Positions 1-64,000 of a DNA stretch of 64,000 nt are shown in pieces. Source of the stretch: Mycolicibacterium tokaiense (GTDB taxonomy: Bacteria; Actinomycetota; Actinomycetes; Mycobacteriales; Mycobacteriaceae); NCBI RefSeq assembly GCF_010725885.1, contig NZ_AP022600.1:3348001-3412000 (forward strand). The letters run 5' to 3'. Made by a program: the position numbers and the translations under genes. Numbering within the stretch: position 1 is the first letter of the stretch; each line of letters starts with the position of its first letter. The notes under the pieces are model-generated. The model was not told where the DNA came from. It did not search any database and saw nothing but the letters and a program-made list of their open reading frames with translations.

Positions 1-650
1 GCCTGGGCGGTGAGTCCGGCGGGGCCGTAGTTGCTGTGGGCGAGGATGTCGTCGCCGCCGGAGCAGACGGGGTCGCCGAAGTTGCACAAATCGATCGAGC
101 GGGTGCCGTACACCGGGCTGACAGTCAGCGGCAGGCCCACCTTCGTGGTGGGGTTGCCGAACACGGCCAGCGCCGCGATGTGTTCGGGGACATTGGGCGG
201 CAGGGGAGCGTTGAACCCGACGGCGGGGAACGGGACGGCAGCCAGCACGTCGACGATCGCGGCGCCCTGCGAGTAACCGCCCAGCACCAGCTTGGTGGCG
301 GGGCAGTTGGTCACCATCCACTGGATGTGGCCGCTGGCGTCGTTGGCGCCGCCGGCGGCCGCCAGGAAGTCCCAGGTGGCGGGGTAGTTGACGGCGTAGG
401 TGCCGACGGAACGTCCGCCGACCTGCTCCCGCAGCGAATCCACGAACGCGGAACCGACGCGGCCCAGGCCGGGTGGTTCATCCGTGCCGCGGGCGAACAC
501 CACCTCGATGTCCGGGCAGGACGGTTCCGCCTGGGCGGTCGGGATGCCCGCCTGCGGGGTGGCGACCAGTGCCGCCACCGCCATGGCAGCTGCCCCCAGC
601 AGGGCGCCGAGGATGCGGGAGATGCTCATGGGGCGTTTGTCGCGTGTCAC
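1..650 (-). CDS. Cutinase-family secreted esterase (3' end cut by window edge)
   Basis: Secreted serine esterase of the cutinase family; mycobacterial members hydrolyse lipid esters outside the cell. The N-terminus is a signal peptide (basic start, then an Ala/Leu/Val-rich core ending in AQA), followed by the family opening CPDIEVVFARGT, an EPPGLG segment, and the nucleophile elbow GYSQGA with the catalytic Ser near residue 127. About 216 codons are visible and the reading frame runs off the window, so the terminal Asp/His part cannot be fully judged. Two starts are possible: GTG at 650 or ATG at 629, seven codons later; neither has a strong ribosome-binding site. In M. tuberculosis, cutinase genes also flank ESX-4, which supports the synteny. 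Confidence 0.9.
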   Translation of the reverse strand, partial: MTRDKRPMSISRILGALLGAAAMAVAALVATPQAGIPTAQAEPSCPDIEVVFARGTDEPPGLGRVGSAFVDSLREQVGGRSVGTYAVNYPATWDFLAAAGGANDASGHIQWMVTNCPATKLVLGGYSQGAAIVDVLAAVPFPAVGFNAPLPPNVPEHIAALAVFGNPTTKVGLPLTVSPVYGTRSIDLCNFGDPVCSGGDDILAHSNYGPAGLTAQ

Positions 651-678
651 AGCAAAGATGTTAGCCGGTCACGACAGT

Positions 679-1701
679 CTAGGGCTGGATGTCTTTGCCA
701 GAGCGCACCGGCGCCACCGCCGGACCGGGCGTTTCCGGCCAGCTGGCCGCGGTCACTTCTGGTGTGCGATCCCCGGAGCGGGCCAGCGCCAGACCCACCA
801 GCACGACGGCGCCGCCGACGGCCTGGACGGGCGTCATGGCCTCGCCCACCAGGAGCCAGGCCCACAAGACGGCGAACAGCACCTCCGACAGGCCGACCAG
901 CGACGCGAAGCTCGGCTTCAGCCGGACGATGCCGCCGATGCCCAGCGTGTAGGCCAGGGCGGTGGGCAGCAGCGCCAGCAGGATGACCGGGACGATCCAC
1001 GAGGTGGTGACGCCGGCGACCTCGACGACACCGGTACTGAACGCCATCGGCATCAGGCCGGTGAAACCCAGCGCTGCGACCGACGCCGCGCCCACGATCA
1101 GGCCCCCTGCAGCGAGAGTGATGGCGTCCAGACCGCTACCGTCGGTACTCACCGACTCGGCCATCAGGAAGTAGCAGGCCGCGCAGACGGCGGCGCCCAG
1201 GCCCCACGCCACTCCGACCAGGTTGATCTGAGCCGACGCCAGGCCGTCGAACACCCCGAGCACCAGCATGATCCCGGCCACCGCGATGCCGACCCCGGCC
1301 AGCGTACGGTTGCTGGGTCGCCGCGATGTGCTGGCCCAGACCCAGCCGACCACCAGCAGTGGGGCGGTGTACTCCAAGAGCAGCGCCACGCCCACCGACA
1401 GATGCGAGACGGCGTTGTAGTAGCACAGCTGCGCACCGGCGATCGGGATCAGCCCGTAGAGGACGACCGGGCGGATGTGCTGCACAGCCGAGCGGAACCA
1501 GCCAGGCTTGACGACGGTGGCGAACAACGCCATCGCGATGGCGCCGCCGGCGAGGCGGGCCGTCACCGCGGCCGTCGGGCTCCACCCGGCGGTCATCAGC
1601 GACTTCGCGAGGGGGCCGGACAAGCCGAACGTGAACGCCGAACCCAGCGCGAACATCAGACCGAGCCGAAACGTGGCGTCAGCCGACTTCGTCATCAGCA
1701 T
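679..1701 (-). CDS. EamA/DMT-family transporter
   Basis: Inner-membrane protein of 340 aa with about ten hydrophobic helices arranged as two EamA repeats, typical of the drug/metabolite transporter superfamily (RhtA/YdcZ-like exporters of small metabolites). The first repeat includes FTFGLSGPLAKSL and LCYYNAVSHLSVGVALLLEY; the second includes ALAYTLGIGGIVRLKPSFA and the family-typical ending GEAMTPVQAVGGAVVLVGL. A hydrophilic tail of about 30 residues follows. It is transcribed away from the CGNR-type regulator just upstream, which may control it; the substrate cannot be told from sequence. The ATG at 1701 fits the family N-terminus. Confidence 0.85.
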   Translation of the reverse strand: MLMTKSADATFRLGLMFALGSAFTFGLSGPLAKSLMTAGWSPTAAVTARLAGGAIAMALFATVVKPGWFRSAVQHIRPVVLYGLIPIAGAQLCYYNAVSHLSVGVALLLEYTAPLLVVGWVWASTSRRPSNRTLAGVGIAVAGIMLVLGVFDGLASAQINLVGVAWGLGAAVCAACYFLMAESVSTDGSGLDAITLAAGGLIVGAASVAALGFTGLMPMAFSTGVVEVAGVTTSWIVPVILLALLPTALAYTLGIGGIVRLKPSFASLVGLSEVLFAVLWAWLLVGEAMTPVQAVGGAVVLVGLALARSGDRTPEVTAASWPETPGPAVAPVRSGKDIQP

Positions 1702-1779
1702 GGAGGCACCCCCTCAGATGTGTAATGAGTAAAATGAGCTTTGGTAGTGACAGTACGGCCGCCCCGCGTCAGGAGTCAA
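1702..1779. promoter_or_regulatory. Shared promoter region of the EamA exporter and CGNR regulator
   Basis: This 78-bp divergent gap is unusually AT-rich for the window and contains a TAAAAT hexamer suited to a -10 box. A ribosome-binding site (AGGAG) lies just before the ATG at 1780. Divergent placement suggests the regulator acts here, but no clear inverted repeat was identified. Confidence 0.35.
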
Positions 1780-2334
1780 ATGATTTTCAGTCATGACACT
1801 GAGCTCACACTGCGCGCGGCGTGTGTGCTGGTGAACACCGACCGCGTCGACGGCGAGCAGCTGGGTGACCTGGCCGCCTTGGACGACTATCTGCGCGAAT
1901 GGGGCTGGACCGGGCGGCGTGACCACGACGGCGCCGAACTCGCCGACGTGCACCGCCTGCGGGTGCGCCTGGGGCAGATCTGGAGTGTCGCCGAGGACGA
2001 AGAGCGCGCCGTCGGCCAGGTGAACGCCCTGCTGTCGGACACCAGGGCCGCGCCGTGGTTGACCCGCCACCCCGAGATGCCGGAATGGCACCTGCACCTG
2101 GCGTCCATCCACGACCCGCTGGCCCAACGGATGGGCGCCGAGATGGCGATGTCGCTGGCGGACCTGATTCGCGCCGGGGAACTGCGCCGGCTCAAGATCT
2201 GTGCCGCACCGGACTGCGAGGCCGTGCTGATCGACCTCTCCCGTAACCGGTCCCGGATGTTCTGTGGCACCGGCAACTGCGGCAACCGGCAGCACGTCGC
2301 CGCGTACCGGGAGCGCCGCGCCACCCAGGAGTGA
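1780..2334 (+). CDS. CGNR zinc-finger (ABATE domain) putative regulator
   Basis: Protein of 184 aa with the two-part layout of the ABATE/CGNR family: an N-terminal stress-response-like domain and a C-terminal zinc finger. The finger reads CAAPDCEAVLIDLSRNRSR followed by MFCGTGNCGNRQHVAAYRERR, giving two Cys pairs plus the CGNR signature. The family is thought to be DNA-binding and regulatory, common in actinomycetes. The ATG at 1780 is chosen because AGGAG precedes it at good spacing; an in-frame TTG at 1741 adds a poor N-terminal extension. Its divergent neighbour is an EamA exporter, a common partnership for a local regulator. Confidence 0.8.
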   Translation: MIFSHDTELTLRAACVLVNTDRVDGEQLGDLAALDDYLREWGWTGRRDHDGAELADVHRLRVRLGQIWSVAEDEERAVGQVNALLSDTRAAPWLTRHPEMPEWHLHLASIHDPLAQRMGAEMAMSLADLIRAGELRRLKICAAPDCEAVLIDLSRNRSRMFCGTGNCGNRQHVAAYRERRATQE

Positions 2335-2347
2335 GCTCAGGCTCTTC

Positions 2348-4414
2348 TCAAGGCAACCAGTAGCCGCGGATCCGGTGGAATCTGCCGCGGCCGGAGATCG
2401 CGTTGGCTGCTTGCAGTCCCGACATCACCGCCGCCTCGATGCACCCGGCGTTCATGCCGCAGTCGGTCCAGTCACCGGCCAGCACCAGGTTGTCGTAGCC
2501 GCTCTCATCGGGGCGCAGCCGGAAGCGGTCCGAGCCGGGTAGTGATTGCACATACCGGTCCGATGGGTCGATGTTCACCGAGAGGTGCTGAGTGGCCACC
2601 GCGGCCGCACCGGTGAGACCGGCGGCGCCCATCAGCAGGCTCCAGTCGAACCCGGTGTCGGTGAACGCGGCGGGAAAGAACAGCCGCAGGTTGTCGAGAT
2701 GGGCGGTGGCGTCGTCGAGCACCTGGCGGCGCAGTCGCTCGACGTACTGCTGCGCCGGTTCCTCGGTGGGCCAGGCGGCGTCGAGGCTGCCGCAGAAGTA
2801 GGCCACCGTGCCCGGAGTGTCTGCGGCAGGCCAGGTTTCGGACCAGAGCGTCTGCGGCATCGAGGCCCACGTCTCGAACGGGCGCAGGTAGCCGCTGACC
2901 GTCGAACCCGGATGGGTCCAGCCCAGCGCCGGTTCGTCGGGCCGCAGCCACAGCTGGAAGGCCTGGGTGGCCACCGTCGAGACCTCGCTCACCTGCTGAC
3001 GCCATTCGGCGCGGTCGGCGATGAGCTCCCGTCCGACGATGGGCACCATCCCCAGCGACACCGCCAGGACGACGTGGTCGAAGTCGACTCCTTTTCGGAG
3101 AGTGCGTGTCTCGACGTCGGCGCGGATGCCGAAGTGGGATTCGGTGTCGTCGAGGACCTGGCCCGGACGCAGCTGGTCGGCTCGGGGCGCCGCGGGGAAC
3201 ACCGGCAGCCCGCCGACCCTGATCAGCGGATCGTATTCCTCGACGCCGTGGGCCAGCGTCGCCTGGCGTCCCATCGTGATGGAATCGATGGCACGACGGG
3301 AGGGGTCCAGGTGCAGGCCTTCGAGGCGGTGGAAGAACTCGAAGCGCACCCCCCGGGCCTTGAGCGCCTGGTACAACGGCGCGATCACCACGTCGCCCAT
3401 GCCCGCGGTCATCTTCCAGAAGAAGGCGCCCCGGTAGGTGAACAGCGCCTGCCCCACCAGGAACACCATGGTGCCGGCCGCCACCGCCGGCTGCTCAGAA
3501 CCTGCGGTGCGGTAACCGAATACAAGGTCGTACAGTCCGCGGATCAGCGCCGAGTCCAGCACCTCAGGGTGTGCGCCGTGGCGCAGCACCCAGTCGCCGA
3601 ACTCCTCGTCGTTGATCGCCCGTAATCCGGCGGGATCGGTCACCAGATTGTCGGCGAGCACACCGCGGATCGCAGCCGCCACCAGAGAGACCAAAACCCC
3701 GACCCGCCGGTCGGAAACCCCCCGCGTGTGGTCGACGGATTTGCCCACCGTCACCAGTGCTTCGTCCAACGCGGTCACCGCCGGCGTCGGCGACCGCCGC
3801 GGATCATTCAGGGTGGCCAGTGCGGCGGTGACCGCTCGCAGCAGAACCGAGGCGGAAGACGAGCGAGGTCGGTGTGCCGGGTCCGGCCACGGGGACAGGG
3901 ACAACCCGACTTCGCCGCCGGCGTCCACGGATCGGGCGAAAGCCGCCAACAGCGTGAGGGCCCGCTCGAGAAAGGCCGGCACCGAGACATCTCGCCCATC
4001 GTTGTCCGGGTCCCCCGGCAGCCGGGTATCTCCCGGGTGCGTCCCCAGCCAGGTCTGCCACGTGCCGTGAACCTCCTCGGCCAAACCTGGATTGGCAGCG
4101 GGAATGAGGGCCTGCTGCCACGATCTGATGGGGGCATCCGGGTCCGTGGTGTCGCGGTCCAGTTCCGCGTAACACGCGCGCAGCAGCGCGAACGCATTTT
4201 CGTAAGACCCCAGCCAGATGTGCAGACCGTGTTCCTGGATCCGGCCGTGCTCACCCCGACTCGACGCGGCTTTGCCCCCCAGCCGTCCACCCCGCTGATA
4301 CACCGTGATGCCGTCGAAGCGCTGTTGCCAACCGGGTTCGCTCAGTCGCCACGCGGCCGACAGCCCGGCCATGCCGCCACCGAGGACGGCGACTCGGCCG
4401 CCGGGGCGCTTCAT
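2348..4414 (-). CDS. FAD-dependent oxidoreductase, carotenoid-desaturase-like (COG3349 type)
   Basis: Large flavoprotein of 688 aa. Residues 8-17 form the dinucleotide-binding GGGMAG turn, followed by a GRLGGKAAS segment and GLHIWLGSYENAF, typical of the amine-oxidase/phytoene-desaturase-like group annotated as NAD(P)- or FAD-binding COG3349 proteins. The C-terminus carries the flavin-closing motif NLVLAGDWTDCGMNAGCIEAAVMSG. Relatives oxidise isoprenoid or amine substrates; the substrate here is unknown. The gene is last of four overlapping minus-strand genes (ATGA overlap with the cyclase upstream), and a polyprenyl diphosphate synthase lies in the same cluster, so an isoprenoid substrate is a reasonable inference. 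It is longer than typical phytoene desaturases (about 500 aa). Confidence 0.8.
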   Translation of the reverse strand: MKRPGGRVAVLGGGMAGLSAAWRLSEPGWQQRFDGITVYQRGGRLGGKAASSRGEHGRIQEHGLHIWLGSYENAFALLRACYAELDRDTTDPDAPIRSWQQALIPAANPGLAEEVHGTWQTWLGTHPGDTRLPGDPDNDGRDVSVPAFLERALTLLAAFARSVDAGGEVGLSLSPWPDPAHRPRSSSASVLLRAVTAALATLNDPRRSPTPAVTALDEALVTVGKSVDHTRGVSDRRVGVLVSLVAAAIRGVLADNLVTDPAGLRAINDEEFGDWVLRHGAHPEVLDSALIRGLYDLVFGYRTAGSEQPAVAAGTMVFLVGQALFTYRGAFFWKMTAGMGDVVIAPLYQALKARGVRFEFFHRLEGLHLDPSRRAIDSITMGRQATLAHGVEEYDPLIRVGGLPVFPAAPRADQLRPGQVLDDTESHFGIRADVETRTLRKGVDFDHVVLAVSLGMVPIVGRELIADRAEWRQQVSEVSTVATQAFQLWLRPDEPALGWTHPGSTVSGYLRPFETWASMPQTLWSETWPAADTPGTVAYFCGSLDAAWPTEEPAQQYVERLRRQVLDDATAHLDNLRLFFPAAFTDTGFDWSLLMGAAGLTGAAAVATQHLSVNIDPSDRYVQSLPGSDRFRLRPDESGYDNLVLAGDWTDCGMNAGCIEAAVMSGLQAANAISGRGRFHRIRGYWLP

Positions 4415-7400
4415 TGCAGAAGTGCACGCGCACAGGCCAGCTCCGGCCAGTCGCAGGGCTCCGGAAAGTACTCCAGGGTGGCGGCCAGCGTGTCTCGGCC
4501 CGCGGGCAGTCCCGCCTCGACCGCACTGACCGCCGCTCGGAGCTGGAAGACCGCCGCGCCCTGGGCCCGTGCCAGTTCGAGGGCGGCGCGCAGGTCGCCA
4601 TGGCGTTGTGCATCGTCATCGTGGGTGCAGGACCGCAGTCTGAGCAGTTCTGTGTCGTAGAAGTGCATCCCCGTTCGGGCTGCCTCCGCCAGGCCCGCTT
4701 CCAGGCATCGCGCTGCGTCCCGGGGCGCCCCGACCGCGAGGTGCAGCCGTGCCAGCACCGCATCGTAATAGGTGATGAGGGAGATCACCCCATACGCGCG
4801 CCACGCATCGATGAACGCGGTCAGGGTGGCGATGTGGGTGCGCACAGCGGCGACGTCGTGGCGGTCGGAGTTCAGTGCTGCGAGCGCTTCGACTGTCTCG
4901 TGCTGGGCGGCGCCCACCATCGACCAGGAGAAGAAGCCATGTTGCTCACCCAGTCGGGCGAGGTCGGTCGCCGCTGCCCGGGCCTGCCCGATCTCACCCG
5001 CCTCGCAACGGATGATCACCTCTATTTGTCTGCTGTAGGCCAGGCTGAACGCGCCCTGCGGAAAATCCAGTTCGGCGCACCGTTTCTCGGCCTTCGACAA
5101 CTCGCCTTCGGCCGCGGTGAGATCGCCGTCCACATAACGTGACAACGCACGGTGGGTGTAGAGACCCGCGGTGGCATCGTTGGGCATGAACAGCATGGCA
5201 TCCAACTGCCGGGTGGCGTCGGCGCTGAGCGTCCGTGCAGCCAGGTCCATCTTGTCTCGCGCAATGCGAAAATCGCCGCGGTACCAGGCGAGCATTCCCA
5301 GCGCAAAATCGTTGATCGGCAGGAAGTCTCGCCGCGGCCCGGTCAGGCTGGCCCGGATGGAACGGACCAGACGCTCCGCCCGGTCGAGGTCGGCGCGCAT
5401 GGTGTAGTAGGGATACAGTGACATGACCGTCGAGAACAGGTCGTCGTCTTGCAGATCGGTGCTGCACATGGTCAGGCAGTGCTCGAAGTCGGCAGCCGCG
5501 TTCGGGCTCGCCACGCCCTCGGCGGCTTGGGCCAGCAACGCGCGGCGCAGCCGTGCAAGGATCTCTTGTCGGTCGCGCTCGGAACTCGGTGGGCCAGCGG
5601 CGATCTGGCGGATGGCCTGACTGAGATGGTTACGTGCCTCCCGCAGCGCCCCGCGCTGCCAGGCGTTTCGTGAGGCGCGTTCCAGCGCGGTCGCGGCCTC
5701 GGCGAAGCGCTCGGCGCGGGCCTGGTGATGGGCGATCAACGACCAGTCAGGGTTACCGGTGTCCGAGGCGGCGACCAGCGCATCGGCAATTCGGCTGTGC
5801 AGCAGACGACGCACTGTCGGTGGCGACAGTTCAGCGGCGACCTCACGCAACAGCTCGTGTCGGAAGCGCCAACCGCCATCGGCGAGCGGATCCAGAACTC
5901 TGCCCGCGACCAACTGGTCCACGACGGTGGCCACCGCACCCTCGTCGGACTGCACGGCCGATGCCAGCAGATTCAACTCCACACGATTGCCGAGCACTGC
6001 CGCGGCCTCCACCACCAGCATCGCTTCGGTACTCGATCGCAACCTGGCGAAGAGAGCTTCGTACAACGAGTCCGGTGCTTCCGCCGACGTGGCGGCATCG
6101 GTGGCTTGTGCACCGATCTTGGCCACCACCTCTTCGATGTAGAGCGGGATACCGTCGCAGCGCTTGCGAACGGCACGCTGCGCTCGCCACGGCAGGTCGG
6201 GTCGCAGCGTGACGATCAGCTCGTCCGATTCCGAGTCCGTCAACGGCTGCAACTCGAAGACCTCGGCGCAGGACTCGACCGGCAGGACGATGTGTTCCCG
6301 GCTCGTCATGACGACCATGACGTGCCTACCGAGCGGAGCGCGTAGGAGCTCCTGCACCACTTCGCGCGAGTCCTCGTCGAACCAATGCATGTCCTCGGCG
6401 AGGATCAGAGTGGGCGAGTCCTGCACGCAGGCCGCCAAATAGCCCAGCACCGCCGCGACGACCTGGTTGTAGAGTCGGGGTCCCTCGGCCTGCGCCGGCC
6501 GATATCCGGCGTGAGGATCGATGCCGAGCACCGGTGCCAGCAGCGGAACGGTGGCCTCTGCGTCGATACCACGCACGGCCAGCTCCTGTCGGAGTAACCG
6601 CAGCCGCTCGGCGGGGTCGGAGTCGCGCCCGATGTGGCACTGCCGCTCGATCAACCGGCGGACCGGGCGCAGTCCGATCTCGGGATGGAAGGGCGATCCG
6701 ATGAGCTGGAGGACCGCGGAGTGTGAGCGCCGGGCCAGGTCGATGACCGACCAGGCCAACCGGCTCTTGCCGATCCCGGCATCGCCGATGATGGCTGCGC
6801 CAGGGACTTCGAGGTCGCCGCGGGTTGCTGACTCCCATGCCGCGCGCAGACTCTCGAACTCACGGCGGCGGCCGATCAACGGACCGAACGCCACGGCGGG
6901 AACGTCCCGTTCACCGATGACGCGGAAGCAGCGCAGGGGATCCGCGACACCCTTGACGGCCCGAGGGGCCTGAGCGTGCAGTTCGAACACACCACGAACC
7001 AGGGGCTCGATTGCCTCTGAGACGGCGACGCTGCCCGGTTCGGCAAGGCTGCAGACGCGGGCGGCCAGGTTGGCCGCCAAACCGAACACGTCGTCCTGGT
7101 GGGTGTCGAGGTACACGATGCCCCGATGGATGCCGACGCGGACGTCGATGTCGAACCCGAATCGGCGCTGCACCCTCGCGCTCAATGCAGCGACTTCGCG
7201 AGTGATGTCCAAACCCGCCTGGACGGCCCGGCGCACGTCGTCTTCGTGGGCATGCGGGTGCCCGAAAAACGCGAGAAGCCCATCGCCTTTGGTCGATCCG
7301 ATGTGTCCCTCGTAGCGCCGGACGATCCTGATCACGTCGTCGCGGTAGCGGCCCACGACTGTGCGGTAGACCTCCGGCTCGACCCGCGTCGACAGGGCGG

Positions 7401-7617
7401 TCGAGTCCACCAGATCCGCGAACATGATGGTGAGTCGACGGATCTCACCCTGATCCGTCGGCGCGGCGAGCAGGTCCTCGGCTTCCAGATTGCCCTCGTC
7501 GAGAGCCAGCACGCGGGCGGCCAGGTGTACGGCGGTTCGGCGGTCGCCCAGTTCGATGGCCCGGAACGCCTGGTCGAGAAGCTCATCGATGCGGCTGGGT
7601 GAATCAGGTTGAGTCAC
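4411..7617 (-). CDS. Class III adenylate cyclase-AAA ATPase-TPR signalling protein
   Basis: Multidomain protein of 1068 aa. After an N-terminal helical segment comes a class III nucleotide cyclase domain with metal-binding Asp residues at about 68 (MFADLVDST) and 112, and the purine-specifying Lys at 110 in STKGDGLLAFF; a later GLAANLAARV supplies the Asn/Arg transition-state region. Next is a STAND-like ATPase with P-loop GDAGIGKSR near residue 280 and a LILAEDMHWFDED Walker B region, then a long helical, TPR-like C-terminus. Mycobacterial relatives often end in a LuxR helix-turn-helix; none is evident here, so output may be cyclic nucleotide or protein contacts rather than DNA binding. GTG start; overlaps the neighbours on both sides by 4 bp. 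Confidence 0.85.
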   Translation of the reverse strand: MTQPDSPSRIDELLDQAFRAIELGDRRTAVHLAARVLALDEGNLEAEDLLAAPTDQGEIRRLTIMFADLVDSTALSTRVEPEVYRTVVGRYRDDVIRIVRRYEGHIGSTKGDGLLAFFGHPHAHEDDVRRAVQAGLDITREVAALSARVQRRFGFDIDVRVGIHRGIVYLDTHQDDVFGLAANLAARVCSLAEPGSVAVSEAIEPLVRGVFELHAQAPRAVKGVADPLRCFRVIGERDVPAVAFGPLIGRRREFESLRAAWESATRGDLEVPGAAIIGDAGIGKSRLAWSVIDLARRSHSAVLQLIGSPFHPEIGLRPVRRLIERQCHIGRDSDPAERLRLLRQELAVRGIDAEATVPLLAPVLGIDPHAGYRPAQAEGPRLYNQVVAAVLGYLAACVQDSPTLILAEDMHWFDEDSREVVQELLRAPLGRHVMVVMTSREHIVLPVESCAEVFELQPLTDSESDELIVTLRPDLPWRAQRAVRKRCDGIPLYIEEVVAKIGAQATDAATSAEAPDSLYEALFARLRSSTEAMLVVEAAAVLGNRVELNLLASAVQSDEGAVATVVDQLVAGRVLDPLADGGWRFRHELLREVAAELSPPTVRRLLHSRIADALVAASDTGNPDWSLIAHHQARAERFAEAATALERASRNAWQRGALREARNHLSQAIRQIAAGPPSSERDRQEILARLRRALLAQAAEGVASPNAAADFEHCLTMCSTDLQDDDLFSTVMSLYPYYTMRADLDRAERLVRSIRASLTGPRRDFLPINDFALGMLAWYRGDFRIARDKMDLAARTLSADATRQLDAMLFMPNDATAGLYTHRALSRYVDGDLTAAEGELSKAEKRCAELDFPQGAFSLAYSRQIEVIIRCEAGEIGQARAAATDLARLGEQHGFFSWSMVGAAQHETVEALAALNSDRHDVAAVRTHIATLTAFIDAWRAYGVISLITYYDAVLARLHLAVGAPRDAARCLEAGLAEAARTGMHFYDTELLRLRSCTHDDDAQRHGDLRAALELARAQGAAVFQLRAAVSAVEAGLPAGRDTLAATLEYFPEPCDWPELACARALLQ

Positions 7618-8381
7618 AGCGCGATCGCGACCGGTAGCGTGGCCTCGCCGACGCTGATCTCGCCGAGGTAGAGACCGCTGGGAATCCCCGCAGCGTTGAC
7701 GGTCAGGGTCACCGTCGAATGGCCCCGCAGCAGCACCGGCTGGGACCCCTTGGTGACCACGGCCTCAGCCGGCCCGAACCGGGCCAATGCGGCAATGTCA
7801 CTGCCGAGACCGGGACGTTGCAGCGACGTGACTCTCAGCGGACGGTCGTGCTCCTCGTCGACGCCGACGTCGATGGGATCCGAGGTCCGCTCTGGGCTGG
7901 TGTACCGGCCCGGGCCGGCCCCGACGGTCTCGATGACTTCGGCGCCGCGGATCATCCCGATACTGGACAGTCGGATCGCCGTGTCCACCCACCGGTTTGG
8001 TGTGAACGCGTTCGCGTCGACGTCGGCGGCAGCCTGCTGGGCAACCTGATCGACGTCGGTGGCAACTCGTGCGGCGACGGTGGCGAGGTGGTCGGCCATC
8101 AGCAACGGCTGACTCTCCGGCATACTCTGCAGCGGCACCCTCGCGAGGTTGATCGCGCCGGTCACCGCCACCGTGATCAGGGAGCTGAGAGTGGCCAGGG
8201 CGTCTCCCGCCGTGTACGGGGGAGGAGCGGTCGGTGGCGCATCGGTGTCGGAATCAACGGGATTCGTGGTCGCGCCCGCGTTGATCTTGGCGAATGCCCG
8301 GTCGGCAATGGCGGCTGTCTCGGTTACGACAGACTGGGCGACGCGGCGATACCGATCGGCGATGGCCTGGGGGTCATCCAC
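7614..8381 (-). CDS. Hypothetical protein with Ig-like C-terminal tail
   Basis: Protein of 255 aa that I do not recognise. The first half is helical and Ala-rich, with an internal Pro/Thr linker near residues 45-60; no signal peptide or clear membrane segment is visible. The last 60 residues look like a beta-sandwich edge, ending in GIPSGLYLGEISVGEATLPV. A very similar tail (GIYHGTLLVHGHPGVWLPV) ends the 224-aa protein encoded divergently at 10024, suggesting a shared fold. GTG start at 8381, with GGAGG eight bases upstream. It overlaps the 523-aa gene by 8 bp and the cyclase by 4 bp, so it is probably translationally coupled to both. Confidence 0.65.
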   Translation of the reverse strand: MDDPQAIADRYRRVAQSVVTETAAIADRAFAKINAGATTNPVDSDTDAPPTAPPPYTAGDALATLSSLITVAVTGAINLARVPLQSMPESQPLLMADHLATVAARVATDVDQVAQQAAADVDANAFTPNRWVDTAIRLSSIGMIRGAEVIETVGAGPGRYTSPERTSDPIDVGVDEEHDRPLRVTSLQRPGLGSDIAALARFGPAEAVVTKGSQPVLLRGHSTVTLTVNAAGIPSGLYLGEISVGEATLPVAIAL

Positions 8382-9945
8382 GCTGGTTTCCTCCGTCCTG
8401 GGTTCGCGTCAGCTCCGGACGGACGTTTCTGGCGGCCGTGTCGTACACGTGCTCGGCGACTTCGACGGCGTTGCTGCCGATCTCGTTGACGATGTCACTC
8501 ACGTCCTTACGGGTGAGCCCGTCCAACCACCGCGCAGCGGCGCGCCCCATGGTCGCAGTGGCGAGGCTGATCGACTGGGTAGCCAACTCTGCCGCGTCCG
8601 CCACGGTGTCGCCGAAGTTGGGTGGAAGATGTGCAGGTGCTGCGGCCGCGGCCGGACATTCGGTGTCCGAGTCCGGCAGCACCTGCGGCGGCGACTTCTC
8701 GAAACGGTGATAGCGGGTCTCGAGATCGTGGCGTTCCTGATCCGACAGATCTGGCGACCGCAGCTTTGCGGCGACCATCATGGCATGGCCGGCCAGCATG
8801 TCCCTGCTGATCTGACCCCAGCCGAGATGGCATGCCAGCGCCGAGGTGGCGGTGGGGCTCAGGCCGTTGACACGCTCTTGCTTGCTTGTCCGGATCCGCA
8901 CACCATGCTCCTGCGGGGTGACCCAGATGTAGCCACTGTCGACTTCGACCAGCCCGCAATCGTTCTGTTTCGACGGGTCGATGTCGTAGTTGAGGTAGAT
9001 GCCGTCCTGGGACTCGCCGTAGTAGAACAACAGCGCGGTCTGCAGGAGATAGTCGTCGGGCTCAGGACTGATGGTTTCCAGTACCCGGGTCCAGCCCGTG
9101 GTGGTGAAGACTGGTTCCTGATGGACCACAGCGCGAAAAAATGTGCAGCAGTAGGGCCAATTGCGGGGGTCGAGAATGCGGCGCACATCGTCGACGGTGA
9201 GCTTCGGCACCACATGATCGGTGTAGATGGTGCTGCAGTACTGCCCGTCGACTTCCTCGAGCATCCCGAAACAGGTCAGGCACTTGGCAGCGGTATCCGG
9301 CCCCAGATCGTCGCTCAAGGTGGCCACGAAATCGCGCCGCCCGTTGATGCGGTGAAGCTTGTCGTGGATGGCGGCGAAGCGCGGGAACTCGACCCGGGAC
9401 CGCACTGCTTCGGGGGCGGGGTCCCCGGTGCTGGTGCCACCGGCTGCGCACACGATGTCCAGCGGACGGCGCAGTCGGTCAGCACCCGCTGACTCGGTGC
9501 CCATCGCACGTGCGGCGCGGCCGGCCGGGTCACCCGTCGGCCCGTTGCGGATCCTGTCGATCTTGGCCAGCACCATGGCGGGGTAGGCCGCACCGTGCAG
9601 CACGGCCGAGCGCAGCACCGCATCCTCGGCCGGACTGATGGACGCTGCCTCGACAGCGGTACGGGTGTAGCTGCCGCTGGCGACGCTGTGCAGCGTTTGC
9701 ACACATTCGTCGTACTTCGGTAATGCCATCGGTTGCGAGTGCGGTGCGCGACGGATGTGCTTGCGCAGGAACTGCTGCAATTCCTCGTACCACCCGGCCT
9801 GCCCGTAACCGGTGGTGTTCGGGAGTAGACGTTCGACGGTCTCGATGATCTCGAGATCGTCAGTATTGCGGCGTTCGCGGGCGCGCACCACCTCGGCGTC
9901 GATCTCACCGAACAGCCCCAGTTGGTATCCGAAGAGTGAATCCAT
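8374..9945 (-). CDS. Hypothetical 523-aa protein, first gene of the cyclase/oxidoreductase operon
   Basis: Protein of 523 aa with no family I can name. Residues 1-130 are helical. Residues 235-375 alternate beta-like stretches and helices (LLQTALLFYYGESQDGIYL, a Gly-rich turn, then GYIWVTPQEHGVRIRTSKQE), a pattern reminiscent of SRPBCC/START-like lipid-binding folds; this is only a visual resemblance. A CLTC motif lies at 222-225 and a CC pair at 266-267, possible metal or disulfide sites. The C-terminal 100 residues are helical with Ala-rich amphipathic repeats. No signal peptide is visible. It is the promoter-proximal gene of a four-gene overlapping operon. A polyprenyl synthase in the same cluster would fit a lipid or terpenoid ligand, but this is inference. 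Confidence 0.65.
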   Translation of the reverse strand: MDSLFGYQLGLFGEIDAEVVRARERRNTDDLEIIETVERLLPNTTGYGQAGWYEELQQFLRKHIRRAPHSQPMALPKYDECVQTLHSVASGSYTRTAVEAASISPAEDAVLRSAVLHGAAYPAMVLAKIDRIRNGPTGDPAGRAARAMGTESAGADRLRRPLDIVCAAGGTSTGDPAPEAVRSRVEFPRFAAIHDKLHRINGRRDFVATLSDDLGPDTAAKCLTCFGMLEEVDGQYCSTIYTDHVVPKLTVDDVRRILDPRNWPYCCTFFRAVVHQEPVFTTTGWTRVLETISPEPDDYLLQTALLFYYGESQDGIYLNYDIDPSKQNDCGLVEVDSGYIWVTPQEHGVRIRTSKQERVNGLSPTATSALACHLGWGQISRDMLAGHAMMVAAKLRSPDLSDQERHDLETRYHRFEKSPPQVLPDSDTECPAAAAAPAHLPPNFGDTVADAAELATQSISLATATMGRAAARWLDGLTRKDVSDIVNEIGSNAVEVAEHVYDTAARNVRPELTRTQDGGNQRG

Positions 9946-10023
9946 CCTCGACCCCGTCTTTCGCCGAACGCGGCGTTAGCATACCGTTGTCCGGGCGTCT
10001 CGACCGGGGGAACGAGGAGTGGC
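9946..10023. promoter_or_regulatory. Divergent promoter region between the two arms of the isoprenoid cluster
   Basis: This 78-bp gap separates the minus-strand operon (start 9945) from the plus-strand pair (start 10024). It should contain both promoters; TTAGCATACC near 9974 offers -10-like hexamers. A GAGGAG ribosome-binding site precedes the ATG at 10024. The shared gap suggests that both arms respond to one signal. Confidence 0.4.
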
Positions 10024-10698
10024 ATGAGTGAGCACCACGCCGGCAGCTCGTCGGAAATTCCCTGGTCGGCGGTATTCGATCCATCTGTCAACGTCCGAGC
10101 GCTGGGAGAGATCCAGGCCCGGGGGTTCCGCGCGGCCACCGAACTCGTCGACCGGTTTGTCCGGACGACCGACGCCCCCGGTGGCCACGCGGCGTCTGCC
10201 TCCGACCGGCACGGCGGCCCCACCGCCGAAAATTCCGGTCCCGCAGCGCCGTCCGGTTTCGCCTCGATGATTTCGGCGTGGCAGGGGTTGGTGAGCCAGT
10301 GGGCCGACACCGTGCAGACGGCACCCGCCAACCGCCGGGGGGCGTGCGCATCGGTGGACCTGCCCATGTCCGCGGCAGAAGGTTGCGTCGCGATCCACGC
10401 CGCCGTGCGGGAAGATGCCACGGCCGTCGTGTGGCTGCACAACTCCGGCGACACAGATCTGGGTGAGGTCCGACTGCGGTGCGGCGACCTGATGGCCCAC
10501 GACGGCAGCCGGATCACGTCCGAGGCCATCGGGTTCGACCCCGGATCGACCTCGATGCCCAGTCGCAGCAGCCGCGGTGTGCGCGTGGTCGTGGGCGTCA
10601 CCGCCGAGACGCGGGCCGGGATCTATCACGGCACGCTCCTGGTCCATGGTCACCCGGGGGTCTGGTTGCCGGTCACCCTGACCGTCCCAGGAGCCTGA
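10024..10698 (+). CDS. Hypothetical protein with Ig-like tail, coupled to polyprenyl synthase
   Basis: Protein of 224 aa, family not recognised. The N-terminal 50 residues (SEIPWSAVFDPSVNVRALGE, then an amphipathic helix) resemble a structural or scaffold helix; a low-complexity Ala/Gly/Pro linker follows. The C-terminal 110 residues look like an immunoglobulin-like beta-sandwich: VVWLHNSGDTDLGEVRLRCG, then GVRVVVGVTAETRAGIYHGT and a closing LPVTLTV strand. The tail resembles that of the 255-aa protein encoded at 7614 in the opposing operon. No signal peptide is seen, so it is probably cytoplasmic. It ends only 2 bp before the polyprenyl diphosphate synthase and is surely co-transcribed with it. 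Confidence 0.65.
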   Translation: MSEHHAGSSSEIPWSAVFDPSVNVRALGEIQARGFRAATELVDRFVRTTDAPGGHAASASDRHGGPTAENSGPAAPSGFASMISAWQGLVSQWADTVQTAPANRRGACASVDLPMSAAEGCVAIHAAVREDATAVVWLHNSGDTDLGEVRLRCGDLMAHDGSRITSEAIGFDPGSTSMPSRSSRGVRVVVGVTAETRAGIYHGTLLVHGHPGVWLPVTLTVPGA

Positions 10699-10700
10699 CG

Positions 10701-11747
10701 ATGACCAGCATCGACTCGGTGCGCACGATGGACGTGGAAACACAGTTGCACGAGGTGGGCCGGGCTGTGCGGAGATCGATGCTCGACGCCCTCCCCGACG
10801 GTGAACCTCACCAGTGGCTCTACAGCTTGATGCGCGAGTATCCGTCCCGGCCGGGAAAGGCTCTCCGACCTGCCCTGTGCCTGGCGGCGGGGCGCGCTTT
10901 CGGGGCGCGTACCGGCGATGTCGAGGGATTCGCGGTGGCCATAGAGTTGCTGCACAACGCCTTCCTGGTGCACGACGACGTGGTGGATGGCAGCGAGATG
11001 CGGCGCGGCAGGGCGACGCTCGTGGCCCGGCACGGAATGGCCGCCGCCGTGAACGCCGGCGACGGGCTGGCCATCGTGGCCGGGCAGGTGATGAGGCGCA
11101 CCGCGCGGTTGTTGGATCGTGACCTCGCCGACCTCGTGTGGTCCGAGTTCGACACCATGGCGCTGCGGACCCTGGAGGGGCAGGCCACCGAAATCGGTTG
11201 GCAGCGTGACCATGTGGAGGATCTCACGCCGGAGGACTACCTCGAACTCATCATGCACAAGACCTGCTGGTACACCACCATCCATCCGCTGCGGGTCGGT
11301 GCCATGGTGGGTTCCGGCGGCACGGTCGATCTGGGACCGCTGGTGCGCTTCGGGTTTCACTTCGGTGCGGCGTTCCAGATCCGCGACGATCTGCTGAACC
11401 TCATCGGTGACGAGCAGACCTACGGCAAGGAGATCCTGGGTGATCTCTACGAGGGCAAGCGCACCCTGACCCTGGTTCACCTGATGTCCCACGCGACGGG
11501 CGCCGACCGCGATCTGGTGGGGGAGTACCTGCGGTTGCGGCGTGCCGAACGCACGCCGGAGATCGTCGCGGAGGTCCGGGCGCTGATGGACGCCTACGGC
11601 AGTATCGACTTCACCCGGGAATATGCCGAAGGGATCCTGCTGGTGGCCGAAGACCTCTTCGAGGTCGCTTTCGCCGACGCCCGACCCGGACCGGATCTCG
11701 ACTTCCTGCGTTCCCTGGTGCCCTACGTCTGGGCGCGCTGGCGCTGA
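10701..11747 (+). CDS. Polyprenyl (geranylgeranyl-type) diphosphate synthase
   Basis: Trans-isoprenyl diphosphate synthase of 348 aa, expected to condense isopentenyl diphosphate onto allylic diphosphates in the cytoplasm. The first Asp-rich motif is intact (HDDVVDGSEMRRGR, Asp at 92, 93 and 96), with GKALRPALC upstream for diphosphate binding. The second motif is FQIRDDLLNLIGD (229-233), where the last position of DDxxD is Asn, a substitution seen in some geranylgeranyl-type enzymes. Product length cannot be read with confidence; the residues before the first motif (LLHNAFLV) suggest C20 or shorter. The ATG at 10701 lies 2 bp after the upstream stop. The carotenoid-desaturase-like flavoprotein in the facing operon is a plausible pathway partner. 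Confidence 0.9.
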   Translation: MTSIDSVRTMDVETQLHEVGRAVRRSMLDALPDGEPHQWLYSLMREYPSRPGKALRPALCLAAGRAFGARTGDVEGFAVAIELLHNAFLVHDDVVDGSEMRRGRATLVARHGMAAAVNAGDGLAIVAGQVMRRTARLLDRDLADLVWSEFDTMALRTLEGQATEIGWQRDHVEDLTPEDYLELIMHKTCWYTTIHPLRVGAMVGSGGTVDLGPLVRFGFHFGAAFQIRDDLLNLIGDEQTYGKEILGDLYEGKRTLTLVHLMSHATGADRDLVGEYLRLRRAERTPEIVAEVRALMDAYGSIDFTREYAEGILLVAEDLFEVAFADARPGPDLDFLRSLVPYVWARWR

Positions 11748-11797
11748 CCTGTGGACAGCCGGCGGCAGGGGCCCGGTGCACCTCGTAGCGTGAGGCG

Positions 11798-13111
11798 GTG
11801 GCCTTTTCTTCGACCCGCGTGACGCTCAGCGGGCAGCGCTTCCTGGCGCACCGCCTGGAACGGGCGCTGGCCGGTGCCGACATCCACACGGACGAGTACT
11901 CGCCGCGAGCGCAGAGCATGTCGCTGCTGGTGGGTACGGTGGCCGCGGCGGCCGCCGTCGGTGTCTGTGCCGTCTTCACCGCGTCGCGGCCGACCGCCGA
12001 CCTCGGCGACGCGCGCATCCTGACCGTCGAGGGCAGCACGGCGCTCTACGTCCGCGTCGACGACGTGGTGCATCCGGTGTCGAACATGACCTCGGCCCGG
12101 TTGATCGCCGAGACCGACGAACAACCGACGGTGATCTCCACGGCCGCACTCGATCAGGTGGAACGCGGTGCTGCACTGGGTATCCCGGGAGCTCCCGCGC
12201 TACTGGGCACGCCGCTGGACACCACCCCCGGCTGGACGGTCTGCGATCACCGGGGCACCACCGTCATCGCTGGTCCGCCCATCTCGGGTCCGGCGCTACA
12301 GGTGCTGGCGCAGGCTCCCTCCGGCCAGACCTATCTGCTGTTCGACGGGCAGCGGGCCCGGGTTGACCTCGGCGACCGGGCCGTGGTGCGCGCCCTGCAC
12401 CTCGACAACGCGGCGCCGGTCCCGGTATCGGCGGCGCTGCTGGATCTGCTTCCCGAAGTGCCGGCCATCGCCACACCCGCGATCCCCGATCTGGGATCGG
12501 ACGGGCCGTCGGCCCTGCCCGGTTTCCGGGTCGGGGATGTGCTCAGCGTTGCGTCCACCGCGGAGACCGACTTCTTCGTGGTATTGGCCGCGGGTGTGCA
12601 ACAGGTGGGCCCGGTGGCAGCAGATGTGCTGCGCAGCAGCAGCATCCGGGCGTCGATCACAGCGGTGGCACCGGCAGCACTCGCCGCCTTGCCGGTGGTG
12701 GGCGTGCTGCCGGTTGAGCATTTTCCGCAACAGGTCACCCCGGTGCAGAGCGCCGGTGTCTGCGCCTCCTGGCAGGGCGGCGCCGTCGCCCTCCGCGCCG
12801 GGACACCGTCTGTCGACGGGCGGGTCCCGATGCGGCTGGCCGGCGCCGACGACGACGGCCCGGGCCTCGACGCCGTGTCTCTGCCCGCGGGACGGTACGC
12901 CTACGTCAGAACCCACGGCGGCGATACGACGGGCTGGTTGATCACCGACCTCGGGGTGCGCTTTCGCGTGCGCGACGCCGACACCGCCCGCGTCCTCGCG
13001 CTGCCCGATCCGGTCGCCGTGCCGCGCGCGGTGCTCGACGCCCTTCCTCGCGGTCCCGAACTCAGCCGGTCAGCGGCGCTGCTCGCCCACGACACTGTCG
13101 CCTCGCCGTGA
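11798..13111 (+). CDS. eccB4: ESX-4 type VII secretion component EccB4
   Basis: Core membrane component of the ESX-4 secretion machine, 437 aa. The N-terminus carries the EccB signature (TLSGQRFLAHRLERALAGAD) on the cytoplasmic side, followed by one transmembrane helix at about residues 45-63. The rest is a large periplasmic domain with the repeated fold and paired Cys residues (WTVCDHRG and AGVCASWQGG) seen in the family. GTG start at 11798. The gene ends tail-to-tail with mycP4, and the two coding ends overlap by 42 bp. Order and orientation match ESX-4 in M. tuberculosis (Rv3450c). Confidence 0.93.
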   Translation: MAFSSTRVTLSGQRFLAHRLERALAGADIHTDEYSPRAQSMSLLVGTVAAAAAVGVCAVFTASRPTADLGDARILTVEGSTALYVRVDDVVHPVSNMTSARLIAETDEQPTVISTAALDQVERGAALGIPGAPALLGTPLDTTPGWTVCDHRGTTVIAGPPISGPALQVLAQAPSGQTYLLFDGQRARVDLGDRAVVRALHLDNAAPVPVSAALLDLLPEVPAIATPAIPDLGSDGPSALPGFRVGDVLSVASTAETDFFVVLAAGVQQVGPVAADVLRSSSIRASITAVAPAALAALPVVGVLPVEHFPQQVTPVQSAGVCASWQGGAVALRAGTPSVDGRVPMRLAGADDDGPGLDAVSLPAGRYAYVRTHGGDTTGWLITDLGVRFRVRDADTARVLALPDPVAVPRAVLDALPRGPELSRSAALLAHDTVASP

Positions 13112-14370
13112 CCGGGATACCAGACCTGCGACCAGCAGCGCGGCCAAGCAGCACAGTGCCCCGATGGTCGCCGCCCGAGAGCCGGGATCGTCGCGCTGGG
13201 TCCGGGCGGTCAACGGAGTCGGCTCCGGAACAGGCTGCGGGGTAACGGGTTCGGTTTCGTTACTGAGAGCAGCGACGGGGTCCACCACGCCGTGGCCGGT
13301 CACCGGATCCCACCCGGCGCCGACCGGGCGGGCGGTGTCCTCGATGCGCCGCATCACCTGCCGCGCGGTGAGTGCCGGAAAGCGCGAACGCACCAGTGCC
13401 ACCACACCGCTGACGACGGGTGCGGCATAACTGGTGCCCGCGATCGCCACGGTGCGGCCGAAGCTCTGCTGGGAGTCGACCAGGCCGGTGCCCGACGGAT
13501 GCAGGGAGACCACCTGCTCGCCGGGGGCGGCGACGTCCACCCACGGGCCCGGCAGGGTGAACTCCGACGGGGCATCACCGGCACCCACCGATCCGACCGT
13601 GAGCACATAGTCGTCATACCAGCCAGGGCTGGAGGCCACCGTGGCCGTTTCCCAGTCCATGTCAGACATCTCGGGTTGCGGCGGGCAACGGCCCGCCCGC
13701 CGACGTTGCCCGCGGCGGCCACCACGACGACATCGCGGGTGTCCACGGCGTACGCGAGTGCCGCACCCAGGGGGCCGTCATCGACGAACCCGGAGGCGCA
13801 GGCGATCGACGAGATGTTGATGACACCCGCACCCAGGTCCGCGGCGGTACGGACCGCCTTGGCCAGCGTCGCAACATCGCCCACACCAGCCGCGCTGGGA
13901 TCGGCGGCGGGTGCGAACAGGGTGCTGGACTGCCGGATCGCGACGATGGTGGCCCCCGGGGCCACTCCGCTGAACCCATCGGCGTCCGGAGATGCCGCGA
14001 TGATGCCGGCCACCATGGTGCCGTGGCCGTCGCAGTCGGTGGTGCCGTCACCGGTGGAGACATAATCACCGCCGGCCTCCACCTGCGCGAGCCGGCGATG
14101 GCGCGTGACCCCGGTGTCGATCACCGCAACGCGCTGACCATCACCGCGGCTGAGCTCGTGAATCCTTCCGAGCCGCACCGGGTGTGGTGCGGCGGCAACC
14201 GCGGGGACCGCGCACGGCGCGGTCTGCACCGTGGGCACCGGTGGCATCGGTGCGGCCACGGCGGGCAGCAGAGCCGGATCGACGGTGGGTGCGGTGACGG
14301 CGTGCGCCGCCGGCGGGGGAGCCGACACGCCGAGCAGTAGCGCGGCCAACACGGCCCGCGCGCCCCTCAT
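13070..14370 (-). pseudogene. mycP4: ESX-4 mycosin protease MycP4, frameshifted
   Basis: Subtilisin-like serine protease of the ESX-4 locus, interrupted by a frameshift. The 5' frame (start 14370) gives a signal peptide and the catalytic Asp (VAVIDTGV) and His (DCDGHGTMVAGI), then leaves the family pattern after AAAGNVGG. The pattern resumes in another frame (CPPQPEMSDMDWETATVASS), which carries the catalytic Ser (AIAGTSYAAPVVSG) and a C-terminal membrane anchor (ATIGALCCLAALLVAGLV), ending at 13070. The break lies in the G/C-rich run at about 13691-13702. The total span is 1301 nt, one base short of 434 codons, so one missing base explains it. It may be a real inactivation or a sequence error. 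The start overlaps the eccD4 stop (ATGA). Confidence 0.85.
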
Positions 14371-15458
14371 GGCCACACCGCGCCGGGGGTGAACACACCG
14401 AGGGCCCACCCGGCCACCGGAACCGCGGCGGCCAGAAGCGCCAACTCGAGCCCCTGCGCAGCCCGCCGTCGGGCCGGGCTCGAGAAGCCCCGGGGCGGAC
14501 GGACCCCCACCAGCGCCACTGCCGCCGTGGCGCCCAGTTCCCAGCCGAGGCCCGGGGCGTGGCGGTGCGCGGCGACGAGGCCGCACACCAGTGCCAGCAG
14601 AGCTGCGCCGCACAGGCCGGTGGCCGCGGCTGTCTCCGGATGGGTGCGGATCCGCAGGACCAACACTGTGGCGGTGACCGCGGCCAGCGTGCTGGCCGCC
14701 CATCCCGGCGACACCGTGGTCACCACCGCCACCCCGGCTGCCGCGGCGGCGGCGGATCCGGCCACCAGACTGGTGATCAGTTGGCGCGCCTCGCGCAGCC
14801 GCGATCCCGGGTCCGGGTCCGAACCGAGCCGGCATACCCCGGCGGCCACCCGGAACGTCGTGGTCAGGACCGCCAGAGACACCACGACCGCGAGCACCGC
14901 CGCGGTGACCGCGCCGGCGGTGACGACGGTGGCGGCCAGGGCGGCGACGGCCCACACCGTGGCCAGGCAGGTCAGCGCGCCCCACCACCAGGTGCGGTCG
15001 CCGCAGATGCGCCCGCTCACCACGGCGGCCACCGCGGCAGCCGCCGCCCCCAGCAGCACATCGGGTAGCCCGGTGCCCGGCGCCGCGAACGCCGCCGCCG
15101 ATGCGACCATGGCCGTGACCACCGCCACTCCGGCAACGGCGCCGAAACCCGGCGGCAGCGCCGTGCGGTCGCAGACCGCAGCGGGTTCTACTGGCACCGG
15201 TGCGGGTCGTGCCGGCGCCGGGGCCACCAGAAGAAGAACCGTTCCGTCGCCGACTCCGTTGTCGCGCAGACTCTTCGACGTGTCCACCACCCTGCCTGCG
15301 GCGTCGGTGACCCCTGCGCACAGCACCCCGGGATCGGCTCCGGCCCCGGTCAACAGGTCGTGCAGGTGCGGCAGCAGCGTCGCCAGTGGGATCCCGTCGG
15401 GCACGGCCACATCGGTCTCGGCGCCACCCCCGAAGATCGTCAACCGTGTCATGTCCAC
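14367..15458 (-). CDS. eccD4: ESX-4 membrane channel component EccD4
   Basis: Polytopic membrane subunit of the ESX-4 translocon. The N-terminal 80 residues form a ubiquitin-like domain (TRLTIFGGGAETDVAVPDGI, ending DGTVLLLVAP). A Pro-rich linker precedes nine to eleven Ala/Val/Leu-rich transmembrane helices. The length of 363 aa is shorter than I recall for the M. tuberculosis protein (about 467 aa), but the reading frame is uninterrupted and both ends look natural. It is co-directional with mycP4 and overlaps it by 4 bp; eccC4 is divergent across a 113-bp gap that presumably holds promoters for both arms. Confidence 0.9.
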   Translation of the reverse strand: MDMTRLTIFGGGAETDVAVPDGIPLATLLPHLHDLLTGAGADPGVLCAGVTDAAGRVVDTSKSLRDNGVGDGTVLLLVAPAPARPAPVPVEPAAVCDRTALPPGFGAVAGVAVVTAMVASAAAFAAPGTGLPDVLLGAAAAAVAAVVSGRICGDRTWWWGALTCLATVWAVAALAATVVTAGAVTAAVLAVVVSLAVLTTTFRVAAGVCRLGSDPDPGSRLREARQLITSLVAGSAAAAAAGVAVVTTVSPGWAASTLAAVTATVLVLRIRTHPETAAATGLCGAALLALVCGLVAAHRHAPGLGWELGATAAVALVGVRPPRGFSSPARRRAAQGLELALLAAAVPVAGWALGVFTPGAVWP

Positions 15459-15571
15459 CCCGCGACCGTAGGTCGATCCGGCGAGCAGGGGCGACGGTCA
15501 TCCACAGGTGAATTGCGGACTCCCGCAGCGCTGCCTACCGTCCGCACTCACATCATGAGGGGAGACCGGCT
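15459..15571. promoter_or_regulatory. Divergent promoter region between eccD4 and eccC4
   Basis: This 113-bp gap separates the two transcription directions of the ESX-4 locus. A TACCGT hexamer near 15536 resembles mycobacterial -10 elements, and AGGGGAG upstream of 15572 is the eccC4 ribosome-binding site. No clear operator was identified. Confidence 0.35.
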
Positions 15572-18500
15572 GTGCACCAGGTGATGAAAGCGGACCCGCC
15601 GGCGCCCACGGCGGTCCCGGTGGCCGCGCCGCCGCCGGTTCCCGCCGCGGCGCCGGCGGGAGTCGCGGCCCGGCTGATCCCGCTGTCCACCCTGGGCGTG
15701 ACGGCGGCCATGGTGGCCGTGGTGTTGGCGACGGATTCACCGCTGGCGAGCAACCCGATGTTCCTGATGTTTCCGCTGATGATGGCGGTGTCGGCGCTGG
15801 CCAGCCTGGCCGGCGGCCACCGCGGCACCGCCGAGCTCGACGCCGTCCGGCGCCGCTACCTGCACCACCTGTCCGACATCGGGCAGACGCTGACGGAACA
15901 TGGCGCAGCACAACACCGATGGCTCGCTCACCACCACCCGGGGCCCGAAACTTTGTGGCAGGTAGCCGGATCCGAGCGACGGTGGGAACGCCGCCGCGGG
16001 CACCAGGGCTTCGGTCGCATCAGATGCGGCCTGGGCGAGGTGAGCGCCGCCGCACAGCCCGAGCTCCCCGGCGGCACCGAACTCGGCGACGTCGACCCGG
16101 TGACCACCGCGGCGCTGCAGCGCCTCCTGCACGCCTACGCCACGATTCGCGACGCTCCCGTCACCGTGGATCTGGGAGCCGCCGCCCTGGTCCGGCTGCT
16201 GGGCGACGACAACGCCACCGCAGCGTGGGCGCGGGCCCTGCTGTGCCAGCTGGCCACCTTCCACACCCCGGCCGATGTGGCCATCGCCGTCGCGGGCCCG
16301 GAGCACCGGCTCGACCGCTGGGACTGGCTGAAATGGCTACCCCACCACGGGCATCCGCAGCACTGCGACGACGTGGGCCCGGCCCGGCTGGTGTACCGCG
16401 GCGTGGCCGACGCGGTGGCCGACCATACGCCGGGCCGGCAGCTGGTGCTGCTGGTGGACGGGACGACGGTGACGGCGGGCGACATCGGCGAGCGCCCCGA
16501 TGTGACGGTGGTGTGCCTGGGCGGGGCGGTGGGCACCGGGGACGTGGTGTGGGACGCCTGCAGCGGCGAGGTGCGCCCCGATACCCTGTCGCTCCCCGCA
16601 GCCGCCGCCTGCGCCCGCCGACTGGCGCGGCGGGCGCCGGCGCCGGAACAGACCGCGGGCGCCGGGGACCCCCTGCACGTGCGACTCGGCCGCACCGACC
16701 GCGGCGACCCGGTGTACCTGGATATTCGCGAGGCGGCCCTCGGAGGTGCCGGTCCACACGGATTGTGCATCGGCGCAACGGGTTCAGGTAAATCCGAGCT
16801 GCTGCGCACCGTGGCGGTGGCGATGATCGCCCGGCACTCCGTCGACGAATTGAACCTCATCCTGGTGGACTTCAAAGGGGGCGCCAGCTTCCTGGATCTG
16901 CAGCGCGCTCCGCACGTGGCGGCCGTCATCACCAACCTCGCCGACGAGGCGCACCTGGTGGACCGGATGCGCGACGCCCTCGAGGGCGAGATGCACCGCC
17001 GCCAGCAGCTGCTCCGCGAGGCGGGCAACCTGGCCAAGGCCGACGACTACGCGCGGGTGCGGCAGACCCGCCCGGACCTGCCCGCGCTGCCCGCGCTTCT
17101 CGTCATCGTCGATGAGTTCTCCGAATTACTGAGCAGACAGCCCGATTTCATCGACGTCTTCACTGCGATCGGGCGGGTCGGCCGCTCACTGGGCATTCAT
17201 CTGCTGCTGGCCAGCCGGCGCCTGGACGACGGTCGGTTGCGCGGGCTGGAGTCGCATCTGTCCTACCGGATCTGCCTCAAGACCCTCTCGGTCGCCGAAT
17301 CACGGGCCGTTCTGGGGGTGCCGGACGCTCACCACCTCCCGGCGACGCCCGGCTCCGCCCTGCTCAAGATCGGCGCCGCCGACCCGGTGCCGTTCCGCGC
17401 CGACCAGGTGTCGGCCCCGGCTGTCCCGTCGTTTTCGGCACCCGCGCGTGTGTTGCGGCACCCGGTGCGGTTCACGTCCGTCCCGGCCGGTCCGGTTCAC
17501 CGCGGTGGTGCCGACAACAGCTCGTGCCGTTCGGTTCTCGAGACGGTCCTCGACGCGGCGGCGGTGCCCGGTGCGGCGGCGCATCCTGTGTGGCTGGCGC
17601 CGCTGCGACACTCGCCGCGGCTGGCCGACCTGCCGGTGGGGGCAGGGTTGACCGTGCCCATCGGACTATCCGACCGGGTGTTCGAGCAGCGCCGGGTACC
17701 GGCGCTGCTGAACCTGTCGGGGGCGGCGGGCAACGTCGCGGTGGTCGGCGGGCCCCGCTCGGGTAAGACGACCGTGCTGACCACCCTGATCGGTGCGCTG
17801 AGCCTGGCGCACGGGCCCGATGAGCTGCACCTCTACTGTCTGGATTTCGGTGGCGGGGCGCTCGCGCCGCTGATCGGCCTGCCGCACGTCGGTGCCGTGG
17901 CCGGACGCCGGGATCCGGAGTTGGTGCGGCGCATCGTCGCTCAGGTGGTCGCCGAGGTGCGCCGCCGCGACGGGCGGTGTACCGCGGGTGCCGACACTTT
18001 TCTGCTCATCGACGGATGGGCCACCTTTCGGCAGGAGTTCGACGACCTGGAGAACACCGTGGTGTCGCTGGCCACCGAGGGCCTGGCGCACGGCGTGCAC
18101 GTGGTCGTGACCGCCACCCGATGGGCGGATCTGCGGTCGGTGCTGAAAGACCAGCTCGGCTCCCGCGTCGAGCTGAGGCTCGCGGATCCGGTCGATTCCG
18201 AGGTGGACCGCACCCGTGCGCGGGCGGTCCCGAAAGCCCGGCCCGGTAGCGGCCTCACCCCCGACGGGTACCCGATGACAGCGGCCCTGCCCGGTGATCT
18301 CGACGCCTTGGCGGTGCAGCTGCGGGCCCGGCACGGGACGTCGTGCGCGCCGCGGGTGACCACCCTGCCCACCCAGGTGGACCGCAGGGCGCTGCCCTGG
18401 GCCGCCGACGCGGTGCTCGGGCTGGGAGATCGTGAGATGCAGCCGGTGACCCTCGATTTCGCGGTACGCCCGCATCTGGTGATCCTGGGTGACGCGCAGT

Positions 18501-19003
18501 GCGGCAAGACGGCGGCGATTCGGCTGCTGCTCGACGAGATCGGCCGCACGTCGCAGGCGGAGGTACACCTGCTGGACCCACGACGCACACTGCACCCGCA
18601 GGGTTGTCATGCCTACGCGGGCAGCACCACGCAGTGCGCGGACCTGGTGGCCGATCTGGTGGCGCGCCTGCAACCACGCACCCGGGCGGGCTGGACCGGC
18701 CCACAGGTCTACCTGCTGGTCGATGATCACGAGCTGACCGGCCGCGCCATCGAGCCACTGGTCGAGCTGATCCCGCACGCCCGCGACATCGGTCTGCACG
18801 TGGTGCTGGCGCGCCGGGGCGGTGCGCGGGCGCTCTACGACCCCGTGCTCACCGCGCTGCGGGACTGCGGTTCGGTGAGTCTGCAGATGAGTCAGGCCGG
18901 CGACGACGCCGGCCGGGCACGCGTGCTGCCTCCGGGGCGGGCCACGGTGGCCGTCGGCGCCGAGCAGCAGGTGGTGCAGCTGGCCTGGGTTCCGCCACGA
19001 TGA
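15572..19003 (+). CDS. eccC4: ESX-4 FtsK/SpoIIIE-type ATPase EccC4
   Basis: Motor ATPase of ESX-4, 1143 aa, anchored in the inner membrane. Two transmembrane helices lie at about residues 30-75. Three FtsK-like ATPase modules follow, with P-loops GATGSGKSE (near 401), GGPRSGKTT (near 727) and GDAQCGKTA (near 972). The first module has a full Walker B (LLVIVDEFSELL near 513), consistent with it being the active motor; the later two bind substrate and regulate in characterised EccC proteins. GTG start at 15572, with AGGGGAG at proper spacing. It overlaps the next gene by 4 bp. Encoded as one polypeptide, as in other ESX-4 loci. Confidence 0.95.
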   Translation: MHQVMKADPPAPTAVPVAAPPPVPAAAPAGVAARLIPLSTLGVTAAMVAVVLATDSPLASNPMFLMFPLMMAVSALASLAGGHRGTAELDAVRRRYLHHLSDIGQTLTEHGAAQHRWLAHHHPGPETLWQVAGSERRWERRRGHQGFGRIRCGLGEVSAAAQPELPGGTELGDVDPVTTAALQRLLHAYATIRDAPVTVDLGAAALVRLLGDDNATAAWARALLCQLATFHTPADVAIAVAGPEHRLDRWDWLKWLPHHGHPQHCDDVGPARLVYRGVADAVADHTPGRQLVLLVDGTTVTAGDIGERPDVTVVCLGGAVGTGDVVWDACSGEVRPDTLSLPAAAACARRLARRAPAPEQTAGAGDPLHVRLGRTDRGDPVYLDIREAALGGAGPHGLCIGATGSGKSELLRTVAVAMIARHSVDELNLILVDFKGGASFLDLQRAPHVAAVITNLADEAHLVDRMRDALEGEMHRRQQLLREAGNLAKADDYARVRQTRPDLPALPALLVIVDEFSELLSRQPDFIDVFTAIGRVGRSLGIHLLLASRRLDDGRLRGLESHLSYRICLKTLSVAESRAVLGVPDAHHLPATPGSALLKIGAADPVPFRADQVSAPAVPSFSAPARVLRHPVRFTSVPAGPVHRGGADNSSCRSVLETVLDAAAVPGAAAHPVWLAPLRHSPRLADLPVGAGLTVPIGLSDRVFEQRRVPALLNLSGAAGNVAVVGGPRSGKTTVLTTLIGALSLAHGPDELHLYCLDFGGGALAPLIGLPHVGAVAGRRDPELVRRIVAQVVAEVRRRDGRCTAGADTFLLIDGWATFRQEFDDLENTVVSLATEGLAHGVHVVVTATRWADLRSVLKDQLGSRVELRLADPVDSEVDRTRARAVPKARPGSGLTPDGYPMTAALPGDLDALAVQLRARHGTSCAPRVTTLPTQVDRRALPWAADAVLGLGDREMQPVTLDFAVRPHLVILGDAQCGKTAAIRLLLDEIGRTSQAEVHLLDPRRTLHPQGCHAYAGSTTQCADLVADLVARLQPRTRAGWTGPQVYLLVDDHELTGRAIEPLVELIPHARDIGLHVVLARRGGARALYDPVLTALRDCGSVSLQMSQAGDDAGRARVLPPGRATVAVGAEQQVVQLAWVPPR

Positions 19004-20127
19004 CCGTCACGTGCCTGCTGGGCCCCGCGGAGGTGCAGCGGGTGACACCGCCGGCCACCGTGGCGGATCCCATGCTGGCGGGCGCGGCCCTCGACGCCGG
19101 CCCGGCGCGCGTCGTCCTCGTCGGCGACCAGCCCATTGCCGTCGGCACACTCTGGCACGATCTGCTGGCGCCGCTGCTGGCGGACGCGGACGCGGCCACG
19201 CTGGTACATCCCGGTTGGTGGACCCCGCCGATGGTGGAGTTGGTGCACCGCGCCGCCACCGCACTGGTGCAGACCGTCACCGTGACGTCGCGGGCCGCAC
19301 TGCTGGCAGGAAGCGGCCCGGGCCTGGTGGTCGTCGAGATCGCGGAGCACGCGGTCCTGGTGACCGGCAGCAGCGGCCCGCTCGGCTTGGTGCGCCGCGG
19401 TGATGGGTCGGTGGTCGAGCGCATCGCCGACCTGGTGGGCTCGAGCCCGGCCATCATCGACGCTCCCGCGGACATACCCGGGTCCTCGGTGCTCACCGGT
19501 GCGGTGGCGGCGGCCTTGTCCGTTCGGGGCGTGCGGGTGTCGCGCAACGGCGCCGAGCGGATCAGTGCCGCCCTCGCATCGCCCGCGCAGAATGTGTCGC
19601 GCCGGCCGCGGTGGGCGGTGGCGGCCGCACTGACGGCCGGGCTGGTGTCCGCCGGAGTCTGGGCGCTTCACCCGAGCGAGCCGGATAGGCGACCGGTGGT
19701 CACGGCTGCGCTGGTGGAGGGACGGGTCACCGTGCAGGTGCCCGCCGCCTGGACCGTGCAGCGGGTGACCACCGGGCCGGGATCGGCTCGCGTGCAGGTG
19801 GTTTCGCCCGAGGATCCCGACGTGATGCTGCACCTGACCCAATCCCGCGTTCCGGTGCAGGACCTCGCCGCCACAGCCACGGCGCTGCGGAGCGCCATCG
19901 ATGCCGAGCCCGCAGGGACGTTCGTCGACTTCGACCCGGCGGGGCGGCGAGCGGGCAGGCCGGTGGTGACCTACCGGGAAGTGCGGCCCGGCCGCGACAT
20001 CGGCTGGACGGTGTTGGTCGACGCAGATGTGCGGATCAGCATCGGCTGCCAGAGCGCACCGGGACGCGCGGACACGGTCGCCGCAGCGTGTGACGACGCG
20101 GTGCGCACCGCGCAGCGACTCGGGTGA
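19000..20127 (+). CDS. Type VII secretion-associated protein, Rv3446c family
   Basis: ESX-4-specific protein of 375 aa, matching the family named after M. tuberculosis Rv3446c by position and architecture. The first 200 residues form an ATPase-like or actin-like fold without a P-loop ([19 protein letters not shown], then [20 protein letters not shown]). One transmembrane helix follows near residues 207-225 ([20 protein letters not shown]). The remaining 150 residues are probably periplasmic and contain one Cys pair near the end (IGCQSAPG and AACDDAV). Its biochemical role is unknown. It overlaps the eccC4 stop (ATGA) and lies 67 bp before esxU, so it belongs to the same operon. Confidence 0.88.
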
Positions 20128-20194
20128 ACGCACTTTCGAGGGAACCAAAACGCCTCGGCGACAGACGAACAAGACAAGAGGAAAGGAGCTCCCG

Positions 20195-20515
20195 ATGAGC
20201 AACTCAACACTGGCCACCGACTTCGCGCTCATGCGCGCGGCCGCCGACGCCACCGACGCCCGCAGCGCCGAGATCCGCACCCTGCTGCAGGGGTGTATCG
20301 GCAGATTGCAGGCGGTGCCCGCCTCGGTGTGGGGCGGCGCTGCCGCAGTCCGCTTCCGGGATGTGGTGGACCGGTGGAACTCCGAGACGGTCCGGCTGTG
20401 CCACTCGCTGGACGCCATCGCGGCGACCATCCGCCAGAACGAGAAAACCCTGCAGGAAGCCGGGCACCAACATGCCCAGCAGATCGCCGCCGTATCAAAC
20501 GATCTGCGGCACTGA
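20195..20515 (+). CDS. esxU: WXG100-family protein EsxU
   Basis: Small helical hairpin protein of 106 aa, the first of the ESX-4 Esx pair. The turn between helices reads [20 protein letters not shown], with the Trp-Gly of the WXG motif shortened to WGG. No signal peptide is present, as expected for a type VII substrate. ATG at 20195 is preceded by AAAGGAG; upstream in-frame codons lack family similarity. It is followed 15 bp later by esxT, with which it should form a heterodimer. The C-terminus has no obvious YxxxD/E secretion signal. Confidence 0.9.
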
Positions 20516-20530
20516 GACTTTCAGGGAGAG

Positions 20531-20824
20531 ATGATGGATCAGATCAGCTACGACTTCGGTGAGATCGAGGTGGCCGTCAGGCAGGAGATCGCGCGGACCT
20601 CGGTGCGACTGAACGCCGCCCTGGACGACCTGGCCGCGCGGATCGCGCCGCTGCAGCAGGTCTGGACCCGCGACGCCGCCGAGGCCTACCGCGTCCAGCA
20701 GACCGCGTGGCAGCAGTCGGCCACAGCGCTCGACGAAATCCTGCAGCGCCTCGGTCGGGCCGTCGGTGACGGCGCAGCGGCCGTGGCCGACACCGACCGG
20801 GCAGCCGCCAACGTCTGGCGGTGA
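20531..20824 (+). CDS. esxT: WXG100-family protein EsxT
   Basis: Second Esx protein of ESX-4, 97 aa (96 if the adjacent second ATG at 20534 is used). Two amphipathic helices flank the turn APLQQVWTRDAAEAYRVQQ; the usual WXG is replaced by WTR, which I recall also in M. tuberculosis EsxT. GGGAGAG provides the ribosome-binding site. The pairing with EsxU and the terminal position in the ESX-4 operon match Rv3445c-Rv3444c. No C-terminal YxxxD/E motif is seen. Confidence 0.9.
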   Translation: MMDQISYDFGEIEVAVRQEIARTSVRLNAALDDLAARIAPLQQVWTRDAAEAYRVQQTAWQQSATALDEILQRLGRAVGDGAAAVADTDRAAANVWR

Positions 20825-20837
20825 GCCGATGAGACCT

Positions 20838-20878
20838 GTGCGGCCCGGTGGGACCTGGAGAAGCCCGCCGGGCCGCAC
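20838..20878 (+). terminator. Putative hairpin terminator after esxT
   Basis: A 15-bp stem with one mismatch (arms 20838-20852 and 20864-20878, GC-rich) sits 14 bp after the esxT stop. There is no T-run, as is common for mycobacterial terminators. It probably ends the ESX-4 transcript. Confidence 0.5.
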
Positions 20879-20985
20879 GGCACTGCAGTGTGGGGCAACC
20901 GATGCACCCGCCCGAGGAAAACGGCTATGGTGGCGGTCACACGGAGGGCCCGACCGCGGAGCCCGCCAGGGACCAGTGATCGCCG

Positions 20986-22284
20986 GTGACAGCTTCGACC
21001 AACGCGCATGACGGGCGCCGTACCCCGGCGCTTCATGCTGTGCACGAACGGTTCGTCGCGGGTGAGGTGGATGCCACCTCCCTGGCCGATCAGGTGCGCC
21101 CGGTGGTCGCGGAGAGCTGGCGACGCAGCCTCGCCGGTGGCGTCGATCCCGACCTCGGGGGAGCGCGGCCCTCATCGGTGGCACTGACCATCGCCCGGCT
21201 GCGCGAGACCCATCCGTTGGCGCCGGCGTTGCCCGTCATCCGGCGGCTGCTGGTCGACGATGCGGTGGAGTCCGGCGTGGTGGTGGCCGTGAGTGCGGCG
21301 GACGGGACCCTGCTGTGGGTCGAGGGCGACCCGGTGATGCGCCGCAAGGCCGAGGCCATGAACTTCCTGCCCGGCGCGGACTGGAGTGAGCGCGGCGCGG
21401 GTACCAACGCACCCGGTACGGCGCTGGCGTTGGACCAGGAACTGCAGATCCGCGGCGGGGAACACTTTTCCCGGATCGTGCAGCCCTGGAGTTGCACCGC
21501 GGCGCCGGTGCACGATCCGAGCACCGGCGCCCTGCTCGGTGCCATCGACCTCACCGGCGGTGACGAGGTGGCGTCGACGCAGACGCTGGCGCTGGTGCGG
21601 GCCACCGTGGTCGCCGTGGAGAGCCACCTGGCCCTGCTGCGGCTCACCGGCAACCCCAACCCCACACCGGCCGCCCGCAAGCCGCATCTGGTGGTGCTGG
21701 GCCCCCGCCACCGGCCCGGCTGGGTGACCACCGACGACCTCGGCCATCTGCGCGCCACCGGACTGACCGGCCGCCACGCCGACATCCTGGTCCTGCTGAG
21801 CCGCCACCCCGAAGGCCTGTCTGCCGACCATCTCGCCGTGTTGCTCGATGACAAGGACCTCGACGTCGTCACCGTGCGCGCCGAGATGTCGCGGCTGCGC
21901 AAGGTCATCGGTGCCGAACACCTGGGTTCGCGGCCATACCGGTTGCTGATGCCCATCACGTCCGACATCGGTGAGATCTTCGACGCCCTCGACGACGGGG
22001 ATGTGGAATCGGCGTTGGCGCGCTACACCGGGCCGTTGCTGCCGCAGTCGGTGTCTCCTGCGATCGCCCGGCTGCGCACCCAGCTGTCGGCGTCGGTGCG
22101 CGGTGCGGTGCTCGCCGAGGCGGCGCGCGGCCGTACCGATCTGCTGCGGCGGTGGCTGCAGCTGCCCGAGGGGCGAGATGACCGGGAGGGGTGGCGACTG
22201 CTGCGCGACAGCGCGGTATCGGACCCGTTGCGTCGCGCCCAGGCGGGCGGGCATCTGGCGGGGATCGACTACGACCTCAGGTGA
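20986..22284 (+). CDS. GAF-domain transcriptional regulator (AcoR-like, without AAA module)
   Basis: Regulator of 432 aa. The N-terminal half has the sensor layout of acetoin/aldehyde-type activators: VRPVVAESWRRSLAGGVDPD, then a GAF domain with GADWSERGAGTNAPGTALAL and HFSRIVQPWSCTAAPVHDPS, where the Cys may take part in ligand sensing. The sigma-54 AAA+ module of classical AcoR proteins is missing; instead the C-terminal half has a winged-helix-like segment (TGLTGRHADILVLLSRHPEG followed by SADHLAVLLDDKD). It precedes an aldehyde dehydrogenase by two genes and is the likely activator of that gene. GTG start at 20986. An inverted repeat at 22813 is a candidate binding site. Confidence 0.82.
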   Translation: MTASTNAHDGRRTPALHAVHERFVAGEVDATSLADQVRPVVAESWRRSLAGGVDPDLGGARPSSVALTIARLRETHPLAPALPVIRRLLVDDAVESGVVVAVSAADGTLLWVEGDPVMRRKAEAMNFLPGADWSERGAGTNAPGTALALDQELQIRGGEHFSRIVQPWSCTAAPVHDPSTGALLGAIDLTGGDEVASTQTLALVRATVVAVESHLALLRLTGNPNPTPAARKPHLVVLGPRHRPGWVTTDDLGHLRATGLTGRHADILVLLSRHPEGLSADHLAVLLDDKDLDVVTVRAEMSRLRKVIGAEHLGSRPYRLLMPITSDIGEIFDALDDGDVESALARYTGPLLPQSVSPAIARLRTQLSASVRGAVLAEAARGRTDLLRRWLQLPEGRDDREGWRLLRDSAVSDPLRRAQAGGHLAGIDYDLR

Positions 22285-22370
22285 CGTGCGCGCCGGCCAA
22301 AGACGATGTTTAGTGTCGCGTGGCAGCGGGTACCCGTTGTCGACTTTTATCCTTGAGCTGCACTGATCGA

Positions 22371-22796
22371 GTGGCGGACACAGTGACGATCATCTATCTG
22401 CAGGGACTGCGACTGGAGCCCCAGCCGCGCAACCGAGGGTGCGTCCAGCCGCGGCCGCGCTCGCGCACCACGCTGCAGGTCACCGCCCAGGACGGAACGG
22501 TCGAGGCACTCGGTGAAGTGGATGCTGCAAACGCGAAATCCTTCTCCGACCAGGTGTGCGCGGCAATCTCGGCAATGGATGACGCGGTGGGCGAGGTCAC
22601 CGTCGACCTGTCCGGAGTGCGATTTTTCGCCGTCGACGCCTGCACCGCCCTGCATGCCGTCAACGCCCACCTCATGCGCGTCGACCGGGCGTGGTCGGTG
22701 GTTCCCGGCCCAGCCGTGAGCCGGGTGCTCGGACTCTGCGATCCGGCCAGCGTGATCCCGGTGGCCGACAGCGAGGAGCTGGCTGAACCCGCCTGA
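22371..22796 (+). CDS. STAS-domain protein, SpoIIAA-like, non-canonical phosphosite
   Basis: Small STAS-domain protein of about 141 aa, the fold of anti-sigma-factor antagonists. The signature strand-helix is VTVDLSGVRFFAVDACTALH; the usual DSSG with a phosphorylatable Ser is replaced by DACT, so classical kinase control is doubtful. The first 35 residues are basic and not part of the domain. The start is uncertain: GTG at 22371, GTG at 22383, or further upstream. It lies between the GAF regulator and the aldehyde dehydrogenase, all on one strand; whether it joins their regulation is unknown. Confidence 0.7.
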   Translation: MADTVTIIYLQGLRLEPQPRNRGCVQPRPRSRTTLQVTAQDGTVEALGEVDAANAKSFSDQVCAAISAMDDAVGEVTVDLSGVRFFAVDACTALHAVNAHLMRVDRAWSVVPGPAVSRVLGLCDPASVIPVADSEELAEPA

Positions 22797-22812
22797 GCCG
22801 AGCCCGAGTGAA

Positions 22813-22833
22813 CGTTGCAACTGTGGTGCAACG
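22813..22833. promoter_or_regulatory. Inverted repeat upstream of aldehyde dehydrogenase
   Basis: CGTTGCA and TGCAACG form a perfect 7-bp inverted repeat separated by 7 bp, 60 bp before the aldehyde dehydrogenase start. A TACCGT -10-like hexamer lies just downstream near 22844. The position suits an activator or repressor site, most simply for the GAF regulator encoded at 20986; this is inference. Confidence 0.55.
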
Positions 22834-22892
22834 GTCGATCTCCTACCGTGGTGACGCACGACACACTCGTGAAGCTGACGGCAGGAGATTCC

Positions 22893-24416
<1,524 letters not shown>

Positions 24417-24433
24417 GCACCTGCGCCACCGGA

Positions 24434-24464
24434 ACGAAACCCCGACGCCGCGTCGGGGTTTCGT
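24434..24464 (+). terminator. Rho-independent terminator after aldehyde dehydrogenase
   Basis: A perfect 14-bp stem (ACGAAACCCCGACG pairing with CGTCGGGGTTTCGT) with a 3-nt loop is followed by CATTTTC. It begins 18 bp after the stop codon and should separate this gene from the permease. Confidence 0.85.
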
Positions 24465-24588
24465 CATTTTCGGACGCATCCGGCGAATGTGGGTTCGCGT
24501 CGCGGCGGCCGGTGGTTCAATGGCACAGCTTGGAGGACCCTGAGAGTCGGCTGTACGCGGCCGGTGTGCGCGACGACGGGAGTGATCG

Positions 24589-26016
24589 ATGGCAGCGGGG
24601 AAACGGCGCGGTATCGCCGAACACCAGGAATCCAGCGAGTACCTCGAGCGGCGGCAGCTGAAGACCGGCAGTGCGGGATGGCTGCTGCTCGCGGGTCTCG
24701 GCGTCGGCTACGTCATCTCCGGGGACTACTCAGGGTGGAACTTCGGCCTGGAGCAGGGCGGTTTCGGCGGCCTGGCGATCGCCGCCGTGGTGATCGCGTG
24801 CATGTACCTCGCGCTGGTGCTGGGCATGGCCGAACTGTCCTCGGCGCTGCCGGCCGCAGGCGGCGGGTACACCTTCGCCCGCCGCGCGCTGGGCCCGTGG
24901 GGCGGATTCGCGACCGGCACTGCGATTCTCATCGAGTACGCGATCGCGCCGGCCGCGGTCGCCACCTTCATCGGTGCCTATGTCGAGTCGCTCGGGCTGT
25001 TCGGTATCACCAACGGCTGGTGGATCTATCTGGCCGTCTACGCCCTGTTCATCGGTATTCACCTGGCCGGCGTCGGTGAAGCGCTGAAGGTGATGTTCGT
25101 GATCACGGCGATCGCCCTGGTGGGGCTGGTGGTGTTCGCCGTGGCGGCCATCGGGCAATTCGACGTGGCCAACCTGACCGACATCGCCGTTGACGAGAGT
25201 GCCGCCGGAGCCTCTGACTGGCTGCCGCACGGCTACCTGGGCATCTGGGCGGCGATCCCGTTCGCGATCTGGTTCTTCCTCGCGATCGAGGGCGTCCCGT
25301 TGGCCGCCGAAGAAACAGCGCGACCGGAGCGCAACGTGCCGCGCGGCATCATCGCCGCCATGGGCGTCCTGCTGGTCACGTGCGTGACGGTGCTGGTGCT
25401 GACCACCGGAGCCGGCGGTGCCGCCGCGATGTCGACCTCGGGCAACCCGCTGGTGGAGGCCCTCGGTGACGGAACGGCGGCCAGGGTCGTCAACTACATC
25501 GGCCTGGCCGGGCTGATCGCGAGCTTCTTCTCGATCATCTACGCCTACTCCCGCCAACTGTTCGCGCTGTCGCGCGCGGGATACCTACCCAAGGTGCTGT
25601 CGGTGACCAACTCCCGGAGGGCGCCCACCCTGGCGCTGATCGTGCCCGGTGTGATCGGTTTCCTGCTGTCGCTCACCGGGCAGGGCGATCTGCTGTTGAA
25701 CATGGCGGTCTTCGGAGCAGCCTTGAGTTATGTCCTGATCATGGTCAGCCACATCGTGCTGCGGCGCCGCGAACCCGACATGCCGCGGCCCTACCGCACC
25801 CCGGGCGGTGCGCTGACCACCGGATTCGCGCTCGTCATCGCGGTTCTCGCGGTGATCGCCACGTTCCTGGTGAACCCGGTCGCGGCCGGCTGGTGTCTGA
25901 TCGTGTTCGCCGCCTTCATGGTCTACTTCGCCGTCTACAGTCGGCATCGGCTGGTGGGCAATTCGCCGGACGAGGAGTTCGCCATGCTCGCCCGCGCCGA
26001 AGGTGACCTGGAGTAG
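24589..26016 (+). CDS. Ethanolamine permease (APC superfamily)
   Basis: Inner-membrane transporter of 475 aa with about twelve hydrophobic helices, of the amino acid-polyamine-organocation superfamily. The N-terminal pattern ([20 protein letters not shown], then [21 protein letters not shown]) and [20 protein letters not shown] are typical of the ethanolamine permease group. Ethanolamine ammonia-lyase (eutBC), which would make acetaldehyde for the upstream dehydrogenase, is not present in this window. ATG start at 24589. The next gene is rplM, so the module is an insertion between ESX-4 and the ribosomal operon. Confidence 0.85.
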
Positions 26017-26030
26017 CCCGAATCGGCGTT

Positions 26031-26060
26031 TTGACCTGCGCGGACGCCGGCGGGTAAGCT
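26031..26060 (+). promoter_or_regulatory. Predicted housekeeping promoter of rplM-rpsI
   Basis: TTGACC (26031-26036) and TAAGCT (26055-26060), separated by 18 bp, match a SigA-type promoter. A leader of about 135 nt follows before the rplM start, containing GC-rich self-complementary segments around 26135-26165 that could take part in ribosomal-protein autoregulation. Confidence 0.6.
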
Positions 26061-26200
26061 CCTGCGCTGGCGTGCGATCAGCATCATGCGCCGTTTCCGG
26101 GTCAGTGTCGGTCGCCGGGAACGGGCATCACGCGCCGGGCCGACACCCGGAATTCCGGGATCCAGCAGCCCGTCAGGGCCCGAGAAAAGAAGGTAGCGCT

Positions 26201-26640
26201 GTGCCTACGTACACGCCGAAGGCAGGTGACACCACCCGTTCGTGGTACGTCATCGATGCCACGGATGTGGTGCTCGGCCGGCTCGCCGTCGAAGCAGCCA
26301 AGCTGCTCCGCGGCAAGCACAAGCCGACGTTCACCCCCAATGTCGACGGTGGCGATTTCGTGATCGTCATCAACGCCGACAAGATCGCCGTCAGCGGCGA
26401 CAAGCTCCAGACCAAGTTCGCCTACCGCCACTCGGGCTTCCCGGGCGGTCTGCGTTCGCGTGCACTGGGCGACGAGATGCAGAAGCACGCCGACCGGGTG
26501 GTCGAGCGCGCCATCGTCGGGATGCTCCCGCACAACAAGCTGAGCCGTCAGATCCAGAAGAAGCTGAAGGTCTACACCGGCCCGGATCATCCGCATGCCG
26601 CTCAGCAGCCGATTCCGTTCGAGATCAAGCAGGTGAGCCA

Positions 26641-26644
<4 letters not shown>
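26201..26644 (+). CDS. rplM: 50S ribosomal protein L13
   Basis: Ribosomal protein of the large subunit, 147 aa, full length. Family signatures include [40 protein letters not shown] and the C-terminal [17 protein letters not shown] start at 26201, preceded by AGAAAAGAAGG. It shares a GTGA overlap with rpsI, the usual L13-S9 operon, and is adjacent to ESX-4 as in M. tuberculosis except for the inserted aldehyde/ethanolamine genes. Confidence 0.98.
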
Positions 26645-27156
<512 letters not shown>

Positions 27157-27177
27157 TCCGTTCAGCCGAGTTTCACA

Positions 27178-27215
27178 CCGATCGCCGGGCACTCATCCGA
27201 GTGCCCGGCGATCGG
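27178..27215 (+). terminator. Terminator of the rplM-rpsI operon
   Basis: A perfect 17-bp stem (arms 27178-27194 and 27199-27215) with the 4-nt loop ATCC. No T-run follows, but the stem is strong and placed directly after rpsI. Confidence 0.8.
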
Positions 27216-27420
27216 CGTTCGGGGCCCTGATCCTTGGATTGTGACCTGACCCACACCGTGTTTTCAGTGAACTGTCGTCGTGCGGTGCCCTGGTAGGTCC
27301 CGCGTCAGAGCTAATTGCGTGAGCAAGCGCCCCGGCCATTTCGCCGGTGGGCGGTTGAGTTCGCGACCCGCCCTGGGACAGCCTCGGATGCGGAACTTCG
27401 TCAAGTGGAAGGGGTAACTG

Positions 27421-27915
27421 ATGAAGGTCATCAGCAAGAACGTCATGACCGCGACTGTCGGAACGCTGTTCGGTGGCTCGCTGCTGTTCACCGCGGGGTT
27501 GGGCGTCGCCGGCGCCGAGCCGATGCCGCTGGACGTGCCCGACGGCCTGGTGAGCGTGACCGTGGGCGGCACGCCCATCCTGGAGAACGTGCCGGCGGAT
27601 ATCGCCGCGAACGCCAGCATGGCGATCTGCGGCCCGACGGCCGGTGACGCGGCGACGCTCGCCCAGCAGGTGGACGCCGACGGCGCTGAGCAGACGGTGT
27701 GCACCGGCCTGCCCGGCGGCGACCTCGTGGTGACGCAGAACGTCAGCGCGGAGTCGACGTCGCCCTCACCGGTGGTCCCGGAAACCGAGGCCGGCGCGAG
27801 TGAGAGTGCTCCTGCCGAGGCGCCGACTGATGGCGCTGAGTCCGGCACCGAGGGCGACCTGAACGGCGCCGGGGCCGCTGAGGCTCCCGCCGAGAGCGAG
27901 GACAGCACAGGTTAA
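27421..27915 (+). CDS. Secreted hypothetical protein, first of two tandem paralogues
   Basis: Exported protein of 164 aa with a Sec signal peptide (basic start, hydrophobic core, cleavage likely after AGA at about residue 32). The mature part has a short core, LVSVTVGGTPILENVP followed by SMAICGP and TVCTGLPGGD, with two Cys that could form one disulfide, and an acidic Ser/Pro/Glu-rich disordered tail. The core pattern recurs in the next gene at 28065, so the two form a tandem pair. ATG at 27421. I know no function; the pair is inserted between rpsI and glmM. Confidence 0.75.
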   Translation: MKVISKNVMTATVGTLFGGSLLFTAGLGVAGAEPMPLDVPDGLVSVTVGGTPILENVPADIAANASMAICGPTAGDAATLAQQVDADGAEQTVCTGLPGGDLVVTQNVSAESTSPSPVVPETEAGASESAPAEAPTDGAESGTEGDLNGAGAAEAPAESEDSTG

Positions 27916-27927
27916 TTGCCAGACACG

Positions 27928-27963
27928 ACACCGCCCGCGCCCGAACCTGGACGCGGGCGGTGT
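27928..27963 (+). terminator. Terminator between the two secreted paralogues
   Basis: A 12-bp perfect stem (ACACCGCCCGCG with CGCGGGCGGTGT) with a 12-nt loop, beginning 12 bp after the stop codon of the first paralogue and followed by TGTCGTTGT. It suggests that each paralogue has its own transcript. Confidence 0.65.
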
Positions 27964-28064
27964 TGTCGTTGTGAAGCACCTGCCTATCGGCTGCCAGGCC
28001 TTGATGCTCCAGACTCTCGACAGGAACATCGATCAGTAGGGGCGGCCACGAAAGGAGAGAGTCG

Positions 28065-28511
28065 ATGAGCAGCAGGAACTTCACATCCGCGGTGATGGTG
28101 AGCGCAATCGGAGCAGCATTGTTGGTGTCCCTCGGCTCCGGGGTGGCGCAGGCCGCCGGGCCAGACGGCGAGGTCAACGTCGTCGTCGGCGGGGCCACCG
28201 TGCTCGACAGCGTGCCCGACGCCCAGGCAGCGCAGGCCGCCGCGTCGATGTGTGCGGCGCCGGAGCCGGCGATGGACACGATGGCCGTTGCGGTGGACGA
28301 CACCGGTGGCAGCCGTACCGCGTGCGCTGGGCAGGCCGGGAAAGCCGTGGTCTTCGCCCAGAACCTACCTGCCGCAATGGAATCGTCGCCCGTGGTGCCG
28401 GGGACCAAGGCGTCCTGGGGGTCAGGAGAGGCTGCGGTGAACCCCGCCGGACCCAAGTCGATCAAGAGCAGCCTGCCCACGTCACCTGACAACATGTCGT
28501 CGGAGAACTGA
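28065..28511 (+). CDS. Secreted hypothetical protein, second tandem paralogue
   Basis: Exported protein of 148 aa with a Sec signal peptide ending at AQA near residue 30. The mature core repeats the pattern of the upstream paralogue: [15 protein letters not shown], then AASMCAAP and [17 protein letters not shown], keeping both Cys positions. The tail is shorter, less acidic, and Ser/Pro/Gly-rich. ATG at 28065 follows a good AAAGGAGAG site. Function unknown; the protein is expected in the cell envelope or medium. Confidence 0.75.
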
Positions 28512-28570
28512 CCAGGGTCCGGGGCGCGGCAGTTGGCTCCGGGACCCCCTTGTGTGAGAAGTTTGAGCCC

Positions 28571-29908
28571 ATGGCTCGACTTTTCGGTACCGACGGGGTG
28601 CGCGGAGTCGCCAACCGTGACCTGACCGCTGAATTGGCCGTTGCTCTCGGCTCGGCGGCGGCGCGCCAACTGGCCCGTTCGGGCTCCGCGGGGCGGCGGG
28701 TGGCCGTCGTCGGCCGGGACCCACGGGCCAGCGGCGAGATGCTCGAAGCGGCCGTGATCGCCGGTCTGGCCAGCGAGGGCGTGGACGCCCTGCGGGTCGG
28801 TGTCCTGCCCACGCCTGCGGCGGCGTACCTGACCAGCGCTTACGACGCCGATTTTGGTGTGATGATCTCCGCGTCGCACAACCCGATGCCGGACAACGGC
28901 ATCAAGATCTTCGGCCCCGGTGGCCACAAGCTCGACGACGCGGCCGAAGACCGCATCGCGGAGTTGGTGGCGTCGGGTCCTGGTGAGCGTCCCACCGGTG
29001 CGGCCATCGGGCGTGTGGTGGACGCCGGGGACGCGCTCGAGCGCTACCTGCGGCATGTCGGCAAGGCGGCCTCCGCGCCCCTGGACGGGGTGACCGTGGT
29101 GGTCGACTGCGCCCATGGCGCGGCCTACGCCGCGGCGCCTGCCGCCTACCGCGCCGCCGGTGCCACCGTGATCGCCCTGAATGCCGAACCCAACGGTCTC
29201 AACATCAACGACGGCTGCGGGTCCACCCACATGGAGGAGCTGCGTGCGGCGGTGCGCGCGCACGGCGCTGATCTGGGCCTGGCCCACGACGGCGACGCCG
29301 ACCGGTGCCTGGCTGTCGACGCCAACGGCGACGTGATCGACGGCGACGCCATCATGGTCATCCTGGCGCTCGCCATGCAGGAGGCCGACGAGCTGGCCTC
29401 CAACACCCTGGTCACCACCGTCATGAGCAACCAGGGTCTACACATGGCCATGCGCGACGCCGGGATCACGGTGCTCACCACCGGGGTGGGTGACCGTTAC
29501 GTCCTCGAGGAGTTGCGGGCAGGCGAGTACACCCTGGGCGGCGAGCAGTCCGGCCACATCGTGTTGCCCGCGTACGGCACCACCGGCGACGGTATCGTCA
29601 CCGGCCTGCGGCTGATGTCCCGCATGGCGCAGACCGGGACGTCCATCGCCGCGCTGGCCGCTCCCATGCGGACCCTGCCGCAGGTGCTGATCAATGTTGC
29701 GGTGGCCGACAAGACCACCGTCGCAGCGGCGCCCGCCGTGCAGAACGCCGTGGCGGAGGTCGAGGCCGAGCTCGGCGACACCGGCCGGATTCTGTTGCGT
29801 CCCTCGGGAACCGAGCAGCTGGTGCGGGTCATGGTGGAAGCCGCCGACGAGGACACCGCACGCCAACTGGCGGTGCGGGTGGCCGAATCGGTGAGCGAAC
29901 AGAGCTGA
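28571..29908 (+). CDS. glmM: Phosphoglucosamine mutase
   Basis: Cytoplasmic enzyme of 445 aa converting glucosamine-6-phosphate to glucosamine-1-phosphate, the step after GlmS toward UDP-GlcNAc and cell wall. The family start [15 protein letters not shown], the active-site Ser loop [18 protein letters not shown], the metal-binding DGDADRC and the sugar-binding GGEQSGHIV are all present. The start at 28571 is set by the conserved N-terminus; an in-frame upstream codon at 28550 adds only a short unsupported extension. glmS is about 16 kb downstream in this window, separated by accessory DNA. Confidence 0.97.
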
Positions 29909-29948
29909 CGGGGGAACCGATCGGGCCCGTGCCGCGACTGAACACGGT

Positions 29949-30245
29949 ATGGGACATTCCACCACCGCCAACATCGACACCGCCGTACTGATCACCGTCG
30001 CCGACCGCTTCGACGACGTCGCGATGCTCCTCGAACGGGCCGGGCGCAGCCGGCTCGGCTTCAGCGGTGCGCATGCGGGTTCGGCGCACACGGCCGGCGG
30101 TGATGCCGTGCGCCGTTGCACGGAACACCTGCTGGTGGACATTCAGGGCTGGGCCAGAGCGGCGGCCGAGATCGGCGTCGCACTGCGCAGCGGAGCACGG
30201 CGCTACCGTGACGCCGATGAAGCGGCGGCCGGCGGGCTGGGCTGA
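29949..30245 (+). CDS. EspC-like type VII secretion target (Rv3440c-like)
   Basis: Helical protein of 98 aa resembling the ESX-target/DUF2580 group. It begins with IDTAVLITVADRFDDVAMLL and forms a predicted helix-turn-helix. No signal peptide is present. Near the C-terminus YRDAD matches the YxxxD/E secretion motif of type VII substrates. The downstream gene overlaps it (TGATG) and encodes a WXG-type protein, the usual two-gene arrangement of a co-secreted heterodimer. Position matches Rv3440c. Confidence 0.75.
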   Translation: MGHSTTANIDTAVLITVADRFDDVAMLLERAGRSRLGFSGAHAGSAHTAGGDAVRRCTEHLLVDIQGWARAAAEIGVALRSGARRYRDADEAAAGGLG

Positions 30246-31570
30246 TGACCGTAGATGTGACGGGTCGTCTGGCTGAAGGTATTGGGGCACTGGAGAACTC
30301 GCAGACCTATGTGCAGGCCTGTGCTGCCCGCGGCTACCACCACGGCGACCTGACGGCCCACACCCGGCAGTTGCACGACTGGTACGGCACCGAGGACGGG
30401 CTGGATCTGACCGTGCTCGACGCCGATCTCGCTGCTTTGCGCGCAATCGCGGCCGGCTGTTCGGATGCCCGGGAGTCGGTGCGTGCCGGCGCAGCGACTC
30501 TCGACGGCGCGTGGTCGGGTGAGAGCGGTGGGGCCGCCATCGCGTTCGTCGCACGGCACGGCACGGCTGCGGCCGCCGTCGGTGACGCGGTGGAGTCGGC
30601 CGGGCGGGCGGTGCAGCGGCTGCGTGACGAGCTGTGGCGGGTGGTCGACGAGAAGGTGCGCGCCACGCTTTCCGCCGATGACCTTGCCGCGGCGCAGCGC
30701 TCCGCCTGGTTGAGCGCTGCCCGGGCCGTGCTGGCCGGCGACACCGGAGATGCTGCTGCAGTGGTGGATTCGCAGATCCGCCCGCACGTCGAGTCGGTGA
30801 TGGCCGGGGAGTGGCTGTCGGCGATGCGTCACGGTGCGGCGGCCGCGGCCGAGGCCTATCGGGTGGCCGTCGACGCGCTGTCGTCGCATCCCGCGGTACG
30901 GTTCGAGATCCCTGGGGATTTTGGTCCGCGGGGTGTGGTGCGAGCCGTGCCTGCAGTTTCGGTGGCTGCTTCGGCGCCGGCCGTGACGCCGACCCTGCCG
31001 GATCCCGCGGTGCCGAGCCCTGCAGCGGCCAATCCTGCGGCGCCGGGTCCTGCTGTCGCCCCAGTGAGCCCGGCTGAACCTCTGGCCGCGGCCCCCGGTG
31101 CCATGCCGGCGGCACCGATGTCGCTGCCGGATCCCATGTCTGCGATGGGCGGATTGCCCGGCCAGGTCGCCGATGCGCTCGGCGGCCTACTCGGGGGAGG
31201 CTCCGGAATGGGTGGTGCGGGATTGCCGGAGCCGGGGCCGATCGAGCCGCCGACCCTGCCGGAACTTGATGAGAAGCAGGACGAACCAGAGCCCATCGAT
31301 GAGCCGGAATCGGAAGAGAGCGAGGAAGATCCGGTGGAATCCGACGAGCCGGGTGAACCCGAGGAACCCGACGAAACGGACGCCGCCGACGAGCCCGCTA
31401 AGCCAAAAGAGCCTGAACCGCTGGCTCCTTCCGCGGATCCTGAGCCGGCGCCGACTCCGGTGCCCGAGCCGGTCCCGCTCGCCGAACCTGTTCCCGAGCC
31501 CGTCCCCGGCGCCGAGCCGGAGACCCCCTGCGAGATCGCCGCGGACGAGCTCCCGCAAGTGGGGGAGTGA
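30245..31570 (+). CDS. WXG-type protein with long Pro/Glu-rich tail (Rv3439c-like)
   Basis: Protein of 441 aa. The first 220 residues are helical with a WSG turn (LDGAWSGESGGAAIAFVARH, near residue 90), resembling an extended WXG100/LXG helical hairpin. The remainder is disordered: an Ala/Pro-rich stretch, a Gly-rich stretch (LGGLLGGGSGMGGAGLPEPG), and an acidic Glu/Pro repeat tail ending in a single Cys. No signal peptide or membrane segment is seen. It overlaps the EspC-like gene and should be co-translated and probably co-secreted with it. I infer a type VII substrate; the secreting system is unknown, with ESX-4 close by. Confidence 0.7.
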   Translation: MTVDVTGRLAEGIGALENSQTYVQACAARGYHHGDLTAHTRQLHDWYGTEDGLDLTVLDADLAALRAIAAGCSDARESVRAGAATLDGAWSGESGGAAIAFVARHGTAAAAVGDAVESAGRAVQRLRDELWRVVDEKVRATLSADDLAAAQRSAWLSAARAVLAGDTGDAAAVVDSQIRPHVESVMAGEWLSAMRHGAAAAAEAYRVAVDALSSHPAVRFEIPGDFGPRGVVRAVPAVSVAASAPAVTPTLPDPAVPSPAAANPAAPGPAVAPVSPAEPLAAAPGAMPAAPMSLPDPMSAMGGLPGQVADALGGLLGGGSGMGGAGLPEPGPIEPPTLPELDEKQDEPEPIDEPESEESEEDPVESDEPGEPEEPDETDAADEPAKPKEPEPLAPSADPEPAPTPVPEPVPLAEPVPEPVPGAEPETPCEIAADELPQVGE

Positions 31571-31684
31571 CCTTCCGCCGAGCGTGCGTAGTAAGAGACT
31601 ATGCCGCGTGTTGCAGTCGAAGATTACGACGTCCCCCTGTTGTCGTTAGAGGGCTTGGTGTCCCAAGACAACGAGGAGGACGTC

Positions 31685-33022
31685 GTGGTCAACAGTAGTG
31701 CTTTATCCCGTGGAGATCGACGCCGTAATAGCAGATTGTCCCGGTTGCGGGAGCTGGTGCCTGTCGGCAATGCCGTACTGGGTATCGATCTGGCTGATAC
31801 GAAGCAGGTGGTGGTGCTGACTGACCTGGATTCTCAGGTCGTTGCGCGTAAACGAGTGAAGGCCAAAGCTTGGGAGCTTGGGCTGGTATTGGACTGGGCG
31901 CAGCGGACTGCCACCGCCAAGGGTTTCGCTGGTGTGACAGTCGGCTGCGAGCCAACCGGTCATCGGTGGCGTGTGGTCGAACAGCTTGCCGTTCAACGTG
32001 ATGTGCCGTTTGTCTGCGTCAATCCAATGCTGGTCGGAAAGGCGCGGGAAACAGAGGATTACACCCGCGACAAGAGTGATGACAAAGATGCGGTGGTGAT
32101 CGCCCGGTTGGTGGCGCAGCTGCACTGCTACGTTCCTGAACGGGCCGAGGAGACCTGGGCGCGGCTGCGCCAACTCGGCGCTCGGCGCGAGCGCCTGCTG
32201 GTGGAGGCCACCGCCTGTGTGCATCAACTACGTGATTTGCTTGAGTGTGCGTGGCCAGGAGTGCTCGATGCCGCTGCGGACCCGTTCGGTTCGTCGAACT
32301 GGTGTGCGGCGTTGTCAGTGGTTTTGAAACGCTGCGACGGCCATCCGGAACGGCTGAGCCGTTGGACCTTGGCGCGGTTTGAATCAGTTGTGGTCAAAGA
32401 ACTTCCGCGGTGGGGCGGGCTGCGACGTCGCCGCGCCATCATCGAAGCGGTGTTCACCGCATTGGTCGATCCCAACGGAGTATGGGCGCAACGACGCGGC
32501 GCCCTGGAACGTGCCGGCTGGGTGCTGCAGGATTGGCAGGCCACGACCCAGCGTGTGGCGCAGGTAGAAGCGCGGATGGTCGAGGTCCTTGATGAGCTGG
32601 ATCTCACCGATCTGGTCACCAGCATCCCTGGGCTGTCGGCGGTTGGTGCCGCAGCGATTCTCGCCGAAACCGGTGACCCCACCCGTTTCGACAGCCCCCG
32701 CGCCTTGGTCAAACATGCCGGGCTGTGCCCACGTGAGAACACCAGCGGCAACTTCTGCGGCCGATCACAGATCTCTCGCCGGGGCCGGCCCCGGCTGCGA
32801 CTGGCCGCCTGGCGAGCGGCCTGGGGAGCTCTGCACCACAACCCGGTGATGTCCGCCCGCTACCGATATCTGACTACCCGCGACGATAATCCGCTCACCG
32901 ATGGTCAAGCACGCGCGGCGATCGCTGCGGCACTTCTGAGGTGGCTGCATGTCGTGACGACCCGCAGAATTGCCTGGGATCCACGCGTCGCCGGTGCCGA
33001 GGTGATGCCCGTTGCTGCCTGA
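31685..33022 (+). CDS. IS110-family DEDD transposase
   Basis: Recombinase of 445 aa with both IS110 domains. The N-terminal DEDD RuvC-like domain shows GIDLADTKQVVVLTD, VGCEPTGHRW and DKSDDKDAVVIARL. The C-terminal Tnp_20 domain has SIPGLSAVGAAAILAETGDP and GNFCGRSQISRRGRPRLR. The GTG at 31685 is chosen for its GAGGAGG ribosome-binding site; an in-frame ATG at 31601 would add 28 residues unlike the family. The frame is intact, so the element may be active. Relatives are guided by a bridge RNA from one non-coding end. Confidence 0.88.
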   Translation: MVNSSALSRGDRRRNSRLSRLRELVPVGNAVLGIDLADTKQVVVLTDLDSQVVARKRVKAKAWELGLVLDWAQRTATAKGFAGVTVGCEPTGHRWRVVEQLAVQRDVPFVCVNPMLVGKARETEDYTRDKSDDKDAVVIARLVAQLHCYVPERAEETWARLRQLGARRERLLVEATACVHQLRDLLECAWPGVLDAAADPFGSSNWCAALSVVLKRCDGHPERLSRWTLARFESVVVKELPRWGGLRRRRAIIEAVFTALVDPNGVWAQRRGALERAGWVLQDWQATTQRVAQVEARMVEVLDELDLTDLVTSIPGLSAVGAAAILAETGDPTRFDSPRALVKHAGLCPRENTSGNFCGRSQISRRGRPRLRLAAWRAAWGALHHNPVMSARYRYLTTRDDNPLTDGQARAAIAAALLRWLHVVTTRRIAWDPRVAGAEVMPVAA

Positions 33023-33232
33023 TCCGCACGTGTGAAGACCACGGTTGGGGCCACAAGCTCGAAGCGCGCGTGAGGCACCCAGTGACCTCGTCAAACACCA
33101 TGAGCAGGCCCCGCCCGTCCTGATGAACTCGGTTGAACGCAGTCGGGAACCGAACCCGCTTGAACACTACGTTGAGACCAGGACGACAGCAGGCCACCCA
33201 ACCACACCTCTTGACTTCTCCCACTTACGAAG
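33023..33232. other. Right non-coding end of the IS110 element, possible bridge RNA region
   Basis: About 210 bp between the transposase stop and the inferred right end hold no convincing gene. In IS110-family elements one non-coding end encodes the guide (bridge or seek) RNA; this end is longer than the left end (about 95 bp) and is the likelier source, but no secondary structure was worked out. Confidence 0.35.
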
Positions 33233-33240
33233 GTGTTTGT

Positions 33241-33431
33241 ACGGGGGCGCGCCGTGGTTTGTGTGCAGTGTGCGCACGCTCGGCACGGGTGAGTCCGGCT
33301 CTGCCACTTCTGCAGGGCGGTGCGGGTGTCGGTTGCTCGAGTGTGGAGTTGTGACCCACTTTCTGGGGTGCGGCGGGGATCAAGTCCACACTCGGGCCGT
33401 GCCCACCTCCCCGCCGAGCGTGCGTGTTGGT
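33241..33431. repeat. 191-bp tandem repeat, copy 1
   Basis: First full unit, beginning ACGGGGGCGCGCCGTGG and ending GAGCGTGCGTGTTGGT. It reads identical to copy 2 over all 191 bp. Short open frames inside it on both strands simply repeat from unit to unit and are not genes. Confidence 0.92.
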
Positions 33432-33622
33432 ACGGGGGCGCGCCGTGGTTTGTGTGCAGTGTGCGCACGCTCGGCACGGGTGAGTCCGGCTCTGCCACTT
33501 CTGCAGGGCGGTGCGGGTGTCGGTTGCTCGAGTGTGGAGTTGTGACCCACTTTCTGGGGTGCGGCGGGGATCAAGTCCACACTCGGGCCGTGCCCACCTC
33601 CCCGCCGAGCGTGCGTGTTGGT
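33432..33622. repeat. 191-bp tandem repeat, copy 2
   Basis: Second full unit, directly adjoining and identical by eye to copy 1. Identity of two neighbours suggests a recent duplication or gene conversion; 191 bp has no spacer structure and is not a CRISPR pattern. Confidence 0.92.
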
Positions 33623-33760
33623 ACGGGGGCACGCCGGTGAATGTGTGCAGAATGCGGACGCTCGGGTGTGGTGAATCCCGCTCTGCCACTTCTGCAGGGC
33701 GGTACGGGTGTCGGTTGCTCGAGTGTGGGGTTGAGACCCACTTTCGGAGGCGCGGCGGGG
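33623..33760. repeat. 191-bp repeat, copy 3 (left part, interrupted by IS256-type element)
   Basis: Diverged third unit, with several substitutions against copies 1 and 2, cut after CGGCGGGG by the insertion element. Its continuation lies at 35261-35276 on the far side of the element. Confidence 0.88.
33753..33760. repeat. Target-site duplication, left copy (CGGCGGGG)
   Basis: The 8-bp sequence CGGCGGGG directly abuts the left inverted repeat and recurs at 35253-35260, a duplication length typical of IS256-family insertion. Confidence 0.85.
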
Positions 33761-35252
33761 GAGCTTGTCAAGACTTTTGTGTATGAGCCGCGTTGGTTAG
33801 TACGCTGGTTAGTAAATGTATGGCTCTAGTCGGTCTGGGTAGGCCAGGACCAGGGCGCCTAGTGCGTGCTTCCACCCAGTGACGATGGCGCCTTCGACGA
33901 GACGGTTACTTTGCTTGTACCGCTGGGGCGTCGTTCGGTCGCGGTGACGAACGCGTTCTCGGGAGCGTTTGTCTTCGATATCGCAGATCGCAAGCCACAA
34001 AAGCTTCACTGCCGCTTGATCATTCGGGAAATGACCACGATTCTTGATGATTTTGCGGAGTTGATAGTTCAGCGACTCGATGGCGTTGGTGGTGTAGATA
34101 ATTTTGCGGACGGCCGGCGGGAACGACAGAAACGGAATGAAGCGGTCCCAGGCTGCCTCCCAGGCTCGAACCGTAGTCGGGTACTTCTTCCCCCAAGCGG
34201 ACGCGGCGAACTCGTGCAGAGCGATTTCCGCGGCATCGATGGTGGGTGCGGTGTAAATGAGGCGCAACGCAGAGGCCACCTGTTTGCGATCGCCGTAGGC
34301 AACAAAACGCATCGATGACCGAAGGAGATGCACCGTGCATGTTTGCACGATGGTCTGCGGCCACGTCGCGGCAATCGCGTCGCCGAAGCCGGTTAGCCCA
34401 TCCACACAGGCGATGAGCACGTCCTTAACGCCACGATTGGCCAGCTCAGCGCACACTCCAGCCCAGAATTTCGCTCCTCGGTGGGCTGGACCCAAATCCC
34501 CAGCACGTGGCGGATCCCGTCCATATCGACTCCGACAGCGATGTGAGCGGACTTGTTTCGGACCTGATGACCGTCGCGGATCTTGATCACCAGAGCGTCC
34601 AGATAGACGATCGGATACATCGGATCCAGCGGCCTGCGCTGCCACTCCAGGACCTCTTCGAGCACCGCGTCGGTGATCTTGCTGATCGTCTCCCGCGAGA
34701 TCTCGGTGCCGATCGTGGTGGCCAGGTGATGCTCGATGTCGCGGACGGTCATCCCGCCGGCATAGAGGCTGATGATCATCGAATCCAGTCCACCGATGCG
34801 CCGCGAGCCCTTCGGAACCAGCATCGGAATGAAGCTGCCGTCACGGTCACGTGGAATGGCCAGGGTGACGTCGCCGACCTCGCTAGAGACTGTCTTGGCG
34901 CTGAAACCGTTGCGGGCGTTGGGAAGTACCCGCCCAGCGGGATCGCCCTTGTCGTAGCCGAGATGGCCGGTCAGCTCCGTCTGCAGGCCGCGCTCCAGGA
35001 CCGCCTTGACCATCTCCTGCAGAAAGCCACCTTCGCCAGTCAACTGCAGCTCACCCGCGTCGATCTTGGCCAGCACGTCGTCGAAACCGCCCGAGGCCTT
35101 CAACGCCTCGAACGCCTGCCGGCCTGACTCCAGCCGGTCTACTTCCTCGCCGTTATCGCCGTCACCGGCCTGACTGTCCTGCCGAACAACCATGGACATC
35201 ATCGTGCTCCATCTGGCTCATGCAGCTCCTACACAAACCATCTGACACGCCC
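33761..35252 (-). mobile_element. IS256-family insertion sequence (1492 bp)
   Basis: Ends form an imperfect 28-bp inverted repeat (33761-33788 and 35225-35252; 20 of 28 match, including a TTTGTGTA core). The flanking direct repeats CGGCGGGG (8 bp) are exact. Deleting the element and one duplication restores the 191-bp repeat unit without a gap. It carries one transposase gene, on the minus strand, broken by a frameshift. Confidence 0.9.
33809..35202 (-). pseudogene. IS256-family (Transposase_mut) transposase, frameshifted
   Basis: DDE transposase split by a frameshift near 34476. The 5' frame (start 35202) covers ELTGHLGYDKGDPAG, the SRETISKITDAVLEEV segment and the first catalytic Asp (IVYLDALVIKIRDG), to WVQPTEE. 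Family sequence resumes in another frame at GAKFWAGVCAELANRGVKDV, with the second Asp (ACVDGLTGFGDAI) and the catalytic Glu (TTNAIESLNYQLR), ending at 33809. The span is 1394 nt, one base short of 465 codons; GAGGAGCG in place of GAGGGAGCG explains it. Unless the missing G is a sequence error, the element cannot move on its own. Confidence 0.88.
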
Positions 35253-35276
35253 CGGCGGGGATCAAGTCCACACTCG
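35253..35276. repeat. Target duplication (right copy) and remainder of repeat copy 3
   Basis: CGGCGGGG (35253-35260) is the right target-site duplication; the following ATCAAGTCCACACTCG (35261-35276) is the continuation of the third 191-bp unit. Similarity to the unit ends after this point. Confidence 0.85.
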
Positions 35277-35330
35277 AGATTCGTGCAAAACTCATCTGTC
35301 ACTTCCGTTTTCGGCGGGCACGTTTTGTCG

Positions 35331-35353
35331 GACCCCGTCTATATCGTGGGGTC
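35331..35353. promoter_or_regulatory. Inverted repeat directly before the 13E12 start codon
   Basis: GACCCC and GGGGTC flank an 11-bp AT-containing spacer, and the right arm touches the ATG at 35354. No Shine-Dalgarno sequence is visible, so the arm could influence translation or bind a regulator. I recall similar palindromes before other mycobacterial 13E12 genes. Confidence 0.5.
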
Positions 35354-37078
35354 ATGTTCGCAGGGTTGCCCGATTGCGCAGCGCGGTCGCAGATGACCGA
35401 CGTGCAACTCGACGATGCGATCACCACCTACACCGCCCTGGCCGCCACCGTCGCCGCCCACCGGCTGCTGTTCATCGCCGAGAAGACCAGCCGCACCTAC
35501 ACCGACGACTACGACACCGTCGAGGACACCGAAGCCGCCTGGAAGTCCGCCGCCGCCGAGATCTCGTTGGCCAGCGACACCAGCCACGGCCGCGCCTCCA
35601 ACGACATGGAAATCGGGATGGCGTTGGCGACTCGGTTGCCGAAGGTCGCTGAGTTGTTGTTGGGCGGGCAGATCTCGGAATACATCGCCCGGCGCATCGT
35701 GCACCGCACCACCAACATCATCGACCCCGACGTACTGGCCACCGTGGAGGCTTACATCGCTGAGGCGGCCACCACCTGGGGTGCCCTATCGGTCAAGAAA
35801 CTCGATAACGCCATCGACGTCTGGGTGAATCGGTACGACCCGGCCGCGGTGCGCCAGGTCCGGGTGCGGGTCCGCGACCGCGGTGTGGAGATCCTGGAAA
35901 CCAAAGACGGGGTCACCGAGGTCCTGCTGCGCCTCACCGGTGCCGATGCCGCGTTGTATTGGCAGCGGATCACCGCGATGGCCAAAGGGGTCTGCACAGA
36001 CGACCCCCGGACGTTGGATCAGCGCCGCGCTGATGCCCACGGGGCGCTGGGAGCGGGGTTCTTCCACCTGGCGTGCCAGTGCGGGAACCCGGACTGCCCC
36101 GCCGCCGACGATGATGGCCGCGCCTCGCACGTGGTGGTGCACATCTACACCGAAGCCGCGACTGTGGCGGCGCAGCCCGATCCGTTGATGGATGGCGACA
36201 CTCCGCTGCCGCCCGACCCCAGCCAGCCGCACAGCGACATCACCCTGGTCTACCCCGACGGCACCCGCGTCCCCCTCGACGGCGAACCCGAACCCGCCCG
36301 CGAGCAGGAGAGCACCGATGCCGTCACCGGCGATACCGCCGATCACCAAGGCGGTTCGTCCCCCCAGTGCCGGCCTACCCCAGACAGCGAAGTCCCGGGT
36401 GTGGAACAAGATTCATCCACTGAGGTCGAAAACCCTGCGGAGGTCGAGGCCGACAATGCCGTGCCAGCACCCTGCGTGCCCAATCCGCCCCCGGGCATCC
36501 TGGTGGGTTTCGGCGCGATGCCGGCGCCGCTGATCGCCGCACTCATCGCCCGCGGCGCGACGGTCCGCCACCTCACCGCGCCGGCGACAAATCCCGAACA
36601 GCGGTACCGCCCGTCAACAGCCCTTCAGGAGTGGACCACCGCCCGCGACCTGACGTGCCGGTTCCCGAACTGCGACCGCCCGGCCCAGTTCTGCGAATGG
36701 GACCACACCACCCCGTGGCCGGCCGGCAAAACCCATGCCTCCGGCGGCAAGATGTATTGCAAGCTGCATCATTTCGGCAAAACCTTCTGGGCCGGGTGGA
36801 CCGACAGCCAAGCCCCCGACGGCACCATCACCATCACCACCCCCACCGGACAGACCTACACCAGCAAGCCCGCCAGCCGCCTGTACTTCCCCACCATCAA
36901 CACCACCAGCGCCCCGATCACCACCCCGCCGCCGACACCCACCCCGCCCGGCAAGATCAACCACATCCCCACATACCGAAAACGCAACCACGCCCGACAA
37001 CGCGCCTACCGCATCAACGCCGAGCGCAAACTCAATGACGGCCGCGCGGCCGAAGCCACCCGGCCGCCACCGTTTTAG
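35354..37078 (+). CDS. 13E12-family protein: DUF222 domain with HNH endonuclease motif
   Basis: Protein of 574 aa of the multi-copy mycobacterial 13E12 repeat family. A helical DUF222 domain covers residues 1-230, a Pro/Glu-rich linker lies around 290-390, and the C-terminus has an HNH nuclease module: CRFPNCDRPAQFCEWDHTTP, then a second Cys/His cluster MYCKLHH. A basic Thr/Pro-rich tail follows. Family members sit in repeats associated with mobile DNA; the cellular role is not established. Its presence next to two insertion sequences and tandem repeats supports a recombination-prone site. The frame is intact and ATG at 35354 is the first start. Confidence 0.88.
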   Translation: MFAGLPDCAARSQMTDVQLDDAITTYTALAATVAAHRLLFIAEKTSRTYTDDYDTVEDTEAAWKSAAAEISLASDTSHGRASNDMEIGMALATRLPKVAELLLGGQISEYIARRIVHRTTNIIDPDVLATVEAYIAEAATTWGALSVKKLDNAIDVWVNRYDPAAVRQVRVRVRDRGVEILETKDGVTEVLLRLTGADAALYWQRITAMAKGVCTDDPRTLDQRRADAHGALGAGFFHLACQCGNPDCPAADDDGRASHVVVHIYTEAATVAAQPDPLMDGDTPLPPDPSQPHSDITLVYPDGTRVPLDGEPEPAREQESTDAVTGDTADHQGGSSPQCRPTPDSEVPGVEQDSSTEVENPAEVEADNAVPAPCVPNPPPGILVGFGAMPAPLIAALIARGATVRHLTAPATNPEQRYRPSTALQEWTTARDLTCRFPNCDRPAQFCEWDHTTPWPAGKTHASGGKMYCKLHHFGKTFWAGWTDSQAPDGTITITTPTGQTYTSKPASRLYFPTINTTSAPITTPPPTPTPPGKINHIPTYRKRNHARQRAYRINAERKLNDGRAAEATRPPPF

Positions 37079-37085
37079 TAGCGAC

Positions 37086-37811
37086 TCAGCTATGCAGCCT
37101 GCGCAGCGACCCCAAAACCAAGCGGTCGCTGGCCAGCTCGTTGCGCTGTCCCTCGGACAGCGACTGCACCGAACGCAGCATCGTCCGAATGTCGGTGTGC
37201 ACCCGCGGCTGAGCAGCCAGCAGCGCCTCGACCTTGCCGGTCACGGCAGCATCGAGCGCATCGGCGTCATCAACCACCTCGTTCAGCAACCCGATGCGCA
37301 CCGCCTCGTCACCGGACACCGGTGCGCCACTGGCGGCCAGCCAGAAGGCAGCCCGTCGGCCGACCATGTGCGGCAGCCACGCCAGCACCAGCGCCGGAGC
37401 CAGATTGATCCGGACCTCGGGGAAGCTCAGCTTCGCTGCGCGGGTCGCGACGGCCACATCACACAGCGCTGCCAACCCCACACCGAACCCGGCCGCGTCA
37501 CCGTGCACGCGCGCCACGGTCACCAGCGGGGTGGACGCCAGCGCCTCGTTGACCGCGACCAGCCTGCGGACCTCGTTCGGCAGATCATCCGGGGTGGCAG
37601 CGGTGCGCTCGCGGCCCATGCAGAACTGCTCGCCAGCCCCGGACAGCACCAGGACGTGCACCCCCTCCGGGGGATCGGTCAGTACCGCCGCCAGGGCGTC
37701 GCACATGTCCATCGTCATGAGGTTGCCGTCGGCGCTGTCCAACCTAACAGTGAGAACTGCGCCGTCGCGGTGGAAGTCGAGACCGGCGACGGTGGAGTGG
37801 GTCATGGTCAT
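37086..37811 (-). CDS. Enoyl-CoA hydratase/isomerase-family protein
   Basis: Crotonase-fold protein of 241 aa. The oxyanion-hole segments are visible: LVLSGAGEQFCMGRE and VHGDAAGFGVGLAALCDVAVA, followed by FPEVRINLAPAL. It is the last gene of a seven-gene minus-strand operon, 1 bp after the aldehyde dehydrogenase. In hydroxycinnamate pathways a crotonase-fold hydratase-lyase makes an aldehyde that a neighbouring dehydrogenase oxidises; a similar pairing may apply here, but no CoA ligase is in the operon and the substrate is unknown. Confidence 0.85.
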   Translation of the reverse strand: MTMTHSTVAGLDFHRDGAVLTVRLDSADGNLMTMDMCDALAAVLTDPPEGVHVLVLSGAGEQFCMGRERTAATPDDLPNEVRRLVAVNEALASTPLVTVARVHGDAAGFGVGLAALCDVAVATRAAKLSFPEVRINLAPALVLAWLPHMVGRRAAFWLAASGAPVSGDEAVRIGLLNEVVDDADALDAAVTGKVEALLAAQPRVHTDIRTMLRSVQSLSEGQRNELASDRLVLGSLRRLHS

Positions 37812-37812
37812 C

Positions 37813-39342
37813 TCAGTTCAGCCTTTCCAGTGCGATGCCGCCATACCAGTCCACGTCATCGGGTGCGGTGCGCACCGTGACCGCCCGGACGTGGGTGAAG
37901 TCGTCGAAGGATTCGGTGCCGCCTTCGCGGCCGTGGCCGCTTTCGCGCACCCCGCCCCAGGGGGAGCAAGGATCGAGGCGGTGGTGGTCGTTGACCCAGA
38001 CGATGCCCTGTTCGAGCTTGGAAGCCACCCGGTGCGCGCGCGCGACGTCGCGGGTCCAGATCGAGGATCCGAGGCCATAGGGGGAGTCGTTGGCGATGCT
38101 GATGGCGTCGGCCTCGTCGGTGAACGGGATGACCACCAGGACGGGGCCGAAGATCTCCTCGCGGGCCACCCGCATCTGGTTGGTGACGTTCGACAACACG
38201 GTGGGGGCGATGAAGTATCCGTCGAGGCCTGCCACGGTGACGGGCTCGCCGCCGGTGGCCAGCGTGGCGCCTTCGGAGACCCCGATGTCGACGTAGTTGA
38301 GGATGCGTTGGCGGGCCCGCTCAGAGATCACCGGGCCCAGTTGAGTGGCGGCCTGGCTGGGGTCGCCGATCCGGATCCGTTCGGCCTGGGCGACCAGGGC
38401 GGCCACGAAATCGTCGTACACGGTGTCCTGCACCAGGATCCGGGTGCCGGCGATGCAGGTCTGCCCGGCGCCGACGAACCCGCCGAACGCGGCCCCGCGG
38501 GAGGACACCTCGACCGGCACATCGTCGAACACCAGCACCGGGGTCTTGCCGCCCAATTCCACCGTCGACTTCGCAAATCGCGACGCCGTGGCCACCGAGA
38601 TGATCCGGCCCACCTCCGTACCACCGGTGAACACCACCTTGTCCACCAGGGGATGCTCCGACAGGCCCGCGCCGGTCACCGGACCCAGACCGGGGATGAC
38701 GTTGAACACCCCAGGCGGGATGCCGGCCTCCAGCGCCAACTCACCGATCAGCAGAGCGGTCAGCGGGGTCTGCTCAGACGGCTTGAGCACCACACTGTTA
38801 CCGGTCGCCAACGCCGGCGCCACGCTCTTGGAGGCAATCATCAGGGGGTGGTTGAACGAGGACAGGGTGGCCACCACACCGAGGGGGAACCGCGAGGTGT
38901 AGGAGTGGTACTGCCCCGACATCGGGACCACCGAGTCGCGGCCGGCCAGCAGCAGCGCGGCGTTGTAGCGGTACCACTCCGGCAGCCGGGTGATCTGCGC
39001 CTTGGTCTCGGTGATCGGTCTGCCGTTGTTGACGGTCTCCAGGCGGTAGAGCTTGTGCATGTCGCGTTCGAGCAGATCGCCGAAGCGGTTGAGGATCCGC
39101 GAGCGCTGGTGGATAGGCATCTGCGCCCACACCCCGGAGTCGAAAGCCTGCCGCGCCGAGCGCACGGCGTCATCGGTGTCTTCGATGCTGGCGCTGTGAC
39201 ACCGCGCGAACACCTGAGCCGTGGCGGGGTTGACCAACTCGAGGACATCACCGCGGCCTGCGCGGTGTTCCCCGTCGATCAGCAGCCCGTGCACCTGATC
39301 GTCGTTCTGGGTGGCGATCGAGCTCATAGCGAGTTCAGACAT
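37813..39342 (-). CDS. Aldehyde dehydrogenase of the GntR/ABC operon
   Basis: NAD(P)-dependent aldehyde dehydrogenase of 509 aa. Visible motifs are SFNHPLMIASKSVAPALATG at the cofactor loop, VELGGKTPVLVFDD, the catalytic Cys in GAGQTCIAGTRI, and EEIFGPVLVVIPF. The ATG at 39342 is chosen for the family N-terminus and AGAGAG upstream; the longer frame to 39471 overlaps the ABC ATPase gene. Different in sequence from the dehydrogenase at 22893. Its position behind an importer suggests it oxidises an aldehyde derived from the imported compound. Confidence 0.9.
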   Translation of the reverse strand: MSELAMSSIATQNDDQVHGLLIDGEHRAGRGDVLELVNPATAQVFARCHSASIEDTDDAVRSARQAFDSGVWAQMPIHQRSRILNRFGDLLERDMHKLYRLETVNNGRPITETKAQITRLPEWYRYNAALLLAGRDSVVPMSGQYHSYTSRFPLGVVATLSSFNHPLMIASKSVAPALATGNSVVLKPSEQTPLTALLIGELALEAGIPPGVFNVIPGLGPVTGAGLSEHPLVDKVVFTGGTEVGRIISVATASRFAKSTVELGGKTPVLVFDDVPVEVSSRGAAFGGFVGAGQTCIAGTRILVQDTVYDDFVAALVAQAERIRIGDPSQAATQLGPVISERARQRILNYVDIGVSEGATLATGGEPVTVAGLDGYFIAPTVLSNVTNQMRVAREEIFGPVLVVIPFTDEADAISIANDSPYGLGSSIWTRDVARAHRVASKLEQGIVWVNDHHRLDPCSPWGGVRESGHGREGGTESFDDFTHVRAVTVRTAPDDVDWYGGIALERLN

Positions 39343-39373
39343 GGAGTTGTTCTCTCTGGTTTCGGCCGGGAGT

Positions 39374-40141
39374 TCAGGCAGTGGCAGGGGTTGCGGCGCG
39401 CTGGCGTGAGCTGGCTTCGAGGTCTTCGAACCGGCGCAGGATCGACGATTCCAGCACGGCCACTTCCTCATTGGAGGCCTTGCGCGGACGGGGCAGGTCT
39501 ACGGGGATGTCCTCGTGGATGGTCCCGCCGGGGGCGAGCATCAGGATGCGGTCGGACAGTTCGGCGGCTTCCTTGACGTCGTGGGTGACGAAGACGACCG
39601 TCTTGCGGGTCTGCGCCCACAGCTCCTGCAGGTGCTCGCGCAGGCCGCGGGCAGTGATCGCGTCGAGGTGGCTGAACGGCTCGTCCATCAGCAGCACGTC
39701 GGGCTCGATGGACAGCGCGCGGGCGATGCCGACCCGTTGCTGCTGACCGCCGGAGAGCTGCCCCGGCCACTTCTTCTCGGCGTGCCCGAGGCCGACGCGC
39801 GTGAGCGCCTGGTGCACACGTTCCTTGGCAGCGTCGTCGCGCACCTTCTGGACGTACATCAGGTTGTCGAAGATCGATCGCCAGGGCAGCAGCCGCGGCT
39901 CCTGGAAGACGTAGGCCAGCTTGGCCTGCTGACCGGGTGCTCCGATCGTGACAGTGCCCGAGCTGGCGGGCTCGATGCCGGCGATGATGTTGAGCAGCGT
40001 GGTCTTTCCGCAACCGGACGGCCCGACCAGGGACACGAAGGACTGATCCGCGATCTCGAAGTTCAGATGGTCGATGACGGTCTGCGGTCCGGTGGGGGTG
40101 CCGAACACCTTGAGCAGGTTGGTGACGGTGACGTTGGCCAT
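39374..40141 (-). CDS. ABC importer ATPase, nitrate/sulfonate/taurine type
   Basis: Cytoplasmic ATP-binding subunit of 255 aa. Walker A GPSGCGKTTLLNIIAG, Q-loop VFQEPRLLPW, signature LSGGQQQRVGIARALS, Walker B VLLMDEPFSHLD and switch His THD are all intact. The N-terminus NVTVTNLLKVFG and overall pattern match the NitT/TauT/SsuB group. ATG at 40141 is preceded by GGAG; an upstream frame to 40216 would overlap the permease gene. It works with the two permeases and the lipoprotein upstream. Confidence 0.93.
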   Translation of the reverse strand: MANVTVTNLLKVFGTPTGPQTVIDHLNFEIADQSFVSLVGPSGCGKTTLLNIIAGIEPASSGTVTIGAPGQQAKLAYVFQEPRLLPWRSIFDNLMYVQKVRDDAAKERVHQALTRVGLGHAEKKWPGQLSGGQQQRVGIARALSIEPDVLLMDEPFSHLDAITARGLREHLQELWAQTRKTVVFVTHDVKEAAELSDRILMLAPGGTIHEDIPVDLPRPRKASNEEVAVLESSILRRFEDLEASSRQRAATPATA

Positions 40142-40169
40142 GAGGTCTCCTTGCAGGAATGAGGTGTGG

Positions 40170-41006
40170 TTACGCGGCGGCCGCGGTGGGTTCTCCGGGC
40201 GTGGATTCGCCGTCACGCCAACGGAATGCGCGCCGCGAGAGGCGCTCGAGCAGCACCCGGTCGGTGATCACCATGAACAGGATGAAGAAGGCGATCCAGG
40301 CGACGAAGCCGGGCAGCTGGTTGGCGTCATACCAGTAGCGGGCCCGGTGTCCCACGCCGTCGGCGGAGCCGAACCACTCCGAGAGCAGCAGACCGTTCCA
40401 GCCGGACATGACACCGAAGCGGATGCCCGCGACGACGTAGCCGGTAACGGCCGGCAGGACGGCGTGGCGTAGCCGCCGGGACGCCGGCACATCGTAGGAC
40501 TGCGACATGTCCAGCAGCGCAGGGGGAATGGACCGGGCCCCGGCGGCGACGTTGACCACCACGAAGGGCACGGCGGACAGGATCACGGTGACGATGGGTG
40601 CGGTGTCGGCAAAGCCGAACCACATGGCACACAACAGCGCCCAGATCACCGCCGGGATGGCCAGGCCCACCAGGTTGACGTCGCCGAACAGGTTGTCGAA
40701 CGTGCGGAAGTAGCCGATCGCGATACCGATGGCGATGCCGAGCACGATGGAGATCACCATGCCGATGGCAAATCGCTGCATGCTGACGATGAAGTTGAAG
40801 AAGAACTCGCCGCGCTCGATCTCGCTCATCGCCGCCTCGACCACGGGGGCCGGTCCGGGAATGCGGTCGCTGACCATGCCGACCAGCTGCCAGAACACCA
40901 GGAACACGGCGGCCGCGGCGACGCTGGCGCCGAACGGGCCGGTGAGCCAGCCCGGTGCCGCCGAGCGGCGGGCCGTGGTGGGACGGTCTGTCACGGGTGC
41001 GCTCAT
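40170..41006 (-). CDS. ABC importer permease 2 (NitT/TauT type)
   Basis: Inner-membrane permease of 278 aa with about six helices. The cytoplasmic coupling segment ARSIPPALLDMSQSYDVPAS followed by RRLRHAVLPAVTGYVVAGIRFG is the EAA-type loop of BPD_transp_1 permeases. It begins one base after the stop of permease 1 and has similar length but clearly different sequence, so the channel is probably a heterodimer. Confidence 0.9.
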   Translation of the reverse strand: MSAPVTDRPTTARRSAAPGWLTGPFGASVAAAAVFLVFWQLVGMVSDRIPGPAPVVEAAMSEIERGEFFFNFIVSMQRFAIGMVISIVLGIAIGIAIGYFRTFDNLFGDVNLVGLAIPAVIWALLCAMWFGFADTAPIVTVILSAVPFVVVNVAAGARSIPPALLDMSQSYDVPASRRLRHAVLPAVTGYVVAGIRFGVMSGWNGLLLSEWFGSADGVGHRARYWYDANQLPGFVAWIAFFILFMVITDRVLLERLSRRAFRWRDGESTPGEPTAAAA

Positions 41007-41007
41007 G

Positions 41008-41844
41008 TCAGCGGCCCCCTCTCCATGCGAAGAACCGTCGCTCCAGGCCGGCCAGGAACACTCGCTCGATCAACAGGATGAAGATCACGAAGAACCCGGT
41101 CCAGGCCAGCACGCCGGCAACCGAAAACTCTTGGTAGGACTGGCGGATCATGAACCCGATGCCGCTGCGGCCGCCGAAGACCTCGGTCAGCGCCTCCACC
41201 TTCCAGGCCATGGCGAAGCCGTAACGCAGGGCGGCGAACAGGAACGGCATCACCGACGGCAGGTACACCGACTTGACGATCTCGCCACGGCCCTGGCCGT
41301 AGACGGCGCTCATGTCCACCAGCCGGCGGTCCACCTCTTCGACGCCCTGGGCGACGTTGAGGGCGACGTAGGGCAGGGCCACGAAAGCCACCACCACGAT
41401 GGGACCCACCGCGCCGATGCCGAAGAGGATCAGGGCGAACACCGCGAACGCCAGGCCCGGCACATTCCCGAGCACCAGCATGGGCTGCTGCCAGAAGTAT
41501 TTCTGGTAGCGCACCCGGCCCATCAGCAGGCCCAGGGGCACGCCGATGACGGTGCCGATGGCGAACCCGAGTGCGATCTTGACGATGCTGGAACCGAATT
41601 GGACGAAGGCGGTGCCGTCGGCGGCCAGATGCCACATCTCGGCGGCGACTGTCCAGGGCGCGGGGAGCACGTACTCGGTGAAGAAGACCAGCGAGCACAA
41701 CGACCACACCGCCAGCAGCACTGCGTAACCGACGAAGGCGAGCCCGATCCGCCGGGCCACACCGGAACTCCGGCGGGCGGGCACCGCCCCCTTGTTGGGG
41801 GCGGTGCCGGGTGCCTCGGCGGCCGTGTTGGCGGTGACGGTCAC
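41008..41844 (-). CDS. ABC importer permease 1 (NitT/TauT type)
   Basis: Inner-membrane permease of 278 aa with six predicted helices and the EAA-type loop VDRRLVDMSAVYGQGRGEIV preceding SVYLPSVMPFLFAALRYG. GTG start overlaps the stop of the substrate-binding lipoprotein by 4 bp (GTGA). Together with permease 2 and the ATPase it forms an uptake system of the nitrate/sulfonate/taurine class; the class is known to carry many organic ligands, so the substrate remains open. Confidence 0.9.
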   Translation of the reverse strand: MTVTANTAAEAPGTAPNKGAVPARRSSGVARRIGLAFVGYAVLLAVWSLCSLVFFTEYVLPAPWTVAAEMWHLAADGTAFVQFGSSIVKIALGFAIGTVIGVPLGLLMGRVRYQKYFWQQPMLVLGNVPGLAFAVFALILFGIGAVGPIVVVAFVALPYVALNVAQGVEEVDRRLVDMSAVYGQGRGEIVKSVYLPSVMPFLFAALRYGFAMAWKVEALTEVFGGRSGIGFMIRQSYQEFSVAGVLAWTGFFVIFILLIERVFLAGLERRFFAWRGGR

Positions 41845-42884
41845 GATGCGCCGCCGGATTCAGACGGCCGGAACTTCGGCAGTGCCTGGTCCTGCTCCAT
41901 GAAGCCGGTTTCCTTGAGCAGGGGGAACACCTGGGATTCGTTGTCGGCCCAGCTCTGGTCGAAGCGGATGTCGCGGACGAACCAGTCGTGGTCGTCGACG
42001 TAGTTCTGCACGAAGGCAATGTCCTCGGGCGCTTCGACTGCGAAGTGCTGCGGGTAGGTCTCGATGATGCTGGCGTTGTTGGCTTCCCATTCGGACAGGC
42101 CACGCTGCCAGACGTCGAGGAAGAACTCGACCTGCTCCGGGTTCTGCTCGGCCCATTCGGAGCCGGCCAGGAACACGTTGATCATCGGGCCCTCGTGACC
42201 TTGCACCACCAGTTCGGAGTACATGTCCGAGGAGGCCTTGCCGTCGTAGAGCACCTTGAGCTCACCGCTGCGCAGACCGGGTGCGGCGAACTCGGGCAGG
42301 CAGACACACGCCGCCACTTCGCCCTTTTCCACCAGGTCGGCCTGCTGCTGGGGATCGGAGACGATGATGTTGTAATCGCCTCCGCCGGAACGGAAGTCGA
42401 CGTCGTGCAGCTTTTTGGCGTAGGCGCCCCAGACCAGTGTGGCCGAGACCGCGGTGAAGGCCGAGATGTCCTGGCCCTTGAGATCGGCCAGGGTGGTGGC
42501 GGGATTGTCGGCGCGGGCGATGATGACGCTGCGGTCCATGTTGTACTTGCCGATGACGATGGTGTCGCGCCCGGTTTCCTTCTCGATCACCGGCACCTCG
42601 TAGGAGGCCGAGGACACGATGTCGGCGTGACCGCCGGCGAACACGCCGAATTCGTCCCAGGTGGAGGAGGCGTCGATCTTGATGCCCGACTCCTGCTCCA
42701 TCTCGGCGAGGATGCCCTGATCGGTGATGTAGTCCCAGACCGGATCGGGTGCAAAGGTGAAGCGGATGGTGCCGCCGTCACCGCTGGCTTCACCCGAGTC
42801 GGGCCGCGAGACACACCCGGACATGGCGACCGTGGTCGTGGCGGCTATCAGTACCGCCGTCAGTCGGCGTCCCAGACCGTTCAC
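41841..42884 (-). CDS. ABC substrate-binding lipoprotein (NMT1/SsuA-like)
   Basis: Extracytoplasmic ligand-binding protein of 347 aa, with a lipoprotein signal peptide whose lipobox is AMSGC (Cys 23). The mature domain resembles NMT1/SsuA-type binding proteins: IRFTFAPDPVWDYITDQGIL, then GGHADIVSSASYEVPVIEKE and LADLKGQDISAFTAVSATL. The protein recruits substrate for the two permeases. GTG start overlaps the regulator stop by 4 bp. The ligand is not predictable; the neighbouring dehydrogenase and crotonase suggest an organic carbon source. Confidence 0.87.
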   Translation of the reverse strand: MNGLGRRLTAVLIAATTTVAMSGCVSRPDSGEASGDGGTIRFTFAPDPVWDYITDQGILAEMEQESGIKIDASSTWDEFGVFAGGHADIVSSASYEVPVIEKETGRDTIVIGKYNMDRSVIIARADNPATTLADLKGQDISAFTAVSATLVWGAYAKKLHDVDFRSGGGDYNIIVSDPQQQADLVEKGEVAACVCLPEFAAPGLRSGELKVLYDGKASSDMYSELVVQGHEGPMINVFLAGSEWAEQNPEQVEFFLDVWQRGLSEWEANNASIIETYPQHFAVEAPEDIAFVQNYVDDHDWFVRDIRFDQSWADNESQVFPLLKETGFMEQDQALPKFRPSESGGAS

Positions 42885-43627
42885 GATTGTGTTCCCTTCA
42901 CTTGAGCGCCCCGCAGCTTCCTTGCCGCGGGTGCGGGTTCTGAGTGACTGCCGTCGTGGAAGCTGATGACGTCATCGGCTCCGGTGGCAGTCGGGTTTTC
43001 GAGCAGGTACGACAGGATGAAGTCGTGCGAGGTGGCCAGGTGCTCGCGGGTCAGCCGCGCAGCCAGGGCGGCGTCGCCGCTCTCCACCGCCTGCAGGATG
43101 CCGAGGTGTTCGGCGTGCAGGTGCTCGGTCCGGCCGATCACCTCCAGGTGCATGTACATGTAGCGATCGGTGAGGCGACGCAGCTGTTCGACGAGTTCGA
43201 TCATCCGGGGGCGACTGGCCCGCTTGTACACGGCTGCATGGAATTCGGCGTTGGCAGACAACCAGATCGGCGCTTCGTTGCTGGATTCCATCAACGACAT
43301 CTGCTTGCGCATCAACATGATGTCGGCCCGCCCGACGTTCGGCACCGCGATCTGGGTGGCCATCGGCTCGATCGCCTCACGCAGTTCGTAGAGCTCCTGT
43401 AGTTCTGGGACCGACATGCCGGTGACGATCGCGGTGGCCTTGGTGGTGGGGTGCAGCAGGCCCTCGCTGGACAGCAGCTGGATCGCGTCCCGCACGGGAA
43501 TGCGGCTGACCCCGAACCGCTCGGCGATGCTCAGCTGCGACAGCCGCGAGCCGGGAGCGATCTCGCCGTGCAGGATCTCGGTGCGCAGTTGCCCGGCGAT
43601 CCTGTTTGCAGCGCTTTCGTATGCCAT
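42881..43627 (-). CDS. GntR-family (FCD domain) regulator of the ABC/aldehyde operon
   Basis: Transcription factor of 248 aa. The N-terminal winged helix reads LRTEILHGEIAPGSRLSQLS followed by ERFGVSRIPVRDAIQLLSSE, standard for GntR. The C-terminal FCD ligand-binding domain shows ELYELREAIEPMATQIAV, NAEFHAAVYKRA and metal-type His residues (HLEVIGRTEHLHAEHLGIL). The ATG at 43627 has GGAGATGAA upstream. It is the first gene of the operon; a TGTATACA palindrome lies 31 bp upstream, fitting FCD-type operators, so autoregulated repression relieved by a pathway compound is likely. Confidence 0.9.
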   Translation of the reverse strand: MAYESAANRIAGQLRTEILHGEIAPGSRLSQLSIAERFGVSRIPVRDAIQLLSSEGLLHPTTKATAIVTGMSVPELQELYELREAIEPMATQIAVPNVGRADIMLMRKQMSLMESSNEAPIWLSANAEFHAAVYKRASRPRMIELVEQLRRLTDRYMYMHLEVIGRTEHLHAEHLGILQAVESGDAALAARLTREHLATSHDFILSYLLENPTATGADDVISFHDGSHSEPAPAARKLRGAQVKGTQS

Positions 43628-43657
43628 TTCATCTCCATGTCGACGTTTCACTAGAAA

Positions 43658-43665
43658 TGTATACA
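43658..43665. promoter_or_regulatory. Candidate GntR operator TGTATACA
   Basis: A perfect 8-bp palindrome TGTATACA, 31 bp before the regulator start, in an AT-rich stretch. GTATAC cores are the usual operators of FCD-subfamily GntR proteins, so this probably controls the seven-gene operon below. Confidence 0.6.
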
Positions 43666-43781
43666 GCCGCGGATGTGCTGTCAATCACGTCCACGAGAAT
43701 GTGAGATCGACGTCACCATTGAGAGGTCTGTCGACGACGTCGGCCCCGGCGCGGGCGCCGGGGCCGATCGAGGAGGGCGGA

Positions 43782-44822
43782 TCAGGAGGTGAGGTTGACC
43801 AACTGTTCGACGAAGCCGACGCCCTCGCGCTCATCGGTGGCCAGCGGGTGCACCAGCATGGTGGTCACGCCCGCGTCGGCGAAGGCTGCCAGGCGCTCCT
43901 TGACAAAGGAAGCGGGTCCCACCAGAGAGACGTTGCGCACCAACTCATCTGGCACCGCATTGATGGCTTCCTCCTTGCGGCCGGCCAGGAAGAGGTCCTG
44001 GATGTGGTCGGCCTCGGCGCCGTAGCCGTAGCGGGTGGCCAGCTTGTGGTAGAAATTCTGGCCGCGGGCTCCCATCCCGCCGATGTAGAGCGCCAATTGT
44101 GGCTTGGCCCAGGCCAATCGCTCTTCAACATTGTCGCCGATCGCCAGGCTGGCCGAGACCATCACATCCAGCGGGCCCAGTGCGGCATCCCGCTTGGCCG
44201 CACCGGCGCGCAGCGACTCGCCCCACACGTCGTCGGCCTTCTCGGGCAGGAAGAACACCGGCTGCCAGCCGTCGGCGATCTCGGCGGTCAGCTCCACGTT
44301 CTTCGGCCCCAGCGCGGCGATGGTGATCGGAATGCTCTCGCGCAGAGGGTGATTGATCAACCGCAGCGGCTTGCCCAGGCCGGTGCCCCGGTCGGCGGGC
44401 AAGGGCACCTGGTAGTGCTTTCCTGCGTAGTTCACCTTCTCGCGGCGCCACACCTGTCGGCAGATCTCCACCACCTCGCGGGTGCGGCCCATCGGCGCGT
44501 CGAAGGGCACACCGTGGAAGCCCTCCATCACCTGCGGCCCGGAGGTGCCGATGCCGAGGCGGAACCGGCCGTCGGAAACGTAGTCCAGGCCGGCGGCTGT
44601 CATCGCCAGCAGAGTGGGGGTGCGGGTGTAGATCGGCACCACGCCGCTGCCGAGCTCGATCGTCGAGGTCTTGGCCGCCAGATAGCCGAGCTGGCTGATG
44701 GCGTCGTAGGAGTAGGCCTCGGCGACCAAGGCGATGTCGACGCCGAGCTTCTCGAATTCGACCACCTGCTCGGCGGCCTCGCGGAAGCCGCCCGAGTAGC
44801 TCAGAAAGATGCCAGTGCGCAT
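43782..44822 (-). CDS. LLM-class F420-dependent oxidoreductase
   Basis: Luciferase-like TIM-barrel flavin/F420 oxidoreductase of 346 aa, resembling the mycobacterial Rv3520c group. Recognisable segments are FEKLGVDIALVAEAYSYDAI, then GSGVVPIYTRTPTLLAMTAA, and GRFRLGIGTSGPQVMEGFHG. The reaction and substrate are unknown; members act on lipids, steroids or xenobiotics. ATG at 44822 is preferred over 44837 because the family begins at MRTGIFLSY. A near-perfect palindrome overlaps its upstream region. Confidence 0.87.
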   Translation of the reverse strand: MRTGIFLSYSGGFREAAEQVVEFEKLGVDIALVAEAYSYDAISQLGYLAAKTSTIELGSGVVPIYTRTPTLLAMTAAGLDYVSDGRFRLGIGTSGPQVMEGFHGVPFDAPMGRTREVVEICRQVWRREKVNYAGKHYQVPLPADRGTGLGKPLRLINHPLRESIPITIAALGPKNVELTAEIADGWQPVFFLPEKADDVWGESLRAGAAKRDAALGPLDVMVSASLAIGDNVEERLAWAKPQLALYIGGMGARGQNFYHKLATRYGYGAEADHIQDLFLAGRKEEAINAVPDELVRNVSLVGPASFVKERLAAFADAGVTTMLVHPLATDEREGVGFVEQLVNLTS

Positions 44823-44837
44823 GAACGAGTTATACAC

Positions 44838-44853
44838 CCAACCAGTTGGTTGG
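44838..44853. promoter_or_regulatory. Near-palindrome CCAACCAGTTGGTTGG upstream of the LLM gene
   Basis: A 16-bp sequence, palindromic except at the two central bases, placed 16 bp upstream of the LLM start codon. Its form resembles TetR-type operators; the cognate regulator is not in this window. Confidence 0.5.
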
Positions 44854-44864
44854 CATCCGTTGCC

Positions 44865-45707
44865 TCACGGCTTGAGCAGCGAGACCACCTTGTTCTCCAG
44901 GTCCACCGGATCCTCATTCGGATCGCCCAGTTCGGTCTTCGGCAACGGCGCCTCGGGGTCTCCGAAGTCCTGATAGTCCTTGTTTCCTGCCAGCTCGGCG
45001 AGCAGAAAGCCGGTCAGCAGCGCGCGGACGATCTTCTGGGTGCTCGTGTCGGCGCCGGGCAGGCCGACCGCGCGCGCCAGCCGTCGTCCCTCCACGAGTC
45101 CGCCCGCCTTGCCGCCGTTGACCAGGCGTAACGTCCCGGCGTTCCACGCCCGGGCCAACTCGACGGCATTCGACCGCAGGGTCATCGGGTCGCCGGGGGC
45201 GGTCAGGATGAGGCCGCGGGCAGCCAGTCCGGCGGCGGCCTCTTCGGCCCGCGGAGAGGTGGAGGACGGGAACAGCGCACCGACGGCCTTCACCCGTGTG
45301 GGGGCGCCCGCGGCGGCGAACACCGCCGCCGAGCCGCCGAAACCGTGGCCCGCCACCCCCAGCTTCCCGGGGTGCACGCTGATCTGGCCCGGGCCCAGCC
45401 GCACACCCGAGATGATGTCCAGGGTCGTGCCCAGGTCGAAGGCCAGGTTCAGCGCCGACGGCGCCAGCCCCTTCTCGGTGTCCGGGGCCGCCGCCACGAT
45501 GCCCCACGACGCCAGGTGTTCCAGCGTGCCGGCGTAGCTGTGCGCGGGTGTGAGCCAATCGTGCGCGAACGCCACACCGGGCAGATTGGTGCCGGACTCC
45601 GGTGTGTAGACCACCCCCGGCAGACCGGCAAAGGCCAGGTCACCGCGCAGAACACGGTGCGGTCCACGTCGGCGAAGTTTGGCGAAGAGCTTCTTCGTAC
45701 TGGCCAC
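44865..45707 (-). CDS. Alpha/beta-hydrolase-like protein without nucleophile (Rv3438-like position)
   Basis: Protein of 280 aa with the alpha/beta-hydrolase strand pattern of dienelactone-hydrolase or chlorophyllase relatives: LPGVVYTPESGTNLPGVAFA, HDWLTPAHSYAGTLEHLASW, then the elbow GVAGHGFGGSAAVFAAAG. At the elbow the nucleophile position of GxSxG is Gly (GHGFG), so hydrolysis by the usual mechanism is unlikely. Ala/Gly-rich and without a signal peptide. Size and place beside divergent glmS match what I recall of Rv3438. Possibly a binding or regulatory pseudo-enzyme. Confidence 0.75.
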   Translation of the reverse strand: MASTKKLFAKLRRRGPHRVLRGDLAFAGLPGVVYTPESGTNLPGVAFAHDWLTPAHSYAGTLEHLASWGIVAAAPDTEKGLAPSALNLAFDLGTTLDIISGVRLGPGQISVHPGKLGVAGHGFGGSAAVFAAAGAPTRVKAVGALFPSSTSPRAEEAAAGLAARGLILTAPGDPMTLRSNAVELARAWNAGTLRLVNGGKAGGLVEGRRLARAVGLPGADTSTQKIVRALLTGFLLAELAGNKDYQDFGDPEAPLPKTELGDPNEDPVDLENKVVSLLKP

Positions 45708-45773
45708 CCCTAGACCCTATAGCGGGCGTTTCCGGAACAGGGGACAAGGGCGGCTGCACTACCCTGGTACCCC

Positions 45774-47639
45774 ATGTGCGGAATCGTCGGATACGTGGGC
45801 ACGCGTGATGCTCGCGAGGTCGTCGTCGACGCGCTCGGCAGGATGGAGTACCGCGGTTACGACTCCGCGGGCGTGGCGCTGCTGGACGGCCGGGGTGGAA
45901 TGACAATCCGTCGGCGCGCCGGCCGGTTGGCCAACCTCGAGGCCGCGCTCGCCGAAACCGATGCCGCTGCGCTGCAGGGCAGCACCGGCGTCGGCCACAC
46001 CCGCTGGGCCACCCACGGCAGACCCACCGACCGCAACGCCCACCCGCACCGCGATGCCGCGGGCAAGATCGCCGTGGTCCACAACGGCATCATCGAGAAC
46101 TACGCGCTGCTGCGCCAGGAACTCGAGAACGCCGGCGTCGAGTTCGCCAGCGACACCGACACCGAGGTCGCCGTGCATCTGGTGTCCCGCGCCTACCACG
46201 ACGGGGCCACCGCCGGAGACTTCGTGCAGTCCGTCTACTCCGTGCTGCCGCGGCTGGAAGGTCACTTCACCCTGGTCTTCGCCAACGCCGACCAGCCCGG
46301 CACCATCATCGCCGCGCGCCGGTCGACCCCGCTGGTGGTGGGCATCGGCGAGGGGGAGATGTTCGTCGGCTCCGACGTCGCGGCCTTCATCTCCTACACC
46401 CGCGAGGCTGTGGAGCTCGGTCAGGACCAGGCCGTGGTGATCACCGCCGACAGCTACGCCATCACCGACTTCCGCGGTGACGCCGCCGTGGACTACCGGC
46501 CTTTTCACATCGACTGGGACCTCTCGGCCGCCGAGAAGGGCGGCTACGAGTACTTCATGCTCAAAGAGATCGCCGAGCAGCCCGCCGCGGTGGCCGACAC
46601 CCTGCTGGGACACTTTGTCGACAACCGCATCGTGCTCGACGAGCAGCGCCTGTCCGATCAGGAACTGCGCGAGATCGACAAGGTCTTCATCGTCGCCTGC
46701 GGCACGGCGTATCACTCGGGGTTGCTGGCCAAGTACGCCATCGAGCACTGGACCCGCCTGCCCGTGGAGGTGGAACTCGCCAGCGAGTTCCGCTACCGCG
46801 ACCCGGTGCTGGACCGCAGCACCCTGGTGATCGCCATCAGCCAGTCCGGCGAGACCGCCGACACGCTGGAGGCGGTGCGCCACGCCAAGGAGCAGAAGGC
46901 GAAGGTGCTGGCCGTCTGCAACACCAACGGCAGCCAGATTCCGCGGGAATGCGACGCGGTGCTCTACACCCGCGCCGGGCCCGAGGTCGGCGTGGCGTCC
47001 ACCAAGACGTTCCTGGCGCAGGTCGCGGCCAACTACCTCGTCGGCCTGGCCCTGGCGCAGGCCCGCGGCACCAAGTACCCCGACGAGGTGCTGCGCGAGT
47101 ACAAGGAACTCGAAGCCATGCCGGACCTGGTGTCCGAGGTCTTGACGCGGATGGGATCGGTCACTGACATCGCGCGCCGGTTCGCGCAGAAGTCGACGGT
47201 GCTGTTCCTGGGCCGTCACGTGGGCTACCCGGTGGCGCTCGAGGGCGCGTTGAAGCTCAAGGAACTGGCCTACATGCACGCCGAGGGCTTCGCCGCCGGG
47301 GAGCTCAAGCACGGGCCCATCGCGCTGATCGAAGACGACCTGCCGGTGATCGTGGTGATGCCGTCCCCCAAGGGCGCGGCGATGCTGCACTCCAAGCTGC
47401 TCAGCAACATCCGCGAGATCCAGGCCCGCGGCGCGCTGACCATCGTGATCGCCGAGGAGGGTGATGAGACGGTGCGGCCCTACGCCGACCACCTGATCGA
47501 GATCCCGGCGGTGTCAACACTTTTGCAGCCGCTGCTGTCGACCATCCCGCTTCAGGTGTTCGCCGCGGCGGTGGCCCAGGCGCGTGGTTACGACGTGGAC
47601 AAACCGCGCAACCTGGCCAAGTCCGTCACCGTCGAATAG
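45774..47639 (+). CDS. glmS: Glutamine-fructose-6-phosphate aminotransferase
   Basis: Cytoplasmic enzyme of 621 aa making glucosamine-6-phosphate from fructose-6-phosphate and glutamine, the entry to UDP-GlcNAc. It begins MCGIVGYVG, so the catalytic Cys becomes residue 1 after Met removal; the glutaminase domain includes HTRWATHGRPTDRNAHPH. Two SIS isomerase domains follow (CGTAYHSG, SQSGETADTLEA) and the protein ends in the standard KPRNLAKSVTVE. A TACCCT -10-like hexamer only 9 bp before the ATG, and no ribosome-binding site, suggest a leaderless transcript. Confidence 0.98.
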   Translation: MCGIVGYVGTRDAREVVVDALGRMEYRGYDSAGVALLDGRGGMTIRRRAGRLANLEAALAETDAAALQGSTGVGHTRWATHGRPTDRNAHPHRDAAGKIAVVHNGIIENYALLRQELENAGVEFASDTDTEVAVHLVSRAYHDGATAGDFVQSVYSVLPRLEGHFTLVFANADQPGTIIAARRSTPLVVGIGEGEMFVGSDVAAFISYTREAVELGQDQAVVITADSYAITDFRGDAAVDYRPFHIDWDLSAAEKGGYEYFMLKEIAEQPAAVADTLLGHFVDNRIVLDEQRLSDQELREIDKVFIVACGTAYHSGLLAKYAIEHWTRLPVEVELASEFRYRDPVLDRSTLVIAISQSGETADTLEAVRHAKEQKAKVLAVCNTNGSQIPRECDAVLYTRAGPEVGVASTKTFLAQVAANYLVGLALAQARGTKYPDEVLREYKELEAMPDLVSEVLTRMGSVTDIARRFAQKSTVLFLGRHVGYPVALEGALKLKELAYMHAEGFAAGELKHGPIALIEDDLPVIVVMPSPKGAAMLHSKLLSNIREIQARGALTIVIAEEGDETVRPYADHLIEIPAVSTLLQPLLSTIPLQVFAAAVAQARGYDVDKPRNLAKSVTVE

Positions 47640-48032
47640 CTAGCCCAGCAGCCACCCGTCTTCGGCGCCGATGGCGATGCCGAAGACGTTGATGCCGACC
47701 ACACAGATCACCACACACGCCACGAACGTCCCCACCGCGATCGGCCAGGCCAGCGCTCGTCGCAGCAGCGCCAGCACGGTGAAGGTGATGCCGATGACGC
47801 CGGTGACGCCGGTGATCAGCAGGGTGCCGCTGACCGACCCGATGGCGCCCTGCACGCTGCACGTCGCGGGCGGGCAGGTGTCGAGGAACGCCAGCATGAA
47901 CACCCCGATGAAGGTCGCGAACGCGCCGAACGCCACCGTCAGGATGATCGCGGTGATCGAAACCCCCAGATCCACACCGGAAATCGGCGGCTTGCGCGGG
48001 GCAGGCGGTGCTGGGGGCATCCCGTAGACCAT
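47640..48032 (-). CDS. Small membrane protein next to glmS
   Basis: Protein of 130 aa with a Pro-rich cytoplasmic N-terminus (YGMPPAPPAPRKPP) and three predicted transmembrane helices at about residues 25-50, 68-90 and 95-120. A CPPATC pair lies in the first loop and may form a disulfide. No family function is known to me. It converges on glmS with no gap between the stop codons. Confidence 0.65.
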   Translation of the reverse strand: MVYGMPPAPPAPRKPPISGVDLGVSITAIILTVAFGAFATFIGVFMLAFLDTCPPATCSVQGAIGSVSGTLLITGVTGVIGITFTVLALLRRALAWPIAVGTFVACVVICVVGINVFGIAIGAEDGWLLG

Positions 48033-48075
48033 GCCGCGAGTCTAAACTCGTGCCATCGACCTCACCGTTCCCGAC

Positions 48076-48984
48076 GTGCGGATCGCCGTCGACAACCGGA
48101 TCGGGCACTTCCGCAGTGCCGCGGCGTTCGCTGACTTCCTCGACCATTACCGCTCGTGCTGTGCGGCCATGCCGCCGGCAGCCGGCATCAGGGACCTCCC
48201 GACGGCGTTCGGCACCGTGCGCTGCTACCGCTTCGCCGGGGGCTCCGGCACCCCGGTGCTGCTGTTGCCCGGACGCAACGGCCCCACTCCGGTGTACGGC
48301 ACCAACGTTGCGGCGCTGCTGCCCCAGCGTGACGTCTACTGCCTGGACCTGCTCGGTGAACCGGGCCTGTCGGTGCAGACCGCGCCCATCACCGACAGCG
48401 CCGATCAGGCGCGCTGGCTGCATCAGGCCATCACCGGTCTGCAGCTGCCGCGGCTGCACCTGTGCGGCATCTCCATCGGCGGGTGGGCTGCGGTCAACTA
48501 CGCTGTGCGCTGCCGTGGGCCGGTGGCCTCGCTGACCCTGCTGGACCCGGCCATGACCTTCGACCGCATCCCGCTGCCCATGCTGGCGGCCTCGATCCCC
48601 ATGGTGATCCCCGTTGTGCCGCAATGGATCAGACGACGGCTGCTGAGCTGGATCGCCGGCGGCTCCGATGTGGGCGCGGCCGCACCGGTAGCGGAGTTGA
48701 TCAGCGCAGGCACCACCGACTTCGTGCTGCGGCTGCCGGCGCCGGTCAGGTTCACCGACGCGCAGCTGCAGGGTCTGCAGCTGCCGGTCCTGGGGTTGCT
48801 GGGTGGGCGCAGTGTGGTGGTGCGGGCCGACCGGGCGGCGCAACATGCGCGGAAGCTGTTGCCGCAGGCACAGATCGAAGTCTGGCCGGAGGCCTCGCAC
48901 GCGATCAACGGTGAGTACCCCGACGAGATCGCCGCGCGTGCCCGGCGGTTCTGGGACACCGGCGGCGCCGACCACGTAGCCTGA
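48076..48984 (+). CDS. Alpha/beta hydrolase
   Basis: Hydrolase of 302 aa. The oxyanion region PVLLLPGRNGPTPVYGTNVA, the nucleophile elbow LCGISIGGWAAVNYA with an intact Ser, and the terminal His (EASHAINGEYPDEI) form a complete triad pattern. No signal peptide is seen. GTG start at 48076. It lies 5 bp before nnr and is probably co-transcribed with it; substrate unknown. Confidence 0.8.
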   Translation: MRIAVDNRIGHFRSAAAFADFLDHYRSCCAAMPPAAGIRDLPTAFGTVRCYRFAGGSGTPVLLLPGRNGPTPVYGTNVAALLPQRDVYCLDLLGEPGLSVQTAPITDSADQARWLHQAITGLQLPRLHLCGISIGGWAAVNYAVRCRGPVASLTLLDPAMTFDRIPLPMLAASIPMVIPVVPQWIRRRLLSWIAGGSDVGAAAPVAELISAGTTDFVLRLPAPVRFTDAQLQGLQLPVLGLLGGRSVVVRADRAAQHARKLLPQAQIEVWPEASHAINGEYPDEIAARARRFWDTGGADHVA

Positions 48985-48989
48985 GGCCG

Positions 48990-50402
48990 ATGCGTCACTA
49001 CTACACCGCCGAGGCGATCCGCGCCGCCGAGGCGCCGTTGCTGGCCGCACTGCCCGACGGAGTGCTGATGCGCCGCGCCGCCCACGGCCTGGCCACTGCG
49101 ATCGCGCGGGAACTCCGGATGCGGACCGGTGCCGTTTCGGGCCGCAGCGTCAGTGCCGTCGTCGGCTCCGGGGACAACGGGGGTGATGCGTTGTGGGCCG
49201 CGACTCTGCTGCGCCGCCGCGGGGTCGCGGCCGAGGCGGTGCTGCTCAATCCCGACCGGGCCCACGCCGCGGGGTTGCGGGCATTCCGCGCTGCGGGCGG
49301 CCGTGTCGTCGAATCAATTTCACCGGCAACAGATCTGGTGATCGACGGCGTGGTCGGCATCTCCGGGTCCGGGCCGCTACGCGACCACGCGGCGGCCGTC
49401 TTCGCCGCCACCGACGCGCCCGTGGTGGCCGTTGACATCCCCAGCGGGATCGACGTCCACACCGGCGCCACCCCGGGATCCCACGTGCACGCGGCGCTCA
49501 CCGTCACCTTCGGCGGGCTCAAGCCCGTGCACGCGCTGGCCGACTGCGGACGGGTGGAGCTTGTCGACATCGGGTTGGACCTGCCCGAAACCGACCTGTA
49601 CGGGTTCGATGCCCCCGACGTCCGGGAACGGTGGCCCATCCCCGGGCGCGACGACGACAAGTACACCCAGGGTGTGACCGGGATCCTGGCCGGCTCGGCC
49701 ACCTACCCCGGTGCGGCAATCCTGTGTACCGGGGCCGCCGTGGCCGCCACGGCGGGCATGGTCCGCTACGCCGGCACCGCCGCGGCCGAGGTGGTCTCCC
49801 ACTGGCCGGAGGTCATCGCCACCACGGACCTGGCCTCCGCGGGTCGAGTCCAGGCGTGGGTGGCGGGCCCCGGTCTGGGCACCGACGAGGCCGGTGCACG
49901 GGCTCTGATGTTCGCACTCGACACCGACCTGCCGGTGATCGCCGACGCCGACGCACTGACCATCCTCTCGGCCCACCCCGAGCTGGTGGCGGGCCGCACC
50001 GCCCCCACGGTGCTGACCCCGCACGCGGGGGAGTACCGCAGGCTGGCCGGGCGCGCCCCGGGTGACGACCGGGTGGGCGCCGCCCGGCGGCTGGCCGAGC
50101 AGCTGGGCGTCACCGTGCTGCTCAAGGGCAACGTCACCGTCATCGCCGAACCCGCGGGGCGGGTGTTCCTCAACCCGGCCGGTCAGTCCTGGGCAGCCAC
50201 CGCCGGTTCCGGTGACCTGCTGTCCGGGGTGATCGGCCCCCTGCTGGCCGCCGGGCTGGCGCCGGGCGAGGCGGCCGCCGCGGCGGCATTCGTGCACGCC
50301 CGGGCCGCCGGCCTGGCCGCCGCCGACCCCGGACCCGCCCCGGCCCCGACCTCGGCGTCGGGCATCCTCGCTCATCTCCGCCGCTCGATCGCCAGCCTCT
50401 AG
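48990..50402 (+). CDS. nnr: Bifunctional NAD(P)HX epimerase/dehydratase
   Basis: Metabolite-repair enzyme of 470 aa that restores hydrated NAD(P)H. The N-terminal YjeF epimerase domain (1-215) shows GSGDNGGDALWAATLL and VVAVDIPSGIDVHTG. The C-terminal ADP-dependent dehydratase domain has AWVAGPGLGTDEAG, LTPHAGEYRRLAG, LLKGNVTVIAE and the active-site AGSGDLLSGVIGPLLAAGL. Position matches Rv3433c. ATG at 48990. Confidence 0.95.
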   Translation: MRHYYTAEAIRAAEAPLLAALPDGVLMRRAAHGLATAIARELRMRTGAVSGRSVSAVVGSGDNGGDALWAATLLRRRGVAAEAVLLNPDRAHAAGLRAFRAAGGRVVESISPATDLVIDGVVGISGSGPLRDHAAAVFAATDAPVVAVDIPSGIDVHTGATPGSHVHAALTVTFGGLKPVHALADCGRVELVDIGLDLPETDLYGFDAPDVRERWPIPGRDDDKYTQGVTGILAGSATYPGAAILCTGAAVAATAGMVRYAGTAAAEVVSHWPEVIATTDLASAGRVQAWVAGPGLGTDEAGARALMFALDTDLPVIADADALTILSAHPELVAGRTAPTVLTPHAGEYRRLAGRAPGDDRVGAARRLAEQLGVTVLLKGNVTVIAEPAGRVFLNPAGQSWAATAGSGDLLSGVIGPLLAAGLAPGEAAAAAAFVHARAAGLAAADPGPAPAPTSASGILAHLRRSIASL

Positions 50403-50412
50403 GAAGGGAACC

Positions 50413-51795
50413 ATGCCGCACATCAATCGCGCGTCGTCCTCGATCACCCCGGCCTACACCGGGCGGATGTTCACCGCGCCGATCCCGTCGCTCCGGCTGC
50501 CCGACGAGCCGATGGACCCCACTGCGGCCTACCGCTTCATCCACGACGAGCTGATGCTCGACGGCAGCTCCCGGCTCAACCTGGCCACGTTCGTGACGAC
50601 GTGGATGGACCCGGAGGCCGAGAAGCTGATGGCCGAGACGTTCGACAAGAACATGATCGACAAGGACGAGTACCCGGCCACCGCCGCCATCGAGCAGCGC
50701 TGCGTCTGCATGGTCGCCGACCTCTTCCACGCCGAGAACCTGCGCGACGACGACCCCTCCAGCGCCATCGGTGTGTCCACCGTCGGCTCCAGTGAAGCGG
50801 TCATGCTCGGCGGACTGGCGCTGAAGTGGCGCTGGAAGGAGCGCGTCGGCACGAACTGGCGCACGCGCACGCCGAACCTGGTGATGGGTTCGAACGTGCA
50901 GGTGGTGTGGGAGAAGTTCTGCCGCTACTTCGAGGTCGAGCCGCGCTACCTGCCCATGGAGGAGGGGCGCTACGTCATCACCCCGGAGCAGGTGCTCGAA
51001 CACGTCGACGAGGACACCATCGGAGTCGTCGCCATCCTGGGCACCACCTACACCGGTGAACTGGAGCCCGTCGCACAGATCTGCGCGGCCCTGGACCAGC
51101 TGGCGGATGAGAAGGGCCTCGACATCCCCGTGCACGTCGACGCCGCCAGCGGCGGTTTTGTGGTGCCGTTCCTGCACCCGGACATCGAGTGGGACTTCCG
51201 CTTGCCGCGGGTGGCGTCCATCAACGTCAGCGGCCACAAATACGGCCTGACCTACCCCGGCATCGGCTTCGTGGTGTGGCGCAACGCCGACTGCCTGCCC
51301 GAGGACCTGGTGTTCCGGGTGAATTACCTGGGCGGGGACATGCCCACGTTCACGTTGAACTTCTCCCGTCCCGGCAACCAGGTGGTGGGCCAGTACTACA
51401 ACTTTCTGCGCTTCGGTCGCGCTGGATACGGCCAGGTGATGACGTGTCTGTCCAGCACCGCGCGCTGGCTGGCCGACGAGCTGGACAAAAGCGAGCACTT
51501 CGAGGTGATCTCCGACGGCTCGGCCATCCCGGTGGTGGCGTTCCGGCTGTCCGGCGACCCCGGCTACACCGAGTTCGACGTGTCCGCCGGCCTGCGCAGC
51601 TACGGCTGGCAGGTGCCCGCGTACACGATGCCCGAGGGGGCGCAGGACGTCGCGGTGCTGCGGGTGGTGGTGCGTGAGGGGTTCTCCACCGACCTGGCGC
51701 GGGCACTCAAGGACGACATGATCGAGGTGCTCGGCAAGCTGGACAAGCTCAAGCCGCAGGGCACCTTCGACGATGTGCAGCACTTCGCCCACTGA
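50413..51795 (+). CDS. gadB: Glutamate decarboxylase
   Basis: PLP-dependent enzyme of 460 aa that decarboxylates glutamate to GABA, consuming a proton. The cofactor Lys is in [16 protein letters not shown], the substrate/PLP region [18 protein letters not shown] precedes it, and the N-terminal [20 protein letters not shown] is typical of bacterial GadB. AGGAAGGG serves as ribosome-binding site. It lies 10 bp after nnr, as in M. tuberculosis (Rv3432c). No glutamate/GABA antiporter is seen nearby. Confidence 0.95.
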
Positions 51796-51818
51796 CCCGT
51801 CTGGGACAATCGACGGCG

Positions 51819-52961
51819 GTGAAGACAACCGAGACCCCCGTGAGCGCCCCGACTGCTCAGATCGACCTGGACGCGATCGCCCACAACGTGCGGGTGCTGA
51901 TCGAGCATGCCGGCTCGGCGGCGGTGATGGCGGTGGTCAAAGCCGACGGCTACGGCCACGGCGCGGCGCAGGTCGGCCGGGCCGCGCTGGCCGCCGGTGC
52001 CGCGGAACTGGGTGTCACCACCGTCGGTGAGGCACTGGCGCTGCGCGGTGCCGGGATCACCGCGCCGGTGCTGTCCTGGCTGCATCCGCCCGGCACGGAC
52101 TTCGCCCCGGCGATCGCCGCCGACGTCCAGCTGGCGGTGTCGTCGGCAGAACAACTGGACGGGGTGCTCGAGGGCGTTCGCCGCACCGGCACCACGGCCA
52201 TCGTCACCGTCAAGGTCGACACCGGTCTCAACCGCAACGGAGTGCCCGCCGCGGCGTTCCCTGACATGGTGGCGGCGCTGCGTCGCGCGGTCGCCGAGGA
52301 CGCCATCCGGCTGCGCGGGATCATGAGTCACCTGGCGTGCGGAGACGAGCCGCAGAGCTCGGTCAACGACACGCAACGGCAGCGGTTCGTGCAGATGTGC
52401 GAGTACGCGCGTGCCCACGGACTGCACTTCGAGGTGGCGCACCTGGCCAATTCGCCGGCCACCGTGACGCGTCCCGACCTGGCGTTCGACATGGTGCGCC
52501 CGGGCATCGCCGTGTACGGGCTGAGCCCCATACCGAGCCGGGGTGACTTCGGTCTGATCCCCGCGATGACGCTGAAAGCCCCTGTGATGCTGGTGAAGTC
52601 ACTGCGCGCCGGTGACGGCGTGTCCTACGGCCACACCTGGGTGGCCGACCGGGACACCGGAGTCGCGGTGATTCCGCTGGGATACGCCGACGGCATCTTC
52701 CGGGCGCTGGGCGGGCAGATGGAAGTCCTGATCAACGGCGTGCGGCACCGCAGCGTGGGCCGGGTGTGCATGGATCAGTTCGTGGTGGACATCGGTCACC
52801 ACGACGTGGCCGCCGGAGACGAGGCAATCCTGTTCGGGCCCGGCGCTTTCGGTGAGCAGACCGCCCAGGACTGGGCGCAACTGCTCGGCACCATCAACTA
52901 CGAGGTCGCCACCAGCCCGCGGGCCCGGGTGGTCCGCAGCTACCGGGGAGGCCCGCAGTGA
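51819..52961 (+). CDS. alr: Alanine racemase
   Basis: PLP enzyme of 380 aa making D-alanine for peptidoglycan. The cofactor Lys is in [18 protein letters not shown]; the fold-III barrel continues through [12 protein letters not shown] and [10 protein letters not shown], and the catalytic Tyr lies in [16 protein letters not shown]. The C-terminal beta domain ends in [21 protein letters not shown] at 51819, supported by the family N-terminus. It starts the run of overlapping genes to tsaD. Confidence 0.96.
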
Positions 52962-54067
52962 CCGAACCCCTGCAGCGCGGGCCCCGGTGGGGTCGTTGGC
53001 TGGCCGGTGCCACCGGCCTGGGCGCGGTGGCCGCGGTGGCGGGCGCTTCGGTGGCCAGGTCCATGACGCGCCGCTCGGTTCCCGACGATCCCTGGGCGGC
53101 GGAGGATTTCGCGCTGCTGGAAACCGACCGCGGCGGCGTGCTGACCACGCCCGACGGGGTGGATCTGGTGGTGCGCGAATCGGGTCCCGAGGACGCGCCG
53201 GTGACGGTGGTGTTCGCCCATGGATTCTGTATGAACATGGGCGCGTTCCACTTTCAGCGCCGCGAGCTCAGCGCCATGTGGGGCGAGCAGGTTCGCATGA
53301 TCTTCTACGACCAGCGCGGGCACGGCCGCTCCGGCGCCGCCGCCCCGGACACCTATACCGTCGAACAGCTGGGCCAGGACCTGGAACTGGTGTTGACCAC
53401 CATGGCACCCAGGGGATCGGTGGTGTTGATCGGGCATTCGATGGGCGGCATGACCGTGCTGTCCCACGCCCGGCAGTTCCCGCGGCGCTACGGCAGCCAC
53501 ATCGTCGGTGCGGCCATCATCTCGTCTGCGGCAGAAGGGCTTTCCCGGTCCCCCTTGGGGGAGATCCTGCAGAACCCCGCGCTGGAGGCGGCCCGCTTCG
53601 CGACGCGCTACGCTCCGAAGACGGTGCACCGGGGCCGCGGCGCGGTGCGGTGGATCCTGGCGCCGGTGTTGCAGGCGGCGTCTTTCGGCGACGAGCAGGT
53701 CAGCCCCGCGGTGGCCAAGTACTCCGAGGAGATGATCCACGACACCCCGGTGGAGACCATGGTCGGTTTCCTGCACGCCCTGGGCACCCACGACGAGAGC
53801 GCGGCCCTGCCGGTACTGGCGAAGATCCCCACCCTGATCGCGTGCGGTTCCAAGGACGTGCTGACCACCGCCGAGCACTCCGAGGAAATGGCCGCCGAGC
53901 TACCCAAGGCCGAGCTGCTGATTCTCGGCGGGGCCGGGCATCTGGTGCAGATGGAGCAGCCCGATCCCATCGACGACGCGCTGGTGCGATTGGTGGACCG
54001 GGCGAGCCCGAGCAAGCTGGTGGCGTTGACGCGCCGCATCAGGGAACGGACCCGATCCCGTGGCTGA
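52958..54067 (+). CDS. Alpha/beta hydrolase between alr and tsaE
   Basis: Hydrolase of 369 aa with an N-terminal hydrophobic helix at about residues 15-30 that may anchor it to the membrane. The catalytic pattern is complete: [29 protein letters not shown], the elbow [20 protein letters not shown], and the terminal His in [14 protein letters not shown]. Its substrate is unknown. GTG start overlaps the alr stop by 4 bp and its end overlaps tsaE by 8 bp, so it is embedded in the operon. Confidence 0.88.
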
Positions 54068-54527
54068 CACACACGCAGGAACCGCCGAACTCGCCACCCC
54101 GGAAGAGACCCTGGCACTGGGCCGCCGGCTGGGCGCCGAGCTGCGCGCCGGGGACGTGGTGGTGCTCTCGGGTCCGCTGGGAGCGGGAAAGACGTTGCTC
54201 ACCAAGGGTATCGCCGAGGCGCTGGACGTCGACGGTCCCATCACCTCGCCGACGTTCGTGCTGGCCCGGTTGCATCGCGCGCGCCGGGCAGACGCCCCCG
54301 CCCTGGTACACGTCGACGTCTACCGGCTGCTGGACCACGGCGCGGCCGACCTGTTGGCCGAACTGGATTCGCTGGACCTCGACACCGACCTCGACGATGC
54401 CGTGGTGGTGGTCGAGTGGGGTGAGGGGCTGGCCGAGCGACTGTCCGACCGGCACCTCGACGTCCGCTTGGAGCGACTGTCGGATTCCGAGACCCGGACC
54501 GCGGTATGGCAGTGGAGTGTGGCATGA
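54060..54527 (+). CDS. tsaE: tRNA t6A biosynthesis ATPase TsaE
   Basis: Small ATPase of 155 aa that works with TsaB and TsaD in threonylcarbamoylation of tRNA A37. The P-loop is VVLSGPLGAGKTLLTKGIAE; ITSPTFVLARLH and the VVVVEWGEGLAERL Walker B region follow. GTG start inside the end of the upstream gene; stop overlaps tsaB by 4 bp. Confidence 0.95.
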   Translation: MADTHAGTAELATPEETLALGRRLGAELRAGDVVVLSGPLGAGKTLLTKGIAEALDVDGPITSPTFVLARLHRARRADAPALVHVDVYRLLDHGAADLLAELDSLDLDTDLDDAVVVVEWGEGLAERLSDRHLDVRLERLSDSETRTAVWQWSVA

Positions 54528-55162
54528 CCAGGACCGTGCTCGTCATCGACACCGCCACCGCGGCCGTCACTGCGGCAGTGGTGTCCCTCGGTGACCCGCT
54601 GGCCACGCTGGCCGTCAGCATCACCGTCGACCCGCGGGCGCACGCGGAGACCCTGACCCCCAATGTGCTTGCTGCCCTGGCCGAGAGCGGATTGGGCATG
54701 GCGGACCTGGACGCAGTGGTGGTGGGCACCGGGCCGGGGCCGTTCACCGGTCTGCGGGTGGGGATGGCCACCGCCGCGGCCTACGGCCACGCCCTCGACA
54801 TCCCGGTGTTCGGGGTGTGCAGCCTCGACGGCATCGGCGGCCACACCGCCGGCGGCACCCTGGTGGTGACCGACGCCCGCCGCAGAGAGGTCTACTGGGC
54901 CCGCTATCGGGACGGGGTGCGGGTGGACGGTCCCGCCGTCAGCGCGGTCGAGCAGGTGCCACTCGATGAGATGACCGCGGTCGCCGGCTCTCCCGACCAG
55001 GTGGTCCTCTTCGATCTGCCGGTGCTGGGACCCACCTATCCTGAACCGGCGAGACTGGTTGCTGCCGTGGCGGATTGGGAGTCCGAACCGCCCCCGCTGG
55101 TGCCGCTGTACCTGCGCAGGCCGGACGCCAAAACGCTGGTCGAGCGAGGCGTGGCCCGATGA
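54524..55162 (+). CDS. tsaB: tRNA t6A biosynthesis scaffold TsaB
   Basis: Inactive kinase-like (ASKHA) protein of 212 aa that forms the TsaB-TsaD heterodimer. It begins [20 protein letters not shown] and contains the signature [23 protein letters not shown] at 54524 forms an ATGA overlap with the tsaE stop, and the family N-terminus agrees. Confidence 0.95.
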
Positions 55163-55632
55163 ACACGGTGGTGATCGACGCGCTCACCCGCGCCGACGCC
55201 CGGCGGTGCGGAGAGCTGGAGGAGATCCTGTTCCCCGGCGACGACCCGTGGCCGGCGCGGGCGTTCCTGCACGAATTGGCCTCGGCGCACACGTTCTACG
55301 TGGCGGCCCGGGCAGACGCCCGGCTGGTCGGCTACGCCGGCATCGCCAAGCTGGGCAACGAGGCGCCGTTCGAGTACGAGATCCACACCATCGGCGTCGA
55401 TCCCGACTACCAGGGCCGCGGCATCGGCCGCGGGCTGCTGTCGGCATTGCTGACCCGCGCCGACAGCGACCGGGCAGCGGTGTTCCTGGAGGTGCGTACC
55501 GACAACACCCCTGCCATCACCATGTACGAGTCGACGGGTTTCGCGACCATCGGGTTGCGCAAGAAGTACTACCAGGGCAGCGGTGCCGATGCCTACACCA
55601 TGCGCCGCGAACCGGTGGAGGAGGCACGATGA
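55159..55632 (+). CDS. rimI: Ribosomal protein S18-alanine N-acetyltransferase
   Basis: GNAT acetyltransferase of 157 aa. The acetyl-CoA site is [19 protein letters not shown] and the C-terminal [20 protein letters not shown] and [15 protein letters not shown] segments match RimI. ATG at 55159 overlaps the tsaB stop (ATGA). It is regularly linked with tsaB-tsaD. Confidence 0.93.
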
Positions 55633-56654
55633 CGGTCATCCTGGCAATCGAAAGCTCCTGTGACGAAACGGGAGTGGGCATCGCCCGGCTCGAGGACGAC
55701 GGCACGATGACCCTGCTGGCCGACGAGGTGGCCTCCAGCGTCGACGAGCACGCCCGCTTCGGCGGCGTGGTCCCCGAGATCGCCTCCCGCGCCCACCTCG
55801 AAGCCCTGGGGCCGACCATGCGCCGCGCGTTGGCCACCGCAGGCATCACACAACCCGACGTGGTGGCCGCCACCATCGGTCCGGGGCTGGCCGGTGCGCT
55901 ACTGGTCGGGGTGGCCGCCGCCAAGGCCTACGCCGCCGCCTGGGCGGTGCCGTTCTACGGCGTCAACCACCTGGGCGGGCATCTGGCCGCTGATGTCTTC
56001 GAGCACGGCCCGCTTCCCGAGAGTGTCGGGCTGCTGGTCTCCGGCGGGCACACCCACCTGTTGCATGTGCGCTCACTCGGCGAGCCCATCGAAGAACTCG
56101 GCACCACAGTCGATGACGCGGCGGGTGAGGCCTACGACAAGGTGGCCCGGCTGTTGGGGCTGGGTTATCCGGGCGGCAAGGTTCTCGACGACCTGGCCCG
56201 CACCGGCAACCGCGACGCCATCGTGTTTCCGCGTGGCATGACCCGACAGCAGGACGAGCGGCACGCCTTCAGCTTCTCCGGCCTCAAGACCGCCGTCGCC
56301 CGCTATGTCGAGTCCCATCCCGACGCCGACACCGCCGATGTGGCGGCGGGCTTCCAGGAGGCCGTCGCTGATGTGCTCACCATGAAAGCCGTGCGCGCCG
56401 CCACCGACCTCGGAGTGTCCACGTTGCTGATCGCCGGAGGGGTGGCCGCCAACTCCCGGCTGCGGGAGCTCGCCGAAGAACGCTGCGCTGCAGCCGGTCT
56501 GACGCTGCGGGTACCCCGGCTGCGACTGTGCACCGACAACGGAGCCATGATCGCGTCCTTCGCCGCGCACCTGCTGGCGGCCGGCGCTGCGCCCTCGCCG
56601 CTGACCGTGGCCAGCGATCCGGGGTTGCCGGTGGTGCGGGGCCAGGTGGCGTGA
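55629..56654 (+). CDS. tsaD: tRNA threonylcarbamoyladenosine transferase TsaD
   Basis: Catalytic subunit of t6A synthesis, 341 aa. It begins with [20 protein letters not shown]; the metal-binding HxxxH is in [14 protein letters not shown], followed by [13 protein letters not shown] and the C-terminal [19 protein letters not shown] and [19 protein letters not shown] at 55629 overlaps the rimI stop. Confidence 0.97.
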
Positions 56655-57091
56655 GCGCGCTCGACAAGCTCGAGATCGCCGAGCTGCTCTATCGCTATGC
56701 CGAGCTGATCGACGCCGGCGACTTCGATGGGGTGGGACGGCTGCTGGGCCGCGGCAGCTTCATGGGCGTGGCCGGTGCCGAGACCATCGCTACGCTCTTC
56801 GCGAACACCACCCGCCGCCATCCCGACCATGGCAACACCCCGCGCACCCGGCATCTGGTGCTCAACCCGATCATCGAGGTCGACTCTGGCACGGCGCGGG
56901 CGCGCTCGGTGTTCTGCGTGGTGCAACAGACCGACACCGTGGCTCTGGCGCCCATCGTGGTGGGCCGCTACGCAGACACCTTCGCCCACGACGGCCAGGG
57001 CTGGTACTTCACCGAACGCACCGTGGATGTCGAGATGGTGGGGGATGTGTCCGACCACCTGTTCATCCAGATGCGCACACCCAAGCCTTGA
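56651..57091 (+). CDS. SnoaL/NTF2-like protein after tsaD
   Basis: Protein of 146 aa with the SnoaL_4 pattern: [20 protein letters not shown], then [19 protein letters not shown] and [20 protein letters not shown]. The cone-like fold can bind or convert small hydrophobic ligands; its role here is unknown. GTG start overlaps the tsaD stop by 4 bp. It is the last gene before the chaperonin regulatory region. Confidence 0.85.
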
Positions 57092-57094
57092 GCG

Positions 57095-57121
57095 CTAGCA
57101 CTCTCGTGTATAGAGTGCTAG
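57095..57121. promoter_or_regulatory. CIRCE element (HrcA operator)
   Basis: CTAGCACTC and GAGTGCTAG form a perfect 9-bp inverted repeat with the standard 9-bp spacer, 108 bp upstream of groES. It matches the CIRCE consensus with the outermost T/A replaced by C/G. HrcA repression of groES-groEL1, released on heat stress, is expected. Confidence 0.95.
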
Positions 57122-57228
57122 GCGGCAGGCGGACACTCCCTGTGTCGGCACCCGCGACGACGGCGCGAGGGTGTGACCGGATGCCGACAACCTGAAAGTT
57201 CGTATCAACTGAGTGAAGGGGCTCCATC

Positions 57229-57531
57229 GTGGCGAGCGTCAACATCAAGCCACTCGAGGACAAGATCCTCGTTCAGGCCAACGAGGCCGAGACCACCACC
57301 GCGTCCGGTCTGGTCATCCCCGACACCGCCAAGGAGAAGCCGCAGGAAGGCACCGTCGTCGCAGTTGGCCCCGGCCGCTGGGATGAGGATGGCGAGAAGC
57401 GGATTCCCCTGGACGTGTCGGAAGGCGACGTCGTTATCTACAGCAAGTACGGCGGCACCGAGATCAAGTACGGCGGCGAGGAATACCTGATCCTGTCGGC
57501 CCGCGACGTGCTGGCTGTCGTCTCCAAGTAA
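57229..57531 (+). CDS. groES: Co-chaperonin GroES
   Basis: GroEL lid protein of 100 aa. It begins [20 protein letters not shown], has the mobile-loop segment [20 protein letters not shown] and ends [20 protein letters not shown] at 57229 gives the standard length. Controlled by the CIRCE element upstream and separated from groEL1 by a 77-bp gap with a nested hairpin. Confidence 0.98.
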
Positions 57532-57542
57532 AGCGAATGTGA

Positions 57543-59234
<1,692 letters not shown>

Positions 59235-59248
59235 GAACAGTTCCACGC

Positions 59249-59284
59249 ACAACACCCCCGGTCCGAGTGGGCCGGGGGTGTTGT
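59249..59284 (+). terminator. Terminator of groES-groEL1
   Basis: A 16-bp stem with one mismatch (arms ACAACACCCCCGGTCC and GGGCCGGGGGTGTTGT) and a GAGT loop, 14 bp after the groEL1 stop. Confidence 0.8.
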
Positions 59285-59473
59285 CGTCTGTGGTGGCGCC
59301 GAGAGTGGGGCCTGTGCACAGAATCGAGCGGGAATGCGTGCATAAGGCCCACGGTCGCACCGGGTGACCACTCTCACCCGAGCGACGACAAATTCACTTG
59401 CCTGACACGAGTAAAATCACTTTTGCTCGTGACTCTTGGGGGCCGAGCGGCACATTCGTTGGTGGAGGGCACT

Positions 59474-60931
59474 GTGGTGGAGTCGACCCCTGGGCGCACG
59501 GGGCAGGCGTGGTTGGAGCGTCAGCGCGGAATGCTGGCCCGGATGGTGCGCGAGACCGATCCGCCCACCGACACCCTGCCGCGCATCTCCGCGACGGCCG
59601 GGCACGATGACGCCGACTACCGCCTGGTCGACGAGGTGCTCGACCTCGCAGGCAACATCGGCGCCATCCTGATGGCGTCGGGCATGTCCGCGACCTCCAC
59701 CATGGATCAGGTGACGGCCGTCGCCGCCGCCTACGGCGTCAAGCGCTGCGAGGTCGACGTCATCAACACGACCATCCACATCGCCGCCTACCGCGGACCG
59801 TCCGCTCCGGCGGCCAGCACATTGCACATCGTGCAGTCGCGCTCCATCGACTTCAGCCGCCTGGCCGCAGTCGAGCGCCTGCTGGACCGCATCCGTGCCG
59901 GCCAGATCTCGCCGACCGACGCGCGTCAGGAGCTGAGCGCCATCATCACCGCGCCGCACCCGTACAAGCGTTGGATCGCCACCCTGGCCTGGGGTGCGCT
60001 GGCCTACGCCACCGCCGGCACCCTGGGCGGCACCTGGCTGGTGTGCCTGATCAGTGCCTTGAGTGCGATGACCATCGACCGGGTGAACCGCCGGCTCAAC
60101 CGGCACGGCCTGCCGTTCTTCTTCCAGTACGTGGTGGGCGGGGCCATCGCGACGGCGCCGCCGATCCTGTTGTACTGGCTCGGTCCCACCATCGGGCTGC
60201 AATTCAGGCCCAGCGTGGCGATCGCGGCAGGCCTGGTGGTACTGCTGGCCGGGCTGTCACTGGTCGGGTCGGTGGGCGACGTCATCAGCGGCGCTCCGGT
60301 GACCGCGGCGGGCCGGTTCTTCGAGCTGGTGATGATGACCGGGGCGACCATCGCCGGGGTGGCCATCGTGCTGCACTTCGCCTACCAATTCGGTGCGCCG
60401 TTCGTCGCCATCAACGGCTATGCGCCCCCGGCCCTGGCCGAACTGCCCGCCCGCGTGGCCTTCGGCGCGGCCAGCGCGGCGGCCTACGCCCTGGCCTGTT
60501 ATGCCGAACGCAGCGCGGCGCTGGCCGCCGGATTCGGCGGAGCGGCCGGCACGGTGGTGTTCCTGGCCGCCACCGGCGCCGGGGTGGGCGCTGTGGTGGC
60601 ATCATTCGCCGCGGCTGTCGCCATCGGGCTGGTGGGCCGGCTGATGGAGCGGCGCAACCTGGCACCGCCGCTGGTCGTCTCGATCGCGGGCATTGTGCCG
60701 CTGCTGCCCGGTCTGGCTCTGCTGCACGGCGTATACGCCATCCTCAACGATCAGCACGCCGTCGGCTTCGCCTCGGTGCTGAGCGCGTTCTTGGTCGGCA
60801 CCGCGTTGGCCGCCGGCGTCACGCTCGGTGAGTGGAGCTCGTGGAAGGTGCGCCGCCGGCGTCTCCAGGCCCGCCGCGGCAACCGCCGGCTGCGCCTGTC
60901 CGGGCACGCTGCGCTCAGCTCAGCGGACTGA
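59474..60931 (+). CDS. ThrE-type threonine/serine exporter family protein
   Basis: Inner-membrane protein of 485 aa with the two ThrE parts. A soluble N-terminal domain (DUF1212) includes LVDEVLDLAGNIGAILMASG and VKRCEVDVINTTIHIAAYRG; then about ten transmembrane helices follow, with GLSLVGSVGDVISGAPVTAA and the second-module PLLPGLALLHGVYAILNDQ. In Corynebacterium, ThrE exports threonine and serine. The start is uncertain: GTG at 59474 or 59477, both near GGAGGG; a longer upstream frame has no family similarity. It follows the groEL1 terminator and has its own promoter region. Confidence 0.85.
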   Translation: MVESTPGRTGQAWLERQRGMLARMVRETDPPTDTLPRISATAGHDDADYRLVDEVLDLAGNIGAILMASGMSATSTMDQVTAVAAAYGVKRCEVDVINTTIHIAAYRGPSAPAASTLHIVQSRSIDFSRLAAVERLLDRIRAGQISPTDARQELSAIITAPHPYKRWIATLAWGALAYATAGTLGGTWLVCLISALSAMTIDRVNRRLNRHGLPFFFQYVVGGAIATAPPILLYWLGPTIGLQFRPSVAIAAGLVVLLAGLSLVGSVGDVISGAPVTAAGRFFELVMMTGATIAGVAIVLHFAYQFGAPFVAINGYAPPALAELPARVAFGAASAAAYALACYAERSAALAAGFGGAAGTVVFLAATGAGVGAVVASFAAAVAIGLVGRLMERRNLAPPLVVSIAGIVPLLPGLALLHGVYAILNDQHAVGFASVLSAFLVGTALAAGVTLGEWSSWKVRRRRLQARRGNRRLRLSGHAALSSAD

Positions 60932-60932
60932 C

Positions 60933-61412
60933 CTAGACGGGCACCCGGGTGAGCAGTTCGTCGAGGGCCACCAGGTCCAGATAGGCGACCACCCGGGTCA
61001 CCTGACCACCCGCCATGGTCATCACCCAGTTGTATTCGTTGACATACGGCAGGCCGTCACGGGCGGTGGCCGTTCCGCGCCACCGTGCCACCACCTGATC
61101 GCCCTGGGCGATCAGCTCGTGCACCTCGGCGGTGATCTGACCGTTCAGGCGCGACGTGATGGGGCCGGAGCCGTTGGCCAGGAACTCCTGCCGCGAGGTG
61201 TAGGTGGAGGGCGCCTCGGCGCGGGCCACCGTCCAGTGCACGTCGTCGGCCAGGATTCCGTAGAACGTGTCGGGGGCGCCGACACCGCGGTTGAACGCAT
61301 CGGCCACGATCGTGATGTTGTCGGGCGCAGCCTCCTCGGCGCCGGCGCGTGGCGCGGCGGCCAGCGCGATCAGCGAACAGACAAGTACGGCAAGCATTTT
61401 CGGGTATGACAT
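60933..61412 (-). CDS. Secreted SnoaL/NTF2-like protein
   Basis: Protein of 159 aa with an N-terminal signal peptide (LAVLVCSLIALAAAPRAGAE, cleavage probably after AGA). The mature part is an NTF2-like fold: ITIVADAFNRGVGAPDTFYG, DDVHWTVARAEAPSTYTSRQ and DGLPYVNEYNWVMTMAGGQV. It probably binds a small ligand outside the membrane; function unknown. ATG at 61412 is chosen for the signal peptide. It converges on the ThrE-like gene with 1 bp between them. Confidence 0.8.
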   Translation of the reverse strand: MSYPKMLAVLVCSLIALAAAPRAGAEEAAPDNITIVADAFNRGVGAPDTFYGILADDVHWTVARAEAPSTYTSRQEFLANGSGPITSRLNGQITAEVHELIAQGDQVVARWRGTATARDGLPYVNEYNWVMTMAGGQVTRVVAYLDLVALDELLTRVPV

Positions 61413-61499
61413 ACCTGGCACGGTAGGTCCGATGCGGGCCGCAGGGCAGGGTGCAGTGCTCCCAGGATCACCCCGATTCGGCGATCGCACGCCCCGGGG

Positions 61500-61505
61500 T
61501 ATACC
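61500..61505 (+). promoter_or_regulatory. -10 box of the aroG leader transcript
   Basis: TATACC, 9 bp upstream of the leader-peptide GTG at 61515. A transcription start 7-10 bp downstream would place the GTG at or very near the RNA 5' end, so the leader would be translated as a leaderless mRNA. No clear -35 box was seen. Confidence 0.55.
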
Positions 61506-61514
61506 CTGGTCCGC

Positions 61515-61589
61515 GTGACCATCGGTGTGCGTGCCAGCTATTGGCGCTTTATCAAGGCTCCGGGCGGAGCCGATACAGCGCAGCGCTAA
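61515..61589 (+). CDS. aroG leader peptide with Tyr-Trp-Arg-Phe
   Basis: A 24-codon frame (GTG to TAA) encoding MTIGVRASYWRFIKAPGGAD and then TAQR. Tyr, Trp and Phe, the three end products of the pathway, occur within four codons (61539-61550). The codons directly precede a hairpin, and a T-tailed terminator lies 24 bp after the stop, before the DAHP synthase gene. This is the layout of ribosome-mediated attenuation. No ribosome-binding site precedes it; translation is probably leaderless. The assignment rests on position, composition and adjacent structures. Confidence 0.72.
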   Translation: MTIGVRASYWRFIKAPGGADTAQR

Positions 61590-61610
61590 GCAACGCATCC
61601 ACCCGGAGCC
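61556..61610 (+). promoter_or_regulatory. Alternative RNA pairings in the aroG leader
   Basis: GGCTCCGGG (61556-61564) can form a local 6-bp hairpin with GGAGCC (61566-61571) or a perfect 9-bp helix with CCCGGAGCC (61602-61610). The second pairing ends 2 bp before the terminator stem. The switch is plausible, but the full antiterminator was not resolved. Confidence 0.5.
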
Positions 61611-61612
61611 CA

Positions 61613-61640
61613 GGCAGTGACCACACGGTCGCTGCCTTTT
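61613..61640 (+). terminator. Intrinsic terminator in the aroG leader
   Basis: GGCAGTGACC pairs with GGTCGCTGCC (10 bp, one G-T wobble) around the loop ACAC and is followed by TTTT. It lies 57 bp before the aroG start, in an otherwise untranslated leader, as expected for an attenuator. Confidence 0.75.
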
Positions 61641-61696
61641 GTATGTCAGGGGCACCGGAGGTTTGCACTGGTGCCCAGTATCAGAAAGGCACCCCA

Positions 61697-62746
61697 GTGA
61701 ACCTGGCGCAGATCGCCCCTCAGAACACCTCCGACCGGCGAATCCGCAGTTTCAGCGAGATCCCCAGCCCGCACGACGTGCTCACCGAATTCCCGCTGGG
61801 CGCCCGCCGCGCCGAGCGGGTGGCCCGCGACCGTGACGAAATCGCCGACATCCTGGCCGGTCGCGACGACCGCCTGCTCGTGGTGGTCGGGCCGTGCTCG
61901 GTGCACGACCCGGCGGCTGCGCTGGAGTACGCCAGCCGGCTGGTCAAGATCGCCGACGAACTGCGCGACCGGCTCAAGATCGTGATGCGGGTGTACTTCG
62001 AGAAGCCCCGCACCACGATCGGCTGGAAAGGCCTGATCAACGACCCGGACATGGACGGCACCTTCGACGTGGCGCGTGGCCTGCGCACCGCCCGCCAGCT
62101 GTTGCTCGACATCATCGACATCGGCCTGCCGGTGGGCTGCGAGTTCCTCGAACCCACCAGCCCGCAGTACATCGCCGACGCGGTGGCGTGGGGCGCCATC
62201 GGCGCCCGTACCACCGAGTCGCAGGTGCACCGCCAGCTGGCCTCGGGACTGTCGATGCCGGTCGGGTTCAAGAACGGCACCGACGGCAACGTCCAGGTGG
62301 CCGTCGACGGTGTGGGCGCTGCATCGGCCGCGCATGTGTTCTTCGGGATGGACGACATGGGCCGCGGCGCGTTGGTGAGCACCATGGGTAACGACGACTG
62401 CCACGTCATCCTGCGCGGCGGTACCGACGGCCCCAATTACGATGCCGCCGCGGTGACTTCGGCCGCTGCCACCTTGGCCACGGCCGGCCTGCCGGGTCGC
62501 GTCGTGATCGACTGCAGCCACGCCAATTCCGGGAAGGATCACATCCGCCAGGCCGTGGTGGCCACCGAGGTGGCACAGCTGGTGCGCGACGGCCTGCCGA
62601 TCAGCGGAGTGATGCTGGAGAGCTTCCTGGTCGCCGGTGCACAGTCCCCTGATGCCCGGCCGTTGACCTACGGCCAGTCGGTCACCGACAAGTGCATGGA
62701 CTGGGCGGCAACCGATTCGGTGTTGCGCGAGCTGGCCCGCGGCTAG
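61697..62746 (+). CDS. aroG: 3-deoxy-7-phosphoheptulonate (DAHP) synthase, class I
   Basis: First enzyme of the shikimate pathway, joining phosphoenolpyruvate and erythrose-4-phosphate. The 349-aa protein is of the type I-alpha (E. coli AroFGH) form: LLVVVGPCSVHDPAAALEYA, MRVYFEKPRTTIGWKGLIND, LPVGCEFLEPTSPQYIADAV and IDCSHANSGKDHIRQ. GTG at 61697 with AAAGG upstream; the frame extends further upstream but crosses the leader and terminator. Probably regulated by transcript attenuation. M. tuberculosis relies on a class II enzyme, as I recall, so this may be a second isoenzyme. Confidence 0.93.
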   Translation: MNLAQIAPQNTSDRRIRSFSEIPSPHDVLTEFPLGARRAERVARDRDEIADILAGRDDRLLVVVGPCSVHDPAAALEYASRLVKIADELRDRLKIVMRVYFEKPRTTIGWKGLINDPDMDGTFDVARGLRTARQLLLDIIDIGLPVGCEFLEPTSPQYIADAVAWGAIGARTTESQVHRQLASGLSMPVGFKNGTDGNVQVAVDGVGAASAAHVFFGMDDMGRGALVSTMGNDDCHVILRGGTDGPNYDAAAVTSAAATLATAGLPGRVVIDCSHANSGKDHIRQAVVATEVAQLVRDGLPISGVMLESFLVAGAQSPDARPLTYGQSVTDKCMDWAATDSVLRELARG

Positions 62747-62757
62747 CCACCGCTGGT

Positions 62758-63930
62758 ATGACGGGCACAACCCGGGCGGGGGTGGTCGTCGTCGGTCTCG
62801 GGTCCATGGGGTCGATGGCGTTGTGGCAGTTGGCCGAACGCGGTGTCGACGTGGTGGGCGTCGAGCAGTTCGGCCGGGTTCACACCTGGGGCGCGTACGC
62901 CGGTGAGTCACGGTTGTTCCGGGTGGCTGCCAAAGAGGGCAGGGTGTTCACTCCGGCACTGCTGCGCGCACGCGAACTCTGGGTGCAGCTGGGTGCGGCG
63001 TACGGCCAGGACCTGCTGATCCCCGCGGGCGCGCTGAGCGTGGGGCCACGTGGCCATCCCGACCTGGAGGCCGGCCTGGCGGCCATCGCCGATCTGTCTC
63101 TGCCGCATGAGGTACTCGACGCCGGGCAGCTGCGGGCCCGCTTTCCACAGTTCTACGCCGATGACGGGGACATCGGGGTGCTGGACACCCTCGGCGGGGT
63201 GGTGCGGCCCGAGTTGGCGGTGGTGGCGGCCACCGAGCTGGCGCTGGCGCGCGGCGCCACCACCCACTACGGCACCACGGTGAAAGCCATCGAGCCCGGC
63301 CCGGCGGGCGTCCGGGTGGTCACCGACCACGGCGACCTGTTGGCCGAGAGGGCAGTGGTGAGCGCTGGGCCGTGGACCGCGCGGCTGCTGCCGGAGCTGG
63401 ACGATGTCGTCAAGGTGGTCAGCTACCCGCTGATCTGGTTCCTGCCCCGCCACATCGACATGTTCACGCCGGACCGCCTTCCGGGGTTCATGCGTGACCT
63501 GCACGGTGTGCACGCGTTCGGCATACCCAGCCTCGACGGCTACAGCATCAAGGCCACTCCCGACATGCATCTCCCGCTGGCCGACGACTGGTCCGACCGC
63601 ACCACCGCACTGACCGATGCGCAGCTGCAGCGAGCCGGCGTCCAGATGCAGAAGATGATCCCCGACCTGATCCCGGCCGCGTCCCGGTGGTCGGTGCACG
63701 CAGAATCGTTGGCCGCCAACAAGATGCCCATCATCGACAGCATGGCCGAGGGCCGCATCGTGGTGGCGACCGCGCTGAGTGGCAACGGATTCAAATTTGC
63801 GCCCGTCTGGGGCGAGGTGTTGGCGGATCTCGCCGCCGTGGGGGAGTCCCGATTCTCCGAGGCGGTCTTCACCGTCGATCACCACAAGAAGTTCGCGCTC
63901 TGGGGAGTGAGCGCAACCCGCACCGGCTAG
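62758..63930 (+). CDS. Sarcosine oxidase/N-methyltryptophan oxidase-like flavoprotein
   Basis: FAD-dependent amine oxidase of 390 aa. The dinucleotide-binding turn is VVVVGLGSMGSMALWQLAER, followed by HTWGAYAGESRLFRVAAKEG, a family hallmark, and FSGHGFKF-like ALSGNGFKFAPVWGEVLADL near the end. Monomeric sarcosine oxidases bind FAD covalently through a Cys just before the PIID/FIID segment; here that region reads SVHAESLAANKMPIID with His at the position, so a covalent Cys link is not expected. Substrate unknown: a secondary amine or N-methyl amino acid. ATG at 62758, 11 bp after aroG. Confidence 0.85.
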   Translation: MTGTTRAGVVVVGLGSMGSMALWQLAERGVDVVGVEQFGRVHTWGAYAGESRLFRVAAKEGRVFTPALLRARELWVQLGAAYGQDLLIPAGALSVGPRGHPDLEAGLAAIADLSLPHEVLDAGQLRARFPQFYADDGDIGVLDTLGGVVRPELAVVAATELALARGATTHYGTTVKAIEPGPAGVRVVTDHGDLLAERAVVSAGPWTARLLPELDDVVKVVSYPLIWFLPRHIDMFTPDRLPGFMRDLHGVHAFGIPSLDGYSIKATPDMHLPLADDWSDRTTALTDAQLQRAGVQMQKMIPDLIPAASRWSVHAESLAANKMPIIDSMAEGRIVVATALSGNGFKFAPVWGEVLADLAAVGESRFSEAVFTVDHHKKFALWGVSATRTG

Positions 63931-63939
63931 GTTGCGGAT

Positions 63940-64000
63940 ATGACACTGCGGTACTGGGTTGCGCTGGTGCTCGGCTTGTTCGCTGTCGCGACGATGCTGA
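63940..64000 (+). CDS. Start of an unidentified gene (cut by window edge)
   Basis: Only about 20 codons are visible: MTLRYWVALVLGLFAVATML, a hydrophobic stretch that could be a signal peptide or transmembrane helix. ATG at 63940, nine bases after the preceding stop. Function cannot be assessed. Confidence 0.4.
   Translation, partial: MTLRYWVALVLGLFAVATML

Follow-up and report, generated by a model that had tools for sequence, protein, structure and literature searches.

Our results point to a real, strongly conserved switching RNA upstream of the type I DAHP synthase gene of Mycolicibacterium tokaiense, a widely distributed leader, here in mycobacterial form, that is probably of the aroR kind. 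The reading that we favor, with modest confidence, is that it is a ribosome-stalling attenuator of this gene, a sensor of aromatic tRNA charging that would act through a translational relay and, in most species, through a terminator as well. The element lies in a window, by which we mean the whole 64,000-nucleotide stretch of contig NZ_AP022600.1 that was analyzed, and all coordinates below are positions within it.

The first-pass annotation had identified the gene behind the leader as a DAHP synthase. That identification stands and can be refined: the 349-residue product matches PF00793 and TIGR00034 (aroFGH), making it a type I (E. coli-like) enzyme, and a separate type II DAHP synthase is encoded elsewhere in the same genome. 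Type II is the class known from M. tuberculosis. The reading frame of the type I gene is open upstream across the entire leader (61451-62746, + strand), so that automatic annotation may set the start of the gene too early and mask the leader. Directly 3' of the gene is an N-methyl-L-tryptophan oxidase-like gene (62758-63930, + strand; NF008425, 271.7 bits against a cut-off of 257). We rejected an operon with this oxidase, given that a homolog was absent within about 1.5 kb downstream in 31 of 31 relatives. On the other side lie a divergent gene for a SnoaL-like protein (60936-61409, - strand), the threonine/serine exporter gene thrE (59270-60928, + strand), and a gene for a Cpn60 chaperonin (57609-59231, + strand). 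The features of the element are as follows, with the swap test described further below.

61502..61507, + strand: -10 element TACCCT, 7 nt before the leader GTG (TANNNT at a spacing of 6-8 nt in 179/179 parsed loci)
61515..61589, + strand: leader ORF of 24 codons without a Shine-Dalgarno sequence (ORF translation; SD-like words before the start in 5/179 loci)
61539..61550, + strand: Tyr-Trp-Arg-Phe as sensor codons, at 17, 14, 11, and 8 nt ahead of helix B (motif and spacing counts)
61544..61553, + strand: A arm (end of the Trp codon, then the Arg-Phe-Ile codons), pairing with A' at 61572-61581 with one U-C mismatch here (swap test 0/1000, and 0/5000 in 22 distant loci)
61556..61567, + strand: B arm, pairing with B' (61566-61571) or with C (B:C 0/1000, 0/5000)
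61566..61571, + strand: B' arm, nearly invariant, which leaves covariation uninformative (29/2000, 970/5000)
61572..61581, + strand: A' arm (swap tests, pair counts)
61599..61610, + strand: C arm, pairing with B or, around the terminator hairpin, with E (C:P1 0/1000, 1/5000; second family 11/2000)
61612..61640, + strand: D:D' terminator-like hairpin and T tail, 61612-61622 with 61627-61637 (pair counts, terminator scan, T counts)
61650..61658, + strand: E arm GGGCACCGG, pairing with C or F (swap tests)
61668..61676, + strand: F arm CTGGTGCCC, pairing with E or the Shine-Dalgarno region (swap tests)
61683..61693, + strand: Shine-Dalgarno sequence AGAAAGG overlapping GGCACC, which F can cover (sequence, P2:G swap tests)
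61697..62746, + strand: type I DAHP synthase gene with GTG start (PF00793, 291.7 bits; TIGR00034, 497.2 bits)

The leader runs from a GTG at 61515 to a TAA at 61587-61589 and encodes MTIGVRASYWRFIKAPGGADTAQR, in which Ser-Tyr-Trp-Arg-Phe occupies codons 8-12, just as the first reading of this DNA had it. That reading had also proposed leaderless translation, and the layout across relatives agrees. Specifically, a TANNNT box stands 7 nt before the leader start in 164 of 179 parsed loci, 6 nt before it in 14, and 8 nt before it in 1 (159, 13, and 1 of 173 distinct loci), with other spacings of up to 24 nt occurring only three times in the 179; these counts are somewhat favored by our script, which preferred the start with a box where several in-frame starts were possible. 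In the wider set of 192 loci with a recognizable core, from which a later parse dropped 11 (L010-L013, L015, L028, L047, L063, L066, L074, and L199), the box precedes the leader start in 189, the exceptions being L043, L051, and L074. Of the 179 loci, 5 have an SD-like word ahead of the leader start, vs 178 with one at the DAHP synthase start. Transcription is predicted to start at or adjoining 61515. The sensor codons are placed with similar regularity before helix B, with Tyr at 17 nt in 169 of the 179 loci, Trp at 14 nt in 171, Arg at 11 nt in 172, and Phe at 8 nt in 178; among distinct loci, the counts for Tyr, Trp, and Phe are 163, 165, and 172 of 173. Together, the conserved spacing of the box and that of the codons exclude a chance occurrence of the leader. 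Furthermore, the leader RNA folds better than its shuffled counterparts (z of -4.6, with 0 of 200 shuffles as good). From the codons present, it is plausible that a single cassette senses Phe, Tyr, and Trp together.

The element follows the gene among relatives. Of 396 genus genomes, 139 yielded a related DAHP synthase gene (E 1e-100), as did 322 of 401 genomes in a family sample (E 1e-80). The genus genes form two groups, with 84-94% and about 70-73% identity to the query, and the leader occurs in both. Upstream DNA was examined for 30 + 100 of the 139 genus places. The exact Tyr-Trp-Arg-Phe DNA motif lies upstream in 172 of 182 loci, or in 166 of 176 once six repeat places or loci with identical upstream DNA are removed; not included in this count are L008-L080, 73 loci of which many fall outside the phylum, and L211-L226, which comprise 15 repeats plus L211, a further genome that carries the motif, and L246 is without a protein match. 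The remaining ten loci carry the variants YWRFF, YRWRRF, YRWRF, SWRF, WRFYF (twice), RFYF, YRRF (twice), and YWLF. When whole genomes of the genus were searched, the motif with helix B was present in 133 of 138 genomes with the gene vs 0 of 254 without it, so that all 133 motif-bearing genomes of the 392 searched fall among the 139 of 396 with the gene. Of the gene-bearing genomes outside the 133, three have variants (G063, G253, G313), two lie outside the places whose upstream DNA was examined (G031, G055), and one lay outside the motif search (G393). In one genome (G172), the motif and its cut-off gene are on different contigs. Another (G230) has two motif copies: at its locus, L092, a tandem duplication of the leader and the first about 159 DAHP synthase codons lies ahead of the full gene, around 314 and 1340, and is either real or an assembly error.

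Beyond the genus, the codons differ and the architecture recurs. The Rhodococcus, Nocardia, and Amycolatopsis loci examined have leaders reading YFWF, with slots in the Rhodococcus type at 16, 13, 10, and 7 nt by a hand count that was left out of the tests, and the leader of one Streptomyces locus reads WYWRY. Two loci, L129 and L140, have lost the Trp codon (Tyr-Arg-Arg-Phe) and keep the helices, with compensating changes in D:D'. Three Corynebacterium-like loci (L266-L268), whose assignment to Corynebacterium we infer, combine RFYF leaders and a weak A:A' with B, C, and D:D' parts as found here. In a second family of 19 leaders (f21), which we would guess to be Micromonosporaceae, Tyr-Xaa-Tyr-Phe is found in 12 of 19, and 14 of 19 have no Trp codon before helix B; a Catellatospora locus (L009), a member of both the 47- and 22-locus sets used below, may stand close to it. 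A covariance model of the element matched once in the M. tokaiense genome; its further matches there were too weak to be taken as second copies (E from 0.37 up to 9.9), and two of these lie at the same place in antisense orientation. The model also matched in 42 of 296 genomes of a class sample (E 0.01), and in 30 of the 30 loci checked among those 42 matches, the 12 weakest lying outside the check, the element precedes a DAHP synthase gene. Rfam at its curated threshold gave no match in the window or in 14 related loci, and below threshold only four weak, unrelated ones. By these counts, the element is highly conserved, and variants of it stand before the gene in loci of Rhodococcus, Nocardia, Streptomyces, and other actinobacteria, the Corynebacterium-like loci included.

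The helices of the element are supported by covariation. Pair counts were made on an alignment of 46 loci. In the fold comprising A:A', B:B', and D:D', 92.3% of pairs are standard, covariation is 0.240 vs 0.164 (0 of 500 shuffles), and 12 pairs have changed on both sides vs 5.0 in shuffled alignments (A:A' 4, D:D' 8, B:B' 0). In the alternative fold with B:C (61556-61567 with 61599-61610) and D:D', the corresponding values are 93.4%, 0.190 vs 0.090 (0 of 500 shuffles), and 11 vs 4.4 (B:C 3), and one B:C pair is retained in 46 of 46 loci by means of five pair types. Past the terminator, the alignment is poor, so we compared the duplex energies of true partners with those of partners swapped among loci (swap test). 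When 105 region pairs were tested in 47 representatives, D:D', E:F, A:A', B:C, F:SD, A':S, C:E, and L:S each gave 0 of 1000. Among 22 distant loci, A:A', B:C, D:D', and E:F gave 0 of 5000, C:E 1, A':S 1, L:S 2, and F:SD 18, while the control pairs C:P2, P1:SD, B:P1, L:D, and A':D were nonsignificant, as was B:B', which is too invariant (970 of 5000). In the second family, D:D' gave 0 of 2000, E:F 1, F:SD 2, and C:E 11, so that E:F, F:SD, and C:E, the links leading past the terminator, recur there; three controls were nonsignificant, and likewise A:A' (117), B:C (414), and B:B' (1494 of 2000). The test ignores ancestry, its safeguard being the unaffected control pairs; an overlap between neighboring regions, of 2 nt for A' and S and of 4 nt for P1 and P2, may favor A':S and, slightly, E:F. 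Results for the Shine-Dalgarno stretch depend on start codons assigned by script, with 32 of 179 loci lacking a scored SD word; in the second family, 2 of 19 lack one and three stretches were assigned 30 to 81 nt away from where the start is expected. The helix L:S (61528-61535 with 61589-61596) joins the 5' part of the leader with the stretch before C; it is weak in the window, strong in L232 and L239, and would close the read-through hairpin in the absence of a ribosome. Taken together, the helices are conserved for A:A', B:C, and D:D', and following the first reading's suggestion to examine the Tyr, Trp, and Phe codons in relatives along with the helices has shown both to be conserved.

Downstream of the terminator, the covarying helices share bases. 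In the 47 representatives, E bases that pair with C also pair with F at a rate of 0.80 vs 0.59 expected from coverage, and F bases that pair with the Shine-Dalgarno region also pair with E at 0.71 vs 0.45. For the second family, the latter figure is 0.78 vs 0.54, and the overlap of C-pairing E bases with F is at expectation (0.72 vs 0.71). The helix over the Shine-Dalgarno sequence of the gene is hence an alternative to the upstream E:F, as both covary and share F bases. E resembles B, both being complementary to C, and in the window, GGCACC occurs both in E and in the Shine-Dalgarno region, each of which pairs with F. The comparison supports a chain of mutually exclusive helices that would run from the codon hairpin through B:C, C:E, and E:F to F:SD, past the terminator and up to the Shine-Dalgarno sequence of the gene.

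The position of the terminator bears on how such a chain could be read. A T-tailed terminator had been claimed between leader and gene, and an intrinsic terminator is indeed predicted there: an 11-bp stem occupies 61612-61637, with TTTGTATGTC after it and 59 nt from its end to the DAHP synthase GTG at 61697, and the scan of 61400-61800 found no other terminator-like site (shuffle mean, 0.1). This lends some weight to classical transcription attenuation, in which stalling would alter read-through of D:D' and the downstream helices would be incidental or would fix the level of translation, as does the description of C. glutamicum aroR, in the accessible text of a review, as transcription attenuation responding to Phe (PMC11802643). 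In 163 of 179 loci, the 8 nt counted from the last base of the stem include at least four T; yet some lineages have retained the hairpin with hardly any T tail (2 of 8 in L007, a Dietzia, 2 in L009, 2 in L260, and 1 in L262). The alternative helices reported before the terminator are present and conserved, but the classical anti-terminator role implied for them is not supported, because B:C ends 0-4 nt before the D stem, without overlap, in 47 of 47 representatives and D:D' is part of the minimum-energy fold in all 7 ribosome states (a 28-nt ribosome at Tyr, Trp, Arg, Phe, Ile, or stop, or absent). Given these two observations, stalling cannot free RNA polymerase by mutual exclusion of terminator and anti-terminator, barring an effect beyond pairing. 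Nor did any upstream segment covary convincingly with either D arm among the 105 region pairs; A:D was considered as an anti-terminator and rejected, at 4 of 1000 with weak energy, where about 0.4 such pairs would be expected among 105 tests. We therefore regard control at D:D' alone as possible but rather unlikely. From its sequence, we take D:D' to be a terminator in most species and not the sole output.

From the arrangement that the comparison of loci establishes (leader, codons, promoter spacing, helices, and their overlaps), we infer that the leader is translated and stalls ribosomes, in which direction the switch is thrown, that one state is kinetically trapped, and that the Shine-Dalgarno sequence is affected. 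In the attenuator that we favor, transcription would begin at or beside the leader GTG, where a ribosome would load without a Shine-Dalgarno sequence. If charged Tyr- or Trp-tRNA (and probably Phe-tRNA too) were scarce, the ribosome would stall and cover arm A, blocking the A:A'/B:B' hairpin so that B would pair with C; E would then be left to pair with F, and the Shine-Dalgarno sequence would stay open. If the leader were read through, A:A'/B:B' would close and C would be free to form C:E around the terminator hairpin, which would release F to pair with the Shine-Dalgarno sequence of the gene. D:D' would be present in both states, as an intrinsic terminator or a pause in most species. The sense of the switch, open on stalling and covered on read-through, would be that which a biosynthetic gene needs.

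Folding models bear out the early steps of this scheme more clearly than the last one. Placing a ribosome at the Tyr or Trp slot (17 or 14 nt) brought B:C above 0.5 in 47 of 47 models, and with a ribosome at the 8-nt slot, it formed in 47, 46, or 0 of 47 for an assumed ribosome edge of 12, 14, or 16 nt. B:C was also preferred without a ribosome in 32 of 47 models and with a ribosome at the stop codon in 42-43 of 47. In the window, it is favored in both of these situations, and E:F does not form in the model with C taken; the off state thus needs kinetic trapping, and under these models, A:A'/B:B' must be trapped before C is transcribed. With C free, C:E (at least 4 bp expected) forms in 42 of 47 loci and in 19 of 19 of the second family, and with C taken, E:F gains in 19 of 47 and loses in 4. 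Equilibrium folding showed no release of the Shine-Dalgarno sequence in the 47 loci (mean unpaired, 0.45 with C free vs 0.44 with C taken; more open when taken in 9, less in 8) and went slightly the wrong way in the second family (0.47 vs 0.40; more open in 3, less in 8). Across the 47, the average difference in the cost of opening the sequence is 0.9 kcal/mol (4.85 vs 3.97 in the window, and 4.82 with shuffled C); with C free, an excess of more than 1 kcal is seen in 19 of 47 loci (9 of 47 with shuffled C), or in 57 vs 29 of all 179 loci. The final release step is therefore unproven, being backed by covariation and unsupported by equilibrium energy models.

An argument can be made that the output is instead mRNA decay or Rho access, with C:E vs B:C changing which stretch of RNA is exposed and D:D' serving as a barrier or pause. 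The prediction of C:E with C free, which accessibility of the Shine-Dalgarno sequence does not follow, fits such an output, yet the covariation of F with the Shine-Dalgarno region would be left unexplained, and we consider this improbable. That the leader peptide itself is active, as a small protein or arrest peptide with the helices secondary, is very improbable, for although APGG is conserved in most leaders listed, it follows from the bases of B and B', leaders differ in length and in their C-terminal part (L126, L174, L240, and L266 stop during or right after APGG), and codon types change by lineage.

The attenuator with a translational relay may be one instance of something more general. 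We tentatively propose, as an idea that we would not yet call probable, a widespread actinobacterial relay attenuator in which a stalled ribosome would flip five successive exclusive helices, bypassing a terminator hairpin and ending at the Shine-Dalgarno sequence about 130 nt past helix B. The codon slots at 17, 14, 11, and 8 nt before B would be refilled by lineage (Tyr-Trp-Arg-Phe; Phe-Tyr-Phe; Tyr-Xaa-Tyr-Phe), so that the sensed amino acid would evolve while the RNA machine stays. If the relay is true, this would be an unusual design, as stalling in a leader would reach a ribosome-binding site past a terminator. More generally, our findings would extend one published Corynebacterium leader to a widespread RNA family with a defined anatomy and suggest that many actinobacteria equip the enzyme at the entry to aromatic amino acid synthesis with a leader-based gauge of its own. 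Whether one leader serves three amino acids, and whether its output is transcription or translation, can be tested now.

Leaderless Cys-rich uORFs of mycobacteria are reportedly the subject of Canestrari 2020. Such uORFs occur in mycobacteria according to the accessible part of PMC4633059, and the cysteine genes of M. smegmatis are termed regulated by translation attenuation in that of PMC13236596. They share with our element a leaderless leader ORF in mycobacteria and differ in amino acid and in genes, the comparison being confined to these properties. An earlier survey of actinobacterial amino acid leaders by Seliverstov in 2005 dealt with the same phylum by the same comparative logic and differs from our results in that, as far as its accessible text goes, conserved RNA structures were not observed upstream of phenylalanine/tyrosine operons (PMC1262725). 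For S. lividans, eight leader peptides are reported in the accessible text of PMC8079986, none of them for a DAHP synthase. Our literature search, which covered mostly non-subscription text without supplements, did not find a mycobacterial or wider actinobacterial form of the aroR leader described.

E. coli trpL is a ribosome-mediated transcription attenuator. With attenuators of this type, including the M. tuberculosis ilvB1 leader (PMC13236596, accessible part), our element shares a leader ORF with putative regulatory codons, alternative helices, and a predicted intrinsic terminator before a biosynthetic gene; in contrast to them, the helix favored by stalling here does not compete with the terminator stem. 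The nearest relative appears to be the C. glutamicum aroR leader, which precedes the DAHP synthase gene aroF (cg1129) (Mentz 2013, PMC4046766) and is also treated in PMC3890552, both as seen in their accessible text. In both, aromatic codons stand in a short leader immediately before a DAHP synthase gene. They differ in codons, Phe-Tyr-Phe there and Tyr-Trp-Arg-Phe here, and in reported control: the accessible text of the review describes transcription attenuation with a response to Phe and not to Tyr (PMC11802643, citing Neshat 2014) and mentions no relay to the Shine-Dalgarno sequence. A hand count in L266 places Phe slots at 14 and 8 nt and Tyr at 11, a spacing that is suggestive only as an argument about the response of C. 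glutamicum. The first-pass annotation had pointed to an attenuated aro gene in Corynebacterium, and the likely kinship is borne out by L266-L268, in which alignment and duplexes reveal the shared B, C, and D:D' architecture behind RFYF leaders; it is with these loci that the comparison was made. On this evidence, the published C. glutamicum aroR leader probably belongs to the same family.
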